A stretch of 64,000 nt of DNA, from assembly GCF_016403105.1 (NCBI RefSeq), contig NZ_CP046155.1, forward strand, positions 992,001 through 1,056,000, given 5' to 3'. The position numbers were made by a program, and so were the translations under genes. This DNA is from Leptolyngbya sp. BL0902. GTDB lineage: Bacteria > Cyanobacteriota > Cyanobacteriia > Phormidesmidales > Phormidesmidaceae. Within the stretch, counting starts at the first letter, position 1. Every line of letters begins with the position of its first letter. Positions 1 to 64,000 of this stretch are shown here, in pieces. The notes beneath the pieces were generated by a model. It had not been told where the DNA came from, made no database searches, and was given only the letters and a program-made list of their open reading frames with translations.

Positions 1-22
1 GGTTGTTGGCATCCCAACTCGG

Positions 23-1369
23 ATGGCAACCTACGAGGCCCAGTGTCAGGCGTTGGCCCATGCTCTAGACCGTACCAACCTGACGGGTGTGGTGCTAGGG
101 GAACGGCGCAGCGGCAAAAGTACCTTGATTCAGCACCTCACCACAACATCGACAGGCTCCCTTGCGGCCCATCGCGAGGGCGATGAGAACGTTACCAGTT
201 GCCCAGTCGTCACCTGGACAGAAGTTCTCCCTGTTGAGTCGGCCCTCATTCCATCGGGGGCGGTGGAGCCCAGCCCGACTGAGTTCAACCCGGCTGAGTC
301 CAACCTTGATGCAGTGCCAGCCGCCCTCGACGCTGCCGATGTGGTGCTGTGGGTGACGGATGGCGACCTGACGGCGTCGGCCCTGGGGCAGCTTCGGCAG
401 CGGGTGATTGCCGGACAGGGCGTAATCGTAGCCTTCAATAAAACCGACCATTACGCCCCTACGGATCGGCTAACGGTGCTTACTCAACTTCAGCGCCAGG
501 GCGAGAGCCTTCCCGGATCGGTGAAGGTGGTGGCGGTGGCGGCCAACCCTCGCCCCATCACCGTGCGGCGGCATCAGGCAGAAGGGGGCATGGAGGAATT
601 TCAGGAGGCCGTACCGCCCCAACTAGCCGACCTGGATCAGGCATTGTCTGAGGTGCTTCAGCAGGGGCCAACCTGGGTGGCGGCAACCACGCTGCGCCAA
701 GGGGAAGCCCTACGCCAGCGGATTCAGCAGGACATCAATCAGGTGCGTCGCCAGCGGGCGATGCCGTTGATTGATCAGCTTCAGTGGGTGGCCGCTGCCG
801 CTGCCTTGGCCAACCCTGTGCCCACCCTAGATGTCTTGGCCACCGTGGCCATCAACGGCCAGTTGATGATGGACTTGGGCAAAATCTACGGGTTCAATCT
901 TTCTCTGGAGGACGCCAAGGCCGCTGCCTCCACCCTGGCCGGACTCACTGTAAAACTGGGCCTGGTGGAGCTCTCGACCCAGGCGCTAACCCTGGTGCTC
1001 AAAAGCCACTTTGCCACCTACCTGGCCGGAGGCATGGTACAGGGGCTCAGCGCCGCCTACCTCACCCGCATGGCTGGGCTGAGCCTCATCGACTATTTCG
1101 AGCAAGCTGCCCTGGCAGGCACCCCCACCCAAGCCCTGTCTTGGGACGCCATTGCCCAGCGGCTATCCACCGTCATTCAGCAAAATCGCCAGATCGGTTT
1201 TCTGCAAAACCTGGTAAAACAGGGCATCAGTATCCTCCAACCCGCCCAAACCCCAGCCCTGATGACCGCGACAACCCAGGAACCCCTTTCCCTCACTGTC
1301 CCTGCCCCCGAACCCCTCACCGTCTCCGCCCAACCCGTCCAACCCGCTCCCCTTCCCCTCAACCCCTAA
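23..1369 (+). CDS. GTPase-like protein with DUF697-like C-terminal region (5' end uncertain)
   Basis: A P-loop NTPase of 448 residues. A G1/Walker A motif GERRSGKST lies at about residues 26-34 and a G4 motif NKTD near residue 139; the switch region between them is poorly conserved, and only a TDGD stands where DxxG is expected. The C-terminal half (about 255-400) is Ala/Leu-rich and hydrophobic, like the DUF697 region of cyanobacterial GTPases, suggesting membrane association. The last 30 residues are Pro-rich. The reading frame is open to the left window edge and the ATG at 23 has no clear ribosome site, so the true start may lie outside. The next gene is a second GTPase of the same architecture 26 bases on, so they probably form an operon. 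Substrate and role are unknown. Confidence 0.75.
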   Translation: MATYEAQCQALAHALDRTNLTGVVLGERRSGKSTLIQHLTTTSTGSLAAHREGDENVTSCPVVTWTEVLPVESALIPSGAVEPSPTEFNPAESNLDAVPAALDAADVVLWVTDGDLTASALGQLRQRVIAGQGVIVAFNKTDHYAPTDRLTVLTQLQRQGESLPGSVKVVAVAANPRPITVRRHQAEGGMEEFQEAVPPQLADLDQALSEVLQQGPTWVAATTLRQGEALRQRIQQDINQVRRQRAMPLIDQLQWVAAAAALANPVPTLDVLATVAINGQLMMDLGKIYGFNLSLEDAKAAASTLAGLTVKLGLVELSTQALTLVLKSHFATYLAGGMVQGLSAAYLTRMAGLSLIDYFEQAALAGTPTQALSWDAIAQRLSTVIQQNRQIGFLQNLVKQGISILQPAQTPALMTATTQEPLSLTVPAPEPLTVSAQPVQPAPLPLNP

Positions 1370-1395
1370 CTCCCTTACTCCCTACTCTCCTCCCC

Positions 1396-2799
1396 GTGCC
1401 TCCCTCCCTCCTCCACCGCACCCAAGCCCTGCTCAGCCAAGCCGCTAGCCGCTACCAGTCCGCCCTACCCCTCGCCCGTGAGGATCGGTCAGTGGCAGTG
1501 ATGAAAACCGGGCTGGAGCAACTGCAAAATCTGCAAACTCAACTGGCGGGGCGACGGCTGACGGTGGCGGTCTTTGGCCTGGTGAGCCGAGGAAAATCGG
1601 CGGTGATCAATGCCCTGGTGGGGCAGTCGATCTTGGAAACGGGGCCACTCCACGGGGTGACGCGCTGGCCTCGGTCGGTGTATTGGCAGCCGGAGGTCAG
1701 CACCTCGGACGGGGAACCCTGGCAGGTGGAGTTGGTGGATACTCCCGGACTCGACGAGATCGATGGTGCGGGACGGGCAGAAATGGCCCAAGCCGTGGCC
1801 CAGCAGGCGGATTTGATTCTGTTTGTGGTGGCGGGGGAAGTGACGGCGACGGAATACCGGGCGCTGGTGGATCTCTATCGCCAGAACAAGCCCCTGGTAC
1901 TGGTGTTCAATAAGGTGGATTTGTATCCCGATCTAGACCGCCAGGGCCTTTACGACCGCCTGAACCACCTGCGCCAAACCCTAGCAACGGAACTGGGGGA
2001 GCCACCTTCCCTAGCCGTAGATGAGGTGGTGATGGTGGCCGCCAGCCCAGCCCCGGCGCTGGTGCGGACGGAGTGGCCCGATGGCCGGATGCAGGAAGCC
2101 TGGGAGACGCCGCCACCGCATATCAATGCTCTGCGGGAGGCCCTAGCGACCCTGCTTCAGCGGGATGGAGAAACCCTGGTAGCGTTGAACACGCTGCATC
2201 GGGCGCGGCGTTTAGAGGCGGATTTCGTAACTCAAGTGGCGCAGATCCACGGAGATCAAGCCGAAGCGACGATCTGGCGTTTTGCCAAATATAAAGCCGT
2301 GGCCGTGGCGCTGAACCCCATTGTGGGCCTGGATGTGGTGGGTGGCGTGATCAGCGACCTGGTGATGATTCGCACCCTGGCGCGGCTCTACGGCTTTCCC
2401 CTCACCAACCACGAAGCCGGACAGTTGTGGAAGGCGGTGCTTAAAAGTTCGGGGGTGCTGCTGCTGAGCCAGTTGGGCAGTGGCTTGCTGGGGGCCGGAA
2501 AAACCACAGCGGCCCTGCTGAGTTGGGGCGATAGCGCCACAGGGATTACCGCCCTCGCGGGAGCCATCACCGCCCAGGCCAGCGCGGCGGGCTATGGCAG
2601 CTATGTGGTGGGCAAGGCGGCAAAAGCCTACCTAGAACGGGGCTGCACCTGGGGGCCAGAGGGAATCAGCGCTACCCTCGCCGCTATTTTGCAGGAGGCA
2701 GACACCTCCCCCGCTCTGGATCGCCTACGTCAGGAGTTGACCACAAGCCTAGCGCTGGGAGACGCCTCCAACGGCGAGCCCGCAGCGAAGGTAGGCTAA
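1396..2799 (+). CDS. GTPase with DUF697-like C-terminal region
   Basis: A GTP-binding protein of 467 residues with a complete G domain: G1 GLVSRGKSA, G3 DTPGLDE and G4 NKVD. It resembles the Era/Obg-like small GTPase domain found in large cyanobacterial membrane-associated GTPases. The C-terminal part (about 290-440) has hydrophobic Gly/Ala-rich helices typical of DUF697. The start is the in-frame GTG at 1396, just after a pyrimidine-rich spacer (about 1366-1414). The frame is open much further upstream, but that part overlaps the previous gene in another frame and looks non-coding. Unlike its upstream partner it has intact switch motifs, so it is the more likely active GTPase of the pair. 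Its function is not known. Confidence 0.8.
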   Translation: MPPSLLHRTQALLSQAASRYQSALPLAREDRSVAVMKTGLEQLQNLQTQLAGRRLTVAVFGLVSRGKSAVINALVGQSILETGPLHGVTRWPRSVYWQPEVSTSDGEPWQVELVDTPGLDEIDGAGRAEMAQAVAQQADLILFVVAGEVTATEYRALVDLYRQNKPLVLVFNKVDLYPDLDRQGLYDRLNHLRQTLATELGEPPSLAVDEVVMVAASPAPALVRTEWPDGRMQEAWETPPPHINALREALATLLQRDGETLVALNTLHRARRLEADFVTQVAQIHGDQAEATIWRFAKYKAVAVALNPIVGLDVVGGVISDLVMIRTLARLYGFPLTNHEAGQLWKAVLKSSGVLLLSQLGSGLLGAGKTTAALLSWGDSATGITALAGAITAQASAAGYGSYVVGKAAKAYLERGCTWGPEGISATLAAILQEADTSPALDRLRQELTTSLALGDASNGEPAAKVG

Positions 2800-2921
2800 G
2801 ATCAAGGCCACCGAGCCCTAAAATTACCCTAGATAGACTGTCGCTTTTCCCTTAGTAACTGGGTACTCTGGGGACACAGGTAGCCCGATGTAACAAAACG
2901 TAATGGCGGCATCCATAGCCC

Positions 2922-5900
2922 ATGTTGGCGTTATCTCCCCTCACCACTGCGTCCCCGGACATCCTAGAGGCGTTGTCCATTGACGCGCTCATCGACCCTT
3001 GTCCGCCCATCGTCACGCCCCAAACCTCCATTCTGGAGGTTGCCCAAGGGATGGAGCAACGGGGCTGTTCCTGTGTCCTTGTGATGGGGGAAGGCACCGA
3101 GGGGGGGATTGGGGTGTTCTGCGAACGGGCCGTTCTCACCGCCGTGACCGCCGGGCTGGATCTGGCAACAACCCCCGTCAGCCCATCCACGGTCATGCCC
3201 GCCCCTACCCTGCACCAGGGGGATTCTTTGGCGGTGGCCCTGGCTCTGATGTCCCGCACATCCCTGCCCGGACTGCCCGTGCTGGATCATCGCGGTCAAC
3301 CTTGGGGTTTCCTGTGTCGTCATCGGTTGGCCCAGGCCCCGCTGCCCCAGGTCGAGGCCCCGCATCAGCGCACCATGGCCCCACCGGAGGCCTCTGCCGG
3401 GTTAACCCTGATTACCCACATTCACTACCAACTGCTCAGCCTGCATCGCCATAATCGGTTGCGTGTGTATCAACGCTGTCTAAAGTTGATGGGCACCACC
3501 ATTGGGGCCAGTCGGGTGGCCCTATTTAAGATGCACCACCGCGATGGCAGTGATGCCTGGGTGAGCCTGCGGACGGCCTGGGAACAGCCCGGACTCCCGG
3601 CCCTCCTAAGTGAGGCGCGATTTCAAAATATTTCCCCCGACACTCTGCAACGGTGGCACCCGATTTTGGCCAAGGGCAGCGTGATCCAGGGCACAAGGGC
3701 CGATTTTCTGGGGGCGGAACAGGAATTTTTGGCCACCCTAGAGGCAGAATCCGTCCTGATTTTGCCCCTGCGCTACCGCAGCCGCTACTTTGGGTTTTTG
3801 CTATTTACCCGCTGCCCTCACCTGGGGCCGTGGGGGGCCGAAACCATTAAGATCCTGCGAACGGCGGCCATCAGCATTTCCCTCAGCTTTGAGCAAAGCT
3901 ATACCCAAAAACGGTTGCGGGAAACGGAAACCGCCTTCGCTAGCCTCTTCCAGCACATTCCTGACCCGATGGCGATCACCACCTTCCCCGAGGGACGGCA
4001 CCTGCTGGTGAACCAGGGCTATGCCCAGTGGATCGGCTGTGATGAGGAGACCCTTATCGGCAAGCGCCCCCAGGAGGTGGGCCTGGTTCATGATCGGCGG
4101 CAGTTTGCGCACCTACGGCGGCAGCTCCTCCAGAACGGATGGATCAAAAATGCTGAGATCGACACTCGCACCCCCGATGGCCAGGTCAAGACGCTGCTGG
4201 TGTCCTCAGAACTGACGGAGTTCCAGGGACAAACTTGCCTGCTCTCCATCGGCAAAGACATTACCGAACGCAAACAAAGTCAGGCGGTGATTAGCGCGGC
4301 TGAGGCGCGGTTTCGGGCCATTTTTGAACAGGCCAGTGTCGCCATCTGTCAGGCGGATTTGAGTGGGCAGCTGGTGGACGTCAATCCCGGCATGTGCCAA
4401 ATGCTGGGCTACAGCCGCGAAGAACTGATGGAAAAAACCTTCCAAGACATTACCTACGCCGAAGATCTAGGGCGCGATCTCGTCCAGTATCGCCAGCTTT
4501 TGGCGGGGCAGGTCAGCTCCATAACCCTCGAAAAGCGCTACCTCCACCGTGATGGCCATCCCATTTGGGTAACGCTGACGGTGTGCCTGGTGTACGACAG
4601 CCAGGGCAACCCACTGTTTAGTTTGGGGGTCTCCCAGGATATTCAAGACCGCAAGGCAGCAGAAATGGCCCTGCGCCGCAGCGAGGAACGCTTTGCCCTA
4701 GCGATTCAAAACAGCAAGGTGGGGGTATGGGACTGGTACCCCGCCAGCGACGAACTTTACGTTAGTCCCAACCTAGCGCAGCTCCTCGGCTGCACGGCCA
4801 GCCCTTGCACCATGGCGTCCTGGCTGTCCCACGTTTACCCGGAGGATGTTGAGCCTCTGCGGCAGATGCTGACCCAATACCAGGCCCAGCCCGGACAGTT
4901 TGAGCACACCTATCGCATGGTGAACCATCAGGGAACCCTGAGCTGGATTCTGTCGCGGGGGCAGCGCATCGGCGATGGGGAAGACTCTCCGCTGCGGCTG
5001 GCGGGCACCCACACGGACATCACTGACCTCAAGCAGGCGGAGGCAGCGATCCAATCCTCCCACCAGCACATTGCCGATATTCTAGAAAGTATCACCGACG
5101 CCTTTTTTGCCCTGGATCGCCACAGCCAGTTTACCTACCTGAACCAGCGGGCAGAGCAGTTGTTACAGCGATCTGGCCAGGATCTACTGGGCCAAAACTT
5201 CTGGTACGAGTTCCCGGAACTGTTGGACACCGAGTTTTCCAACCAGTTTTTTCAGGCCATCACCCACCGCCAGAGCGTTGCCTTTGAGGAATATTCCGCT
5301 GCGGCTAAGCGCTGGTACGAAGTCCATGTCTACCCCACCCAAGAGGACGGGCTGGCGGTCTATTTCCAAGACATTACCGAGCGACGGCTGGTCTACCAGA
5401 AAATTGAGCACCAAATTCGGCGGGAACAGGCGCTGAATCGAGTGATCCAGGCGATTCGGCAATCCCTTGATCTCACCACGATCTTTGCCACCGCTGCCCG
5501 CGAGGTAGCCCATCTGTTGCAGGTAGACCACGTCAACATTCAGCGCTACCAGGAAACGTCTCTGCTGTGGCAGGTGGTGGCGGAGTATCGCGCCCAGCCG
5601 GATCAGGTGAGCCTGCTTAACCAGGTGAGTACGGCGGGAGAGACCGAGATTACCCAGCGGCTCAAGCAGCTTGACATTGTGATGTTGACCACCGAAGACA
5701 CGACTCCGCCCCTGGTGCAAGCCCTGCCCGGCTGCTGGCTGCTGGTGCCCTTGGCCGTCAACGCGACTCAACCCTGGGGCTGTTTAGGCATTCATCGCCC
5801 CCCCCAGACCGAGGGCTTAGCTTGGCAGTCCTCGGAGGTGGAGTTGGTCGCCACGGTGGCTGACCAGTTAGCCATTGCCATTCAGCAGGCCCAAACCCTC

Positions 5901-7652
5901 GAACAAGCCCGCCACGATCTGGAGGAACGCCAGCGGGCCGAGGCTCGTCTGAAGGAAGCCCAGCGCATTGCCCACACGGGCAACTGGGAACTGCGCCTGC
6001 CTAGCCGCACCCTGCTGTGGTCGGAGGAAATGTTCCGCATCTACGGTCTAGAGCCTCATACCCAGCCCCTAGGGTTGGATGACCTCCTGGCCGCTCTCGA
6101 TGAGGGAGACTGTCCTCAGTGGCAATATCATCTGGCAATGGCCTGCCTGGATGGCCAAACCCTCAACCTGGAGGGAACCCTTTGGCGACCAGACGGAACT
6201 CGGCGAGCAGTGCAACTGCTGGGTCGCCCCCAGCGCGACGGAGAGGGCAAGATCGTCGGTCTGGTGGGCACCCTCACCGACATTACCGAACGCAAGCAAA
6301 TTGAAGAACGCCTTGCCTACGAAGCCCTCCACGACCCGCTGACGGGCATTCCCAACCGGGCCTACTTCATGGAGCAGCTCAACGCCGCCACCCAGCGGGG
6401 ACAAGATGGCCCCGAACAATCCTTTGCGGTGTTGTTCATCGACCTCGACCGTTTTAAGGTCATCAACGACAGCCTGGGGCACTTGGTGGGCGATCAACTG
6501 CTGATTGAATGTGCCCATCGGCTGGGTAGCGTGGTGCGGGAGGGCGATCTGGTGGCCCGCCTGGGGGGGGATGAGTTCGCCATTCTGATCAACAGCATTG
6601 CCCATCTGGATGAAGCCGTGAAGGTGGCAGATCGTATCCATGAGGTGCTCCAGGTTCCGGTGCTGCTAGAGGGGCGCGAAGTCTTTATTAGTGCCAGTGT
6701 GGGGGTGTCGTCTAACCTCACGGGTTCGGTGGATGCTGTGGACTTTCTGCGCGATGCCGACACCGCCATGTATCAGGCAAAACACAATGGCCGAGGCCGA
6801 TCCGCCCTGTTTGACCCGCACATGTACGAAGAGGTAGCCACCCAGCTCACCCTAGAGAACGACTTGCAACGCGCCCTAGAGCGGGGGGAACTAACCCTAA
6901 AGTATCAGCCCATTGTGAATCTGGCCACAGCCCAGGTGGTGGGCTTTGAGGCCCTGCTACGGTGGCACCATCCCCGTTGGGGCTACATTGCGCCGAGTAC
7001 CTTCATTCCCCTGGCGGAGGAAAATGGGTTGATTCTGCCCATTGGCGAATGGACACAAAAAACCGCCTGCCATCAGCTTCAGCAGTGGCGACAGGTCTTT
7101 CCCCAGGCCCAGCATTGGATGGTGAGCGTGAACCTATCGGTGAAGCAGTTTGCCAACCCCAACCTGGTTGCCAGCATTGATGAAGCCCTTGCCTCCGCTG
7201 GCCTCTGCCATGGCGACCTGCGCCTGGAAATTACCGAAAGCGCCCTGATTGAAAACCCTGAAACCGCCGAATCGCTACTGGCCGACCTTCAGGAACGGGG
7301 CCTGCAAATCTGCATCGATGACTTCGGAACTGGATATTCCTCCCTCAGCATGGTGCATCGCTTCCCGGTGCAAATCCTCAAAATTGACCGTTCCTTCACC
7401 AACCGCCTAGGGGATGATCCTCGCGGGGTGGCCATGGTGCAGTCTATCCTGGCCCTGGCCCACAGCCTGGGCATGACCGCCATTGCCGAGGGCATCGAAA
7501 CGGCGACCCAGTGGCAGGAACTTCAGCACCTGGGCTGCGCCTATGGCCAGGGCTACTACATTGCCCAGCCCTTGGCCGAGGACGACATTGAAGCCTTCGT
7601 GCAAGGCTGGCCCAGGGATCCCCTCGGTGGGAATGACACCCAGACTACATGA
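2922..7652 (+). CDS. CBS-GAF-PAS-GGDEF-EAL diguanylate cyclase/phosphodiesterase
   Basis: A 1576-residue c-di-GMP turnover protein with a long sensory N-terminus. In order: a pair of CBS domains (about 16-145), a GAF domain (165-335), three PAS domains ending in typical DITERK-like linkers, a fourth PAS, a second GAF (about 835-1000), a fifth PAS, then GGDEF and EAL. The cyclase motif is an intact GGDEF at about 1215-1219. An RxxD inhibitory site (REGD) lies five residues before it, so product feedback is expected. The EAL domain starts its motif at about 1343 and keeps the NLS, EITE, DDFGTGYSS, KID and AEGIE elements, so it should hydrolyse c-di-GMP. There is no transmembrane segment, so it is cytosolic. 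CBS domains suggest adenylate sensing. Net direction of activity cannot be read from sequence. Confidence 0.93.
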   Translation: MLALSPLTTASPDILEALSIDALIDPCPPIVTPQTSILEVAQGMEQRGCSCVLVMGEGTEGGIGVFCERAVLTAVTAGLDLATTPVSPSTVMPAPTLHQGDSLAVALALMSRTSLPGLPVLDHRGQPWGFLCRHRLAQAPLPQVEAPHQRTMAPPEASAGLTLITHIHYQLLSLHRHNRLRVYQRCLKLMGTTIGASRVALFKMHHRDGSDAWVSLRTAWEQPGLPALLSEARFQNISPDTLQRWHPILAKGSVIQGTRADFLGAEQEFLATLEAESVLILPLRYRSRYFGFLLFTRCPHLGPWGAETIKILRTAAISISLSFEQSYTQKRLRETETAFASLFQHIPDPMAITTFPEGRHLLVNQGYAQWIGCDEETLIGKRPQEVGLVHDRRQFAHLRRQLLQNGWIKNAEIDTRTPDGQVKTLLVSSELTEFQGQTCLLSIGKDITERKQSQAVISAAEARFRAIFEQASVAICQADLSGQLVDVNPGMCQMLGYSREELMEKTFQDITYAEDLGRDLVQYRQLLAGQVSSITLEKRYLHRDGHPIWVTLTVCLVYDSQGNPLFSLGVSQDIQDRKAAEMALRRSEERFALAIQNSKVGVWDWYPASDELYVSPNLAQLLGCTASPCTMASWLSHVYPEDVEPLRQMLTQYQAQPGQFEHTYRMVNHQGTLSWILSRGQRIGDGEDSPLRLAGTHTDITDLKQAEAAIQSSHQHIADILESITDAFFALDRHSQFTYLNQRAEQLLQRSGQDLLGQNFWYEFPELLDTEFSNQFFQAITHRQSVAFEEYSAAAKRWYEVHVYPTQEDGLAVYFQDITERRLVYQKIEHQIRREQALNRVIQAIRQSLDLTTIFATAAREVAHLLQVDHVNIQRYQETSLLWQVVAEYRAQPDQVSLLNQVSTAGETEITQRLKQLDIVMLTTEDTTPPLVQALPGCWLLVPLAVNATQPWGCLGIHRPPQTEGLAWQSSEVELVATVADQLAIAIQQAQTLEQARHDLEERQRAEARLKEAQRIAHTGNWELRLPSRTLLWSEEMFRIYGLEPHTQPLGLDDLLAALDEGDCPQWQYHLAMACLDGQTLNLEGTLWRPDGTRRAVQLLGRPQRDGEGKIVGLVGTLTDITERKQIEERLAYEALHDPLTGIPNRAYFMEQLNAATQRGQDGPEQSFAVLFIDLDRFKVINDSLGHLVGDQLLIECAHRLGSVVREGDLVARLGGDEFAILINSIAHLDEAVKVADRIHEVLQVPVLLEGREVFISASVGVSSNLTGSVDAVDFLRDADTAMYQAKHNGRGRSALFDPHMYEEVATQLTLENDLQRALERGELTLKYQPIVNLATAQVVGFEALLRWHHPRWGYIAPSTFIPLAEENGLILPIGEWTQKTACHQLQQWRQVFPQAQHWMVSVNLSVKQFANPNLVASIDEALASAGLCHGDLRLEITESALIENPETAESLLADLQERGLQICIDDFGTGYSSLSMVHRFPVQILKIDRSFTNRLGDDPRGVAMVQSILALAHSLGMTAIAEGIETATQWQELQHLGCAYGQGYYIAQPLAEDDIEAFVQGWPRDPLGGNDTQTT

Positions 7653-7708
7653 CCATTTAGGCAACTGTGCGTATACTGAGGGCACTTTACTGCATCTCGT
7701 CCTTGGTT

Positions 7709-9136
7709 ATGGATCCGTTTAGCCGTCGTACCAAAATTGTGGCCACCATTGGCCCCGCCAGCAGCTCCAAGGCCACTCTCAAGCGCATGATTGAGGCTGG
7801 CATGAACGTGGCCCGCCTCAACTTTTCCCACGGCAGCTACGAAGACCACGCCCGCATGATTGCCCTGCTGCGGGAGGTCTCGGCAGAACACGACACCCCC
7901 ATCACCTTGCTCCAAGACCTGCAAGGGCCAAAAATTCGCGTTGGGAACCTGCCCGATGGGGCGATCCATCTTCAGGAGGGGCTGACCGTGGATCTGGTGC
8001 CCCTGGCGGAGGCGGAAAACTTCCCCGGCAGCGTCGGCATTGACTATCCCTACCTAGCCGACGAAGCCAAGGTTGGTATGCAGGTGCTGCTGGATGATGG
8101 CCTGCTGGAACTGGAGGTGGAGGACGTAGTTCCGCCCAAAATCACCTGCCGCATCATCCAGGGCGGGCCGCTGAAAAGCCGTAAGGGAGTAAACCTGCCC
8201 GACCTCAATCTGCAACTGCCCTCCCTCACCGAAAAAGACAAGCAGGACGTGGAGTTTGGCGTTTCCCAGGGCGTTGATATCATCTCCCTCAGCTTTGTGC
8301 GGCAGGCGGCGGATATTTTGGCCCTGAAGGCGCTACTGGCAGCCAAGGGCGGCGCAGACATCCCGGTGCTGGCCAAAATTGAAAAACCCCAGGCCATGAA
8401 GAACCTCGATGAAATTCTCTCGGTGGTAGACGCCATCATGGTGGCGCGGGGCGATTTGGGGGTGGAAATGCGGGCGGAGCGGGTGCCTCTGCTGCAAAAG
8501 CGCATCATCCGGGAATGCAAGGAGCGCAACATCCCGGTGATCACCGCCACCCAAATGCTGGAGAGCATGATCCATAATCCCCGCCCTACCCGCGCCGAGG
8601 CCAGCGACGTGGCCAACGCCATTATCGACGGCACCGATGCGGTGATGCTGTCGGGGGAATCCGCCGTGGGAGATTTTCCGGTGCAGGCGGTGCAAATGCT
8701 GGCCCGCATTGCCCGCGATGTTGAGAAGGAGCTCGCGTTTATCAACACCCCCGCCTTCAAAGATGACGAAACCCATGCCCTCGGCGAAGCCCTCAACGTC
8801 ATTGACGATACCCTCAATCTGCGGGCTATTGTCTGTTTTACTGAAACTGGATACACCGCTAAAATTGCCGCCGGAGAACGGCCCAAAGCCCCCGTGGTGG
8901 CCTTTACCCCCAACGACAAGGTTTACCACCACATGAACCTCATTTGGGGTGTCCATCCCCTGCTGATCGACTCGCCGCCCCCCACCTTTGAAGCCATGGC
9001 CGAAACCGCCGAAACCACCCTCAAACATCGCAACCTAGCTAAGCCGGGGGATAAATTGCTGATTATGGGCGGCATTCCGGCCAAAATTTCCCAGGGCACC
9101 AACTTCCTCAAAATCCACACCGTCCACAGTGATTAG
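7709..9136 (+). CDS. pyk: pyruvate kinase
   Basis: Catalyses phosphoenolpyruvate + ADP to pyruvate + ATP, the last step of glycolysis. The 475-residue product starts [13 protein letters not shown], the family N-terminus. It contains [11 protein letters not shown], the catalytic region around KIEKPQA, the [10 protein letters not shown] motif and [10 protein letters not shown]. The start is the ATG at 7709; an upstream in-frame ATG at 7667 would add 14 residues that the family lacks. A TATACT at 7672-7677 could be a -10 element. This is the short form, without the extra C-terminal PEP-utiliser domain seen in some cyanobacterial pyruvate kinases. It stands alone between the c-di-GMP gene and trmFO. 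Confidence 0.95.
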
Positions 9137-9271
9137 TCCACAGTGGCTCATGGGTAAATTTGTTCACGGATAACGCTACGAACTCGCTCACAGCCCCATT
9201 CGCCAGGTGGTCAGAAGTCGCTATCCTAGAGAAGCTGACTGAACCCTAGAACGGCGGAACCCTGAATTTCC

Positions 9272-10648
9272 ATGGCGATTGAACCGATTCACGTAATTGG
9301 CGGCGGGCTGGCAGGCACCGAAGCCACCTGGCAGATTGCCCAGGCCGGGGTGCCCGTGGTGCTCCACGAAATGCGGCCCCAGCGCACCTCTCCGGCCCAC
9401 CACAGCGAGGAGGTGGCAGAACTGGTGTGCAGCAATTCCTTTGGGGCGCAGGCCACGGATCGGGCGTCGGGGTTGCTCCATGAGGAACTGCGGCGGCTGG
9501 GGTCGGTGATTATCGCCAAGGCCGACGAGCATCAAGTCCCCGCTGGGGGTGCGTTGGCGGTGGATCGGGGTCGCTTCAGCCACGACCTCACCGCAACCCT
9601 GGAGCGTCATCCCCTAATTGAACTGCGGCGGGATGAAGTCCACCAAATTCCGACCGATGGGATTGTGGTGCTGACCACTGGCCCCCTCACCACCGAAGCC
9701 CTCGCCGCCGACTTGCAGCGGTTTACGGGTCAGGATTACATGAGCTTTTTCGATGCCGCCAGCCCGATTGTGGTGGGCGACAGCATCAACCGCGACGTAG
9801 CCTTCATGGCCTCCCGCTACGACCGGGGCGAGGCCGCCTACCTGAACTGCCCCATGAACCGTGAGCAGTACCTCCACTTTTGGACGGAACTCTGCAAGGC
9901 GGAACAGGCGGAACTGAAGGACTTTGAGCGCGAAACCGCCAAGTTCTTTGAAGCCTGCCTGCCCATCGAAGAAATGGCCCGCCGAGGGGAAGACACCATG
10001 CGCTACGGCCCCCTCAAACCCGTGGGGCTGTTTGATGCGCGGTTCGGAGATTTCAAAGATCCCGATAACAAAGACAAAAAGCCCTACGCCGTGGTGCAAC
10101 TACGCCAGGAGGATCGCCAGGGCCAGCTTTGGAACATGGTGGGATTTCAAACCAATCTGCGCTGGGGCGAACAGGCGCGGGTGTTTCGGCTGATTCCGGG
10201 CCTGGAAAACGCCGAATTTGTCCGCATGGGCGTGATGCACCGCAACACGTTTATCAATTCCCCGGAACTGCTGCACCGCACCCTTCAGTTCAAAACTCGG
10301 CCTACCCTGCTGGCGGCGGGGCAACTGGTGGGCACCGAGGGCTATACCGCAGCAACGGCAGGCGGCTGGTTGGCGGGCACCAATGCGGCACGGCTGGCCC
10401 TGGGGCTGGAACCCCTAGAGTTACCCGTCACCACCATGATGGGAGCCCTGTTCGACTTCATCAGCACGGCGGAGCCGAAGCACTTTCAGCCGATGCCGCC
10501 CAACTTTGGCATTTTGCCCGCCCTGCCCAGCAAAATTCGCAACAAGCGCGAACGCTACGGCCACTATCGAGATCGGGGTTTAGGCGACCTAGACACCTGG
10601 GCCGCTCAGCATCGGATGCACCTAGTTGAACGGCCTCTCAGCGCCTAG
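9272..10648 (+). CDS. trmFO: methylenetetrahydrofolate--tRNA-(uracil-5-)-methyltransferase TrmFO
   Basis: A flavoprotein that methylates U54 of tRNA to ribothymidine using methylene-tetrahydrofolate. The 458-residue product opens with the FAD-binding dinucleotide motif ([15 protein letters not shown]). It then has the family signature around [11 protein letters not shown], containing a conserved Cys, and the C-terminal [14 protein letters not shown] glycine-rich motif. Length matches the family. It is a single gene with 135 bases before it and no strong promoter that I can point to. Confidence 0.95.
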
Positions 10649-10754
10649 GCTAGGGGGCGAAGGGATATCTGAGTTTTCGGCATTCTGGGCCTTGATTCAA
10701 CAGTCTAAGAGACCGATCTCCTAGGGTGTGATGGGTTGATGCTGAACCTGCGGC

Positions 10755-11054
10755 TTAGGAGTTGAGGGCGACGACTTCTCTGCTCAGTCGATCACCGATC
10801 TCGTCTTCAGCCACATCGAGGTCGTAGTCCATTTGTAGCCCTAGCCAAAACCGGGGCGACATCCCAAAATAATGGGCGAGGCGGAGCGCGGTGTCGGCAG
10901 TAATGCGCCGATTGCCGTGGACAATTTCGTTGATGCGTCGGGGCGGCACCCTCAGAGCCAGGGCGAGTTGGTTTTGGCTGAGGTTCATGGGTTGAAGAAA
11001 TTCTTCCAGCAAAATTTCGCCGGGATGAACGGGGCGTAGCCTTTCGTTATCCAT
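10755..11054 (-). CDS. higA: HigA-family antitoxin
   Basis: A 99-residue helix-turn-helix antitoxin. It begins with the HigA signature PVHPGEILLEEFL and continues through an XRE-type HTH (NQLALALRVPPRRINEIVHG) and ITADTALRLAHYFG, RFWLGLQ. It would bind and neutralise the HigB toxin encoded just upstream and repress their shared promoter. The ATG at 11054 follows a GAGGT ribosome site six bases upstream, which overlaps the toxin stop codon region, so the two genes are translationally close (9-base gap). The toxin-first order is the HigBA arrangement. Confidence 0.93.
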   Translation of the reverse strand: MDNERLRPVHPGEILLEEFLQPMNLSQNQLALALRVPPRRINEIVHGNRRITADTALRLAHYFGMSPRFWLGLQMDYDLDVAEDEIGDRLSREVVALNS

Positions 11055-11063
11055 GGGTTTACC

Positions 11064-11345
11064 TCAGTGATAGTCTACAATTTCCACATCAAAGGCTTCG
11101 CCAGCCTGCCAGACAAAGCAAATGCGCCACTGATCATTAATCCGAATGCTGTACTGGCCCGACCGATCTCCACTGAGCCGTTCGAGGCGATTAGCAGGCG
11201 GAATCCTAAGATCTTGAAGGGTTTCGGCACGATTTAACATTCGCAATTTGCGTAGAGCCACCTGCTGAATTTCGGATGGCACCTTACGAGAACGCCGACG
11301 CTCAAAGATAGCTTGGGCTTCTTTATCTTTGAAACTGCGAATCAA
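11064..11345 (-). CDS. higB: HigB/RelE-family toxin
   Basis: A ribosome-dependent mRNA interferase of the RelE superfamily, first gene of the higBA pair. The product reads IRSFKDKEAQAIFERRRSRKV near the start and ends with GQYSIRINDQWRICFVW and VEIVDYH, the conserved C-terminal strands of HigB. I place the start at the TTG at 11345 because the family begins M(I/K)xSFK. An ATG at 11366 would add seven residues (MCEDCYP) and is the alternative. The pair sits between trmFO and an esterase gene, a common position for a small mobile stability module. Confidence 0.88.
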   Translation of the reverse strand: MIRSFKDKEAQAIFERRRSRKVPSEIQQVALRKLRMLNRAETLQDLRIPPANRLERLSGDRSGQYSIRINDQWRICFVWQAGEAFDVEIVDYH

Positions 11346-11450
11346 TGGATAGCAATCCTCACACACATCCTATCAGCCTATAACGATTCGCGTTAAACGC
11401 CAATGGATAAAGTGGGCTGGGGCGACCGATTGGACTGGCGGGGCCGATGG

Positions 11451-11480
11451 CTAGGCGTTAGGCCATTCGGGTAACGCTAG
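11451..11480. terminator. inverted repeat in the higB-esterase gap
   Basis: CTAGGCGTTA at 11451-11460 pairs with TAACGCTAG at 11472-11480, a nine-base-pair stem with one bulged G and an 11-base loop. It has no T-run on either side, so it may be a weak terminator or a remnant of a palindromic repeat. The rest of the gap between higB and the esterase start shows nothing I recognise. Confidence 0.35.
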
Positions 11481-11634
11481 ACAGGCGAGGAGCGAGGGTT
11501 GGCCGGATCGCAGATTTAACCAACCTGAGGTTTTGGCTGAGGGTCGAGGTGACTTTCCTTGAGATTGCGGCTGCGGTATGGTTTGGAAATAATCGTTTGG
11601 CAATCGTGGATTTTTCCGGGGTGGGAGGTCGTCC

Positions 11635-12294
11635 TTGAGCCTGAATACTCTGAACTACCCAGCGGTGGCAGGAACCGCAGATTGGCATTTGGTGGCGCTC
11701 CACGGATGGGGAGCCAATGCGGCGGATTTGGCGGGGTTGGCTCCCTATCTGAAGCTGCCCCACTTTTCCATGACTTTTCCCGACGCGCCCCACGCCCATC
11801 CCCAGGTGCCGGGGGGCCGGATGTGGTACGGATTCCCTTGGGGGTACGATTTCCGCCAGCCCCACAATTTTGAGGCCCAGGACGACCTGAAAACCAGTCG
11901 GCAGATGCTGAAAGATTGGCTATTGAACCTCGCCAAAACCAGCCAAATTCCTCTGGAGCGCACCATTTTGGCGGGGTTTTCCCAGGGGGGCGCGATGGCC
12001 ATTGATATTGGGGGCCAATTGCCCTTGGCGGGACAGATTATCCTCAGTGGCTACTGTCACGGGGCGCTGAATCCCCCCATCACGCCGCGCCCGGTGATGA
12101 TGGTGCACGGCACCTTCGATCCGGTGGTGCCTATCGAAAACGCCTACGAGGCCAAGGACGCCCTAGAGGCGCAGAATCAGCCTGTCGCCTTTCAAGCAGT
12201 AGCCATGGGACACGAAATTTTGCCCTCGGTGATTCAGTCCATCACCGCCTTTTGCGAAGATTTACGGCGGGTTGCAGGGGATACCGAACCTTAA
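11635..12294 (+). CDS. alpha/beta-hydrolase esterase (carboxylesterase/phospholipase family)
   Basis: A 219-residue cytosolic serine hydrolase of the short carboxylesterase family. The catalytic triad is readable: nucleophile Ser in GFSQGGAMA, Asp in HGTFDPVVP and His in MGHEI. The oxyanion region is LHGWGANAADL near the N-terminus. The start is a TTG at 11635 supported by a good GGAGGT ribosome site seven bases upstream. Substrate is not predictable; relatives hydrolyse short acyl esters or lysophospholipids. Confidence 0.88.
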   Translation: MSLNTLNYPAVAGTADWHLVALHGWGANAADLAGLAPYLKLPHFSMTFPDAPHAHPQVPGGRMWYGFPWGYDFRQPHNFEAQDDLKTSRQMLKDWLLNLAKTSQIPLERTILAGFSQGGAMAIDIGGQLPLAGQIILSGYCHGALNPPITPRPVMMVHGTFDPVVPIENAYEAKDALEAQNQPVAFQAVAMGHEILPSVIQSITAFCEDLRRVAGDTEP

Positions 12295-12348
12295 CCTTTA
12301 GGATAAAGAAGTGAACTGTATGGCCCAAGGGGTGGTGAGAGCAGCGGC

Positions 12349-12391
12349 TTTCCCTTAACCCCGGTGCAATGCAGATAGCGTAAGGGGGAAA
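12349..12391 (+). promoter_or_regulatory. leader hairpin covering the DUF2555 ribosome-binding site
   Basis: TTTCCCTTA at 12349-12357 is complementary to TAAGGGGGAAA at 12381-12391 apart from two extra Gs. The right arm contains the purine-rich ribosome-binding site that ends seven bases before the ATG at 12398. Folding would hide that site. This is seen directly in sequence; a regulatory role is inference. Confidence 0.4.
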
Positions 12392-12397
12392 CTGATC

Positions 12398-12610
12398 ATG
12401 CTGAGCGTCCATGTTTCGCAAGAAGCGGTCTCAGAAATGACGCCGGACACCGTGGAAGAACTGGCCCGTCGCCTGGAGGCCGATGCCTACGACAACGCCT
12501 TTGAGGGGTTGCAAGACTGGCATTTGCTGCGTGCCCTCGCCTTCCAGCGGCCAGAATTGGTAGAATCCTACGTCTACCTCCTCGATCTTGAACCCTACGA
12601 CGAATCGTGA
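12398..12610 (+). CDS. DUF2555 family small protein
   Basis: A 70-residue acidic protein of a family restricted to cyanobacteria and plastid lineages. Recognisable stretches are ELARRLEADAYDNAFEGLQDW and HLLRALAFQRPELVESYVYL. Its stop codon overlaps the GTG start of coaBC, so the two are translationally coupled. That adjacency, as I recall it, is conserved in cyanobacteria and hints at a link to coenzyme A synthesis, but no biochemical role is established. Confidence 0.88.
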   Translation: MLSVHVSQEAVSEMTPDTVEELARRLEADAYDNAFEGLQDWHLLRALAFQRPELVESYVYLLDLEPYDES

Positions 12611-13917
12611 GCCTCGCCCTCGTTCCAGACCCGTCTAACGCCCAACCCATCGTGCCCGTGGGGCAACCCCAGCCGGAAGTCGATCTAGAAGCCAATCTAG
12701 ATCCCGCTGGCCCACGGGTGCTAATCGGCATCACCGGGGGCATCGCCGCCTACAAAGTCTGTTCCGTGATTTCTGAACTGGCTAAGGCGGGCGTTTCTGT
12801 GCGGGTAATGCTGACCGACCAGGGGCAGGCGTTTATTCCGGCCCTCACCGTCGCCGCCCTCAGCCGTCATCCTGCCTATACCGACGCGGATTTTTGGTCG
12901 AACAGCCAGGGTCGTCCGCTGCACATTGAGCTGGGGGAATGGGCGGATTTGATCGTAATTGCGCCCCTCAGTGCGAACACCCTCGGCAAGCTGGCCCACG
13001 GGCTGGCGGATAATTTGCTGACCAATACCGTGCTGGCCTCCACCTGCCCCGTGCTGTTGGCCCCCGCCATGAATACCGATATGTGGCAACAGCGGGCGGT
13101 GCAGCGCAACTGGCATTTGGTGCGCCAAGACCAGCGCTTCCATAGCGTGGGGCCAACCAGCGGCATCCTCGCCTGCGACCGCATCGGGGCAGGGCGCATG
13201 GCCGAACCGGAGGACATCCTGGCCTATGTCGAATCCCTGATGCACACCCAGGGGCAGCGGGATTTGACGGGCAAGAACCTGCTGATTAGCACGGGCAGCA
13301 CCCGCGAATTTTTGGATCCGGTGCGCTTCATCGGCAACCCGTCTAGCGGCAAAATGGGCGTGGCTCTGGCCCTTGCCGCCAAGCACCGAGGGGCCAACGT
13401 TACCCTCGTCCACGGCCCCCTAGAGGGCGATCTCCAGGCCAGGTTGGGGGGCATTCGCACGGTTTCTGTCGTCACCGCCGCCGCCATGCACCGAGCCATG
13501 GTGACGTACCTACCCCAGGCCGACTGGATTTTGATGGCTGCTGCCGTGGCCGATGTGAAGCCCGCCACCCAATCCCCCACCAAGCTGGCCAAGGCCAACC
13601 TGCCCAAGGCCCTACCCCTGGCCGCCGTGCCCGACATTGTGGCTGACCTCAACCGCCGTCGCCAGCCCCGTCAGCGCCTGATTGGCTTTGCGGCCCAAAC
13701 CGGAGACATTGTGCCCCCGGCCTGGGAAAAGCTCCAGCGCAAAGGGTTAGACGCCATCGTCGCCAACCCTATAGATATCCCTGGCAGTGGCTTTGGTAGT
13801 GATACTAACCAGGCCGTCCTGATCCAAGCTGACGGCGAAAAAGAGGTTTTCCCTCCCTCTCCCAAACTGGTGTTGGCCCATCGGCTGATTGATGCGCTGC
13901 TGGCCCAACAGTTTTAA
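12607..13917 (+). CDS. coaBC: bifunctional phosphopantothenoylcysteine decarboxylase / phosphopantothenate--cysteine ligase CoaBC
   Basis: Carries out two successive steps of coenzyme A synthesis: ligation of cysteine to 4'-phosphopantothenate and decarboxylation to 4'-phosphopantetheine. The N-terminal flavin-dependent CoaC domain shows GITGGIAAYK, the active-site region HIELGEWAD and PAMNTDMW. The CoaB domain shows ISTGSTREFLDPVRFIGN followed by SSGKMG and a lysine-rich AKxNLPKA segment. It has 436 residues with about 35 extra residues before the conserved core. The GTG start at 12607 overlaps the stop of the DUF2555 gene by four bases. Confidence 0.95.
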   Translation: MSLALVPDPSNAQPIVPVGQPQPEVDLEANLDPAGPRVLIGITGGIAAYKVCSVISELAKAGVSVRVMLTDQGQAFIPALTVAALSRHPAYTDADFWSNSQGRPLHIELGEWADLIVIAPLSANTLGKLAHGLADNLLTNTVLASTCPVLLAPAMNTDMWQQRAVQRNWHLVRQDQRFHSVGPTSGILACDRIGAGRMAEPEDILAYVESLMHTQGQRDLTGKNLLISTGSTREFLDPVRFIGNPSSGKMGVALALAAKHRGANVTLVHGPLEGDLQARLGGIRTVSVVTAAAMHRAMVTYLPQADWILMAAAVADVKPATQSPTKLAKANLPKALPLAAVPDIVADLNRRRQPRQRLIGFAAQTGDIVPPAWEKLQRKGLDAIVANPIDIPGSGFGSDTNQAVLIQADGEKEVFPPSPKLVLAHRLIDALLAQQF

Positions 13918-13957
13918 CTCAATGCCCTGCTGTCCCATCAGGTTATTCCAGTCGCCT

Positions 13958-14069
13958 GGGACTTATCGCCTGGGACTCATGGTTTGGGACTTATCGCCCA
14001 GGACTCATGGTTTGGGACTTATCGTCTGGGACTTGTCGCCTGGGACTCATGGTTTGGAACCAAGCGCCT
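13958..14069. repeat. 14-bp tandem repeat, seven units plus a decayed eighth
   Basis: Units of consensus GGGACTYATSGYYT begin at 13958, 13972, 13986, 14000, 14014, 14028 and 14042, with a decayed copy at 14056. Two subtypes largely alternate, one ending TTATCGCCT and one ending TCATGGTTT, giving a 28-bp higher-order period. The array starts 40 bases after the coaBC stop and lies about 220 bases before the MHYT kinase. No spacers occur, so it is not CRISPR. Confidence 0.9.
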
Positions 14070-14123
14070 TTCCCATTGGCAGGCACAGCGATTTTTCTCA
14101 GGATTGGGTATGATACGGCTGAG

Positions 14124-14169
14124 CCATAGCTCCTGGAACCCTGGCGTCCAGAGCCTTGTTCTGCTATGG
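14124..14169 (+). other. nested stem-loop in the MHYT kinase leader
   Basis: CCATAGC at 14124-14130 pairs exactly with GCTATGG at 14163-14169. Inside it, CTGGA at 14133-14137 pairs with TCCAG at 14147-14151. A TATGAT lies just before at 14109-14114. It could be a small structured RNA, a terminator of transcription from coaBC or a protein site; nothing identifies it further. Confidence 0.35.
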
Positions 14170-14194
14170 AGACGTAGACTTTTCGCAAAGTTTT

Positions 14195-14224
14195 TTGGGC
14201 CTAATCCGTGGGGCAGAGTATAGT
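14195..14224 (+). promoter_or_regulatory. candidate sigma70-type promoter for the MHYT kinase operon
   Basis: TTGGGC at 14195-14200 and TATAGT at 14219-14224 are separated by 18 bases, about 65 bases before the kinase ATG at 14292. It is a moderate match to the -35/-10 consensus found by eye only. Confidence 0.3.
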
Positions 14225-14291
14225 CCAGGTATAAGATGTGACTTCAACCTGACTTTGCCTTGACGTCAAACCACAACGGAACTCAACCACA

Positions 14292-18103
<3,812 letters not shown>

Positions 18104-18107
<4 letters not shown>

Positions 18108-19231
18108 CTATGAACACCGATTATGCCTTGGATGATCTAGATCGGGCTACTATCTTAGTTGTTGATGACACCCCTGACAATCTCACTTTTATTAGCGGGC
18201 TGCTGCGGGATCACTATCGCGTCAAGGTAGCTACCAGCGGTGAAAAAGCTATGCTCATTGCCCAGGTTGAGCCCCATCCAGATTTAATTTTGCTAGATAT
18301 TTTGATGCCTGGATTAGATGGCTATGAGGTCTGCCAACAACTCAAGGCTGATTCAAAGACAAAACAAATCCCTATTATTTTTCTTACTGTAAAGTCCGAC
18401 ATTGAAGATGAGCGTCGAGGATTAGAACTCGGTGCAGCAGACTACATTACAAAACCCGTGAGCCCACCAATTTTAATGGCTAGAGTAAAAACTCAACTTA
18501 ACCTCAAAGCCTCCTACGATAGCCTCCAAAATCTCCTGCGATCTAGAGAAGATATGGTGAATATGATTATCCATGATCTTCGTAATCCAATCACTAATAT
18601 TCTAATGCTGTCAGAGATTTTCTTAGAGAATACTGATCTGCCATCCCAAAAACTACGGAAACATCTGGATATTATTTGGCGCAGCGGCCAGAAACTACGC
18701 ACCCTAGTCGATGATCTGTTGATCAAGGCCAAACTTGAGTCAGGACACTTTATCCTTGATCGCCAAAAGGCTGACTTGGGGGAATTATGCCAGATGGCCC
18801 TCAGCGAAGTTCAGGAAATTGCAGGACAGAAAAATCTAGCCCTCGACCTTAGCTTGCCAGCGCAAAAGGTATCCCCAGCCTATGTTGATCCGGTCTTAAT
18901 TCGTCGCTCAGTGGAAAATCTTCTTTCTAACGCAATTAAATACTCCCCTAGCCATAGTACTATCCATCTTAAGTTAGTCTACGCCTCCCCCACCCAAGCC
19001 ATGATTCAGGTGACTGACGAAGGGCCTGGGGTGAACGCTGAACTGCGACAACGTATCTTTGATAAGTATGAGATCGGTACGTTGATGCAGGGCGTTAGTC
19101 AGATTGGGCTAGGACTAGCCTTCTGCAAACTCGTGGTCGAAGCCCACGGAGGAACCATTACCGTAGAGGACAACCAGCCCAGGGGCGCTATTTTTAGCAT
19201 CACTATTGAAACAAAGGAGCCCAACGAATGA
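18104..19231 (+). CDS. response regulator-histidine kinase hybrid (REC-HisKA-HATPase)
   Basis: A 375-residue soluble kinase with an N-terminal receiver domain (VVDDTPDN; phospho-acceptor Asp at about 65 in LLDILMPG; switch Lys in ADYITKPV). A HisKA domain with His about 157 in [10 protein letters not shown] and an HATPase domain with DEGPGV and GLGLAFCK follow. It would take phosphate from the HPt of the upstream kinase and in turn modulate its own kinase core. It overlaps both neighbours by four bases, so all three proteins are made from one transcript by coupled translation. Its DNA is visibly A+T-richer than the first half of the upstream gene. Confidence 0.92.
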
Positions 19232-20322
19232 AAAGCCTAGGGGAACGGGCAACGATTCTGGTAGTAGATGACACCCCAGAGAATCTTTCCTTTATGAGTG
19301 GCTTATTGAAAGATTTTTATCGAGTTAAGGTGGCGAACAATGGTGAAAAAGCCCTTGCTATTGTGCAGTCTGATAATCCTCCTGATTTAGTTTTACTAGA
19401 TATTATGATGCCGGGGATAGATGGCTATGACGTTTGCTACTCCATCAAGGCAAGCCACCGAACTGCCGACATTCCCATCATTTTCTTGACTGCTAAGTCG
19501 GAAGTTGAAGATGAGCGAAAGGGCCTAGATTTAGGGGCAGCAGATTACATCACTAAGCCCGTTAGTCCACCAATTCTGCTTGCTAGGGTAAAAACTCAGC
19601 TTGCTCTCAAGGCTTCAGCAGATTTCCTGCGTGACAAAAATGCCTTTCTAGAACAGGAGGTTTTTCGTCGCACCCAGGAAAATCAGGCAATTCAAGATGT
19701 TACAATTCAGCTCATGGCTTCCCTCGCTGAAACTCGCGACAACGAAACAGGAAATCACATCCGACGCACTCAAAACTACGTAAAGATCTTAGCAGAACAC
19801 CTCAAGGATCATCCCCGATTCTGCTACTTTCTCAGCGATGCCATCATTCAGCATCTCTATAAGTCTGCCCCCCTCCATGACATTGGCAAGGTCGGTATCC
19901 CCGATCATATTTTGCTAAAGCCTGGTCGCCTGACGCCGGAAGAATTTGAAATTATGAAAACCCATACCACCCTGGGTCGTGATGCCATTACTCAAGCAGA
20001 AAAAAGTCTGGGAATGACGGTGGATTTCCTGAAGCTGGCTAAGGAAATTGCCTATTCTCACCAGGAAAAATGGGATGGAACGGGTTATCCTGAGGGGCTG
20101 ACTGGAGACAACATTCCCATCTCTGCCCGACTGATGGCCCTTGCGGATGTCTATGATGCCCTCATCAGTCGTCGAGTTTACAAAGAACCCATCCCTCACG
20201 AAGAGGCAGTGGCAATAATTCAAGGCCAACGCGGTTCCCATTTTGATCCCGATATGGTGGATGCCTTTCTTGAGATTCAGTCGGAATTCCAGGCTATTGC
20301 CCAGCGCTTTGTCGATCCTTAA
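19228..20322 (+). CDS. REC-HD-GYP c-di-GMP phosphodiesterase response regulator
   Basis: A 364-residue two-domain regulator. The receiver has Asp at about 58 in LLDIMMPGID and TKPVSPP around the switch Lys, and closely resembles the receiver of the preceding kinase, suggesting duplication. A short helical linker leads to an HD-GYP domain with the HD pair at about 217-218 (LHDIGKVGIPD), a downstream HTTLG, YSHQEKWDGTGYPEGL and LADVYDAL. All metal and GYP residues are present, so it should hydrolyse c-di-GMP (to pGpG or GMP) when phosphorylated. It is the likely output of the three-gene relay. Confidence 0.94.
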   Translation: MKSLGERATILVVDDTPENLSFMSGLLKDFYRVKVANNGEKALAIVQSDNPPDLVLLDIMMPGIDGYDVCYSIKASHRTADIPIIFLTAKSEVEDERKGLDLGAADYITKPVSPPILLARVKTQLALKASADFLRDKNAFLEQEVFRRTQENQAIQDVTIQLMASLAETRDNETGNHIRRTQNYVKILAEHLKDHPRFCYFLSDAIIQHLYKSAPLHDIGKVGIPDHILLKPGRLTPEEFEIMKTHTTLGRDAITQAEKSLGMTVDFLKLAKEIAYSHQEKWDGTGYPEGLTGDNIPISARLMALADVYDALISRRVYKEPIPHEEAVAIIQGQRGSHFDPDMVDAFLEIQSEFQAIAQRFVDP

Positions 20323-20404
20323 GGGGGGTATTGAAATTGCACGGATGATAGCGGAGGACGCTCTGCGCTACAGTAGGCCCAGGGGAAATTCACAAAACTT
20401 GACA

Positions 20405-21085
20405 ATGGCGGTAACGGCGTTCCGATACTGGATTGGCCTGGGTCTGGCGCTGGGGGCTCTAGGCTGTAGCGCCATGGTGCGGCATAGCCCCTCATCCGAG
20501 CCTCCGCTTGTCCCTGCACTCAAGGCTCCTACGGCTTCTGTCGCCGATTTGGCAACGTCTCTACCGCCCTCGGTGCCTGCTACGGTGTGGGATTACCTGA
20601 GGCAGGGGGATCAGCGTCTCTATGTGGTGCTGTTGCGCCATGCCCTGGCTCCCGGTACAGGGGATCCGGCTAACTTCCGACTAGGCGACTGTGCCACCCA
20701 GCGCAACCTTTCTGAGGCAGGGCGACAGCAAGCCATCGCTATTGGTCAAGCCTTTCGACAGCAAGGGGTGACGGTGGAGGGGGTACTGTCTAGCCAGTGG
20801 TGCCGCTGTTTAGAAACTGCTGAACTCCTGGGGTTAGGCCCGGTGGAGCCCTTCGCACCGCTGAATTCCTTTTTTCGAGATCGGCGCACCACCGATAGCC
20901 AAACTGCTGCGGTGGAAGCCTACCTGCGCCAGCAACCCCAAGGTGTGCTGATCATGGTGACGCATCAGGTTAACATCACGGCGCTGACGGGCATTTTCCC
21001 TCCCTCGGGCCATGGAGTGGTGGTGGCCGTAGAGGAGAATCAACCCTTCACGACTATCGGGACGTTGGAAACCCTTGCACCCTAG
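20405..21085 (+). CDS. histidine phosphatase superfamily lipoprotein
   Basis: A 226-residue exported protein. The N-terminus carries a lipoprotein signal peptide with a lipobox ending LGALGC, so it is probably anchored on the periplasmic side. The phosphoglycerate-mutase-like fold is indicated by LLRHALAPG (catalytic His), CATQRNLSEAGRQQA and a later THQVN with the second His. The usual RHG is RHA here, as in a subset of secreted members. I chose the ATG at 20405 because it gives a proper signal peptide; an in-frame ATG upstream overlaps the HD-GYP gene. Substrate unknown. Confidence 0.8.
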   Translation: MAVTAFRYWIGLGLALGALGCSAMVRHSPSSEPPLVPALKAPTASVADLATSLPPSVPATVWDYLRQGDQRLYVVLLRHALAPGTGDPANFRLGDCATQRNLSEAGRQQAIAIGQAFRQQGVTVEGVLSSQWCRCLETAELLGLGPVEPFAPLNSFFRDRRTTDSQTAAVEAYLRQQPQGVLIMVTHQVNITALTGIFPPSGHGVVVAVEENQPFTTIGTLETLAP

Positions 21086-21162
21086 GACGGGGCATGGTGC
21101 GACAATGACCTTGGCTGTTGTCGCTAGAAACGGCGATGGCCCAACTGCTCTGAGGGCAACCC

Positions 21163-21624
21163 ATGACGACGAAAACCATTGTGCTCCATCACCTTTGTGG
21201 CCATCGGTTCATTGGGCATACCGAAGCCGGAGATCGCATTCCCGTCGATGGCGATCAACCCGCCATTGGGCCTAAACCCACCGACCTGCTTCTGGCTGCC
21301 CTCGGATCGTGCACTGCCTACGATGTGATTGACATCATGGCCAAAAAGCGCCAACCCCTTGCCCACTACCGGATTGAGGTTGTTGGTACCCAGGCCGATA
21401 CCCATCCTCGCCGTTTTACCCACATCACCGTTACCCACTATGGCGCTGGCCCAGCCGTGACCGAGGCCGCCTTAGCTCGATCTGCCGAGCTTTCCCACAC
21501 CCGCTACTGCGCCGTAGCCGCCACCCTCAACGCCGAAATCGCTATCAAAACCGTTGTGGAACCCTGGGATCCCGACCAGGTGATGGGATCCCAGGAAGAT
21601 AATTCGGGGTCGTCTAATGTCTAA
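21163..21624 (+). CDS. OsmC/Ohr family protein
   Basis: A 153-residue redox protein of the OsmC superfamily, whose members reduce organic hydroperoxides with a cysteine pair. Both conserved cysteines are visible: LAALGSCTAYDV and SHTRYCAVAATL. The overall pattern (GDQPAIGPKPTDLLLAALGS) fits YhfA/OsmC-like proteins better than Ohr. A glutaredoxin gene is convergent immediately downstream, so two thiol-based proteins are adjacent, though on opposite strands. Confidence 0.9.
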   Translation: MTTKTIVLHHLCGHRFIGHTEAGDRIPVDGDQPAIGPKPTDLLLAALGSCTAYDVIDIMAKKRQPLAHYRIEVVGTQADTHPRRFTHITVTHYGAGPAVTEAALARSAELSHTRYCAVAATLNAEIAIKTVVEPWDPDQVMGSQEDNSGSSNV

Positions 21625-21648
21625 TTGGCTTTACTGCCTAAGGGTTTA

Positions 21649-21921
21649 CTAAACCGCAGGGGCCGCTTCTAGCAGGGGTTCAATCCCGCCCTGGGCATTG
21701 AGGGCATGGAGGTCATCACAGCCGCCGACGTGGTGATTGTTGATGAACACTTGGGGTACCGAGCGACGACCATTGGCGCGTTTGGCCATTTCGCTGCGGG
21801 CCGTTTCATCGCCATCGATGCAGTATTCGGTGTATTCGATGCCCTTGCGATCTAGCAACGCCTTGGCGCGAATGCAGAAGGGGCAATACGTCCAGGTGTA
21901 GATTTCAACGGTGGGGGACAT
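21649..21921 (-). CDS. grxC: glutaredoxin 3
   Basis: A 90-residue dithiol glutaredoxin that reduces disulfides with glutathione. It has the class I active site TYCPFCIRAK, the SVPQVFINNHHVGGCDDLHAL cis-Pro and glutathione-binding region and normal length. The start is the ATG at 21921, preceded by GGAGG seven bases upstream; a more distant ATG at 21942 would add seven residues not found in the family. Confidence 0.93.
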   Translation of the reverse strand: MSPTVEIYTWTYCPFCIRAKALLDRKGIEYTEYCIDGDETARSEMAKRANGRRSVPQVFINNHHVGGCDDLHALNAQGGIEPLLEAAPAV

Positions 21922-21990
21922 GGCGATACCTCCGCAATTCATGATTCTTCATATTCTAAACCACCCGACCCCTCACCGTTCCCCAATTCC

Positions 21991-22057
21991 CTAGGGCGAG
22001 GGGATCGCGCCCCTACCTGAATCTCTAGGGCGAGGAGACCGCGCCCCTACCTGAATC
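21991..22057. repeat. two tandem ~34-bp GC-rich repeat units
   Basis: Two near-identical units start CTAGGGCGAGG at 21991 and 22025 and run through CGCGCCCCTACCTGAATC. Each contains an imperfect inverted repeat between AGGGCG and CGCCCCT. They lie between the grxC start and the radA stop; the second unit ends four bases before radA. They resemble short intergenic palindromic repeats of cyanobacteria. Confidence 0.75.
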
Positions 22058-22060
22058 CTG

Positions 22061-23584
22061 TCATCCCTTCAGCGCATGGGCGATAGCATCCACCACTCGC
22101 GACACTTCCACAATGGTGAGGCCATCTACTTTTACGTTTTGGCCTTTGGGGACGATGGCTTTTTTGAAACCGAGCTTGACGGCTTCCTTGAGGCGCAATT
22201 CCAACTGGGAAATGGGACGCACCTGTCCGCCGAGACCGACTTCGCCGATGAGGACGAGTTCGGGATCTACTAGGCGATCCCGGAAGCTGGCTACTACGGA
22301 AATGGCCACGCCCAAGTCGGCGGCGGGTTCTGCAACGGTCAGCCCACCGGAGGAGGCCACATAGGCATCGAGTTTGGAGAGGGGAATGCCCACCCGCTTT
22401 TCCAGTACCGCCAGAATTTGCAGCAGCCGATTGAACTCAATCCCCGTGGTAGACCGACGCGGCGAACTGTAGCTGGTGGGGCTAACGAGGGACTGCAATT
22501 CTACAACCAGGGGGCGTGTGCCCTCGCAGGCGACGATGGTGGCAATTCCGGGCACCTGCTCATCTCGATTGCCCAAAAACAGGGCCGAGGGGTTGCTGAT
22601 TTCCGCCAGCCCTCGATCCACCATTTCAAAGACGCCCAGTTCGTGGGTGGCTCCAAAGCGGTTTTTCACCGACCGCAGCAGGCGATGGCTGGCAAAGCGA
22701 TCCCCCTCGAAGTACAGCACCGTATCTACCAAATGCTCCAGCACCTTGGGGCCAGCAATCGCGCCCTCCTTGGTGACGTGACCGACAATAAATAGAGAAA
22801 TATTCGCCCGTTTGGCCAACTGCATCAGCGCCGAAGTACATTCCCGCACCTGGGACACCGACCCCGGAGCCGAGGTGAGTGTAGCGTAGTAAAGCGCCTG
22901 AATACTGTCAATAATCGCCACCGTGGGCCGCAGCGACTCCAATTCCATCAAAATTGTCTCTAAATCAATCTCTGGCAGCAAATACAACTGCCCTTTACCC
23001 CCAGAGACTTCCTCCAAGCCCGAATCTTCGGACTCATCCCAATCTTCTCCCCCTTTTGCCTTTTGCCTTTTGCCTTTTGCCTTCCCCCCTGACTCCCGAC
23101 TCCCGCCCCCCGATTCTCCCTGCCCCAACCGCTGCCAGCGCAACTTCACCTGCTGCCCCGATTCCTCCGCGCACACATACAGCACCCGCTGTCGCATCGC
23201 CAACTGGTTCGCCACCTGTAAAAGCAAGGTCGATTTGCCAATCCCCGGATCGCCCCCCAGCAGCACCAGAGAACCGGGCACAATACCGCCCCCCAGCACC
23301 CGATCTAGTTCCCCATAGCCGGAGGGCAGGCGCATTTGGGGATGGTCTTCGATTTGGTTGAGGGTCAGCGCCAAACGGGGCTGTTGGGTCGTTTTGGTGG
23401 ATGTGGCGGCACTGCGTCCACGGGAGACCCCCGGCAATCGGGCTGAGGCGGATTCCTTGGCGGGGAGTGCCTGCTCCACCAGGGAGTTCCAGCTCCCGCA
23501 CACCGGGCAGCGGCCATAGTACTGAGAGGACTCGGCCCCGCACTCGTTGCAGACAAAGATCGACCGGGATTTAGGCATCGTCAC
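22061..23584 (-). CDS. radA: DNA repair protein RadA with an internal low-complexity insertion
   Basis: A branch-migration ATPase of recombinational repair, 507 residues against about 450-460 in the family. The N-terminal zinc finger is CNECG...CPVCG. A RecA-like core has Walker A GGDPGIGKST and the RadA-specific KNRFG motif (VKNRFGATHELGVF), and the C-terminus is a Lon-protease-like domain (SSGGLTVAEPAADLG). The excess length is an insertion at about residues 154-193, between CAEESGQQVKLRWQRLG and LYLLPEIDLET. It consists of Gly/Ser/Lys/Arg low complexity encoded by heptanucleotide repeats. It keeps the frame, so the protein is probably functional with an extra surface loop. The gene is divergent from rpaB. 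Confidence 0.95.
   Translation of the reverse strand: MTMPKSRSIFVCNECGAESSQYYGRCPVCGSWNSLVEQALPAKESASARLPGVSRGRSAATSTKTTQQPRLALTLNQIEDHPQMRLPSGYGELDRVLGGGIVPGSLVLLGGDPGIGKSTLLLQVANQLAMRQRVLYVCAEESGQQVKLRWQRLGQGESGGGSRESGGKAKGKRQKAKGGEDWDESEDSGLEEVSGGKGQLYLLPEIDLETILMELESLRPTVAIIDSIQALYYATLTSAPGSVSQVRECTSALMQLAKRANISLFIVGHVTKEGAIAGPKVLEHLVDTVLYFEGDRFASHRLLRSVKNRFGATHELGVFEMVDRGLAEISNPSALFLGNRDEQVPGIATIVACEGTRPLVVELQSLVSPTSYSSPRRSTTGIEFNRLLQILAVLEKRVGIPLSKLDAYVASSGGLTVAEPAADLGVAISVVASFRDRLVDPELVLIGEVGLGGQVRPISQLELRLKEAVKLGFKKAIVPKGQNVKVDGLTIVEVSRVVDAIAHALKG
23047..23110. repeat. heptanucleotide repeats inside radA
   Basis: Four perfect units of CTTTTGC run from 23053 to 23080, followed by a short run of GACTCCC-type heptamers at 23091-23105. 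On the radA strand they encode a period of seven residues read through all three codon phases (KAKGKRQ then KAKGG). The same GACTCCC heptamer occurs after mutL and after the MPBQ methyltransferase gene. Confidence 0.9.
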
Positions 23585-23771
23585 CGCCCTGATTTAAAGC
23601 AATAAACCTTAAAAAACCTTGAAATAACGCTGTTACGCTTATTCATCATGGATTAATAGCGATTATAGATGGACGCCCTGGGCGCTAGGCTTTGGGAGGA
23701 CGGCAAGGGGGGATCGCCCGCTCCACAGATTGACCCAGTTGTGAAGCACAGCGTCACAAACCTGGCAAAAT

Positions 23772-23786
23772 AACGAATTAATCGTT
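23772..23786. promoter_or_regulatory. 15-bp near-palindrome upstream of rpaB
   Basis: AACGAATTAATCGTT is an inverted repeat with one mismatched pair, 47 bases before the rpaB start, in the A+T-rich divergent space between radA and rpaB. The dimension suits a dimeric regulator site. No clear promoter boxes could be fixed by eye in this 248-base gap. Confidence 0.3.
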
Positions 23787-23832
23787 GGATTTCTTTATAG
23801 AATAGGGCGTTATGTAGGGAGCCTGAAGAACC

Positions 23833-24561
23833 TTGGAAAGCAACAAAGAAAAAATTCTCGTTGTCGATGATGAGGCCAGCATTCGCCGCATCCTCGAAAC
23901 CCGCCTGTCCATGATTGGCTACGATGTCGTCACCGCCGCCGATGGGGAAGAAGCCCTCGACACCTTCCGCAAGGAAATCCCCGACCTGGTGGTGCTGGAC
24001 GTGATGATGCCCAAACTGGACGGCTACGGCGTCTGCCAGGAACTCCGCAAAGAGTCCGACATTCCCATCATCATGCTCACCGCCCTAGGCGACGTGGCCG
24101 ACCGGATCACAGGCCTAGAACTGGGTGCCGACGACTATGTGGTCAAGCCCTTCTCCCCCAAGGAGCTAGAGGCCCGCATTCGCTCCGTGCTGCGCCGGGT
24201 GGACAAAACCGGGATGTCCGGCATTCCTAGCTCTGGCGTCATTTCCGTCAACACCATCCGCATCGACACCAACAAACGCCAGGTCTACAAAGGCGACGAG
24301 CGGATTCGGCTCACGGGCATGGAATTTAGCCTGCTAGAACTGCTGGTCAGCCGTTCCGGGGAACCCTTCTCCCGCTCCGAAATTCTGCAAGAGGTGTGGG
24401 GCTACACCCCCGAACGCCATGTGGATACCCGCGTGGTGGATGTCCACATTTCCCGCCTACGGGCCAAGCTAGAAGATGACCCCAGCAACCCCGAACTAAT
24501 CCTCACCGCACGGGGCACAGGCTACCTGTTCCAGCGGATTGTGGAACCTGGGGAAGAGTAG
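23833..24561 (+). CDS. rpaB: OmpR-family response regulator RpaB (Ycf27)
   Basis: The essential cyanobacterial regulator of light-stress and photosystem genes, partner of the kinase NblS. It has 242 residues: receiver with acidic pocket VVDDE, phospho-acceptor Asp at 56 (VVLDVMMPKLDG), switch Thr and Lys in MLTALG and VVKPFSPKELEARI. The winged-helix output domain has LTGMEFSLLELL, FSRSEILQEVWGY and VDVHISRLRAKLEDDP. It begins with a TTG, giving MESNKEKILVVDDEAS, which matches the family N-terminus. RpaB binds HLR1 direct repeats in target promoters; I did not find a convincing one in its own leader. Confidence 0.96.
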   Translation: MESNKEKILVVDDEASIRRILETRLSMIGYDVVTAADGEEALDTFRKEIPDLVVLDVMMPKLDGYGVCQELRKESDIPIIMLTALGDVADRITGLELGADDYVVKPFSPKELEARIRSVLRRVDKTGMSGIPSSGVISVNTIRIDTNKRQVYKGDERIRLTGMEFSLLELLVSRSGEPFSRSEILQEVWGYTPERHVDTRVVDVHISRLRAKLEDDPSNPELILTARGTGYLFQRIVEPGEE

Positions 24562-24618
24562 GGTTAGCAGCTACCTTGACGGCTCATCTCCAGGGTGAGC
24601 GACCAAAGGATAAGCCAG

Positions 24619-25176
24619 ATGAGTCTCCCATCATCACTGCCCCAGTACGTCCTAGACCTAGTTGAGATCTATGGCCCTCCTAAGCAGCGGGCCTGGGGTA
24701 CGGCGGTGTTTTATGATCGGCTGGAGCCGGAGAACGCTTCAGCGGGGGAGGACGGGCTAGAAGACGGGTTAGAGACCGTGGCCCTGCGGCAATACCAGTA
24801 TTTCGCGAACGCGGCAGACTGGTCTACCAAGCCCCACTGGCGGAATACGTGGCAATGCATCTATCAGCGACCCGTGGGCGTTCCGGCAGATTTCTTTCGT
24901 GATCTAAGGGATGCCACCAGGGCGGGGGGTGTCGATTACGATGATCATCTGCTGGATAGGTTGGAAATCGCCATCGTCTTTGATGATCAAACCGATAGTC
25001 GATCCGTCCAGCCCAACCCGCGCACCGCAGCAGTTTTGTCCGCCGCCTTTGATGCCCCGGAGGTGCAGGACTTTCGCGTATATCGCATCGGTGATTCTGA
25101 GGTTCTACAGGGGCTATGGATGGCGGCTCGTCGCGGCAACGGCGAAGTGGTGATGCTGGCGTTCATCCACGACTGA
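24619..25176 (+). CDS. hypothetical protein
   Basis: An unrecognised cytosolic protein of 185 residues, acidic, with no signal peptide or membrane segment. Distinctive stretches are YVLDLVEIYGPPKQRAWGTA, FRVYRIGDSEVLQGLW and the terminal VVMLAFIHD. The ATG at 24619 has an AAAGGA ribosome site eight bases upstream; a GTG at 24595 is possible but lacks one. It follows rpaB by 57 bases on the same strand and may be cotranscribed. Codon use looks like its neighbours. Confidence 0.7.
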   Translation: MSLPSSLPQYVLDLVEIYGPPKQRAWGTAVFYDRLEPENASAGEDGLEDGLETVALRQYQYFANAADWSTKPHWRNTWQCIYQRPVGVPADFFRDLRDATRAGGVDYDDHLLDRLEIAIVFDDQTDSRSVQPNPRTAAVLSAAFDAPEVQDFRVYRIGDSEVLQGLWMAARRGNGEVVMLAFIHD

Positions 25177-25215
25177 GGGAAACTGCGGACAAGGACGCTT
25201 ACCGACGAATCACCT

Positions 25216-25548
25216 CTATGCCGCCTCATTTTGCTCGATGGCGCGCTGAATTTCCTCTGGATGGGCCTCGGCATAGCTCCAGGCTTGGGCTAGATGGGTG
25301 GCGGTGAGTTGGGGATAGGCTTCTAGAATCTTGGCATCGGAGGCCCCCAAATGGCGGTACTGCACCAAATCCCACACCGGAATGCGAGTCCCCACCAGGC
25401 AAGCATCTCCCCCGACCACGCCGGACACTTTTTCAATCCCTGGCCAGCTATTGCCCAAACTTTGCACCAGCAAATGGACGATTTCTGTCTTCTCCGCTGG
25501 GGTCAGCGCCAGCAAGTGAGTACGCAGTTCGTCGAGGGTCATGTTCAT
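25216..25548 (-). CDS. DUF433 domain antitoxin-like protein
   Basis: A 110-residue protein with the DUF433 signature GGDACLVGTRIPVWDLVQYRHLGASDAKILEAYPQLT followed by AEAHPEEIQ. DUF433 proteins are wHTH-like and usually act as antitoxins for PIN-domain toxins, but no toxin gene lies beside this one, so it appears to be an orphan. An N-terminal segment (LTPAEKTEIVHLLVQSL) resembles addiction-module proteins. I use the ATG at 25548; 25542 and 25593 are alternatives. Confidence 0.8.
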   Translation of the reverse strand: MNMTLDELRTHLLALTPAEKTEIVHLLVQSLGNSWPGIEKVSGVVGGDACLVGTRIPVWDLVQYRHLGASDAKILEAYPQLTATHLAQAWSYAEAHPEEIQRAIEQNEAA

Positions 25549-25594
25549 GGCTTGGCGATCAGGAAAGTGAAAGCTTGATTCCGGCTGACACATC

Positions 25595-25688
25595 GGCCCT
25601 CACCCCCAGCCCCTCTCCCATGGGGAGAGGGGAGCTAGAAGGAAGCAAAGTCCCGATCCCGTGGGGAGAGGGATTTAGGGTGAGGGCC
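25595..25688 (-). repeat. dispersed double-hairpin repeat, copy A (reverse orientation)
   Basis: Outer arms GGCCCTCACCC and GGGTGAGGGCC enclose two inner hairpins built from CCCTCTCCC and GGGAGAGGG-type arms. In this copy the hairpin nearest the minus-strand 3' end is well preserved and the other is decayed. It fills the space between the DUF433 gene and plsX, which are divergent. No other feature is seen in 25549-25902 beyond a plsX ribosome site. Confidence 0.85.
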
Positions 25689-25902
25689 GCCAGAGATGAG
25701 GGCTACCGAGCTTAACCCAAACTCAGATGAGTGATGTCCTAATTATGACCGATGCCTAGCGCCAGGGTAATTCCCGTGCTGCTTTGACTTGTTCCCATTG
25801 TGCCCATGAGTTAGACATGGATACCTGATGCCGTCGCGGCCATGCCCCATCCCAGATCTTGGTAGGGTAGGTAGTCTGCTAGAATTTCCTAAGGTTTTTG
25901 AG

Positions 25903-26946
25903 ATGCAGCAGATGGGGCTCAACCGGGCACGAATTGCCATTGACGCAATGGGGGGCGACTATGCCCCTGGAGAAATCGTAGCAGGGGCCATTAGAGCCAA
26001 GGCCGAACTGGATGTGGATGTGCTCCTGGTGGGCGATCTGGATCAAATTCGCGCCTCCGTTGCCAATCCCGAACACCTCCAGGGAATTGAACTGGTGGCC
26101 GCCGAAGGCACCATTGAAATGCACGAGGAACCCCTCAGCGCCCTGCGCCGCAAGCCCCAAGCCTCCATCAACGTGGCGATGGACATGGTGAAGCAGAAGC
26201 GGGCCGATGCGGTGGTTTCGGCGGGGCACTCTGGGGCGGCGATGGCGGCGGCGTTGCTGCGGTTGGGACGGCTAAAGGGCATTGACCGTCCGGCGATTGG
26301 GGCGGTGTTCCCGACGGTGATCGCCAACAAATCCGTGCTGATTCTGGACGTGGGGGCCAACGTAGACTGTCGGCCCAAGTACCTCGAACAGTTCGCCATG
26401 ATGGGCACCATCTACTCCCGCTACGTGCTGGGCGTAGAGCATCCCAACGTGGGCCTGATCAATATTGGCGAAGAACCCAGCAAGGGCGACGAGCTTTCCC
26501 TCCAGGCGCACCAGCTTTTGCAAGATAACCCCAACATTCCCTTTGCGGGCAATGCCGAGGGGCGCGATATTCTCTCTGGCCAGTTTGATGTTGTCGTGTG
26601 CGACGGCTTTGTGGGCAACGTGCTGCTGAAGTTTGCCGAGGCCGTGGGCGAGTCGGTGCTGCAAATTCTGCGGGAAGAGCTGCCCCAGGGCATTCGCGGC
26701 AAAATCGGCACCGCCATCCTCAAGCCCAACCTGCGCCGGATTAAGCAACGGGTAGACCATGCCGAACACGGCGGCGGCTTGCTGCTGGGCGTGGCCGGGG
26801 TCACGGTGATTAGCCACGGCAGTTCCCAGGCTCCCTCAGTGTTCAATGCCGTGCGATTGGCCAAGGAAGCCGTTGATAACCAAGTCTTAGACCGCATTCA
26901 GGCCCAATATCAGCGGGTGGCCATGCCCGCCGCAGACGGAGAATAG
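25903..26946 (+). CDS. plsX: phosphate acyltransferase PlsX
   Basis: Transfers acyl groups from acyl-ACP to phosphate, making acyl-phosphate for phosphatidic acid synthesis; a peripheral membrane enzyme. The 347-residue product shows RIAIDAMGGDYAPGEIV, SAGHSGAAMAAAL, VLILDVGANVDCRP and the C-terminal GVTVISHGSSQ motif. The ATG at 25903 has AAGG eight bases upstream; 25912 is also possible, and an upstream in-frame ATG at 25828 adds unrelated residues. fabH follows after three bases, an operon typical of bacterial fatty-acid loci. Confidence 0.95.
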   Translation: MQQMGLNRARIAIDAMGGDYAPGEIVAGAIRAKAELDVDVLLVGDLDQIRASVANPEHLQGIELVAAEGTIEMHEEPLSALRRKPQASINVAMDMVKQKRADAVVSAGHSGAAMAAALLRLGRLKGIDRPAIGAVFPTVIANKSVLILDVGANVDCRPKYLEQFAMMGTIYSRYVLGVEHPNVGLINIGEEPSKGDELSLQAHQLLQDNPNIPFAGNAEGRDILSGQFDVVVCDGFVGNVLLKFAEAVGESVLQILREELPQGIRGKIGTAILKPNLRRIKQRVDHAEHGGGLLLGVAGVTVISHGSSQAPSVFNAVRLAKEAVDNQVLDRIQAQYQRVAMPAADGE

Positions 26947-26949
26947 CTT

Positions 26950-27945
26950 GTGGAACAGTTTATGCCCGGTGTCGCTCTGGTCGGCAGTGGTTCAGCCCGC
27001 CTACCGGAGACGCTCACCAATGACGCCCTCAGCCAGGTTGTAGACACCACCGACGAGTGGATCAGCACCCGCACGGGCATCCGCGAACGCCATCTCGCCA
27101 CATCAGAGGATTCCCTGGCGTCCCTCGCTGCCCAAGCCGGACGCGCCGCCCTAGGGATGGCCCAGGTATCCCCAGAATCGGTAGACATGATTCTGCTGGC
27201 CACCTCCACCCCGGATGATCTCTTTGGCAGCGCCTGCCAGGTGCAGGCCGAACTGGGCGCAACCCGTGCCGTAGCCTTTGATCTCACAGCCGCCTGTTCC
27301 GGCTTTGTGTTTGCCCTGGTGACAGCGGCGCAATATATCCGTACCGGAGCCTTCCAGACGGTGCTGGTGGTTGGGGCCGATGTACTCTCTCGCTGGACAG
27401 ACTGGAGCGACCGCACCACCTGCGTCCTCTTTGGCGATGGGGCTGGGGCCGTGGTTTTGAAAGCCAGCGAACAAGACAACCTGCTGGGCTTTGAGCTTTG
27501 CAGCGATGGCTCCATGAACAGCGCCCTGCGTCTGCCCTACCAGGCCCAATCGCAACCCCTCACCGACGGCACCACCGTGCAGCAGGGCACCTTTACCCCC
27601 ATCACCATGAACGGGCGCGAGGTCTACAAATTCGCCGTCAGCCGCGTCCCGGAAGTGATCGAAAAAGCTCTGTTCCGGGCCAACCTCACCACCGCTGATA
27701 TCGACTGGCTGGTGATGCACCAAGCCAACCAACGCATCCTCGATGCCGTGGCCCAACGGCTGAAGGTGCCCAGCGAACGGGTGATTAGCAACATGGCCCA
27801 CCACGGCAATACCTCCGCTGCCTCGGTGCCCTTAGCCCTGGATGAAGCGGTTCGTGCTGGCAAAATCAAACCGGGCGACACCATCGCCACCGCTGGCTTT
27901 GGGGCTGGTCTAACCTGGGGTTCCGCCATTGTGAAGTGGGGTTGA
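26950..27945 (+). CDS. fabH: beta-ketoacyl-ACP synthase III FabH
   Basis: Initiates fatty-acid synthesis by condensing acetyl-CoA with malonyl-ACP. The Cys-His-Asn triad is at about Cys116 (TAACSGF), His257 (VMHQANQRI) and Asn287 (HGNTSAASVP). The family N-terminus (TDEWISTRTGIRERH) is present. It starts with GTG at 26950, three bases after the plsX stop, so translation is likely coupled. In many cyanobacteria, as I recall, fabD follows; here the next gene downstream is an opposite-strand nuclease instead. Confidence 0.95.
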   Translation: MEQFMPGVALVGSGSARLPETLTNDALSQVVDTTDEWISTRTGIRERHLATSEDSLASLAAQAGRAALGMAQVSPESVDMILLATSTPDDLFGSACQVQAELGATRAVAFDLTAACSGFVFALVTAAQYIRTGAFQTVLVVGADVLSRWTDWSDRTTCVLFGDGAGAVVLKASEQDNLLGFELCSDGSMNSALRLPYQAQSQPLTDGTTVQQGTFTPITMNGREVYKFAVSRVPEVIEKALFRANLTTADIDWLVMHQANQRILDAVAQRLKVPSERVISNMAHHGNTSAASVPLALDEAVRAGKIKPGDTIATAGFGAGLTWGSAIVKWG

Positions 27946-28064
27946 TCACCCAACAGCACGTCTATAGCGGGTAAGCAACGCTGTCATCACTCCTCAAACT
28001 CATGAGGTGGCAATAAGGTGTTGGACGGTTCCCATGGACAGCACTTCAGGCTCAAAAGGGTGCC

Positions 28065-29156
28065 CTATAGCCGACGCTTCCACTGGTCTAAGGCCAAGTT
28101 GATGATAGTGGACAACTCATTAGACAAGTATGGTTGATTGGTAAGTTTTTTATACATCTCAAAGGTCATAGCAAGACCTGATGAGTGATGTGCGTTTCTA
28201 TAATTTTGACCTTGAAATTTAATATGCTTCTCCTTAGCACCAGGTCGATTGTAATAGGCATCTAGCATAAAATTTACTGTGGGCAAAAGCTTCTTAATCG
28301 GCTGAAATTCCCCCGAATCCCATTCTTCAATGCTAATGGTGCGCCCCAAAAGTTTTGGTGTGTGTGCAAGCGCAGAAACTGTCTTCCAGTCTGTCCACAA
28401 ACGCAAACGAGTTATTTTGTCTCTCTTTTGATATGGCGTGGCTTTGTAGGGCAACCAAAGCAGTAAGGCAACTCTGGCTCGCATGGAATCATATTTCAGT
28501 TCAGCACAGAGTTTAGATTTACCCTTGCCATAGACGATGCTGCTGCCAAGCGGTATTTCTTGCATTCTATTGTCATATCTTAAAAGAATTTCCCTGAATG
28601 CCATAACTCCTTGACGATCTTCATCAGGAGATTTAGCCAGCATATTGAGCAAACCCCTAGGCAACGCAGGAATTTCATTGGGAACTTGTGGCTTTTGGTA
28701 GGGAATTATTGCTTCCCAAGTGCTGCTCGTATCTTGGTCTTTCAGAATAAAGATAAACTTGCCTTGTCTTTGAGAGACTTGATATTCAAAGAATTCGATA
28801 TTTAGTTGATTATATTTTCGATCTGTCCAGTTATCACGGTGAAAGCCTGGAGTGACAGCAATCAACTTGATGGGTTTAGAGTAGTCAACAACTTCTTGGA
28901 AAGGCTGTTCTTGTACAACAACATCAAAATAACGAGTTAACTGCTGAACAATATAGCGATCTTCACAATTTTTTAGCTCAATAATTGAAAGCTCTCCAGA
29001 CGGAGAGGCTGCAATCAAATCACAAATCTGTCCGCTGATATAGTGTTGCTGACTTAAAACTTTTAGCCCTAATATTTCCTGAAGACTTGCCCGAAAGAAA
29101 TCTTCTAACAGTGCTTCACTCTCGAACTGCCAACTGTCTCCTATTTGCTTTAGCAA
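28065..29156 (-). CDS. NucS/DUF91-like endonuclease domain protein
   Basis: A 363-residue protein whose first 110 residues carry a PD-(D/E)XK nuclease signature: LLEDFFRASLQEILGL, then ICDLIAAS with the catalytic Asp, then LSIIELKN with the ExK pair, and QLTRY. This pattern matches DUF91/NucS-type nucleases and the nuclease parts of some defence proteins. The remaining 250 residues are unrecognised and may bind DNA or a partner. Its DNA is clearly A+T-richer than all neighbours, and it breaks the fatty-acid gene cluster, so recent transfer is likely. The start is the ATG at 29156. Confidence 0.7.
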   Translation of the reverse strand: MLKQIGDSWQFESEALLEDFFRASLQEILGLKVLSQQHYISGQICDLIAASPSGELSIIELKNCEDRYIVQQLTRYFDVVVQEQPFQEVVDYSKPIKLIAVTPGFHRDNWTDRKYNQLNIEFFEYQVSQRQGKFIFILKDQDTSSTWEAIIPYQKPQVPNEIPALPRGLLNMLAKSPDEDRQGVMAFREILLRYDNRMQEIPLGSSIVYGKGKSKLCAELKYDSMRARVALLLWLPYKATPYQKRDKITRLRLWTDWKTVSALAHTPKLLGRTISIEEWDSGEFQPIKKLLPTVNFMLDAYYNRPGAKEKHIKFQGQNYRNAHHSSGLAMTFEMYKKLTNQPYLSNELSTIINLALDQWKRRL

Positions 29157-29425
29157 AATTTTTCTCTCCCTTTCGCTGACTTCAGAGTGCCCACTTTTTT
29201 GCAGTAAGCAACACGTTACAAAAATAAATTTCCCCCTAGAATCTGCCTTAGCTCCCAGGCTCCGATGGCCTCTCCGAAGGCTCTACAGTTCCCCGGCAGC
29301 ATCAACCCTTGCGTTGCCAGCCTCTTGGGTGCTTAACCGATCACAGGTTCAGCGGCAGCATGGTGAAGCTCAACCATGACAGGCAACATATAAGTAGATC
29401 CTTCTGCGTGTTGCTCCTCAGCCCC

Positions 29426-30646
29426 ATGATTCCTGCTCCTCGTTCGGCCTACGTCCACATTCCCTTTTGTCGGCGGCGGTGTTTTTATTGCGATTTCCCC
29501 ATTTCGGTGTTGGGCAACCAGCGCAGGGGCGAAACGTCGCTGTCTGTGGAAGGTTATGTGGAAACCCTGTGTAGGGAAATTCAGGCTACGCCGAACTTGG
29601 GGGCAAATCTGGGGGCATCGCTGCAAACGGTGTTTTTTGGCGGGGGTACGCCTTCACTGCTGTCGGTGGCTCAGGTGGAGCGGATTTTGGCGGTGTTGAA
29701 TCAGCGGTTTGGGATTGATCCAGGGGCGGAAATTTCCATGGAAATGGATCCCGGCACCTTTGATTTGGATCACCTGAAGGGCTACCTGGCGGTGGGGGTG
29801 AACCGCATTAGCCTGGGGGTGCAGGCGTTGGATGACGCGATTTTAGAAAGCTGTGGCCGCTACCATCGGGTGGCGGATGTGCATCAAACCGTGGACTGGC
29901 TGCACCACGTCGCCATGCCCAACTGGAGTTTGGATTTGATTTCGGGCCTGCCCCATTTGACGATGGACATTTGGGAAGCGGGGCTGGAAAAGGCCGTTGA
30001 CCTAGGGCCACATCATCTATCGGTGTATGACCTCACGGTAGAGCCGCAGACGGTGTTTGCCAAGCGCTACCAGCCGGGGGATGCGCCTCTGCCGACGGAT
30101 CAGCAAACGACGGCGATGTATCGCACCGCCCAGTGCCATCTCACCGCCCAGGGCTACGAGCATTATGAGGTCTCGAATTACGCCAAACCGGGGCACCGTT
30201 GTCGGCACAATCTCACCTATTGGCGCAACCAGCCCTACTACGGCTTTGGGTTGGGGGCGACGAGCTATACGCAGCATCAGCGGGTTAGTCGGCCCCGCAC
30301 CTTGGCCACCTATGGCGAATGGGTGAAGGATTTTCAGGCATCGGGCAGCGTTTACGAGGAATCTCCCACGCCCGCCCTGGAGCAGTTGTTAGATCGCCTG
30401 ATGGTGGGGCTTCGGTTGGCGGAGGGCATCGGCGGCGATGAGGTGCGGTCGCTGTGTGATGCGGCCACTTGGGACAAGCTTTATGCGGCGTTAGAACCTC
30501 ACATTCAAGCGGGTTGGGTGGTGATGGAGGGCGACCGTTGGGACAACGTGCAGCGCATTCGCCTCAGTGATCCCGAAGGTTTTCTGTTCTCCAATGTGGT
30601 GCTGGTGGACGTGTTTCAGGTGTTGGATCAAGACGATAGTCCCTAG
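29426..30646 (+). CDS. hemW: radical SAM heme chaperone HemW
   Basis: A 406-residue radical SAM protein related to coproporphyrinogen dehydrogenase HemN but of the heme-chaperone HemW type. The cluster motif is CRRRCFYCDF, that is CX3CX2C followed by Phe rather than the extra Cys of HemN. FFGGGTPS, MDPGTFD, RISLGVQALDD and YEHYEVSNYAKPG are family signatures, and a C-terminal HemN domain is present. The ATG at 29426 begins MIPAPRSAYVHIPFC; an in-frame ATG at 29309 would add 39 residues without homology. The 269-base gap before it shows only A+T-rich DNA. Confidence 0.92.
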   Translation: MIPAPRSAYVHIPFCRRRCFYCDFPISVLGNQRRGETSLSVEGYVETLCREIQATPNLGANLGASLQTVFFGGGTPSLLSVAQVERILAVLNQRFGIDPGAEISMEMDPGTFDLDHLKGYLAVGVNRISLGVQALDDAILESCGRYHRVADVHQTVDWLHHVAMPNWSLDLISGLPHLTMDIWEAGLEKAVDLGPHHLSVYDLTVEPQTVFAKRYQPGDAPLPTDQQTTAMYRTAQCHLTAQGYEHYEVSNYAKPGHRCRHNLTYWRNQPYYGFGLGATSYTQHQRVSRPRTLATYGEWVKDFQASGSVYEESPTPALEQLLDRLMVGLRLAEGIGGDEVRSLCDAATWDKLYAALEPHIQAGWVVMEGDRWDNVQRIRLSDPEGFLFSNVVLVDVFQVLDQDDSP

Positions 30647-30790
30647 CCCGCATCGCCAAAGCCTGATTGGGCAAGGCTTCCTCACGGTGGCTGCGATCTG
30701 TGGCAACGGCCCAATCCATCGCTGGTATCGTCCTCTGCCCATCCCCCTTTGCAGTAAAGTAGATCCCTGTGACATTTTTATGGCCGACCC

Positions 30791-32371
30791 ATGCCCAAGG
30801 TTCTCGTTTCCGACCCCATCGATCAGGTAGGTATTGACATTCTTTCCCAGGTGGCGCAGGTGGATGTAAACACCAGCCTGTCCCCGGAGGAATTGGTCAA
30901 CGTCATTGGCGACTACGATGCGCTGATGATTCGCTCTGGCACCCGCGTCACCAAGGCGGTGATCGAGGCTGGGAACAACCTCAAAATCATTGGTCGGGCC
31001 GGGGTTGGCGTCGATAACGTGGACGTGCCCGAAGCCACCCGTCGCGGCATTGTGGTGGTCAACTCGCCGGAGGGCAACACCATCGCCGCCGCCGAGCATG
31101 CCCTGGCCATGATGATGTCCCTGTCGCGCTATATTCCCAGCGCCGATGCCTCGGTGAAATCGGGCGAATGGAAGCGCAAGGACTTTACCGGGGTGGAGGT
31201 CTACAAAAAGACCCTCGGCGTAGTGGGTCTGGGCAAAATCGGCTCCCACGTCGCCACCGTAGCCCGCGCCATGGGCATGAAACTGCTGGCCTATGACCCC
31301 TTCATTTCCGCCGACCGGGCTGAACAGTTGGGTTGCCGTCTGGTGGAACTGGATTTCCTCTTCCGCGAGGCCGACTACATTACCCTGCACATCCCAAAAA
31401 CCCCCGAAACCGCCAACCTGATCAACGCCGAAACCCTGGCTACCATGAAGCCCACGGCGCGGATCATCAACTGTGCGCGGGGCGGCATCATCAACGAAGC
31501 GGATCTGGCCCAAGCCCTGCGGGATGGCGTCATCGGCGGCGCGGCCCTGGATGTGTATGCCTCGGAACCGTTGGGTGAATCGGAACTGCGGGATCTGGGC
31601 AAAAACGTGATCCTGACCCCTCACCTGGGAGCCTCCACCGAAGAAGCCCAGGTGAACGTGGCCATCGACGTGGCCGAGCAAATTCGCGATGTGCTGCTGG
31701 GTCTACCCGCCCGCTCGGCGGTGAACATTCCCGGTCTGCGGCCTGAGGTGCTGGAAAAACTCGGCCCCTACCTGCAACTGGCGGAAACCCTGGGCAATCT
31801 GGTCAGCCAACTGGCCGGAGGGCGCGTGGAAGAGTTGACGGTCAGCATCCAGGGCGACATTGCCAGCGGCGACAGCAAGCCCATCGTGATTGCGGCCCTC
31901 AAGGGTCTGCTCTCCCATGCCCTACAAGAGCGGGTGAACTACGTCAACGCCAGCATCGAAGCCAAGGAACGGGGCATCCACGTGATCGAAACCCGCGACG
32001 AAGACAGCCGCGACTATGCCGGAGCCCTCAACCTCAAGGCCAAGGGTAGCCTGGGCGAGCATTCCACCACCGGGGTGCTGCTGGGCGGCAGCGAAATCCG
32101 CGTCACCGACATCGACGATTTCCCCATCAACGTGCCCCCCACCCGGCACATGCTGTTTACCCTGCACCGCGATATGCCGGGGATTATCGGCAAAATTGGC
32201 TCCCTGCTGGGCAGCTTCAACGTCAACATCGCCAGTATGCAGGTGGGCCGCAAAATTGTGCGCGGCGATGCGGTGATGGTGCTGAGCCTGGATGATCCTC
32301 TGCCCGAAGGCATTCTGGAGGAAATCATCAAGGTAGACGGCATCCGCGACGCCTATACCGTCAATCTCTAG
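30791..32371 (+). CDS. serA: D-3-phosphoglycerate dehydrogenase
   Basis: First enzyme of serine synthesis, oxidising 3-phosphoglycerate with NAD. The 526-residue product has the D-2-hydroxyacid dehydrogenase core with GLGKIGSHVA, the catalytic Arg region NCARGGIINE, and His in LTPHLGAST. An intervening domain and a C-terminal ACT domain (HRDMPGIIGKIGSLLG) for serine feedback follow. This is the long type 1 form. A dispersed repeat separates it from prmA; the serA-prmA order is familiar from other cyanobacteria. Confidence 0.96.
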   Translation: MPKVLVSDPIDQVGIDILSQVAQVDVNTSLSPEELVNVIGDYDALMIRSGTRVTKAVIEAGNNLKIIGRAGVGVDNVDVPEATRRGIVVVNSPEGNTIAAAEHALAMMMSLSRYIPSADASVKSGEWKRKDFTGVEVYKKTLGVVGLGKIGSHVATVARAMGMKLLAYDPFISADRAEQLGCRLVELDFLFREADYITLHIPKTPETANLINAETLATMKPTARIINCARGGIINEADLAQALRDGVIGGAALDVYASEPLGESELRDLGKNVILTPHLGASTEEAQVNVAIDVAEQIRDVLLGLPARSAVNIPGLRPEVLEKLGPYLQLAETLGNLVSQLAGGRVEELTVSIQGDIASGDSKPIVIAALKGLLSHALQERVNYVNASIEAKERGIHVIETRDEDSRDYAGALNLKAKGSLGEHSTTGVLLGGSEIRVTDIDDFPINVPPTRHMLFTLHRDMPGIIGKIGSLLGSFNVNIASMQVGRKIVRGDAVMVLSLDDPLPEGILEEIIKVDGIRDAYTVNL

Positions 32372-32391
32372 AGGGTTCATCGCTGGGTAGC

Positions 32392-32526
32392 CTCAGTAGA
32401 TCACAAACGCACTCTTTTGCCACGATCCAGCCCTCACCCTAAATCCCTTTCCCACATTGGGAGAGGGACTTTGAAGGATCTTCCGGCTCCCCTCTCCTCG
32501 CGGGAGAGGAGCTGGGGGTGAGGGCC
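32392..32526 (+). repeat. dispersed double-hairpin repeat, copy B
   Basis: The ~95-base core (32430-32526) has outer arms GCCCTCACCC and GGGTGAGGGCC and two inner hairpins. Upstream of the core, 32392-32429 matches the region before copy D (TCAGTAGATCRCAAACGC), so the ancestral element was longer. It fills most of the serA-prmA gap and could fold as RNA to act as a terminator or stability element. Confidence 0.85.
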
Positions 32527-32584
32527 GCGAGGATCTTTTGCTATATGATCCGGGGTGAAACAACCTAGGCAAAGTACGGTGATC

Positions 32585-33487
32585 ATGGCGTTGGGCAATA
32601 GCTGGTGGGAAGTTCAAGTTCTGTGTGATCCGGCCCTGGAGGATGACATTTTCTGGCGGTTCGATAACTTTGGCAGTCAGGGCACCTCAACCCAGCGGCG
32701 AGGGTCGGCGAGCCTTGTCCAAGCCTACTTTCCCCAGCATCGGCTGGAATTGCTGGATCTCTCGGCCCTGGCTTTGTTTGTCAAACAAGATGCCCTGTGC
32801 AGCGACTTGGCGGTGCCCCGTGTTACCTGGAACCTGATTGACGAGGAAGACTGGTCAAAGAGCTGGAAGGAGCACTGGCGGCCCGAACCGATTGGGGATC
32901 GCTTTCTGATTACCCCGGCTTGGCTAGAACCCCCCGACGACAACCAGCGCATCGTGCTGCGGCTAGACCCCGGCGTGGCCTTTGGCACGGGCGCACACCC
33001 CACCACCCAGCTTTGCCTAGAGTCCCTCGAAATGCGGCTCACCTACGGCTCTCCCAACATCACCATTGCCGATATTGGCTGTGGGTCGGGCATTTTATCC
33101 ATTGGGGCGCTGCTGTTGGGGGCCAAAAAGGTCTATGCGGCAGATATTGATGATTTAGCTGTCCACTCTGCCGCTGGCAACCGCGACATTAACCACCTGA
33201 CCGCCGACGAGATGCCCATTCTCCACGGCGGTCTTGAGGCCCTCGCCCAAGCCATTGACGCCCCCGTGGATGGCGTGGTGTGCAACATTCTGGCGGAGGT
33301 GATTATGGACTTAATTCCCCAACTCCACACCCTCGTCACCCCCGACGGCTGGGGCATCCTCAGCGGCATTCTGCTAGATCAATCCAAACTGGTGGCCGAC
33401 ACCCTAGAACAGCATGGCTGGGTGGTGGCGACCCTCTGGCGACGTCAAGAATGGTGCTGCCTGAATGTGCGACGTTCTGGCAGCTAG
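32585..33487 (+). CDS. prmA: ribosomal protein L11 methyltransferase
   Basis: A SAM-dependent methyltransferase that trimethylates ribosomal protein L11. The 300-residue product has DPGVAFGTGAHPTT, the SAM-binding ADIGCGSGILSIGA and the catalytic-region VVCNILAEVI. The start is the ATG at 32585, giving MALGNSWWEV, matching the family; a GTG at 32555 would add ten residues. Confidence 0.95.
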   Translation: MALGNSWWEVQVLCDPALEDDIFWRFDNFGSQGTSTQRRGSASLVQAYFPQHRLELLDLSALALFVKQDALCSDLAVPRVTWNLIDEEDWSKSWKEHWRPEPIGDRFLITPAWLEPPDDNQRIVLRLDPGVAFGTGAHPTTQLCLESLEMRLTYGSPNITIADIGCGSGILSIGALLLGAKKVYAADIDDLAVHSAAGNRDINHLTADEMPILHGGLEALAQAIDAPVDGVVCNILAEVIMDLIPQLHTLVTPDGWGILSGILLDQSKLVADTLEQHGWVVATLWRRQEWCCLNVRRSGS

Positions 33488-33635
33488 CGCCTGGGCATCG
33501 TTCAGATCCCTAGTGCCCTAGCCACCACCGCCAGTCCTTTTGGGAGCATCCCAAGGCTCGACCCGGTGTTTTGTACCGTAGCTACGACGTCGCGCTAATC
33601 CACCCTTGACCGGGGCCTAGCAGGCAAGACAGCCT

Positions 33636-33665
33636 TTGCCCTTTTGACCCTGAACTTGGTATAAC
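33636..33665 (+). promoter_or_regulatory. candidate promoter for the cyclophilin gene
   Basis: TTGCCC at 33636-33641 and TATAAC at 33660-33665 with an 18-base spacer lie 138 bases before the cyclophilin ATG. The rest of the 316-base gap between prmA and this gene (33488-33803) holds nothing else I recognise. Confidence 0.3.
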
Positions 33666-33803
33666 AGGGGTCTTGTCTACAACGGCACAATGCCGATCCT
33701 GTGGCTCGGTCAAGGGCGGCTTGAGGCGTGTGGCCCTAGGCCTTTTGTCTACGCCGTTGCATTGGCCATCCATTGTCCTTTATTCCTGGTTTTGAACTCA
33801 CCC

Positions 33804-34328
33804 ATGACCGAATCTACCAATCCCAAGGTTTTCTTTGATATCACCATTGGCGGTACCCCAGCGGGCCGCATTGTGATGGAACTGCGGGCCGATGTTGCGC
33901 CCAAAACCGCCGAAAATTTCCGAGCCCTGTGCACCGGAGAAAAGGGCATGGGCACCTCTGGTAAAGCCCTGCATTTCAAGGGCTCCAGCTTCCACCGGAT
34001 TATTCCTGAATTTATGTGCCAGGGGGGCGACTTCACCCGTGGCAACGGCACCGGGGGCGAGTCCATCTATGGAATGAAATTTGCCGATGAAAACTTCACC
34101 CTCAAGCACACTGGCCCCGGCCTGCTGAGCATGGCCAACGCTGGCCCCAACACCAACGGATCCCAGTTCTTCCTCACCACCGTGGCCACCCCCTGGCTTG
34201 ATGGCAAGCACGTCGTCTTTGGCAGCGTGGTAGAAGGTATGGATGTGGTAGAAACCATGGAGCAGGTGGGCAGCCGCAGCGGCCAAACCTCCCAGCCTGT
34301 GGTCATCGCTGATTGCGGCCAACTGTAG
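33804..34328 (+). CDS. cyclophilin-type peptidyl-prolyl cis-trans isomerase
   Basis: A 174-residue cytosolic foldase that isomerises Xaa-Pro bonds. The sequence is close to eukaryotic-type cyclophilins: [64 protein letters not shown] and the Trp in [12 protein letters not shown]. The start is the ATG at 33804. The frame upstream to 33690 encodes a hydrophobic stretch that could mimic a signal peptide, but the family begins here, so I treat the product as cytosolic. Confidence 0.95.
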
Positions 34329-34339
34329 GCCCAAGCCGT

Positions 34340-34381
34340 CTGGGGGCAAAAGCGAGCTGGTTCAGCCTCCTCAGCCCCCAG
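34340..34381 (+). terminator. strong hairpin after the cyclophilin gene
   Basis: CTGGGGGC at 34340-34347 pairs perfectly with GCCCCCAG at 34374-34381, and an inner GCTG/CAGC stem fits in the loop. It starts 11 bases after the stop codon. There is no T-run, so it is a terminator or 3'-end stabiliser of the kind common in cyanobacteria. Confidence 0.55.
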
Positions 34382-34609
34382 GACACTTCTCTCTAGCCTA
34401 AGGAGTGATTTTTGCCACGGCCATTCGTTACAGTTTGAAAACATCCCCCACAAAACTTCAATAGATAAATTTTCTAGAACGAAACCGGGTAGGATTTTGG
34501 GGTCACGCTACTCTAAAAGAGGACAGGGTGAAGTCGCTTCATAAAAATACCTGTCTAGCCCTAGTTTTGGGGTTTACTCGATAGGCCATCAAGGGATGGC
34601 AAGGAGTTA

Positions 34610-36643
34610 GTGATGACCCAAAATGTCCTTTCTTCAGGTTTGCGTAATGTTGGCATTGTCGGTGCTTATTCTAGCGGTAAAACCACGCTCTTAGAAAGTA
34701 TTCTTTCTGTCACCGGAGCCACCACCCGCAAGGGGAGTATCGAGGAAGGCAACACTGTTGGAGACAGCACTCCCGAAGCCCGCAATCGCAAAATGACGGT
34801 GGAACTCAATGCCGCTAGTACCGAGTACGGCGGCATTCGTTTTACGTTTTTAGACTGTCCAGGTTCGGTGGAACTTCAGCAGGAAACCTGGAATGCGTTG
34901 ATCGGGGTTGATGCCGCTATCGTCGTTTGCGAAGCCGATCCCAACAAAGTTTTGACCCTCTCACCGCTGCTGCAATTTTTAGATACTTGGGAAATTCCCC
35001 ACCTAATTTGGATTAACAAATTGGATCGGGCCAATGGTACCTTTGCCGATGTGTTGGCCTCGCTGCGCCAAATTTCTGCCCGTCCGGTGATTCCGCAACA
35101 ATATCCCATTCGCCAAAATCACGACCTGGTGGGCTTTATTGACCTCGTAACCGAGCAAGCCTACCACTATCACCCCGGTGCCCCAGCGGATCCAGTCCCT
35201 CTGCCACCCTCGCTTCAGGCGGAGGAGCAAGCCGCCCGCACGGAAATGCTGGAAGCCTTGGCCGACTATGACGATCACCTGCTGGAGGAACTGCTGGAGG
35301 AAATCGCGCCGCCAGAGGAAGAAATCGTCAAAGACCTGAAGATGGAACTGGGGGCGGATTTAATCGTGCCCGTGTTCATCGGCGTGGCCGCCAGCGACTA
35401 CGGCGTGCGGCCCTTGCTGGATGCCCTGGTGAAGGAAGCCCCAGAACCCGACGCCACCTGCGAAAATCGCGGCATTCAGGCGGGGGATGCGCCCCTGGCC
35501 CAGGTGCTCAAAACCTACTACACCCCCCAGGGCGGCAAGCTTTCCCTGGTGCGGCTGTGGCGGGGGGAACTGCGCGACGGCGACGGCCTCAACGGCGAAC
35601 GCATGGGCGGTCTCTATGACCTGATGGGCACCCAGCAGAACAGCCTCTCCGTAGCCCAGGCGGGTCAGATCGTGGCCATCGCTCGATTGGAAAATGCCAA
35701 GACCGGGGATACCCTCACCACCAACGGCAACACCGTTGAGCCCCTACCCAAAGCACCCGCCATCGACCCGGTGTATGCCCTAGCCGTCACCCCCGAAAAA
35801 CGCAGTGACGAGGTGAAACTCAGCGCCGCCATCGGCAAGCTGCTGGAGGAAGATCCCTCCCTGGCCTGGGAACAGCACGGCGACACCCACGAGGTCATCC
35901 TCTGGGGCCAAGGGGATGTGCACCTGAATTTGGCCATTGATCGCCTAGGCCGCAAGTACAACCTGCCCATGACCACCCATCTACCCCAGGTGCCCTACAA
36001 GGAAACCATTCGGCAATCGGTGGAAACCGTCCACGGGCGCTACAAGCACCAAAGCGGCGGCCACGGGCAATTTGGCGATGTGTACCTGTCCATCAAACCG
36101 CTACCCAGGGGCGAGGGCTTTGCCTTCAACGACACCATCGTCGGCGGTGTGGTGCCCAAGCAATACATCCCCAGCGTGGAAAACGGCGTGCGGGAATTCC
36201 TCAACCGTGGCCCCCTGGGCTATCCGGTGGTGGATGTGGCCGTTACCCTCACCAACGGCTCCTACCATACGGTGGATAGCTCCGATAATGCCTTCCGCCA
36301 AGCCGCCCGCCTTGCCATGACCGAGGGCCTCCCCATCGGTGGCCCCACCCTGCTGGAGCCCATCGCCCAGGTGGAAATCTCCGTCCCCAGCCTCTACACC
36401 TCCAACGTGCTGAAGCTGGTCAGCGGTCGGCGCGGCCAAATCCTCGGCTACGAGGGCAAAGCCGACTGGCCCGGTTGGGATGTGGTGACGGGCTATGTGC
36501 CCCAAGCCGAAATGCAGACCATGATCTTGGAACTGCGCTCCCTCACCATGGGCGTGGGCTTCTTTAAGTGGGCCTACGACCACCTCGACCCCGTGCCGGA
36601 AAAACTCACCGAGAAAATCCTAGCCACGGCGGCAGCCAGCTAA
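34610..36643 (+). CDS. elongation factor G-like translational GTPase (divergent paralogue)
   Basis: A 677-residue paralogue of EF-G with all five domains (domain IV shows SGGHGQFGDV). The G domain is atypical: G1 is GAYSSGKTT instead of the usual H(V/I)D(A/H)GKTT, and G3 is DCPGS, replacing the catalytic His of DTPGH. G4 NKLD is normal. It therefore is not the housekeeping EF-G; relatives are annotated EF-G-like or EF-G2 in cyanobacteria. A slow or differently activated GTPase is expected. Role is unknown; stress-linked translation is a guess. A GGAG ribosome site precedes the ATG. Confidence 0.88.
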   Translation: MMTQNVLSSGLRNVGIVGAYSSGKTTLLESILSVTGATTRKGSIEEGNTVGDSTPEARNRKMTVELNAASTEYGGIRFTFLDCPGSVELQQETWNALIGVDAAIVVCEADPNKVLTLSPLLQFLDTWEIPHLIWINKLDRANGTFADVLASLRQISARPVIPQQYPIRQNHDLVGFIDLVTEQAYHYHPGAPADPVPLPPSLQAEEQAARTEMLEALADYDDHLLEELLEEIAPPEEEIVKDLKMELGADLIVPVFIGVAASDYGVRPLLDALVKEAPEPDATCENRGIQAGDAPLAQVLKTYYTPQGGKLSLVRLWRGELRDGDGLNGERMGGLYDLMGTQQNSLSVAQAGQIVAIARLENAKTGDTLTTNGNTVEPLPKAPAIDPVYALAVTPEKRSDEVKLSAAIGKLLEEDPSLAWEQHGDTHEVILWGQGDVHLNLAIDRLGRKYNLPMTTHLPQVPYKETIRQSVETVHGRYKHQSGGHGQFGDVYLSIKPLPRGEGFAFNDTIVGGVVPKQYIPSVENGVREFLNRGPLGYPVVDVAVTLTNGSYHTVDSSDNAFRQAARLAMTEGLPIGGPTLLEPIAQVEISVPSLYTSNVLKLVSGRRGQILGYEGKADWPGWDVVTGYVPQAEMQTMILELRSLTMGVGFFKWAYDHLDPVPEKLTEKILATAAAS

Positions 36644-36692
36644 CCACCGTTCCGCCCCAGGGCGGCATGGCGATCAACTTAGCCCTTAGCAA

Positions 36693-36740
36693 CCCTCACC
36701 CTAAGTTCCTCTCGCTCTGGCAGAGCAACTGGGGTGAGGG
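36693..36740. repeat. short relative of the dispersed repeat / 3' hairpin of the EF-G-like gene
   Basis: Outer arms CCCTCACCC (36693-36701) and GGGTGAGGG (36732-36740) match the dispersed family, but only one inner hairpin (GCTCTG/CAGAGC) lies between. It is 50 bases after the EF-G-like stop and could terminate transcription. The remaining gap to 37026, between convergent genes, shows nothing else. Confidence 0.6.
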
Positions 36741-37026
36741 TACACGGGTTTCTCCACCTAATCATTCTCGCTTTCTCGTTCCCCGTAATCTTTGTGTGGC
36801 CGGGGCTCTGAGAATCCTCTCGCTTTAGCTGTCTAGGGCCTGTGGATGCAGCCTGTGGGCTAAACCCGTGCAATCAGAACCTAGCATCACAAAGATATGG
36901 ATACCAAGTCCGAATCCCCTAGCCCCGATTCCCAAAAGGTCAGACTGTAGAGTATATTCGTGGCGCTAACCCTACCTGAAAATACTCTGAATGCCCCGTG
37001 CTGTCAGCTTGCGACCAGCCAAGCGT

Positions 37027-37965
37027 TCATCTCCCCAGCTCAAGTTTTGTCCCTGTACCGTGGGGGCAGAGGGGCCACACGGTTTTCAGTCGATCTAAAA
37101 AGGCATAGACCGGGGGCGGCAGCAGAGCATCTTTCAGGATAATCACGCCGATGGTGCGCTCTAGGGGAATCGGCAATTCGGCCACTTGCAGGTGGGGCGG
37201 AATAGGCTGGGCGGCCAGGTGGGCCATGATGGTGGCCCCTAGGCCCCGCTCTACCATGCCGAGGATGGTGGAGTCTTCCCGGACGGCGTAGGCAGGTTTG
37301 AGGGTTTGGCCCTGGCGGCGCAGCAGTCCTTCTAAATGTTGACGATCCCCATCGTCGCTGGGGGGCAAAATCAGGGGATAGGCGGCGAGGTCGGCCCAAC
37401 TGAGGGGGCTGGCCACAGGGGCGGGAGTAGGGGGCAGCAGCACCAGGTAGCGATCCCGCAGCAGTTCCCAGCTTTCAAAGTCGGCTTTGGTGGGCAGGTA
37501 GGTAAAGCCCACATCGGCGTGGCCCTGGCGCACGGCGTCTTCCACCATTTCGTAGTGGGATTTTTCGTCAATGGCGATGGGAATGTGGGGATACTGCTCC
37601 CGAAATTGGCGGATCACCTCCGGCAAAATGTGGGTGGCCACGCTACGAAAGGCGGCTAGACGCACTTCGCCACTTTGCAAGCCTTTGGCCAAATCGGCCT
37701 GGTGGCACAGGTTTTGCAGGGATTGCAGCACCAGACGGGCTTCCTCGGTAATCTGCTGACCGACCGGGGTGAGGACGGCCCCGTGGCGGCTACGGCTGAG
37801 CAAAATCACCCCCAGTTCGTCCTCTAGGGTGGCGATGGCATGGCTGACGGCGGATTGGGACAAGTCCATCTGCAAGGCGGCTTCGCTGAAGGAACCCGTA
37901 TCGGCAATGGTGACGAGGGCGCGAAGCTGGGAGAGCTTGACGCGGTGGGGATCGGCCTTGGCCAT
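37027..37965 (-). CDS. LysR-family transcriptional regulator
   Basis: A 312-residue regulator. The N-terminal winged HTH reads LSQLRALVTIADTGSFSEAA, then LSQSAVSHAIATLEDELGV and RHGAVLTPVGQQ, followed by a type 2 periplasmic-binding-like effector domain. The ATG at 37965 lies four bases after the stop of the membrane-fusion protein gene, so the two are cotranscribed, and the regulator may control the efflux system. A longer in-frame start at 38091 overlaps that gene and is rejected. Effector unknown. Confidence 0.9.
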   Translation of the reverse strand: MAKADPHRVKLSQLRALVTIADTGSFSEAALQMDLSQSAVSHAIATLEDELGVILLSRSRHGAVLTPVGQQITEEARLVLQSLQNLCHQADLAKGLQSGEVRLAAFRSVATHILPEVIRQFREQYPHIPIAIDEKSHYEMVEDAVRQGHADVGFTYLPTKADFESWELLRDRYLVLLPPTPAPVASPLSWADLAAYPLILPPSDDGDRQHLEGLLRRQGQTLKPAYAVREDSTILGMVERGLGATIMAHLAAQPIPPHLQVAELPIPLERTIGVIILKDALLPPPVYAFLDRLKTVWPLCPHGTGTKLELGR

Positions 37966-37969
37966 GGGG

Positions 37970-39307
37970 TTAGCGCTCCTGGCGCACCGTGATGGAATTG
38001 AGGGACTGACCGGGGGGCAGATCCACAAAGACGGGGTCGCCCGCCTGTAGGCCGTTGGTGACTTGAATTTGATCGCCCACCTGGGGGCCAAGGGTCACAG
38101 GTTGAAACAGAATATCGCGACGGCTTCCCGGCACCAACACCCCCGTTTGCCCCGCCTGTGTCACCACCGCCACCGTGGGCACCACCAGCGCCTCCGCCAG
38201 TTGGTCGCCAATGAAGGCCACATCTACATTCATGTTAGACCGCAACTGCTCCTTGCCCTCCTCTAGCTCAATTCGCACCTGAAACAGGGTGACATTCAGA
38301 CGACTAATCGCCTCCGGGGCCACCAGCTTCACCCGTCCGGCAAAGGTTTCGTCGGGGAAGGCATCGGCCACCACCTCCACCCGCTGCCCCACCTCAAGCA
38401 GGCTGATGTCCGCTTCGGGCACCTCCGCCAACACCTCCAAATCCTGGGCCAGGGCCACAATGGCGGTGGAGGACGCGGAGGAGGCATCGGAGGCGGTGGT
38501 CGTCGGCGTCACAAAGGCTCCCACTCCGGCAAAGCGCTGGGTAACGGTGGCGCTAAAGGGGGCACGAATTAGGGTATCCTCTAGCCGCACCAGGGCGGAT
38601 TGCAACTGGGCCTGGGCCTGGGCCAACCGGGCTTCAGCCTGGGCAATGGCTTCGGGTTCCGGCAGGTTCCGCAGATCATCCGCCCGCTCCTGGGCTTCTC
38701 GCAATCGGGCCTGGGCTTGGTCTACCCCCGCCTGGGCGCTGCGCCGTTCCCGTTCGGCGTTATCCAATTCCGTCCGGGCCACCGCCCCCTGCTGCTGCAA
38801 GCGCTGAGTCCGTTGCAGATCGCTCGTGGCTAAATCTAACCGCGCCTGACTATCCCGCACCTGGGCCTGGGCCTGGGTGACAGCGGCTTCGGCCTGGGCA
38901 ATTTCCTGAGGACGACTGCCCCGCCGCACATTCTGAAGGCTGGCCTCCGCTTCCGCCACCGCCGCCCGACTCTGCGCCACCTGCGCCGTCAAATCCGCAC
39001 TGTCCATCCGGGCAATGGGCTGGCCCTGCACCACCCGATCCCCCTGCTCCACAAACAATTCCGCCACAATCCCAGCCGTCTTAGGGCTAAGGTTCACGGT
39101 CTGTACCGGACGCACCGTGCCGCTGGCGGAAATTCGCACCGTAATCGGCTGAAGGCTGGCTTCGGTGGTGTAGTCGGCAATGTCGTAGGCCGGACGATTG
39201 CGCCCCAGCGACCAAGCCACCCCGCCCCCGGCCACCACCAGCGCCGCCAAGCCACCCCCCAGCCACAGCCAGGGACGACGCAGTTTGCCAATCACAGGAA
39301 TCTTCAT
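37970..39307 (-). CDS. HlyD/RND-type membrane fusion (periplasmic adaptor) protein
   Basis: A 445-residue efflux adaptor with an N-terminal transmembrane anchor (WLWLGGGLAALVVAGGGVAW), a lipoyl half-motif (ASGTVRPVQTVNLSPKTAGIV), and a long Ala/Gln-rich coiled-coil hairpin (about 110-240). Beta-barrel and membrane-proximal domains end in PPGQSLNSI. Such proteins link an inner-membrane ABC or RND pump to an outer-membrane channel. No pump gene is beside it within this window, so its partner is elsewhere. It heads the short operon with the LysR gene. Start ATG at 39307. Confidence 0.9.
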   Translation of the reverse strand: MKIPVIGKLRRPWLWLGGGLAALVVAGGGVAWSLGRNRPAYDIADYTTEASLQPITVRISASGTVRPVQTVNLSPKTAGIVAELFVEQGDRVVQGQPIARMDSADLTAQVAQSRAAVAEAEASLQNVRRGSRPQEIAQAEAAVTQAQAQVRDSQARLDLATSDLQRTQRLQQQGAVARTELDNAERERRSAQAGVDQAQARLREAQERADDLRNLPEPEAIAQAEARLAQAQAQLQSALVRLEDTLIRAPFSATVTQRFAGVGAFVTPTTTASDASSASSTAIVALAQDLEVLAEVPEADISLLEVGQRVEVVADAFPDETFAGRVKLVAPEAISRLNVTLFQVRIELEEGKEQLRSNMNVDVAFIGDQLAEALVVPTVAVVTQAGQTGVLVPGSRRDILFQPVTLGPQVGDQIQVTNGLQAGDPVFVDLPPGQSLNSITVRQER

Positions 39308-39401
39308 CGGAGCGCACCAGGAACACGGCGGGGCAAGTCCCATTGTAGGATGGGCCATCTGGGTCAGGCGATGCAACTACCCATGCCGCCTTTGGATTCC
39401 T

Positions 39402-39445
39402 TGGGCTAGATTTACTGAAGAGGCGGCGTCAGAAAGCCAGGAAAC
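39402..39445. repeat. direct repeat left of the MntA/HepT module
   Basis: Begins TGGGCTAGATTTACT and continues AAGAGGC, GCGT, AGAAAGC. About 37 of 44 positions match a second copy at 40164-40207 in the same orientation. The two copies bracket exactly the two-gene toxin-antitoxin module. Confidence 0.8.
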
Positions 39446-39463
39446 GGGGAACTATAGCCGACT

Positions 39464-39781
39464 GTGAGTGAGCGCATGGCACGAGAGGCAGCACCGCTAG
39501 CTGAGCGGGTGAAACATCAACGAAATCGCATTTTAAGTATTGCCGAACAGTACGGTGCCTATGATGTGCGAATATTTGGGTCGGTTGCCCGTGGAGAGAG
39601 CGGCCTAACCAGTGATGTGGATTTTTTGGTAGAGATGCAGCCTGGGCATAGCTTGTTAGATCGCATTGCCCTAAAGCAAGCTTTAGAAGATTTGCTGGAA
39701 TGTCGGGTTGATGTGGCAACTCCTAGGACGCTGCATGAGTGTATGAAAGACAGCGTTTTGCAGGATGCCAAACCGCTATGA
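39464..39781 (+). CDS. mntA: MntA-type minimal nucleotidyltransferase antitoxin
   Basis: A 105-residue nucleotidyltransferase with the complete signature GSX10DXD (GSVARGESGLTS then DVD). MntA antitoxins inactivate HepT by adding AMP to a Tyr near its active site. The start is GTG at 39464 or ATG at 39476. Its stop overlaps the hepT ATG (ATGA), the usual coupling of this system. Confidence 0.92.
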   Translation: MSERMAREAAPLAERVKHQRNRILSIAEQYGAYDVRIFGSVARGESGLTSDVDFLVEMQPGHSLLDRIALKQALEDLLECRVDVATPRTLHECMKDSVLQDAKPL

Positions 39782-40122
39782 GTAGGGATCAGCTTTACCT
39801 GAGCAATATTGTGGAGTGCATTGGCCAAATTGAGCAGTATGTGGCGGGTGGAAAGGAGGTGTTTTTGCGTGATCGCATGGTTCAGGATGCGGTGATTCGT
39901 AATTTTGAGGTGATGGGGGAGGCTGTTAAGCGTCTCTCGATGGAGTTGCGAAAAGTGAATGATGATGTGCCTTGGCGACAGATGGCAGGGTTTAGAGACA
40001 TGCTCATTCATGATTATCTGCGTGTGGATATGACTGAGGTTTGGGCAGTAGTCGAGCGGGATTTGCCAGTACTAAAGCCCAGATTGGTTGAATTGTTAGA
40101 ACAAGTTAGGCACAATATATGA
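39778..40122 (+). CDS. hepT: HepT-like HEPN ribonuclease toxin
   Basis: A 114-residue HEPN toxin. The catalytic motif RX4HXY is intact as RDMLIHDY near residue 78, including the Tyr that MntA modifies. FEVMGEAVKRLS and VVERDLPVLK are family features. The module is flanked by ~44-bp direct repeats and is probably functional. A longer in-frame start at 39739 overlaps mntA and is rejected. Confidence 0.92.
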   Translation: MSRDQLYLSNIVECIGQIEQYVAGGKEVFLRDRMVQDAVIRNFEVMGEAVKRLSMELRKVNDDVPWRQMAGFRDMLIHDYLRVDMTEVWAVVERDLPVLKPRLVELLEQVRHNI

Positions 40123-40163
40123 ACTGTCTAGCCCTCTGCAAAAACACCACTGGGCTGATGACA

Positions 40164-40207
40164 TGGGCTAGATTTACTAAAGAGGCCGCGTTAGAAAGCG
40201 TGAAAAT
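40164..40207. repeat. direct repeat right of the MntA/HepT module
   Basis: Second copy of the repeat at 39402-39445, starting 41 bases after the hepT stop. The gap up to 40399 is A+T-rich and has no other recognised feature. Confidence 0.8.
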
Positions 40208-40399
40208 AGGGCGCTTGAGGGCAGAAAAGATTGATTTACCATACGGAGAATAAGCTTATGTCTAGCCTGAAAGGACTAAGGTAAAATAGAGAGAATTAGA
40301 TATTAGATGGAAAATACTTCTGCCAGCTTAAAATCATTGGCAAGAACTATATTTCCCTGACAGTTTAACGGCAATAGTTATTAATTCTGATTAGCAAAA

Positions 40400-40870
40400 A
40401 TGAAAGACAACAAGAAAAGTAGTAAATTAACTGAGCTCGTCGTGTATCCTATTCTGGTGGCTGCCTTGGTGGCAGGAACATCTCCATGGTGGCTGAATGA
40501 AATAAGAAGTTTTTTGGAGCCAAAAAATCTGCCTTTGCAAGTAGGAAATTATGAATCTGGTTCGCGTTACATCACTCTCTTTAAAAGGGGGGATAGATTC
40601 TGTTTCCTTGGATCTACAGCTCGTGGCAGTAGCATTGCTTCAATTTTTGAAGATCCAAAAGGAAAGAATGTATATCGAATTAACGGCTTCGGAAATGCTC
40701 AATTAATTCAAAAGGATTATGAAACGCTGTTTTTCGGAGGAGGTAATTACGAATTATCTGCAGATCAAAGAGAGTTGCCTACAATAGATAACACAAATGA
40801 TCAGGATATTCGTCAATGCCTTGAAAGTTCTGAGCCTTTTCTTATTCGCTATGTATATGATCATGAATAA
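40400..40870 (+). CDS. hypothetical membrane-anchored protein
   Basis: An unrecognised 156-residue protein. Residues about 11-33 form a single transmembrane helix (LVVYPILVAALVAGTSPWWL) after a Lys-rich N-terminus, so the C-terminal domain is probably exported or on the outer face. That part is Gly/Tyr-rich with one sequence of note, FFGGGNYELS. The DNA is strongly A+T-rich compared with the rest of the window, which marks it as acquired. It lies between two toxin-antitoxin regions, but no link is shown. Confidence 0.6.
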   Translation: MKDNKKSSKLTELVVYPILVAALVAGTSPWWLNEIRSFLEPKNLPLQVGNYESGSRYITLFKRGDRFCFLGSTARGSSIASIFEDPKGKNVYRINGFGNAQLIQKDYETLFFGGGNYELSADQRELPTIDNTNDQDIRQCLESSEPFLIRYVYDHE

Positions 40871-40960
40871 TCGGCAAGTGATAAGTGATTTGGATGAAGC
40901 GAAACCCAACCACCAAAGTCCTTAAACACATCATCGATCACCAAATCCTCATTCTCCAAG

Positions 40961-41095
40961 ATGCACTATCGCCGTGCAAACAACCCAGGGGAAACCTACT
41001 TTTTTACCGTTGTTACCCACCAACGGCAGCCCATCTTCCAAAATATCCAAATCATCCACCATCTTCGCTAAGCCTTTCATTCCGTCAATGGAAAC
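40961..41095 (+). pseudogene. RAYT (REP-associated tyrosine transposase) N-terminal fragment
   Basis: Translation from the ATG at 40961 gives MHYRRANNPGETYFFTVVTH and RQPIFQNIQ, the conserved start of Y1-type RAYT transposases. It hits a TAA at 41069 where the family has Glu, continues in frame as AFHSV, then homology ends. The catalytic HUH and Tyr motifs are absent, so it is a dead remnant. Confidence 0.8.
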
Positions 41096-41099
41096 TAGC

Positions 41100-41878
<779 letters not shown>

Positions 41879-42011
41879 AGCCCTGTAACAGGTCTTGGTA
41901 GGATAGACCTCTGAAAGGGAATTGCACGACGACTCATCCCCTTCTCGCCCTAGGGAAGAAGTGGGGTATTACGTCGGTTTTAGGGATCGGTTATTTGAGG
42001 AAAAAACAGCG

Positions 42012-43103
42012 ATGGCAACCACACTAGGCGTTGGCGTTTTGGGCACTGGGTTTGGGCAAAAGGTTCATATTCCTGGCCTCCAGGCCCACCATCGCACCGA
42101 GGTTGTTGCCGTTTACCACCGAGATTTGGCCCAGGCCCAGGCGGTGGCGGCGGCTCACCACATTCCCCACGCCTGCGATAGTGTGGATGCCCTGCTGGCC
42201 CTGCCCGACGTTCAGGCTGTGACTGTGGCCACGCCGCCCTTTTTGCACCACAGCATGGCCATCGCCGCCCTCCGGGCCGGAAAGCACGTTCTGCTCGAAA
42301 AACCGACGGCCCTCAACGTCGCTGAAGCGTTGGAGATTCAAGCCCTGGCCCAGCAGCACCAGCGGGTGGTGACGCTCGATTTCGAGTTCCGCTTTGTGCC
42401 CGCATGGCAGTACTTGGCGGAATTGTTGGCCGAGGGCTATGTGGGCAACCTGCGCTTTGTGAAGGTGGACTGGACGGTGCCCGGACGTGCCGATGCGAAT
42501 CGCCCCTGGAATTGGTACGCCCAAAAAGCCCTGGGTGGCGGTGCCCTCGGAGCCTTTGCCTCCCACAGTTTTGACTACATCAATTGGCTATTTGGCCCCA
42601 TCGCCCGCCTCAGCGCCCGCCTCAGCACCGCCATTCCCCAGCGGCCCGACCCCGCCAGCGGCACCCTCAAACCCGTGGATGCCGACGACACCTGTAGCCT
42701 CACCCTGGATCTGGCCTGCGGTGCCCCCTGCCAAGTGGCGATTAGCTCCGTCACCTACGCCGGACGGGGCCACTGGGTGGAAATCTACGGCGACCAAGGC
42801 ACCCTCATTTTGGGCAGCGATAATTTGACGGACTATGTCCACGGCTTCCGGCTGTGGGGCAGTCAGGGCGGCGCACCCCTGGCCGAACTGACGATTCCCG
42901 AACGGCTGGCCTTTTCCACGACCTACGCCGATGGCCGCATTGCCCCCTTTGTGCGGGTGGTGAACCACTGGGTCAACGACATCGACCAAGGCCAAGCGAC
43001 GGCTCCCTCGATTGCGGAAGGCGTGCTGTCTCAACGGCTGATGGACGCCGCCCACCAAGCCCACCAAACCAACGCCTGGGTAGACATTGCTTCAGGGCTA
43101 TGA
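42012..43103 (+). CDS. Gfo/Idh/MocA family oxidoreductase
   Basis: A 363-residue NAD(P)-dependent sugar or cyclitol dehydrogenase-like enzyme. The Rossmann motif is GVLGTGFGQKVHIPG, the family signature is VLLEKPTALNVAEA, and the catalytic region is GGGALGAFASHSFDYINWLFG with the His. The start is the ATG at 42012; the frame upstream to 41922 adds unrelated residues. Substrate cannot be read from sequence. The 133 bases before it are the boundary of the decayed toxin island. Confidence 0.88.
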   Translation: MATTLGVGVLGTGFGQKVHIPGLQAHHRTEVVAVYHRDLAQAQAVAAAHHIPHACDSVDALLALPDVQAVTVATPPFLHHSMAIAALRAGKHVLLEKPTALNVAEALEIQALAQQHQRVVTLDFEFRFVPAWQYLAELLAEGYVGNLRFVKVDWTVPGRADANRPWNWYAQKALGGGALGAFASHSFDYINWLFGPIARLSARLSTAIPQRPDPASGTLKPVDADDTCSLTLDLACGAPCQVAISSVTYAGRGHWVEIYGDQGTLILGSDNLTDYVHGFRLWGSQGGAPLAELTIPERLAFSTTYADGRIAPFVRVVNHWVNDIDQGQATAPSIAEGVLSQRLMDAAHQAHQTNAWVDIASGL

Positions 43104-43183
43104 CGCCCAAGCTATTCAAGGTCACATCCGTAATCCTCACGTTTGGCGCTGATGATCACGTTAAAGCCCTTCTTCAAATTCCT

Positions 43184-43759
43184 ATGACCTTCACTTCTTT
43201 GCCCCTAGGTTCTGCCCTTGCCGCAGGTTTGGCGCTGTCCTTCGCGACGGCCTGTGTGCAGCCCACGCCCACGGCTTCCCCAGATCTCGCGACCCCCACC
43301 GAGACCGCCCTGGCCCTGACCGGAGAAGGGCTATTTTTGGTGGATACAGAGAGCGGATCAACCACGCTGCTGCCCTTTGGTACAGAGATGGCCACCGTGC
43401 AAGCGGCGGTGAGCAATCTATTGGGCAACCCAGAAACGGTCAGCGCTAACGAGGAATGCCCCGGCGATCCCTTCATCAGTGCCCTGTGGGCCGAGGGCTT
43501 GGTGCTGAATGCCGATGATGAGACCTTTGTGGGCTGGTCGGTGCGACCTGAGGCGGGCAGCGATCAGTTCACTACCCTAGCCGGGATTGGGGTGGGTTCC
43601 AGCCGCGAGGACTTGGAAGCAGCCTATACTGTCACCGTGTTTGAGAGCACCATCGGCACCGAGTTTGCCGCTGGCCAACTGGCAGGGCTGTTGTCTGACC
43701 CGACCGCCGCCGCCGAAATCACCGACTTTTGGGCCGGAACCGTGTGCATTTTCCGCTAA
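43184..43759 (+). CDS. hypothetical lipoprotein
   Basis: A 191-residue exported protein. The signal peptide ends with a lipobox (LSFATAC), followed by a Pro/Thr-rich linker. The mature part has ECPGDPFISALWAEGLVL, a late TVCIF Cys and GIGVGSSREDLEAAY, a pattern seen in secreted bacterial proteins of unknown role. The ATG at 43184 is chosen because the signal peptide starts there; a longer frame overlaps the previous gene. Confidence 0.72.
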   Translation: MTFTSLPLGSALAAGLALSFATACVQPTPTASPDLATPTETALALTGEGLFLVDTESGSTTLLPFGTEMATVQAAVSNLLGNPETVSANEECPGDPFISALWAEGLVLNADDETFVGWSVRPEAGSDQFTTLAGIGVGSSREDLEAAYTVTVFESTIGTEFAAGQLAGLLSDPTAAAEITDFWAGTVCIFR

Positions 43760-43894
43760 CCTATACCCCTCTTTCCCCCGTTGCCCCATAGAGCAGTGAT
43801 ACTTTCCACGGCCAGGATCCGCCGCCTTGACTCAGGCACATTAAAATAGGGACGCTGGCCTTTTGGCGTATATCCTACCTTTGGTGCCCACCCC

Positions 43895-46543
43895 GTGCCT
43901 GATCTTGCCCAACTGTTTCCCTTTCCGTTAGATCCCTTTCAGCTTCAGGCCGTGGCGGCCCTGGATGCTGGGAAGTCGGTAGTGGTCTGTGCGCCCACGG
44001 GATCGGGAAAAACCCTGGTAGGGGAATACGCCATCCATCGCGCCCTGGCCCACGGCAAGCGGGTGTTCTACACCACGCCGCTAAAGGCGCTGTCGAACCA
44101 AAAGCTGCGGGATTTTCGGGAAGAATTTGGCGTAGAGCGGGTGGGCCTGCTGACCGGGGATATTTCCATCAACCGGGACGCGCCCATCGTGGTGATGACC
44201 ACGGAAATTTTCCGCAATATGCTCTATGGCACCCGCATCGGCGAAACCGGGACGACCCTGCAACAGGTGGAGGCCGTGGTGCTCGACGAGTGCCACTACA
44301 TGAACGACCGCCAGCGGGGCACCGTTTGGGAAGAATCGATCATCTACTGTCCGCCGGAAATTCAGCTTTTGGCCCTCTCCGCCACGGTGGAAAACAGCGG
44401 CCAGCTCACCGACTGGCTCCAGCAAGTCCACGGCCCCACGGAGCTGATCTATTCCGACTTTCGGCCCGTACCGCTGGAATTTCACTACTGCACCACCAAG
44501 CGCCTAGTGCCCCTGCTGGATAGCAGCAACAAAAAAATGCACCCCCAGCTCAAAAAGCAGCGCCCCCCCCAGCGCCAGCCCGGTCGCCGCAACCAAAACC
44601 GGGTGGGCCTCGCTTTTGCCGTGGGGCAGTTGCAGCAGCGAGATATGCTGCCTGCGATCTACTTCATCTTCAGCCGTCGGGGTTGCGACAAGGCCGTGGA
44701 TGAGGTCAGCGGTTTGTCCTTGGTGAATGAGGAGGAATCTCGCCGCCTGAAGGAACGCATCGACACCTTTTTGGCCCACAACCCCGATGCCGGACGGGCC
44801 GGACAGGTGGAGCCGCTGTATCGCGGCATTGCCGCCCACCACGCCGGAATTTTGCCCCTGTGGAAGGGCTTGGTGGAAGAACTGTTCCAGGAAGGGCTGA
44901 TTAAAGTGGTGTTTGCCACGGAAACCCTGGCGGCGGGGATCAACATGCCTGCCCGCACCACGGTGATTTCCAGCCTGTCGAAGCGGACGGACATGGGCCA
45001 TCGGCTGCTCACCGCGTCGGAATTTTTGCAGATGGCGGGGCGGGCCGGACGGCGGGGCATGGATTTGCAGGGGCACGTCGTCACCGTGGAAAGCCCCTTT
45101 GAGGGATCCCGGGAGGCCGTTCACCTGGCCACCTCCGGGCCGGATCCCCTGGTCAGCCAGTTCACCCCCAGCTATGGCATGGTGCTGAACCTGCTGCAAA
45201 CCCATAGTTTAGACGAGGCCAAAGACCTGATCGAGCGCAGCTTTGGGCAATACCTCGCCACCCTGCACCTGCAACCCCAGCAGGAGGAAATTGCCCGACT
45301 GGAGAAGGAAATCGGCCACAACCAGGCCCAACTCGACACCGTGGACGAGGCCATCCTCGCCGACTACGCCAAGCTGAAAGAACGCATCAAGGAAGAGCGG
45401 CGCTTGCTGAAAACCTTACAACAACAGGCCGCCGCCGTCCTGTCCGAAGATGTGGCCAAAATGGTGCCCTTCGCCATCGCCGGAACCCTGCTTTCCCTCA
45501 AGGGCAAGAACATCCCCGTGCCGCAACCCGTCCCCGCCGTGCTGGTAACGAAGTTGCAGGGGTCGGGCCAGTTTCCTTATCTGGTCTGCCTCACCCACGA
45601 CAACCATTGGTACGTGGTCACAGCGGGGGATGTGGTGGGTCTCCATGCCGATATTCCCCGCCTGCAAGCGGTGGATCGCCTTGCGCCGCCCACGGATTTG
45701 CCCCCCACCCCCGGCCAGCACCGCCGAGGGGATGCCGACACCGCCGCTGTGGTGGCTCGCATGGTGCAGCCGCCCACCCTGGAAGAACTGGCCCCCGAAG
45801 TGAAAGACCAGCTCGACCGGATGCAGCAGGTGGAGATCGCCCTGGAAAACCACCCCGCCCGCCAGTGGGAGAACCCCACCGGATTGCTAAAGCGGCAAAA
45901 ATACCTGCAAAACCTGCGCGACGAACTGGCCGACCGCACCGACAAACTGGCCAAATACACGGGCCGCTACTGGCAGGAATTTTTGGACATTATGGATGTC
46001 CTGAAGCACTTCGGTGCCCTCGATACTGATAATCGCCCCACGGAACTGGGGGAAATGGCCGCCGCTATCCGGGGTGACAATGAACTGTGGCTGGCCATGG
46101 CCTTGGCTTCTGGGGAATTTGACCATTTGGATACACCCCAATTTGCCACCGCTTTTGCCGCCCTGGTGACAGAAAACTCTCGGCCCGATAGCTGGTGCCG
46201 CTACAAGCTTTCCGGCGCGGTGGAAGAAGCCCTCGGAGGCCTACACAACCTGCGCCGCCAGCTCTTTCAGCAGCAGCACCGTCGCCGTATCGATGCCCCG
46301 ATTTGGCTGGAGTATGACCTGGTACCCATCGTCGAGCAGTGGGCCTTGGAGGAAGACTGGGTAACGCTCTGTGCCAACACCAGCCTGGATGAGGGCGACA
46401 TCGTTCGCATTTTGCGCCGCACCCTAGATGTGCTGTCCCAAATTCCCCATGCGCCCTACTTGGCCGACCACCTGCGCCTCACCGCCCGTCAGGCCAAGGA
46501 TTTGCTCAACCGTTTCCCCGTCAACGAGGAAATGGAGAATTGA
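43895..46543 (+). CDS. Ski2/Mtr4-like DEAD/DEAH-box RNA helicase
   Basis: An 882-residue superfamily 2 helicase. Motifs: I APTGSGKT, Ia TTPLKALSNQK, II DECH, III LSATVENS, and VI QMAGRAGRRGMD, with the Ski2-specific middle region and a C-terminal DSHCT-like domain (SGAVEEALGG, LARL-type end). Such proteins unwind structured RNA for decay; cyanobacterial members are little studied. It starts with GTG at 43895, beginning MPDLAQLFPFPLDPFQLQAV. The stop codon lies in an 18-bp tandem duplication shared with the convergent gene. Confidence 0.9.
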   Translation: MPDLAQLFPFPLDPFQLQAVAALDAGKSVVVCAPTGSGKTLVGEYAIHRALAHGKRVFYTTPLKALSNQKLRDFREEFGVERVGLLTGDISINRDAPIVVMTTEIFRNMLYGTRIGETGTTLQQVEAVVLDECHYMNDRQRGTVWEESIIYCPPEIQLLALSATVENSGQLTDWLQQVHGPTELIYSDFRPVPLEFHYCTTKRLVPLLDSSNKKMHPQLKKQRPPQRQPGRRNQNRVGLAFAVGQLQQRDMLPAIYFIFSRRGCDKAVDEVSGLSLVNEEESRRLKERIDTFLAHNPDAGRAGQVEPLYRGIAAHHAGILPLWKGLVEELFQEGLIKVVFATETLAAGINMPARTTVISSLSKRTDMGHRLLTASEFLQMAGRAGRRGMDLQGHVVTVESPFEGSREAVHLATSGPDPLVSQFTPSYGMVLNLLQTHSLDEAKDLIERSFGQYLATLHLQPQQEEIARLEKEIGHNQAQLDTVDEAILADYAKLKERIKEERRLLKTLQQQAAAVLSEDVAKMVPFAIAGTLLSLKGKNIPVPQPVPAVLVTKLQGSGQFPYLVCLTHDNHWYVVTAGDVVGLHADIPRLQAVDRLAPPTDLPPTPGQHRRGDADTAAVVARMVQPPTLEELAPEVKDQLDRMQQVEIALENHPARQWENPTGLLKRQKYLQNLRDELADRTDKLAKYTGRYWQEFLDIMDVLKHFGALDTDNRPTELGEMAAAIRGDNELWLAMALASGEFDHLDTPQFATAFAALVTENSRPDSWCRYKLSGAVEEALGGLHNLRRQLFQQQHRRRIDAPIWLEYDLVPIVEQWALEEDWVTLCANTSLDEGDIVRILRRTLDVLSQIPHAPYLADHLRLTARQAKDLLNRFPVNEEMEN

Positions 46544-46574
46544 TGGGCTAGACGGTATTGATGGGCTAGGCGGT
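46539..46574. repeat. 18-bp tandem duplication at converging stop codons
   Basis: ATTGATGGGCTAGACGGT (46539-46556) is repeated at 46557-46574 with one change (GACGG to GGCGG). The first unit contains the helicase TGA and the second the reverse-strand TAG of the next gene. Confidence 0.85.
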
Positions 46575-47249
46575 GCGGAGTAGGCTTAAAACGGCCTGGG
46601 CGGTGGCTTCAGATGAGGCGGGATTTTGTCCAGTCACCAACAGGCCATCGCTGACCACGTAGGGCTGCCAATTGTCGGCCTTAGAGTAAGTGCCGCCGTT
46701 GTTTTTGAGCATGTCTTCTACCAAAAATGGAACAACGTCCGTCAGGCCCACGGCTTCCTCTTCGCTGTTGCTAAACCCGGTGACGGCCTTGTTATGGACT
46801 AGGGGCGATCCGTCGGCAGCTTTGGGGTGGCGCAGGGTGGCGGGGGCGTGGCACACCGCACCCACGGGCTTGCCCGCCCCATGGAATGCCTCAATTAGGG
46901 CAATGGAATGGGCATCCTCGGCCAAATCCCACAGTGGGCCGTGGCCACCGGGGTAGAACACAGCATCGTAGTCTTCGGCGGATAGGCTGGCTAGCACCAC
47001 CGTATGGGCCAGGGCGACCTGGGCCTCTGGGTCTTGGCGGAACCGTTCTGTGGCCTCGGTTTGGGCATCGGGGGCATCGCTTTTGGGGTCGAGGGGCGGC
47101 TGTCCTCCCAGGGGCGAGGCCAGGGTAATCTCGGCTCCGGCATCTTTGAACACGTAGTAGGGTGTGGCAAATTCCTCTAGCCAAAATCCGGTCTTTTGCC
47201 CAGTATTGCCAAGCTGATCGTGGGAGGTGAGAACCATCAGAACTTTCAT
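46566..47249 (-). CDS. DJ-1/PfpI family protein (Hsp31-like)
   Basis: A 227-residue class I glutamine-amidotransferase-like protein of the DJ-1/PfpI superfamily. The nucleophile elbow is GAVCHAPATL with Cys, preceded by YPGGHGPLWDL, and SNSEEEAVGLTDVVPFLVED follows, typical of Hsp31/glyoxalase III-like members. It may detoxify methylglyoxal or act as a chaperone/deglycase, which is interesting because the next gene upstream on this strand has a methylglyoxal-synthase-like domain. That functional link is inference. Confidence 0.88.
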   Translation of the reverse strand: MKVLMVLTSHDQLGNTGQKTGFWLEEFATPYYVFKDAGAEITLASPLGGQPPLDPKSDAPDAQTEATERFRQDPEAQVALAHTVVLASLSAEDYDAVFYPGGHGPLWDLAEDAHSIALIEAFHGAGKPVGAVCHAPATLRHPKAADGSPLVHNKAVTGFSNSEEEAVGLTDVVPFLVEDMLKNNGGTYSKADNWQPYVVSDGLLVTGQNPASSEATAQAVLSLLRTA

Positions 47250-47434
47250 CGATATTTCCTGGGGATGTTAATGGAGGTGGGGCACCACAGCCCTTTCTGC
47301 CCTTCTAGGGTAGGCCATCGCCCGCTGTTGTTGCTTGGGTTGGGTTGCCAGGGCCGCGCTAGGGGCGCAGGTTGATCAACGGCCTACACCTACCTTACCT
47401 GGAGGGCTGGCCTCAAGCGGTGAGTTAGCCCCCT

Positions 47435-48739
47435 CTAGACCGTGGGCAGGGGCGCGAAGATGGTAAGCCCCTGGGGAATACACTCAAATTCAACGGGGTT
47501 CGCTTCCACCATTTCACCATCAATCACCAGTTTTTGCGGTGGGTTCGTGGTGATTTTGAGCTTGGGGGTACGGAAGCCCAGAATATCCTCCCGCTGGTTA
47601 GGGTTGCCCCGCGTTGCCGAGGCCGCAAGGGATACTAAAGCCGTGAGGTTTTGGAGGCGCGTTTGCCCGGTGGCAATGGTGACTTCCATCAGGCCGTCGT
47701 CAGGAATCACGCGCCCCAGCCCCTGGGCTAATACGGAGGTAGCGGGGGCCACGTTGGCAATGGTGATGGCGGTAGTCGTAAATTCGGTCACTTGATCACC
47801 AAACTCCACCGTGGCGGTGAAAGGTTGGGCCGTGGCCAGTTGCTTCACCCCGGCCAACAGGTAGGCCAGGTTGCCCAGTTCGTTTTTGAGTTCGCGGCTG
47901 GCCTTATCCACCATGCCTGCCTCAAAGCCCAGCCCCGCCAGCAAAATCATGGGCGTCTCGTTGCAGCGGGCGGCATCCACCACGTGGGTGTTGCCCGCCA
48001 GGATGGTAGCGCAGGCGGCCCGGAGGTTGGTGGGAATGCCCAACCCTACAGAAAAGGCATTGGCGGTGCCGCGAGGGATGATGCCCAAGGGGATGCCAGT
48101 GCCGATGGTGGCCCCAGCTACGGCGGAGACGGTGCCATCGCCGCCAGAGGCAATGATTAAGCTCCGGCCAATATCGTTGTCCTGCTTAGATTGGATGGTG
48201 GCGATGATCTCCCGTGCCTGATCGGCTGGATCTACATGGGGCTGGGTCATCACCACGTTGACTAGGATTTGGGGCTCCAGGATTTCGCGAATGGTGGCCA
48301 GATCCACGTTGGGGTTGCCCTGTCCTGCTACCGGGTTAAAGATCAAGTAGGCCACCGGGCTTTGGGCCAGCCCCCGCAGCATCAACCGAGCCGAAGCGGC
48401 ATTGAGGGCGACGGGAACATCCTGAATTTGGCAGGCCCGCAGCACCAGGGGAAAGTTGGGGGAGGCGTTCATCATCGCCTGGGAGTCGGCCCAGAAGCAG
48501 ACCCCGGCCACCTCTCCGGCCAAAATTTGGTTAGCGAGCACGATATCGCCCCCCATCTCCGCGTGGGGAATGGTGGCCCAGCGAGGTCTGGCGGTGCCCC
48601 ACTGCTGCTCTAGTGCGGTGAGAATGTCCGTCGTTGTCAGGAGGTCAAAGTGGTTGAGCACTTGGGGATTGTGCAAGAGCCAATCTACAAGGGGGTTGAC
48701 CTGGCTGGGGTGGGCAAGGAGAGCCAACGTGCTGGACAT
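47435..48739 (-). CDS. methylglyoxal-synthase-like domain fused to a DAGK-type lipid kinase
   Basis: A 434-residue fusion. Residues 1-130 look like methylglyoxal synthase: LALLAHPSQVNPLVDWL, EMGGDIVLANQILAGEVAGV aligned to the MgsA GGD motif with its catalytic Asp, and CQIQDVPVALNAASARLML. The phosphate-binding His of MgsA is not evident. Residues 135-430 are a YegS/DgkB-type kinase: YLIFNPVAGQGN, ASGGDGTVSAVAGA, GIIPRGTANAFS and LLAGLGFEAGMVD. The kinase would phosphorylate diacylglycerol or a related lipid. No canonical membrane segment is present. Start ATG at 48739. Confidence 0.88.
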   Translation of the reverse strand: MSSTLALLAHPSQVNPLVDWLLHNPQVLNHFDLLTTTDILTALEQQWGTARPRWATIPHAEMGGDIVLANQILAGEVAGVCFWADSQAMMNASPNFPLVLRACQIQDVPVALNAASARLMLRGLAQSPVAYLIFNPVAGQGNPNVDLATIREILEPQILVNVVMTQPHVDPADQAREIIATIQSKQDNDIGRSLIIASGGDGTVSAVAGATIGTGIPLGIIPRGTANAFSVGLGIPTNLRAACATILAGNTHVVDAARCNETPMILLAGLGFEAGMVDKASRELKNELGNLAYLLAGVKQLATAQPFTATVEFGDQVTEFTTTAITIANVAPATSVLAQGLGRVIPDDGLMEVTIATGQTRLQNLTALVSLAASATRGNPNQREDILGFRTPKLKITTNPPQKLVIDGEMVEANPVEFECIPQGLTIFAPLPTV

Positions 48740-48968
48740 GGCAAAACCGACTTCAACGAAAGGACTGGAGCCGCAACCGCAGCATCAGGGGCAAGTGTAG
48801 CTTACATTTGCAGGTGAGAGCCTGTCCGGGATCAAGATGTCGTTTAGCCCACCCTCACCCCTGCCCGGAGGTGGGGATGCGGCGTCCTCAGGAATGCCGA
48901 AACAGATCTGGCAGCTCCAGGGAGAAGCTAGAACCTGGCCCCCCAGGAAAGCCGTTGCCGCTGCATGA

Positions 48969-49292
48969 TTAGTCTGCGTTGGGATCCGAGGAAGAATCGC
49001 TGAGGGGCTCACTCAGTTGCTCAGATTCGGGACAGTCATCGGCAATGGACAGTTCCACATTGCTGCGAGACACCGTGGCCAACCGCTGGGCAACAGAGCC
49101 AATGCTGTCGAGGCGAATGATCTCTTCCCAGGAAGAAATTTCGTCATCTTCTTCCATTTCGTAGCGCAGAATGACGAGATCGCCCTCAATGTCTAAAATT
49201 TGTGCCCGCTCTATCCACCGCTGTTGATCCCGCAGGTAAATCGACACCTCCCGACCGTCACAACAGAGTTGATAGATTTTGCGGTGTAGCAT
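48969..49292 (-). CDS. conserved cyanobacterial protein (DUF6679-like)
   Basis: A 107-residue protein. The N-terminal 70 residues, MLHRKIYQLCCDGREVSIYL and RDQQRWIERAQILDIEGDLV, form a small beta-rich domain found across cyanobacteria; I recall it as DUF6679 but cannot verify that. The C-terminal 35 residues are Ser/Glu/Asp-rich and probably disordered. No function is known. Confidence 0.75.
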   Translation of the reverse strand: MLHRKIYQLCCDGREVSIYLRDQQRWIERAQILDIEGDLVILRYEMEEDDEISSWEEIIRLDSIGSVAQRLATVSRSNVELSIADDCPESEQLSEPLSDSSSDPNAD

Positions 49293-49414
49293 GTTGCGTC
49301 TCCTAGATCGGTAACATCAACGCTAGATCGAACCCAGAGAAGGCCCGTAGTGGTTCATTCTAGCTAAGATTAGCCCAGTGCCTTAGTATTTGCTGTTGCT
49401 GCTGCCTTTGCCCT

Positions 49415-50164
49415 ATGCTGCTCCATCTCTGCACCTGGCCCGAAGTGGATGCCTACCTCACCCGTTCCCAGGGTTTGATTTTGCCCATTGGTTCTACAGA
49501 ACAGCACGGCCCCAATGGTCTGATCGGTACCGATGCTCTCTGCGCCGAGGCGTTGGCCCAGGGCGTTGGGGAAGCTACCCAAGCCCTAGTTGGCCCCACC
49601 ATCAACGTAGGCATGGCCCTGCACCACACGGCCTTTCCGGGCAGCATGAGCCTGCGGCCCAGCACGCTGATCGCCCTGGTGCAGGACTACCTCAAACCCC
49701 TGGTGCGCTACGGCTTCACCCGGTTCTTTTTCATCAATGGCCACGGGGGCAATGTGGCCACCCTCAAAGCCGCCTTTGCCGAAACCTACGCCACCCTGGC
49801 CGAAGCCCAACTCCCCCAGGCGGGGGCGGTGCGCTGTGCGGTGGCCAACTGGTATATGTGCCGTTCGGTGTATACCCTGGCCAAGGAACTCTATGGCGAT
49901 CAGGAAGGCTCCCACGCCACCCCCAGCGAGGTGGCCCTCACCCAGTATCTCTATCCTGACTCGATTAAGCGGGTCGAACTTGATCCCCCCGTGGCCCCCA
50001 GGGGCTTCCCCATCTACAACGCCGCCGATTTTCGCCAGCACTACCCCGATGGCCGCATGGGCTCTAACCCGGCCCTCGCCACCCCAGAACACGGCCAGCA
50101 ACTCTACGAAGCTGCCGTCAAAGACCTCACGAACGATTACCTGAGCTTCCTGTCCGCCGAGTGA
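49415..50164 (+). CDS. creatininase family protein
   Basis: A 249-residue metal-dependent amidohydrolase-like protein. The family metal motifs are ILPIGSTEQHGPNGLIGTDA (Glu, His, Asp) and FFINGHGGN. Bacterial members act on creatinine or on formamide intermediates of flavin/deazaflavin synthesis; in cyanobacteria the substrate is not established. ATG at 49415. It converges on rnc. Confidence 0.9.
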   Translation: MLLHLCTWPEVDAYLTRSQGLILPIGSTEQHGPNGLIGTDALCAEALAQGVGEATQALVGPTINVGMALHHTAFPGSMSLRPSTLIALVQDYLKPLVRYGFTRFFFINGHGGNVATLKAAFAETYATLAEAQLPQAGAVRCAVANWYMCRSVYTLAKELYGDQEGSHATPSEVALTQYLYPDSIKRVELDPPVAPRGFPIYNAADFRQHYPDGRMGSNPALATPEHGQQLYEAAVKDLTNDYLSFLSAE

Positions 50165-50186
50165 TCCTCTAGGTGAGATCCTGGAT

Positions 50187-50945
50187 CTATCCCTTGGCGT
50201 GCCTTGATCCCTTGGCGCTTCTCGATTTTGAAGGGGCAGGATCCTGGGGCTCGGCAGCGGTGAGGGCTTCGTAGCCAAGGGCGGCAGCGGCCTGTTCGGC
50301 TTGTTTTTTGGTGGGGCCGTGGCCTGTGCCCAGGCAGCGCTCTTGGAACCACACCTCGGCCCGATAGCGCTGGGGGTCGCCATCCCGTCCGGGTTCGGTG
50401 ATGCGGTATTGGGGCAGGGCGCGGTGGCGTTTTTGGGTGATTTGTTGCAGCAGATCCTTATAGTTTTGGCGGCTGGGGTCGGTTTTGAGCTGTTGGGCCA
50501 ATCGCTGAAAGTGAGGATCGAGCCAGGGGCGAATCCGCCGGAGGTCGTGGGTTTCGAGGTAGACCACGGCTACCACCGCCTCCAGGGCATCGGCCAAACG
50601 CTGGGTAGGAACGCCCCTAGATTTCAAACTGGGGTCGGTCATCAGGTAGGCATCTAGCCCTAGGCGAGTCGCCAACTGGGCCAGGGTGCGATCACTAATC
50701 AACTGAGAGCGCAGGGCCGATAGCTCTCCCACCGACGCCCCAGGAAAGCACTCCTGCAAACATTCCGTGGCCGCCAGCCGCAGCACCGCATCCCCCAAGA
50801 GTTCCAACTGTTCATAGTTTTCGGTGGCATGGGCCGACTCGTGGGTGAGGGCCAAATCCAGCCGCTCCCAGTTCACCGTTAGATCGGCGGGGAGACCCAA
50901 CTTTTGTAAACACCGCTGAAGAGAATGGGAAGGCACCGCTGGCAT
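50187..50945 (-). CDS. rnc: ribonuclease III
   Basis: A 252-residue double-stranded RNA endonuclease used in rRNA and mRNA processing. The catalytic motif is NYEQLELLGDAVLRLAATE, the second acidic cluster is RLADALEAVVAVVYLE, and a dsRNA-binding domain (NYKDLLQQITQKR, TKKQAEQAAAALGYEAL) follows. The C-terminal tail is basic and Ser-rich. It lies 154 bases downstream of rnpB on the same strand, with a dispersed repeat between. Confidence 0.95.
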   Translation of the reverse strand: MPAVPSHSLQRCLQKLGLPADLTVNWERLDLALTHESAHATENYEQLELLGDAVLRLAATECLQECFPGASVGELSALRSQLISDRTLAQLATRLGLDAYLMTDPSLKSRGVPTQRLADALEAVVAVVYLETHDLRRIRPWLDPHFQRLAQQLKTDPSRQNYKDLLQQITQKRHRALPQYRITEPGRDGDPQRYRAEVWFQERCLGTGHGPTKKQAEQAAAALGYEALTAAEPQDPAPSKSRSAKGSRHAKG

Positions 50946-50970
50946 ATCCTACATCGCTATTGACGATTGA

Positions 50971-51067
50971 CCCTCACCCTACATCCCTCTCCCATAAGGG
51001 AAAAGAGACGTTGAAAGGCTTTCCGGCTCCCCTCTCCTGCCTGGGAGAGGGGCTGGGGGTGAGGGCC
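50971..51067 (+). repeat. dispersed double-hairpin repeat, copy C
   Basis: Outer arms CCCTCACCC and GGGTGAGGGCC; the second inner hairpin (CCCCTCTCC with GGGAGAGGGG-type arms) is well kept and the first is decayed. It sits exactly between rnc and rnpB. As a minus-strand transcript it would fold just after the rnpB 3' end. Confidence 0.85.
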
Positions 51068-51099
51068 AATCCCAGCTTTAATGGGGGATTTGAAAAAAC

Positions 51100-51478
51100 G
51101 GGAAGGAGTTGGGCATAAGCCGGGTTCTGTTCCCCGTTGCCGGGGGGCGGTTATCTATCTGGGACGACTGTTACCAGCCGCCTCATGCGGTACACAAAGA
51201 CGGGACAGGAAAAAGACCAACCCTTGCCCCTTCGACCTTGCTCCCAACCGGGGTTTACCGAGCCAGCACCTCTCGATGCTGCTGGTGCGCTCTTACCGCA
51301 CCCTTGCACCCTTACCTGTGCCTGGAGACACCCCAAGGCCATCGGCGGTATGTTTCTGTGGCACTATCCTCACGGTCGCCCGCACTGGGCGTTACCCAGC
51401 AAGTTTGGTCTTTCGGGAGCCCGGACTTTCCTCAGGCCAGCCGCAGCCAGCCCGCAACCACCTCGCCAACTCCTTCCT
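51100..51478 (-). ncRNA. rnpB: RNase P RNA (bacterial type A)
   Basis: The catalytic RNA that matures tRNA 5' ends, read on the minus strand. The 5' conserved region GAGGAAAGTCCGGGCTCCC is the complement of 51415-51433. The 3' conserved region ACAGAACCCGGCTTA is the complement of 51116-51130. Helix P1 closes the molecule: GGAGTTGG-type sequence near 51466-51476 pairs with CCAACTCC near 51102-51112. A run of six T follows on the transcribed strand after about 51100, a likely terminator. Exact ends are estimates from P1. Confidence 0.93.
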
Positions 51479-51572
51479 CACCTCTAGTTTAAATCCCAAC
51501 GGCCAGGGACGATCAAGGGCTGGGCCAATCTGGATCAGTTTCCCGCGTGACCCGCGATCTAAGTAGACTTCC

Positions 51573-51600
51573 CGACTCCCGACTCCTGACTCCCGACTCC
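51573..51600. repeat. heptanucleotide repeat (CGACTCC) after mutL
   Basis: Four units of CGACTCC (one with T for C) run to 51600, three bases from the reverse-strand mutL stop codon. The same unit occurs after the MPBQ methyltransferase gene and inside radA. Confidence 0.9.
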
Positions 51601-51602
51601 CG

Positions 51603-53339
51603 CTAATCCAACCCATGACTTTTCCCAATCACCCAATGGCGACGGAAGAACCGAGCGAGGCTAGCCTCTTGCAGGGTGAGGCAGATGGGCCGTCCGTGGG
51701 GGCAGGTGCGGGGGTGGCGGGTGCGCTGCCAATCGTTGAGCAGGGTTTGCATTTCCGGCAGGCTGAGGGGGGTGCCGTTGCGGAGGGCGGTGCGGCAGGC
51801 CACGGCTACGAGGGCGGCATCGAGGCTGTGCCCCAGACTCAGTTCCCGCAGGGCATCGGCGAGGTCGGGCCGATCTTTCAGGGGGGCAGGGGCATGGCGG
51901 ATGGCCCAGCGTTGGGGGCCAAAGGGTTCTACGGCAATGCCGATGCGCTGGAGCTGTTCCTGCTGATGGTCGGTCAAGCCTTCCAGCACCACGGGCTGAT
52001 CCAACGGCACCACCGCCCACTGTTCCTGAAGTCGCTCGTATAGCACCCGTTCATGGGCGATGTGCTGCTCAATCAGGCAGAGGCTGTCTCCCTGCTCCGC
52101 CACAATGTAGCGCCCTTGCACCTGGGCCACTGCCGTCAGTCCTGTCCCCAATAGCGTTTGCCCCGATGGAGTTGGCCACGGCCACGGATCCGATAGATTG
52201 ACCGTTGCCGAAAAGTCACCATTTTCCCAACGCTCCGACCGTTCCTCGGTTACGCCATCCGAGGCTCCGGTGGGCGCGTTTATCCTGCCGATGTCGTCCC
52301 GACTGCTATCCGTGAGGCCGAGGCCGTAGCGCCCCCCAGCCTCGGCGGCTTTGATCAGGTGGATTACCCGTGGGTTGCCCTCGGTGGTGGGGGTTTGGCC
52401 CAGCAAGTCTTGCACACAGGCTTGGCCCTGGGCAACCCAATCCTCTAGGTGGTGGAGATAGAGGGCGGATTTGTCGGGGCTGCGGTGCCAGTCGATGGCC
52501 TGGGGCGGCAGGGAGAGATGCAGAAAACAAAGGGGGAACCGATGGCGAGGCAGGGTGTGCCGAAAGGCTTGGATTACCCCTTGCTCCACGTCGGGCAGGC
52601 TGACGACACGGCCATTCACCGCTACCTTGACCCAGTCGGGTCGCGCCCGGTGGCAGCGGTCGGGCAGGCCAATGACGCCGTAGAGACTGGGGCGGGTGGT
52701 TTCTCGCAAATCGGCCTCGGCCACACGGGGGAGGCGTTGGGGCAAGATAGCTTTGGCGGTTGGCCCAGGGGCGATAGTAAACCAAGGGCGGTCGTTGGTG
52801 TGGGCCATCCAAGCCACCTGCGGATGACAGAGGGCCAGGTCTTGAATGATGCCCTGCACAGCCCGCATCTGGCGGCTGGGGGAGGGCAAGCCCTGACGAC
52901 GGGACGGCCACTGGGCAAACAGATCCGTGACCGTGGCGATGGTACCGGGAGCCATGGCGATGGGCTGTGGTGGGCGGGGGTCGCCATTGGGAGCATAGGT
53001 CATCGCCCAGCCTTGAGCCGCCAGACCCTGACGACTGCTGAGGGTGAGGGTGCCCACCTGAGCAAGGCTATGGAGGGCCTGACCCCGAAAGCCCAGGCTC
53101 ATCACCTGCCATAGTTCCTGGGGAGAGCGGATCTTACTGGTGCTGTGGGGCCGAGCCGCCCAGGGCAGAGAGGCAGCGGCGATACCTCGGCCATTGTCTA
53201 CCACCTGGACACGCCCCTGTTCTGGCCAAAGCTGGATGGTGATTCGGCTGGCCTGGGCGTCTAGGGCGTTTTCGGCCAGTTCGCGCACCACTGCCGCCAG
53301 AGAATCCACCACTTGCCCCGCCGCCATCTGGGCCGCCAT
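51603..53339 (-). CDS. mutL: DNA mismatch repair protein MutL
   Basis: A 578-residue mismatch-repair ATPase and endonuclease. GHKL motifs are VVRELAENALDAQA, VVDNGRGI and GFRGQALHSLA. The C-terminal endonuclease site reads IEQHIAHERVLYERL (canonical DQHAxxExxxxE with D replaced by E), and CPHGRP is kept near the end. ATG 53339 is the first usual start, but the family's first strand (IxxLP, here QICPLPAAMAAQMAAGQ) is encoded upstream in an open frame without ATG, GTG or TTG back to a TGA near 53472. A non-standard start such as ATC at 53417, behind a GAGGA, is possible. The Glu variant makes nuclease activity less certain. Confidence 0.92.
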   Translation of the reverse strand: MAAQMAAGQVVDSLAAVVRELAENALDAQASRITIQLWPEQGRVQVVDNGRGIAAASLPWAARPHSTSKIRSPQELWQVMSLGFRGQALHSLAQVGTLTLSSRQGLAAQGWAMTYAPNGDPRPPQPIAMAPGTIATVTDLFAQWPSRRQGLPSPSRQMRAVQGIIQDLALCHPQVAWMAHTNDRPWFTIAPGPTAKAILPQRLPRVAEADLRETTRPSLYGVIGLPDRCHRARPDWVKVAVNGRVVSLPDVEQGVIQAFRHTLPRHRFPLCFLHLSLPPQAIDWHRSPDKSALYLHHLEDWVAQGQACVQDLLGQTPTTEGNPRVIHLIKAAEAGGRYGLGLTDSSRDDIGRINAPTGASDGVTEERSERWENGDFSATVNLSDPWPWPTPSGQTLLGTGLTAVAQVQGRYIVAEQGDSLCLIEQHIAHERVLYERLQEQWAVVPLDQPVVLEGLTDHQQEQLQRIGIAVEPFGPQRWAIRHAPAPLKDRPDLADALRELSLGHSLDAALVAVACRTALRNGTPLSLPEMQTLLNDWQRTRHPRTCPHGRPICLTLQEASLARFFRRHWVIGKSHGLD

Positions 53340-53592
53340 GGCCGCTGGCAGGGGGCAAATCTGGTCAGGATCGGGGCGCGATCCGGCGTCAGTGATGGGG
53401 CTCAGCCAATTCTCGATAGCGCTGTCCTCGGCAAAGGGAATATTAGAGATAGAAACGCAGGATATTGAAAATTTTCAATCTTTTGGAATAATTTAGCCTC
53501 GCAAATGTCCATCTTTATTAACAAAAGTTTGCACAAACTAGAGGGGCTTGTTACATTGCAAATAGCTGCTGTTCTCCACCCCCTCCTCACCT

Positions 53593-53967
53593 ATGAACCT
53601 GTTTAGCTGGTTGCCCAAACCCAAGCCCCTGCGCCCCGAATCCCGCGTCTACGATCTGAAGGAACGCCTAGACTGGGGTGAACCCGCCCTATCTATTGTG
53701 GATATTCGCGACCGAGAAGACTTCAGCGCCAGCCATGTTACCGGGGCCATCTCCATCCCCTCTCACCAACTTCTCGAAACGGCTCACCGCTGCTTTGAGC
53801 TCAATCGGGATCTCTATATCTATGGCGACACCGACGCGGATGCCACGACTGCCGCTGAGCACCTACGATCCGTAGGCTACAACTCCGTGTCTATCCTGCG
53901 GGGTGGCGTTGCAGCTTGGAAGGCGGCTGGATTTCCCGTCGAAGCGGTGCCCCAGGTGGTGGCCTAG
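53593..53967 (+). CDS. rhodanese-like domain protein without the catalytic cysteine
   Basis: A 124-residue single rhodanese domain. DIRDREDFSASHVTGAISIP and LRGGVAAWKAAGFPVE are family signatures. The active-site loop reads YIYGDTDADATTA, so the Cys that carries sulfur is absent and sulfurtransferase activity is not expected. It may bind an anion or partner protein. ATG at 53593, just after the divergent mutL leader. Confidence 0.85.
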   Translation: MNLFSWLPKPKPLRPESRVYDLKERLDWGEPALSIVDIRDREDFSASHVTGAISIPSHQLLETAHRCFELNRDLYIYGDTDADATTAAEHLRSVGYNSVSILRGGVAAWKAAGFPVEAVPQVVA

Positions 53968-54017
53968 GGGCTCGCTGTAGCCCAACAGCCTAGCTGCTAG
54001 AAGATGGAAGAGCTTAG

Positions 54018-54269
54018 CTACCAGGTAGGATCCACATAGAGGTTAATCACCAGCGGATCGACGCCAGCGGGCACCGCCGAGATACAGGCGCAAATGGGGT
54101 CAGCCTCGCCCTCCACCTCCACCTCACAGGCATGGCAAGACCCCATCAGGCAACCCGTGGGGATGGTGATGCCCGCCCGGTCGGCCACCTTCAGCAGGGG
54201 TTCGCCTACCTCAGCGGTGACGGTAACGTTGTCAGGCAAAAACTGAACCGTGACCATGGTTGACTTCAT
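54018..54269 (-). CDS. small [2Fe-2S] ferredoxin
   Basis: An 83-residue electron carrier of the plant-type ferredoxin fold. Cluster ligands are TGCLMGSCHACEVE (CX4CX2C) and the later CACIS. It is shorter than photosynthetic petF ferredoxin and belongs to the small divergent group. Its ATG overlaps the stop of the upstream DUF2470 gene (TAATG), so they are coupled and may work together, possibly in heme or Fe-S handling. Confidence 0.88.
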   Translation of the reverse strand: MKSTMVTVQFLPDNVTVTAEVGEPLLKVADRAGITIPTGCLMGSCHACEVEVEGEADPICACISAVPAGVDPLVINLYVDPTW

Positions 54270-54559
54270 TACGCGGATTCAGCGGCGGCGGGACGACTTT
54301 TGAGCATGGCTACCAGGGTGTGGTGAGCGTCCTCGGCCCCGGCTAGGGTGTGGTCAAAGGCAATCCGCACGGTCTGGGGTTGTCCGTCTACCGTGGCGGT
54401 CAGATCCATGCCTTCGGGGTCGATGGCGTTGAGGGTGGCGTCGGTGGCGCTGGGCAGGTTGCCGTAGGCGGTGGCGTAGAACAGGACGGCCTCTGCGTGA
54501 TCCTTATTCATGTGCTTGCAGATGCGATCACTGACGGCGCTGGTGATGGGTTCGGCCAT
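54269..54559 (-). CDS. DUF2470 domain protein
   Basis: A 96-residue protein consisting of the DUF2470 domain alone, RICKHMNKDHAEAVLFYATA and IDPEGMDLTA. In other bacteria this domain forms the C-terminal part of heme-utilisation (HugZ-like) proteins. It is the first gene of a two-gene unit with a [2Fe-2S] ferredoxin. A role in heme or tetrapyrrole redox is inference. Confidence 0.88.
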   Translation of the reverse strand: MAEPITSAVSDRICKHMNKDHAEAVLFYATAYGNLPSATDATLNAIDPEGMDLTATVDGQPQTVRIAFDHTLAGAEDAHHTLVAMLKSRPAAAESA

Positions 54560-54690
54560 AGGAAATCTCGTAAACTACAACTACATCCTCCTAGGATTAC
54601 GCCAATCGGGCTCTCCTGCAACTCCGCAAGGGCAGATCCCGGCCCGGCATCATCCGCCAATCTCAGGTTTTGCTCCGCGTCTCCCTGCCC

Positions 54691-55182
54691 ATGTCTTCCA
54701 CGCCTCCCCCTGCCACCGCCCATCCCTGGCCCACGGGTCATCTCTTCCAGAGCCCAGGGGCGCACCTCACCTATCGCGTGATCGGCCCCTGCTGTCGATT
54801 GTTTGACCGCGAACAACTGCCCTGGCCCTGCTGTCGCATTCAATGGCGGGGCAAAGAACCCAGTTGGCGACGCATTGGCAAACGCCTGGTGCCCGATCTC
54901 GCGACCCGAAAAGCCCCCTCCTACTGCGTGGAAATTGTGGGCCAGGGCTACCACACCCAGCCCTTTGTCACCACCCTCTACACCGCCGAATTTGACGCCG
55001 CCACCCGCAACTGGTGGTACACCAAATCGGCCCACCTCACCCAGGCCAAGGAGCACGGCACCCGCGATCCATCGCCAGCGACCGACGCCACGGAAGGGAA
55101 TGCACAGCCTGGGCCAGCCCCAGAAACCGCCTTGATTTTGCCCAGCGCCGCTGATTGCCGGAGCGAAGGGGCCAGTTTATAA
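54691..55182 (+). CDS. hypothetical protein
   Basis: An unrecognised 163-residue protein rich in Trp, Cys and Arg. The central part (GPCCRLFDREQLPWPCCRI, PSWRRIGKRLVPDLATR, VEIVGQGYHTQPFVTTLYTA) looks like a folded domain, while the C-terminal 50 residues are low complexity. Start at ATG 54691. Its last codons carry the promoter for the following TPP riboswitch. I give moderate confidence because nothing in it is familiar. Confidence 0.55.
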   Translation: MSSTPPPATAHPWPTGHLFQSPGAHLTYRVIGPCCRLFDREQLPWPCCRIQWRGKEPSWRRIGKRLVPDLATRKAPSYCVEIVGQGYHTQPFVTTLYTAEFDAATRNWWYTKSAHLTQAKEHGTRDPSPATDATEGNAQPGPAPETALILPSAADCRSEGASL

Positions 55183-55183
55183 T
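55155..55183 (+). promoter_or_regulatory. sigma70-type promoter of the TPP riboswitch transcript
   Basis: TTGCCG at 55155-55160, a 17-base spacer and a perfect TATAAT at 55178-55183. Transcription would start near 55190, exactly where the aptamer begins. The -10 box overlaps the stop codon of the preceding hypothetical gene. Confidence 0.65.
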
Positions 55184-55187
55184 GCCA

Positions 55188-55268
55188 ACACGCTAGGGGT
55201 GTCCGACCATCGGACTGAGATCATACCCTCAGAACCTGACCTGGTTAATGCCAGCGGAGGGAAGCCAA
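55188..55268 (+). promoter_or_regulatory. TPP (thiamine pyrophosphate) riboswitch aptamer
   Basis: The THI-box signature elements appear in order: GCTAGGGGTGTC, ACTGAGATCATACCC, TCAGAACCTGACCTGG, TTAATGCCAG and CGGAGGGAAGC. They build stems P1 (GCT/AGC), P2 and P4. Such aptamers switch off downstream genes when thiamine pyrophosphate is abundant. A weak stem CAGCCA/TGGCTG followed by TTTAT near 55313-55331 could be the expression platform. The next gene is an SSS transporter at 55619. Confidence 0.95.
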
Positions 55269-55435
55269 TCTTGAGGTCACTAGCCGTTGCCCATAGACCT
55301 AATGTAGGGCAGCCATCTTGGCTGTTTATGCCCTAGACTGACCCATTTGTTGGGTGATTCTCGTGGGAGCTATGGCAGGCTGGAAGCCCGCGCTACCTTG
55401 GGGCAAAGCTGACGTTTTGGGTGACACTTTCTAGC

Positions 55436-55589
55436 TTCAGTAGATCGCAAACGCGCTCTTGGGTTGTGATCTGGCCCTCTCCCTAAATCCCTCTCCCAAC
55501 TTGGGAGAGGGACTTTGAAATGCTTCCGGCTCCCCTCTCCCACGGGGAGAGGGGCTGGGGGTGAGGGCCAGACCTTCGCGACTACTGAA
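55436..55589 (+). repeat. dispersed double-hairpin repeat, copy D, with 8-bp terminal inverted repeats
   Basis: The best-preserved copy. Both inner hairpins are nearly perfect (CCCTCTCCCAA with TTGGGAGAGGG, and CCCCTCTCCC with GGGAGAGGGG), and TTCAGTAG at 55436 is matched by CTACTGAA at 55582-55589. It lies between the TPP aptamer and the symporter, ending 29 bases before the ATG and just before the AGGAGGTG ribosome site. No target-site duplication is evident. The rest of the leader (55269-55435) shows only the weak stem noted with the riboswitch. Confidence 0.85.
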
Positions 55590-55618
55590 CCCTTTGTTCT
55601 AGATTAGGAGGTGTTTGG

Positions 55619-57118
55619 ATGACGCTCGGCATAACCGCCATTGCGGTAATTTTGATCACAGCAGCCAGTTTTACCCTGCTAGGACTGTTGCAGGCCAGCC
55701 GCCACACCATCAGCCTGGAAGACTACTTGGTGAGCCGCAACCGGGTAGGCACGGGCATGGCCTTAGCCACCATCGTGGCCAGTGCTATGGGAGCCTGGAT
55801 TTTGTTTAGCCCGCCGGAAGTAGGGGCCACCAGCGGCATCGCCGGAATTGTGGGCTACTGCATTGGGCAGGCCACCCCCGCCGCCCTGTTTGCCTTCATG
55901 GGCACCCGAATGCGGTTCCTCATGCCAGCGGGCCACTCGCTGAACGAGTATGTGCTGCACCGCTTTGGACAGGCCATGTATCGGCTGACCCTAGCGATTG
56001 TGGTGTTCTATATGTTCGTTTACCTGGCGGCAGAACTGACGGCCATTGCCAAGGCGGTGGAACTGATGGCTGGGGTGCCCCTCTGGCTGACAGCCCTGCT
56101 GGTGATTTCCGCCGTGTTCATTTACACCCTGGTGGGTGGCCTAGAGGCAACGATTTTCACCGATGCCGTGCAGTTTGCGGTGATTGTGCCGCTGCTGCTG
56201 TTGAGCTTTGGCATTGCCGTCTTTGCCCTGGGCGGTTGGGGCAATGCGGTGGCCCCGGTGCAGGATGCAGCCCCTCAGTTGTTGACCCTCGCCAACGGGC
56301 CGGGGCTTAAATTTGGGGCCACCTTGGTGATTGCGGTGATTTCCGCCGAAATGTTCAACCAAACCAACTGGCAGCGGGTCTATGCCTGCAAAACCGATAC
56401 CGTGGTGCGTCGCTCCTTTTTGGGCTCGTTTTTGGTGATTTGGCCGATGCTGTTCATCTCTGGGCTGCTGGGCATTGTGGCCATGCACTTCGGCTTCAAT
56501 GACGACCGCGCCTTTTTCTCCCTGATCCAAGCCCTGGAACTGCCTGGATGGGTGAATATTGCCGTCCTCGTCCTGGTGCTGGCCCTGGTGATGAGCAGCC
56601 TGGATTCCCTGCTGAACGGCATTGCCAGCGTCTTTACCACCGACCTGTTGCGGATCTTTCCCGAAAAGTCCACCAGCGGCATCCTCAACCTCACCCGTGG
56701 GCTGACCCTCATCATCGGCATTCCCGCCATCCTGATCGCCGCTAGGGGTTACAACGTGCTGTACCTATTCCTGCTGGCGGATTTGGTCTGTGCTGGGGCG
56801 CTGTTTCCCGTCCTGTTTGGCCTCTACTCCAGACGCCTCACCGGGCAAATGGCCCTCTGGAGTACCGTGGCCGCCATCGCCGCCGGAGCCTTGTTCTTCC
56901 CCAAACCCGACTTTAGCCCCTGGAATGGTCTACCCTTCGCCGGGGATTTGCTGGTCAGCTTTGCCGCCCCCATCGTCGTCTCCACCGCGCTTTGTCTGGG
57001 GTGGATTCAACTCCGCGCCCGCCAGAGCAAAACCGAAGCCTACGATTTTGGTCAGCTCAGCCGCGATATCCAAGCCTATGGTTGGGCCAAGGAGGACGCC
57101 CCAGAACACCGTCCCTAA
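55619..57118 (+). CDS. sodium:solute symporter family transporter under TPP riboswitch control
   Basis: A 499-residue inner-membrane carrier with about 13 hydrophobic helices. SSS-family features include SLEDYLVSRNRVGTGMA near the start, NQTNWQRVYACKT in the middle and SSLDSLLNGIASVFTTDL near helix 8. It begins at ATG 55619 behind an AGGAGGTG ribosome site. Its 5' leader carries a TPP riboswitch, so it should be made when thiamine is short; uptake of thiamine or a precursor (HMP, thiazole) with Na+ is inferred. It overlaps the convergent next gene by four bases. Confidence 0.88.
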   Translation: MTLGITAIAVILITAASFTLLGLLQASRHTISLEDYLVSRNRVGTGMALATIVASAMGAWILFSPPEVGATSGIAGIVGYCIGQATPAALFAFMGTRMRFLMPAGHSLNEYVLHRFGQAMYRLTLAIVVFYMFVYLAAELTAIAKAVELMAGVPLWLTALLVISAVFIYTLVGGLEATIFTDAVQFAVIVPLLLLSFGIAVFALGGWGNAVAPVQDAAPQLLTLANGPGLKFGATLVIAVISAEMFNQTNWQRVYACKTDTVVRRSFLGSFLVIWPMLFISGLLGIVAMHFGFNDDRAFFSLIQALELPGWVNIAVLVLVLALVMSSLDSLLNGIASVFTTDLLRIFPEKSTSGILNLTRGLTLIIGIPAILIAARGYNVLYLFLLADLVCAGALFPVLFGLYSRRLTGQMALWSTVAAIAAGALFFPKPDFSPWNGLPFAGDLLVSFAAPIVVSTALCLGWIQLRARQSKTEAYDFGQLSRDIQAYGWAKEDAPEHRP

Positions 57119-57576
57119 AGCTCTAAAAAGCGAACCAACCGCTCGACAATTTGTCGCTGCTTGGCACAGGGTTGGTGGGACATCAAGCTCAACTGCTGAC
57201 CCGATTTTAGGTCTACGCTGGCGCTACAGGGGCGTCCTCGCCCAGAAGTCCGGCGCTTTACCTGGATGGTGCGAATGTCTCGCAGATTGCAGGTAAGGTG
57301 CCGGGTTTGCCCCAGGATGTTGCGCTGGAAAATGGTTAACTGCCCTGTGCCACGGTCGATTAAACAGCCGCAGGGGATTTTTTCGATGAAGGCATAGGCT
57401 GAAATCCCCCCGGCAAAGAGCAGCCAAAGTACACTCCTCGCCGACCCCTCGACCAAGACCAACAGCACCGCCACCAAGGCGGCTACCCCTAGGAACGCCC
57501 CTACCCCAAGTTGCCACGCGCATTCTTCCCGAAACTCGATGTGTAGTCTGTAGGGCGTCTCTTCCAGGATTTTCAT
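57115..57576 (-). CDS. hypothetical membrane protein
   Basis: A 153-residue protein with two close transmembrane helices (about 22-42 and 48-64; VAALVAVLLVLVEG and VLWLLFAGGISAYAF) followed by a cytosolic beta-rich domain (LTIFQRNILGQTRHLTCNLR). The layout resembles small PH-like membrane proteins, but I do not recognise it. It ends three bases before the 3' end of the symporter and starts just after the phosphodiesterase stop, so it is probably cotranscribed with it. Confidence 0.7.
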   Translation of the reverse strand: MKILEETPYRLHIEFREECAWQLGVGAFLGVAALVAVLLVLVEGSARSVLWLLFAGGISAYAFIEKIPCGCLIDRGTGQLTIFQRNILGQTRHLTCNLRDIRTIQVKRRTSGRGRPCSASVDLKSGQQLSLMSHQPCAKQRQIVERLVRFLEL

Positions 57577-57579
57577 CGT

Positions 57580-58965
57580 CTACCTCCACACTTTGCCCCG
57601 CAGCCCATCGGGGGGGGTGATGCCGTAGCGATGCAGCAGGGTGGGCAACACATCATAGAGCTGTGCGCCCTCCAGTTCTCGACCCGTTTGGGGTTGGGCG
57701 GGATCGTGGAAAATCATCAGGCCGAAGGGGGCGTGGTTGGCGTCGTCGGGGCCAGTGTCGTTGTCTACGGTGTAGAGGCTGTTGAGGCCCACGCTGCCAA
57801 CGGAACGCCAAGCTAAGTCATCGAAATACACAATCAAATCGGGAGCCCGTCCGCGCACCTTCTGGTAGATGTTCTGGGGTTTGAAGACCTTGATGGGCAA
57901 GGGCTTACCTGTGGGATCGGTAAGATGGCTGAGCTTTTCCGTGAGTTCCTGGCGCAGCCTTTCGTAGTCGGCCATGGTCACGGTGCCCTGGGGTTCGCGG
58001 CCCTTAACATTAAGGAAAATTCGGGCATAGTAGCCCCCGGCACCCCACACCTGGGTTTGGCCCCAATCCACCGCCGCCTGGTCGAGGGGCATTACCTGAT
58101 CGGGGGTTTCTTTCAGGGTGAGATAGCCCTGGGCGATCAGCCATTCGTTGATGCAAATGCCGCCCATCAAGGGTTGCGCCCCGTGGTCAGACACCACCAG
58201 CACGGCGGTCTCCTCGTCGCAGTGGCTCAGCAATTCCCCCACCCGCTCATCTACATGGACGTAGTAATCGTGGATGGTGGTGGCAAAGGGAGAGTCCGGC
58301 TCGTACTGGGGATGGCGCGGATCCATTGGCTTCCAAAAGGCGTGGTGCAAACGGTCTACACCCATATCGACCAGCATGAGGAAGTCGGGCTGATCCCGCT
58401 GAATTAGTTTTTCAGCCAGGGTAAAACGCTGGTCGCACAGTCGATAGAGATTATCGAGGATACGGTCTTTTTCGTCGGAGCGGAAATTGGGCACATCCAT
58501 CATAAAATCCGGCATCCAGGCTTTGATTTGGTCGCCCAGCTCCGGCGGATGGGTGAAGGGGACGTCCGTGCTGGGGGTGAGGAAGCAGGACACCAGAGCA
58601 CCGTTAACCGCGTAGGGGGGCGAGGTTCCCGGCACACTCAGCACCGCCACCGACCAGCCCGCCTCGGCCAAAATGTCCCACAGGCGCGGAAACTTCACCG
58701 CCCGCCCGTCGGAAATGGCCATGGAGTGATAGTCCCGATCCCGTCGGTTGCGAAAGCCGTAGATGCCCAGCTCCCCCGGATCTCGCCCGGTCATCATGCA
58801 GCTCCAGGCGGGTACGGTGATGGCCGGAATACTGCTCTCCATGCGGCCATACATTCCCTGGGCCATCAGCCGACTTAGGTTGGGCAAATCCTCCCGCCAC
58901 TGCTCAAATACCAGGGACGGCTCCATGCAGTCGAGGCCAATAATCACAAGGCGAGGCGTAGGCAT
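57580..58965 (-). CDS. AlkP-superfamily phosphodiesterase/nucleotide pyrophosphatase
   Basis: A 461-residue metallophosphodiesterase. The metal site and nucleophile are visible: VIIGLDCMEPSLV (Asp), SSIPAITVPAWSCMMTGRDPGELGIYGF (Thr/Ser nucleophile region), VDMGVDRLHHAFW and VVSDHGAQPLMGGICINEWL. It has no signal peptide, so it is cytosolic. Family members hydrolyse nucleotide or phospholipid phosphodiesters; the substrate is unknown. Start ATG at 58965, beginning MPTPRLVIIGLD. Confidence 0.9.
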   Translation of the reverse strand: MPTPRLVIIGLDCMEPSLVFEQWREDLPNLSRLMAQGMYGRMESSIPAITVPAWSCMMTGRDPGELGIYGFRNRRDRDYHSMAISDGRAVKFPRLWDILAEAGWSVAVLSVPGTSPPYAVNGALVSCFLTPSTDVPFTHPPELGDQIKAWMPDFMMDVPNFRSDEKDRILDNLYRLCDQRFTLAEKLIQRDQPDFLMLVDMGVDRLHHAFWKPMDPRHPQYEPDSPFATTIHDYYVHVDERVGELLSHCDEETAVLVVSDHGAQPLMGGICINEWLIAQGYLTLKETPDQVMPLDQAAVDWGQTQVWGAGGYYARIFLNVKGREPQGTVTMADYERLRQELTEKLSHLTDPTGKPLPIKVFKPQNIYQKVRGRAPDLIVYFDDLAWRSVGSVGLNSLYTVDNDTGPDDANHAPFGLMIFHDPAQPQTGRELEGAQLYDVLPTLLHRYGITPPDGLRGKVWR

Positions 58966-59051
58966 GGCAGGGTTCGCGAAACATCCAAGACGCCTCCATT
59001 GTACGGGCGTCCCTGTAAGGACGCCTAACGACACGCCTCAGCCCCAACCCC

Positions 59052-59086
59052 CGACTCCCGACTCCCGATTCCCGACTCCCGACTCC
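59052..59086. repeat. heptanucleotide repeat (CGACTCC) after the MPBQ methyltransferase
   Basis: Five units of CGACTCC (third with CGATTCC) end one base before the reverse-strand stop codon of the methyltransferase. It is the same unit found after mutL and inside radA. Confidence 0.92.
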
Positions 59087-60049
59087 CTAGCCCCTCACCG
59101 CCCGAAACATCCCAAACCGACACAGCCCCGCCCCAAAGGCCAGCCGCATCAGCAGAATGGTAGGCACTTCCCGCAGGGATTTGATGAATCCAGAAACGCC
59201 AAACTTAATCAAGCCCTTGGGCCGCACAATGCCCTGCCAGATGGAATCAATCCAGGAGGGTAGGGTTTCCTGCGTCCAGTCGGCGGTGGTAACGGTGCCC
59301 TCCACCAGGCCCGTGGCTTCGAGGTGTTCGGCAAAGCCCTCAATACTGGCAAATTGGGGGTGCGCCCACTGGTCTAAAAGCTGCTGCATGACGGGCTTTT
59401 CCCAGACATTCAGGGGCTTCTTCCGGTCATCGCGCTGGTTCCAGTCCGCCACAACTAGCACACCACCGGGCTTTAGCACCCGCATCAATTCCTTAGCAAA
59501 GATGGCCTTGTCGGGCATGTGGGGGCCAGCCTCCACCGACCACACCACATCAAAGCTGGCGTCGGGGAAGGATAAATTCATGGCGTCATCCACCTGAAAC
59601 TGGGCGGTGATTCCGGCGGGGGTGAGTTCCGTGGCCCGCTGCACCTGCTGGGGGCTAATGGTCACGCCCGTCACCTTAAACCCATAGTCTCGCGCCAAAA
59701 TTCGGGCACTGCCGCCAATGCCGCAGCCCACATCGAGGACGGTGGTTCCAGTCGGCAAGCGATCTAACCCGCCCCAGCGCACCATTTCGTGGACGAAATC
59801 CGCCTTCGCCGCCAAAAACGACTTGCGACGGGGCGGCGACCCATAGTGCCCTAGATGGATGTGCTCGCCCCAGTAAAACTCAAGGATGCCGTCCTGGGTC
59901 CACTGGTCGTAGGCATTGGCCACGGAATTAGCGGACTGGTAGCGGCGGGCGGTGAAAAAGTAAATCGCCAAGCCCAGCCCCAAGAGCCCGACCAGCAGCC
60001 CCAGAATCGACAGAAATCCCATGCTGAAAATGTTTCCAATACTTAACAA
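59087..60049 (-). CDS. MPBQ/MSBQ methyltransferase (plastoquinone and tocopherol synthesis)
   Basis: A 320-residue SAM-dependent enzyme that methylates 2-methyl-6-phytyl- and 2-methyl-6-solanesyl-benzoquinol. It closely follows Synechocystis Sll0418 as I remember it: SANSVANAYDQWTQDGILEF, YWGEHIHLGHYG, VLDVGCGIGGSARILARDYG, VTISPQQVQRATELTP, VDDAMNLSFPD, SVEAGPHMPDKA and REVPTILLMRLAFGAGLC. The N-terminal 30 residues are one hydrophobic membrane anchor. Start at ATG 60049 or 60022. Confidence 0.93.
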   Translation of the reverse strand: MLSIGNIFSMGFLSILGLLVGLLGLGLAIYFFTARRYQSANSVANAYDQWTQDGILEFYWGEHIHLGHYGSPPRRKSFLAAKADFVHEMVRWGGLDRLPTGTTVLDVGCGIGGSARILARDYGFKVTGVTISPQQVQRATELTPAGITAQFQVDDAMNLSFPDASFDVVWSVEAGPHMPDKAIFAKELMRVLKPGGVLVVADWNQRDDRKKPLNVWEKPVMQQLLDQWAHPQFASIEGFAEHLEATGLVEGTVTTADWTQETLPSWIDSIWQGIVRPKGLIKFGVSGFIKSLREVPTILLMRLAFGAGLCRFGMFRAVRG

Positions 60050-60114
60050 TCCTGCCCTTCATTGTGGCAAGGTTGGGGGATTGGCGCAACGATTCTAAGG
60101 CAACGGTGCTAGGG

Positions 60115-60294
60115 CTAGGGCTGGGACGGGGCCGACACCCATAGGCATAGTGCTGCCGGGGGCATAGCGGACGAAGCCAAGCCGTGGGTAGCCATCTGGG
60201 CATGGGCAGCCCCGTTCAGCAAGACGGTATTCAGCAAGACGGCCAAACCACCCGATACGGCCATTAACCCAATCCACTCGACATAATCTCTCAT
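60115..60294 (-). CDS. possible small membrane peptide
   Basis: A 59-residue open frame starting MRDYVEWIGLMAVSGG with one hydrophobic helix (GLMAVSGGLAVLLNTVLLNG) and an AHA that could be a cleavage site. Nothing identifies it and no clear ribosome site is present. The surrounding gap from 60050 to 60533 shows no other feature that I can support. Confidence 0.3.
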   Translation of the reverse strand: MRDYVEWIGLMAVSGGLAVLLNTVLLNGAAHAQMATHGLASSAMPPAALCLWVSAPSQP

Positions 60295-60533
60295 GGGCGT
60301 TTCCAACCTAGTCCTAACTTGATGGGGCATGGTGCTAATGGGGCAGGGTGTTGATGGGGCGTTGCGTCTGGGATACAACGGCGGCGAGGTGCGTCTTGCC
60401 ACGGTGGCGCTTGGGAGCATCCCCAGCCAAACCTAACCCATCATAGGACGGCTCCGGTGGCTTCGATCCCGGCCTGTGCCGCTGGGGTGAACTGTCCTGA
60501 AGATGGGTGCAGACGTTGTTCCCCAAGGACGCT

Positions 60534-60935
60534 TTACAGCAGATTCTCGAACTGTTGGCGGAGGCGATCCAGTTCAGACTGGGAGAGGGTCGATCCGCTG
60601 TCTTCGGCCTCCGGGGGTTGGGGAGCCGCGTCGGGATCGGCGTTGGGATCCCAGTCCAGTTCTTCCACACGCCCCTCCGGGGGGATGGCCAAGGAGCCTT
60701 CAGGGACAATTTTGCAGCCGTAGCCAGCGCTATCGCAAAAGGCTTCGATATCCTCCTGTTCCATGGCTTCCACGGTGGCTTCTGGGAAATCCTGGGCCTC
60801 TAGCATGACGGCAAAGCGGGTGGCATCGTCTTTGTTTTCAAACATCAGCACAATGTCTTCGGTGTCATCCACCCGAAGGGTGTGGATGCCCTCGTTGTCG
60901 GTGCGGGCATTGAACAACAAAACGTATACCACCAT
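60534..60935 (-). CDS. DUF3110 domain protein
   Basis: A 133-residue cyanobacterial/plastid family protein. The DUF3110 domain occupies the first 80 residues: VYVLLFNARTDNEGIHTLRV, FENKDDATRFAVMLEAQDFP and AFCDSAGYGCKIVPEGSL. The C-terminal third is acidic and Pro-rich and ends in a short helix (LSQSELDRLRQQFENLL). Start ATG at 60935; a TTG at 60941 adds two residues. Function unknown. Confidence 0.88.
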   Translation of the reverse strand: MVVYVLLFNARTDNEGIHTLRVDDTEDIVLMFENKDDATRFAVMLEAQDFPEATVEAMEQEDIEAFCDSAGYGCKIVPEGSLAIPPEGRVEELDWDPNADPDAAPQPPEAEDSGSTLSQSELDRLRQQFENLL

Positions 60936-61026
60936 CGCCAAATTACCAATGCGGTTGCTTAGGGTTTATACCAAGTTGCGTCTAGCGCCGTCCAGTGCTG
61001 GCGGCCTACCCCCGGCCCAACGGTCT

Positions 61027-61533
61027 CTAGCAGCCCGTATCGCCGACGGCCTCTAACGTTAGGCTTTCACCCTCCTGCTCGATGCGGATGGTGGCCCCTT
61101 CAATGGCGAGCACCTCCTGATCGCCTGGGTCAGCGGTTTGGGTAATCTCTACCACCACCGTAGTTTGGCCATCCTGGCTGACAAAGGTTTGAGAGGCGAA
61201 CTGTCCGCCAATGAGTTCTTCACCGCTGGTTTCTGTGCGAACAAAATTCACCACTTCGTCGTCTAGCTTCATGCGCATGGATCCAGTGGGGTCGGTATCA
61301 TCGGGCAGGCCGCTAAACAGGTAGAACCCATCGGCACGGGCATCGGTGCCGGGGGGCAGCAAGGTGAGACCGCAGCCAAAGAGATCGATGTCGTCAAAGG
61401 CGAGGGTGCCTACGGTGGGCAAGGCGGCGGCGGGGGGTGGCGGCTCAACGGGCATTTCGGCTTGACAGCCCATCGCGAATAGGGCGGCACAGACAAGACT
61501 GGAACGGAGGATTGACGCAGAAAAAGGGGCCAT
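61027..61533 (-). CDS. hypothetical lipoprotein
   Basis: A 168-residue exported protein with a lipobox (LFAMGC) after a hydrophobic signal peptide, then a short Pro-rich linker and an all-beta-looking domain ending in Cys. Cys in LFGCGLTLLPPG and the last residue could form a disulfide. It is divergent from the TamB-like gene. Function unknown. Confidence 0.75.
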   Translation of the reverse strand: MAPFSASILRSSLVCAALFAMGCQAEMPVEPPPPAAALPTVGTLAFDDIDLFGCGLTLLPPGTDARADGFYLFSGLPDDTDPTGSMRMKLDDEVVNFVRTETSGEELIGGQFASQTFVSQDGQTTVVVEITQTADPGDQEVLAIEGATIRIEQEGESLTLEAVGDTGC

Positions 61534-61720
61534 GGGCGAACTCCAGAACGTTCTCGGTTGCGTTCAGATTGTCTTAGGGAGACACCCCTAAGGTATCCGA
61601 GGCAACAACTCTGTCCGAGGGCAGTTGTGACAGAACCACAGATTGGATAGGCAGAACGGCGGGAGTTCATTACACTGTTGGGTGTTTCGTGGTGTGTTGT
61701 GTCGGGTGACGGGGGCGGAT

Positions 61721-64000
61721 ATGGCTGATTCACAGGAGCCAGGATCCGAGGAGCGATCCGAAGGACAATCAGGGGAAAGGTCTGGGGCTCAATCCGAGGC
61801 TAGGCTTCATCCTCCAGCCGAGGGACGGTCGAGGGCCATTCCCCGCTGGTTGGGCCTCAGTGTGCTGGTCGGATCGACGCTGGTGCTGGTGGGGGCTGGG
61901 GCGGCTTGGCGCGGTTGGGTATGGCTTCAGAATGACCTTACCCCGTGGCTAGAGTCGGAACTAACCACCGCCATCAACCGCCCGGTGGAACTGGGCGACC
62001 TAGAACGGCTAACCCTGTCTGGGGTGCGGGTAGGGCCGTCACAGATTCCCGCCACCGCTACAGATCCCGATACCCTCACGCTTCAGGCCGTGGAGGTGCA
62101 GATCAACCCCCGCGATTTGCTGCGGCGAGAATTGACCCTCAATGTGGTGCTAGAGCAAGCGGATCTCTATCTAGAGCAAGCCGCCGATGGCCAGTGGATC
62201 GCCCTGGATGTGGAGTTGCCAGAGGCGGAGGACTTGACGCGAGATCCCTGGATTAACGTGCAACCGGGCACCCTTCGCCTGCGGGATAGCCGGGTGGTGC
62301 TGGTGCCCTACGACCGCCGTTCCGAGGCCGAGTCCTCCCAGCCGGAGCAGGGTACGACAGATCAGCCCCAGGTGGAGATCACAGCGGTACAAGGGCGCGT
62401 GCAGTTTAGCCAGGGGCCAACCGAGGCCACCACCGGGCGGCGCACTCGCCTGAATGGGCTGACCTTTGACATCAGCGGCACCTCGGTGGCGGGGGGGCAA
62501 ATTCAAAGCCGAGGATCGGTGCAGTTTCCCACGGTTGGCCCAACCACCGACTCAGGGGCTACCCCAGGGGCTAACCCAGGGGCTAACTCAGGGGCTAACC
62601 CAGCGGCAGAAAACTACCCCACCTGGCGGCAGGCGTTGAGCCAGGGGCGGCCCCTGTTTGGGATGGCTCCGGCTCTAGCCCAGGACTCGGCAGCGGCGCA
62701 GCCCCTGCGGGCCAGGGCAAACCTCCGCATCCAGGAGGCCACCGTCCCAGAAATTCTGCTGATCGTCGAGTCATTTCTGGAGGAGCCGCTGCCTGTGCAG
62801 TTTCCCACCGGAACCGTGAGCGGCACCGTGGATGCGGTCATCGGAGACGGGGATCCCACCTTTACGGGCACCGCACGGGTGGAAGGGGGATCGGTCGTCA
62901 CACCCGGTTTGCCAGAACCGATCCAGGATATCCAGGGCGATGTGCGGCTTCAGGGGCGCATCCTAACCTTTGAAAATGTGACGGCGCGGCTGGAGGACAT
63001 CACCGCTAAGGGCGGGGGCACCCTGGATTTGGATGGGGACTACAACCTAGCGGGGCAGGTCAACCCCTTCACGGTGGATCAGGTTGCGGATCTGTTGGGG
63101 ACGTCCCTGCCCGTGGCAACCACCGGGCAGTTTATCGCCGATGTGGCCATGACTGGCCCGCTAACCCAGCCCGTGTTCACCACAGAATTTCTGTCCCAGG
63201 ATGCGGTTGTTGTCGATCAGGTGGCCTTTTCCCAGGTTCAGGCCCAGGCGAGCTTCCAGCGCAACAGCGTCATCATCGACGGGTTTCGTCTGATCCCCCA
63301 GGCGGGGGGCAGCGTCACTGGAAGCGGCCTCTGGACCTTGGGAGATCCCGGTCGCCTCACCCTGGCGATGACGGGAGATCGCCTGCCCGCCGACGCCCTA
63401 GGCCGCCCCTATGGCCTGCCCAACACCGTAGAAATTGGCCCGGTTTCCTTTGAGGCCAACCTGACGGGGCCACCGGATCAACTGGTGGGCCAAGGCCGCT
63501 GGCAAGCACCGCTGGGCACCTATCCCTCCCAGGGGCGGGTAGCCTGGATTGACCAAACCCTGGCCTTTACCGATACCTTTGTGCAGGTGGCGGGGGGCAC
63601 CGTGGCCGGGGAGGGAACCGTGGGGTTAGACCGTCGGCAATGGCAGGCGGATGTGCGGGCCACGGGGCTATCTCTTGCGGCCCTAGGATCGGGGATAGCC
63701 GGAACGATCAACGGTCGCGGCGAACTGCGGGGCACCCTAGAGAACAACCCCCTCGCCACGATGGCGGGGCAGGGCATCGCCCAGGCGGTGCTGGCCCAGG
63801 GTGGTGTTATCAACGGTCGGGGAACGGTGGGCCAAGGCCGCTGGCAGGCCAATGTGGTCGGACGACAACTGCCGATGTCTGCCTTTTCGCCGCCGTTGCA
63901 GGGCACGGGCAGCGGTCAGGTGGCCCTAACTGGCCCGGTGAACAACCTGACGCTGGGGGCGGTGCGAGGTCAGGGACAAGTGGTGTTGTCTGATGGGTTG
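61721..64000 (+). CDS. TamB/DUF490-like outer-membrane biogenesis protein (3' end outside window)
   Basis: An open frame of 760 codons running off the right edge. After a Ser/Glu-rich start, one transmembrane helix (about 48-64; LSVLVGSTLVLVGAGAAW) anchors it. The rest is a long beta-helical-looking repeat of the AsmA/TamB type: LTLQAVEVQINPRDLLRREL, NLTGPPDQL, VALTGPVNNLTLG. Cyanobacterial and plant relatives (TIC236) bridge inner and outer membranes for beta-barrel protein or lipid traffic. The ATG at 61721 is taken as start; an in-frame GTG lies five codons before. Residues about 279-294 contain a GANP-type repeat. Confidence 0.88.
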   Translation, partial: MADSQEPGSEERSEGQSGERSGAQSEARLHPPAEGRSRAIPRWLGLSVLVGSTLVLVGAGAAWRGWVWLQNDLTPWLESELTTAINRPVELGDLERLTLSGVRVGPSQIPATATDPDTLTLQAVEVQINPRDLLRRELTLNVVLEQADLYLEQAADGQWIALDVELPEAEDLTRDPWINVQPGTLRLRDSRVVLVPYDRRSEAESSQPEQGTTDQPQVEITAVQGRVQFSQGPTEATTGRRTRLNGLTFDISGTSVAGGQIQSRGSVQFPTVGPTTDSGATPGANPGANSGANPAAENYPTWRQALSQGRPLFGMAPALAQDSAAAQPLRARANLRIQEATVPEILLIVESFLEEPLPVQFPTGTVSGTVDAVIGDGDPTFTGTARVEGGSVVTPGLPEPIQDIQGDVRLQGRILTFENVTARLEDITAKGGGTLDLDGDYNLAGQVNPFTVDQVADLLGTSLPVATTGQFIADVAMTGPLTQPVFTTEFLSQDAVVVDQVAFSQVQAQASFQRNSVIIDGFRLIPQAGGSVTGSGLWTLGDPGRLTLAMTGDRLPADALGRPYGLPNTVEIGPVSFEANLTGPPDQLVGQGRWQAPLGTYPSQGRVAWIDQTLAFTDTFVQVAGGTVAGEGTVGLDRRQWQADVRATGLSLAALGSGIAGTINGRGELRGTLENNPLATMAGQGIAQAVLAQGGVINGRGTVGQGRWQANVVGRQLPMSAFSPPLQGTGSGQVALTGPVNNLTLGAVRGQGQVVLSDGL
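62555..62602 (+). repeat. four 12-bp in-frame repeats in the TamB-like gene
   Basis: GGGGCTAACCCA-type units at 62555, 62567, 62579 and 62591 encode GATP, GANP, GANS and GANP. It is a flexible linker-like stretch, without effect on frame. Confidence 0.85.

Follow-up and report, generated by a model that had tools for sequence, protein, structure and literature searches.

Why should a cyanobacterium place a TPP riboswitch in front of a sodium:solute symporter gene, and what would such a symporter carry? The question is raised by a 64,000-nucleotide stretch of the Leptolyngbya sp. BL0902 genome (contig NZ_CP046155.1, positions 992,001 to 1,056,000), here called the window. Filamentous Leptolyngbya-type cyanobacteria are generally regarded as B1 prototrophs. 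Cyanobacteria as a whole are treated as B1 prototrophs and as producers for their communities in the accessible part of PMC10881298, and in a 2013 survey of 14 cyanobacterial genomes thiC was the only TPP-controlled gene (PMC3766115). Comparison of the locus with its relatives makes it probable, in our judgement, that the riboswitch heads a sodium-coupled importer of the B1 pyrimidine and that switching uses a YYCTAGC element in the leader.

The features of the locus are collected in Table 1. The original prediction, made from the DNA letters, had read here a complete TPP aptamer, a promoter immediately before it and a sodium:solute symporter as the next gene, and all three readings hold. The covariance match is well over threshold, covers the full RF00059 model (1-105, E 3.6e-13) and is returned at the identical place and score by a whole-genome search. 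This search finds one further TPP aptamer, 5' of thiC and about 2.4 Mb off along the contig. The predicted promoter is present (TTGCCG at 55155-55160, a 17-nt spacer and TATAAT at 55178-55183) and ends just 5' of the aptamer. It is one of two promoter-like sites in 55100-55700 (the other is on the minus strand), where shuffles lead one to expect 0.2. By eye, TATAAT is common to the two closest relatives aligned (L004 and L029), TAGGAT occupies the -10 position in the other nine and the -35 is not conserved. A terminator isolating the aptamer RNA from the symporter had been named as something that would undo the prediction. No intrinsic terminator was detected between the aptamer and the symporter gene; the sole one found lies inside the coding sequence, at 55634.

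Table 1. Features of the riboswitch-symporter locus (window coordinates)
Feature	Position	Strand	Basis
Sigma-70-type promoter, TTGCCG-N17-TATAAT	55155..55183	+	10/12 consensus matches
TPP riboswitch aptamer	55185..55279	+	RF00059 covariance match of 71.2 bits (gathering score 54.3)
GCTAGGGG, 5' strand in the first helices of the aptamer; would pair with the anti-Shine-Dalgarno element	55192..55199	+	RF00059 alignment
ACTTTCTAGC, putative anti-Shine-Dalgarno element	55426..55435	+	Leader motif; complementary to 55605-55612
MITE-like dispersed repeat, 154 bp, inverted-repeat ends TTCAGTAG...CTACTGAA	55436..55589		Lies between the anti-Shine-Dalgarno element and the Shine-Dalgarno
Shine-Dalgarno AGGAGG	55606..55611	+	Sequence; identical in L004 and L029
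SSS-family symporter, predicted ThiV-like, 499 aa	55619..57118	+	PF00474, SSS fold, relatives

The product of the downstream gene scores 100.8 bits with the Pfam SSF model (PF00474), for which the cut-off is 22.8. It scores 131.6 bits with the NCBIfam model TIGR00813 (sss), below the NCBI cut-off of 184. The NCBIfam PutP and PanF models also match it, far under their cut-offs. An AlphaFold2 model (pLDDT 89.9) has the LeuT-type fold of the SSS family and, among solved structures, best matches CHT1 (Z 38.3, 468 aligned, 2.8 A), SiaT (Z 35.8, 449 aligned, 2.9 A) and DUR3. ThiV signature residues are placed at SiaT positions 78, 139 and 254 in the available part of PMC11452348. A Proteus gene that was examined as a possible SiaT reads as PutP. 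The reading frame in the window is intact, and the protein is 94% identical to that of genome G035 and 97% to that of G040 (the latter over 395 residues on its contig).

The pairing of aptamer and symporter is real and conserved. An aptamer over the cut-off stands 5' of the symporter in all 29 close-relative loci scanned (L004-L032). In a wider sample of 40 genomes (25 cyanobacteria and 15 from other phyla) 39 have an aptamer no more than 700 bp upstream of the symporter, scoring over the cut-off in 36. The exception, L150/G472, also lacks thiC. Relatives with the aptamer before an unrelated gene, which the prediction had offered as a further way to overturn it, are replaced in these samples by the same pair. 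The 40 genomes were drawn from the best 80 of 339 loci in a scan of the collection, these 80 coming from named records, mostly of Leptolyngbya-type cyanobacteria, followed by Chloroflexota, Kiritimatiellae and one Opitutae; the other 40 loci were left out mainly as close relatives already examined. The sample, listed throughout without completeness values, includes two members of the window's family (G463 and G465 are G018 and G055, by identical coordinates) and several MAGs. One locus, G073/L082, appeared by the Rfam cut-off to be a symporter without an aptamer. Blocks reading CTAGGGG, CTGAG and AACCTG are present in its leader, together with an additional long stem, and YYCTAGC stands 43 nt ahead of the start position that was used; the locus is therefore not counted as an exception.

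Aptamers are present in 54 of the 63 genomes of the window's own family, and symporter matches at E <= 0.001, distant SSS paralogues included, in 56. In a phylum-wide sample, a symporter match at E <= 1e-60 is found in only 4 of 386 genomes, so that cyanobacteria do not as a rule have a close orthologue. In a tree built from 39 protein sequences, 26 of 27 Cyanobacteriota-labelled rows lie to one side of a branch with support 100/99, the remaining one (L151, a MAG) grouping with non-cyanobacteria. Given this grouping, there is no indication that the symporter was acquired recently from another phylum.

How might the aptamer act on the gene? Leaders from the clade of the window, and from the sister group of this clade, carry a complementary element. 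This is YYCTAGC, the complement of GCTAGGGG in the aptamer, which is also able to pair with the Shine-Dalgarno. It was sought in 53 leaders (that of the window and those of 52 of 65 cyanobacterial loci) and occurs in 42, against 2.98 expected from shuffles, and within the last 90 nt of 37, against 1.47; many of these leaders are from near relatives and the shuffle expectation is not to be read as a probability. The 13 loci first left out provide 11 readable leaders (in two of them aptamer and start are just 10 and 28 nt apart), of which one, L135, has the element. The overall figure is therefore 43 of 64 readable leaders. Those without YYCTAGC (11 of the 53 and 10 of the 11 added) are mostly in a deep-branching clade, L125-L144, from which the element is nearly absent. 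Judging from these leaders, another expression platform must act in this clade, and the 10 added leaders slightly lower our confidence in a general switching model.

Pairing of the element with the Shine-Dalgarno was assessed in 37 leaders, namely that of the window and those with the element no more than 65 nt from the start. In 21 of the 37 the complementarity matches or exceeds that of the top 5% of shuffles (median rank 0.037). The window ranks at 0.057, and its nearest named relative, L086, at 0.32, no better than shuffles. Short folds pair at least three Shine-Dalgarno bases in 31 of 37, a count without shuffle control. When whole leaders were folded with the element blocked, Shine-Dalgarno accessibility rose in 19 of 36 and fell in three. 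The element also occurs in all five thiC leaders assessed (own thiC, L065, L066, L069 and L084); five others (L110, L114, L116, L118 and L129) are uninformative, only 10-11 nt having been taken.

Terminator-type switching was considered and set aside, since the leader has no intrinsic terminator; for the same reason a translational model is preferred, and switching is probably at this level. An anti-Shine-Dalgarno/anti-anti-Shine-Dalgarno arrangement, with TPP turning translation off, is the usual layout, and we infer the direction of switching to be the following. When TPP is scarce, YYCTAGC in the leader would pair with GCTAGGGG in the aptamer, leaving the Shine-Dalgarno open, and the transporter would be made. 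When TPP is bound, the aptamer would retain GCTAGGGG, and the released YYCTAGC would close the Shine-Dalgarno.

The original prediction spoke of the riboswitch as controlling the symporter. The conserved pair supports this for the family, but in the window the expression platform is split by a mobile repeat that the prediction did not mention and that occupies 154 bp of the 339-bp leader. Copies lie at no fewer than 44 genomic sites, that of the window included (rows of at least 111 bits, counted by eye). The repeat is absent from all 11 relatives aligned, including L004 and L029, in which the symporter shares 94% and 97% identity, respectively, with that of the window (for L029 over 395 residues on its contig). 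Sub-threshold Rfam matches in the leader (a miRNA and whalefall-1) lie inside it and were rejected. The repeat starts on the base right after the anti-Shine-Dalgarno element, and as a result the element stands 190 nt from the ATG, against 35-39 nt in most close relatives. With the repeat lying exactly between the element and the Shine-Dalgarno, control of the window copy becomes uncertain, and the copy may have become repressed or have lost its response to TPP. Located in the loop of the switching hairpin, the repeat would hold the Shine-Dalgarno closed whatever the state of the aptamer. In the predicted fold the repeat itself pairs with the Shine-Dalgarno, the accessibility of which is 0.01 in both states; with the repeat left out, the two values are 0.10 and 0.47.

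These values, together with the exact position of the insertion, raise a real if somewhat doubtful possibility, that the unit in the window is dead or constitutively shut because the repeat has broken its expression platform. Several points weigh against this. The frame is intact, with the identities to G035 and G040 given above. The arms ACUUUCUA (55426-55433) and UAGGAGGU (55605-55612) are still complementary, forming eight pairs (two of them G-U), and a repeat that folds on itself can leave them close together. In addition, folding of a 340-nt leader is unreliable. A broken unit in the window would be compatible with our explanation of the family, that of a TPP-controlled pyrimidine importer.

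What the importer carries is suggested by its relation to thiC. The original prediction had set the locus apart by noting that the gene after the aptamer was not thiC. This is correct for the window, where thiC is far from the symporter and has its own aptamer, but in several relatives the same aptamer heads both genes. A symporter-thiC operon under a single aptamer is found in ten family loci (L071, L072 and L074-L081; the L077 aptamer, at 48.2 bits, is under the cut-off and the L080 symporter is divided between two frames) and in six genomes of the 40. At L065, L066 and L069 two aptamers lie close together, one for each gene, and G027 has an aptamer and thiC with no close symporter.

Symporter and thiC trade off against each other in these genomes. 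Among the 40, thiC is over the cut-off in 19 (18 of the 25 cyanobacteria and one of the 15 others), whereas thiG is matched in 38 (weakly in G471) and thiE in all 40, 36 of them over the cut-off. Seven of the 25 cyanobacteria yielded no intact thiC (L112, L115, L120, L123, L124, L150 and L151), and every one of these is strongly matched for ThiG (E <= 1.7e-109) and ThiE (E <= 2.2e-66); the records for L115, L123 and L124 are not labelled MAG. Among the named strains lacking an intact thiC are Leptolyngbya sp. FACHB-8, FACHB-502 and Elainella saxicola E1. In the window's family, thiC is over the cut-off in 51 of 63 genomes. Two of the 45 near-complete family genomes, G021 and G038, have no thiC match and keep both aptamer and symporter, and one of the 43 with a match, G013, has just a 40-residue fragment at a contig end. 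For background, the own-genome, family and class rows of the phylum sample give 183 genomes with thiC and three without among the matches listed, as counted by eye and with the class rows taken as complete from the order of listing. A Fisher test of thiC absence (7/25 carriers against 3/182) gives p 1.5e-5 for two samples that are of unlike quality.

Some loci appear to retain traces of thiC loss. L168 has a 32-aa thiC remnant (78% identity). L067 and L166 each have a second aptamer without thiC. By reading, and with no family search, that of L067 lies beside a gene resembling a transposase; that of L166 is followed, also by reading, by a minus-strand ORF, a short ORF and KsgA- and IspE-like ORFs.

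A genome with no intact thiC that keeps thiG and thiE would need to import the pyrimidine, as has been proposed for SAR11 ThiV (PMC11452348 and PMC4260697, as far as their accessible text goes). Since this pattern is found in many carriers, the cargo is likelier to be the pyrimidine precursor than thiamine. The thiamine-or-precursor uptake of the original prediction is in this way supported and narrowed. The symporter is most likely of the ThiV type, using Na+ to take up the B1 pyrimidine as HMP or its amino analogue AmMP; both the coupling ion and the substrate we infer from such comparisons. One point goes against this: the window genome has its own thiC and would not need to import the pyrimidine.

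The gene neighbourhoods of distant homologues provide independent support for a pyrimidine cargo. The gene tenA, whose product acts in pyrimidine salvage, directly precedes three plasmid-borne haloarchaeal homologues (WP_258303806.1, WP_222923640.1 and WP_227356023.1), which align with 93-96% of the query at about 40% identity. This role of TenA is given in the available part of PMC10881298. The Halobaculum homologue also lies beside thiD and a thiamine-phosphate synthase. No TPP aptamer was found at the three tenA-linked loci; a Halomonas homologue (36% identity) has one at its start.

Import of intact thiamine or thiamine phosphates instead of the pyrimidine is unlikely. Any B1 vitamer would be compatible with TPP control, and algal SSSP-type proteins have been hypothesised to carry thiamine or HMP (PMC4260697, in the part available). 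However, the thiG and thiE kept by carriers without thiC would be superfluous with a thiamine importer, and the gene adjoining the three haloarchaeal homologues is one of pyrimidine salvage. Thiamine may nevertheless be a second substrate. It is very improbable that the riboswitch serves thiC, with the symporter a general SSS transporter (for example, of proline or pantothenate) caught in the operon and without a B1 role: this would account for the single aptamer of the operons in six of 40 genomes and ten family loci, and PutP and PanF are among the NCBIfam matches (again with the window protein far under their cut-offs), but the symporter keeps its aptamer in genomes where thiC has moved, has an aptamer to itself or is lost, and this retention is seen in other phyla as well.

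A pyrimidine importer under TPP control would be an ordinary kind of system, and the lineage is the unexpected part. SSS-family ThiV/SSSP proteins under TPP riboswitches are already known outside cyanobacteria (PMC4260697 and PMC11452348, accessible parts). As described in SAR11 and marine algae, these are PF00474 symporters with a TPP riboswitch in front, and their carriers often lack thiC and keep the thiazole genes. The family considered here has the riboswitch directly upstream to the extent given above (39 of 40 genomes and all 29 close loci), and includes carriers without thiC that keep thiG and thiE (thiC is under the cut-off or unmatched in seven of 25 cyanobacteria and 14 of 15 others). 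It differs in that its hosts include cyanobacteria, in most of which thiC is retained, often sharing an operon with the symporter; the window genome, with thiC present, is itself outside the thiC-less pattern. The cyanobacterial thiC riboswitch (PMC3766115, PMC1242208) belongs to the same aptamer class, and the thiC leader of the same genome has identical GCTAGGGG, CCTCTAGC and TAGAGG elements; in the window, however, the aptamer precedes a transporter gene. Compared with the haloarchaeal homologues and their pyrimidine-salvage neighbourhood, the window has an aptamer and no adjoining tenA.

The original prediction held that a role of SSS proteins in thiamine transport was little described in cyanobacteria. 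This stands for cyanobacteria, with the ThiV/SSSP proteins as precedent elsewhere. In literature lying mostly outside subscription, no report was found of a cyanobacterial ThiV, of a TPP-controlled symporter or of cyanobacteria without thiC, and a riboswitch-controlled ThiV-type importer of a B1 precursor is, as far as our searches show, new for this group. Transcripts of Nostocales have led to the suggestion, in the accessible part of PMC12442306, that cyanobacteria take up B1 by a different transporter, omr1.

As a tentative extension, to which we would give a little under an even chance, the TPP-controlled pyrimidine symporter could have allowed thiC to be lost on several occasions among Leptolyngbya-type filamentous cyanobacteria, leaving them as pyrimidine auxotrophs dependent on their neighbours, while the repeat in the window would have uncoupled the importer from TPP. 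If so, some cyanobacteria would be consumers of B1 precursors, the importer being found in dozens of filamentous species, several of them without an intact thiC found. The window copy would serve as a natural test of the effect of a mobile repeat on a riboswitch. Members of this symporter family are also easily misnamed (for example, the haloarchaeal homologues are annotated as sodium:proline symporters).

The haloarchaeal homologues of the symporter (L184, L186 and L188) are plasmid genes that adjoin tenA. They are annotated as 'sodium:proline symporter' but are probably symporters of the B1 pyrimidine.

Searches for thiC, the gene for synthesis of this pyrimidine, gave no match in the assembly of the compared genome G021 or in Leptolyngbya sp. 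FACHB-8, each of which carries a TPP aptamer. A remnant of thiC is present in Pegethrix bostrychoides. In the compared genome G061, the symporter, located between the aptamer and thiC, is split over two frames, either because the gene is disrupted or through an error in sequencing. An Opitutae metagenome-assembled genome carries two divergent TPP aptamers separated by approximately 100 bp, one of which heads the symporter.

In the window, the symporter is followed by a convergent ORF, for which family searches gave no match and whose end overlaps the symporter stop codon. The leader between aptamer and symporter is interrupted by a dispersed repeat, of which the window contains a further copy.

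Coordinates of the features, by locus or window position
Feature	Position	Strand	Remarks
TPP aptamer, G021	L067 4291-4387	-	Adjoins gene reading as transposase, in place of thiC
TPP aptamer, Leptolyngbya sp. FACHB-8	L166 3136-3235	+	Followed by ORFs not reading as thiamine genes
thiC remnant, P. bostrychoides	L168 3087-3182	-	32 aa, 78% identity
Symporter split over two frames, G061	L080 4579-6170	+	
Divergent TPP aptamer, Opitutae	L165 contig 53782-53887	-	
Divergent TPP aptamer, Opitutae	L165 contig 53994-54105	+	
Convergent ORF	window 57115-57576	-	4 bp shared (57115-57118)
Further repeat copy	window 32394-32526		G000:C1:1024394-1024526; genome search for repeat
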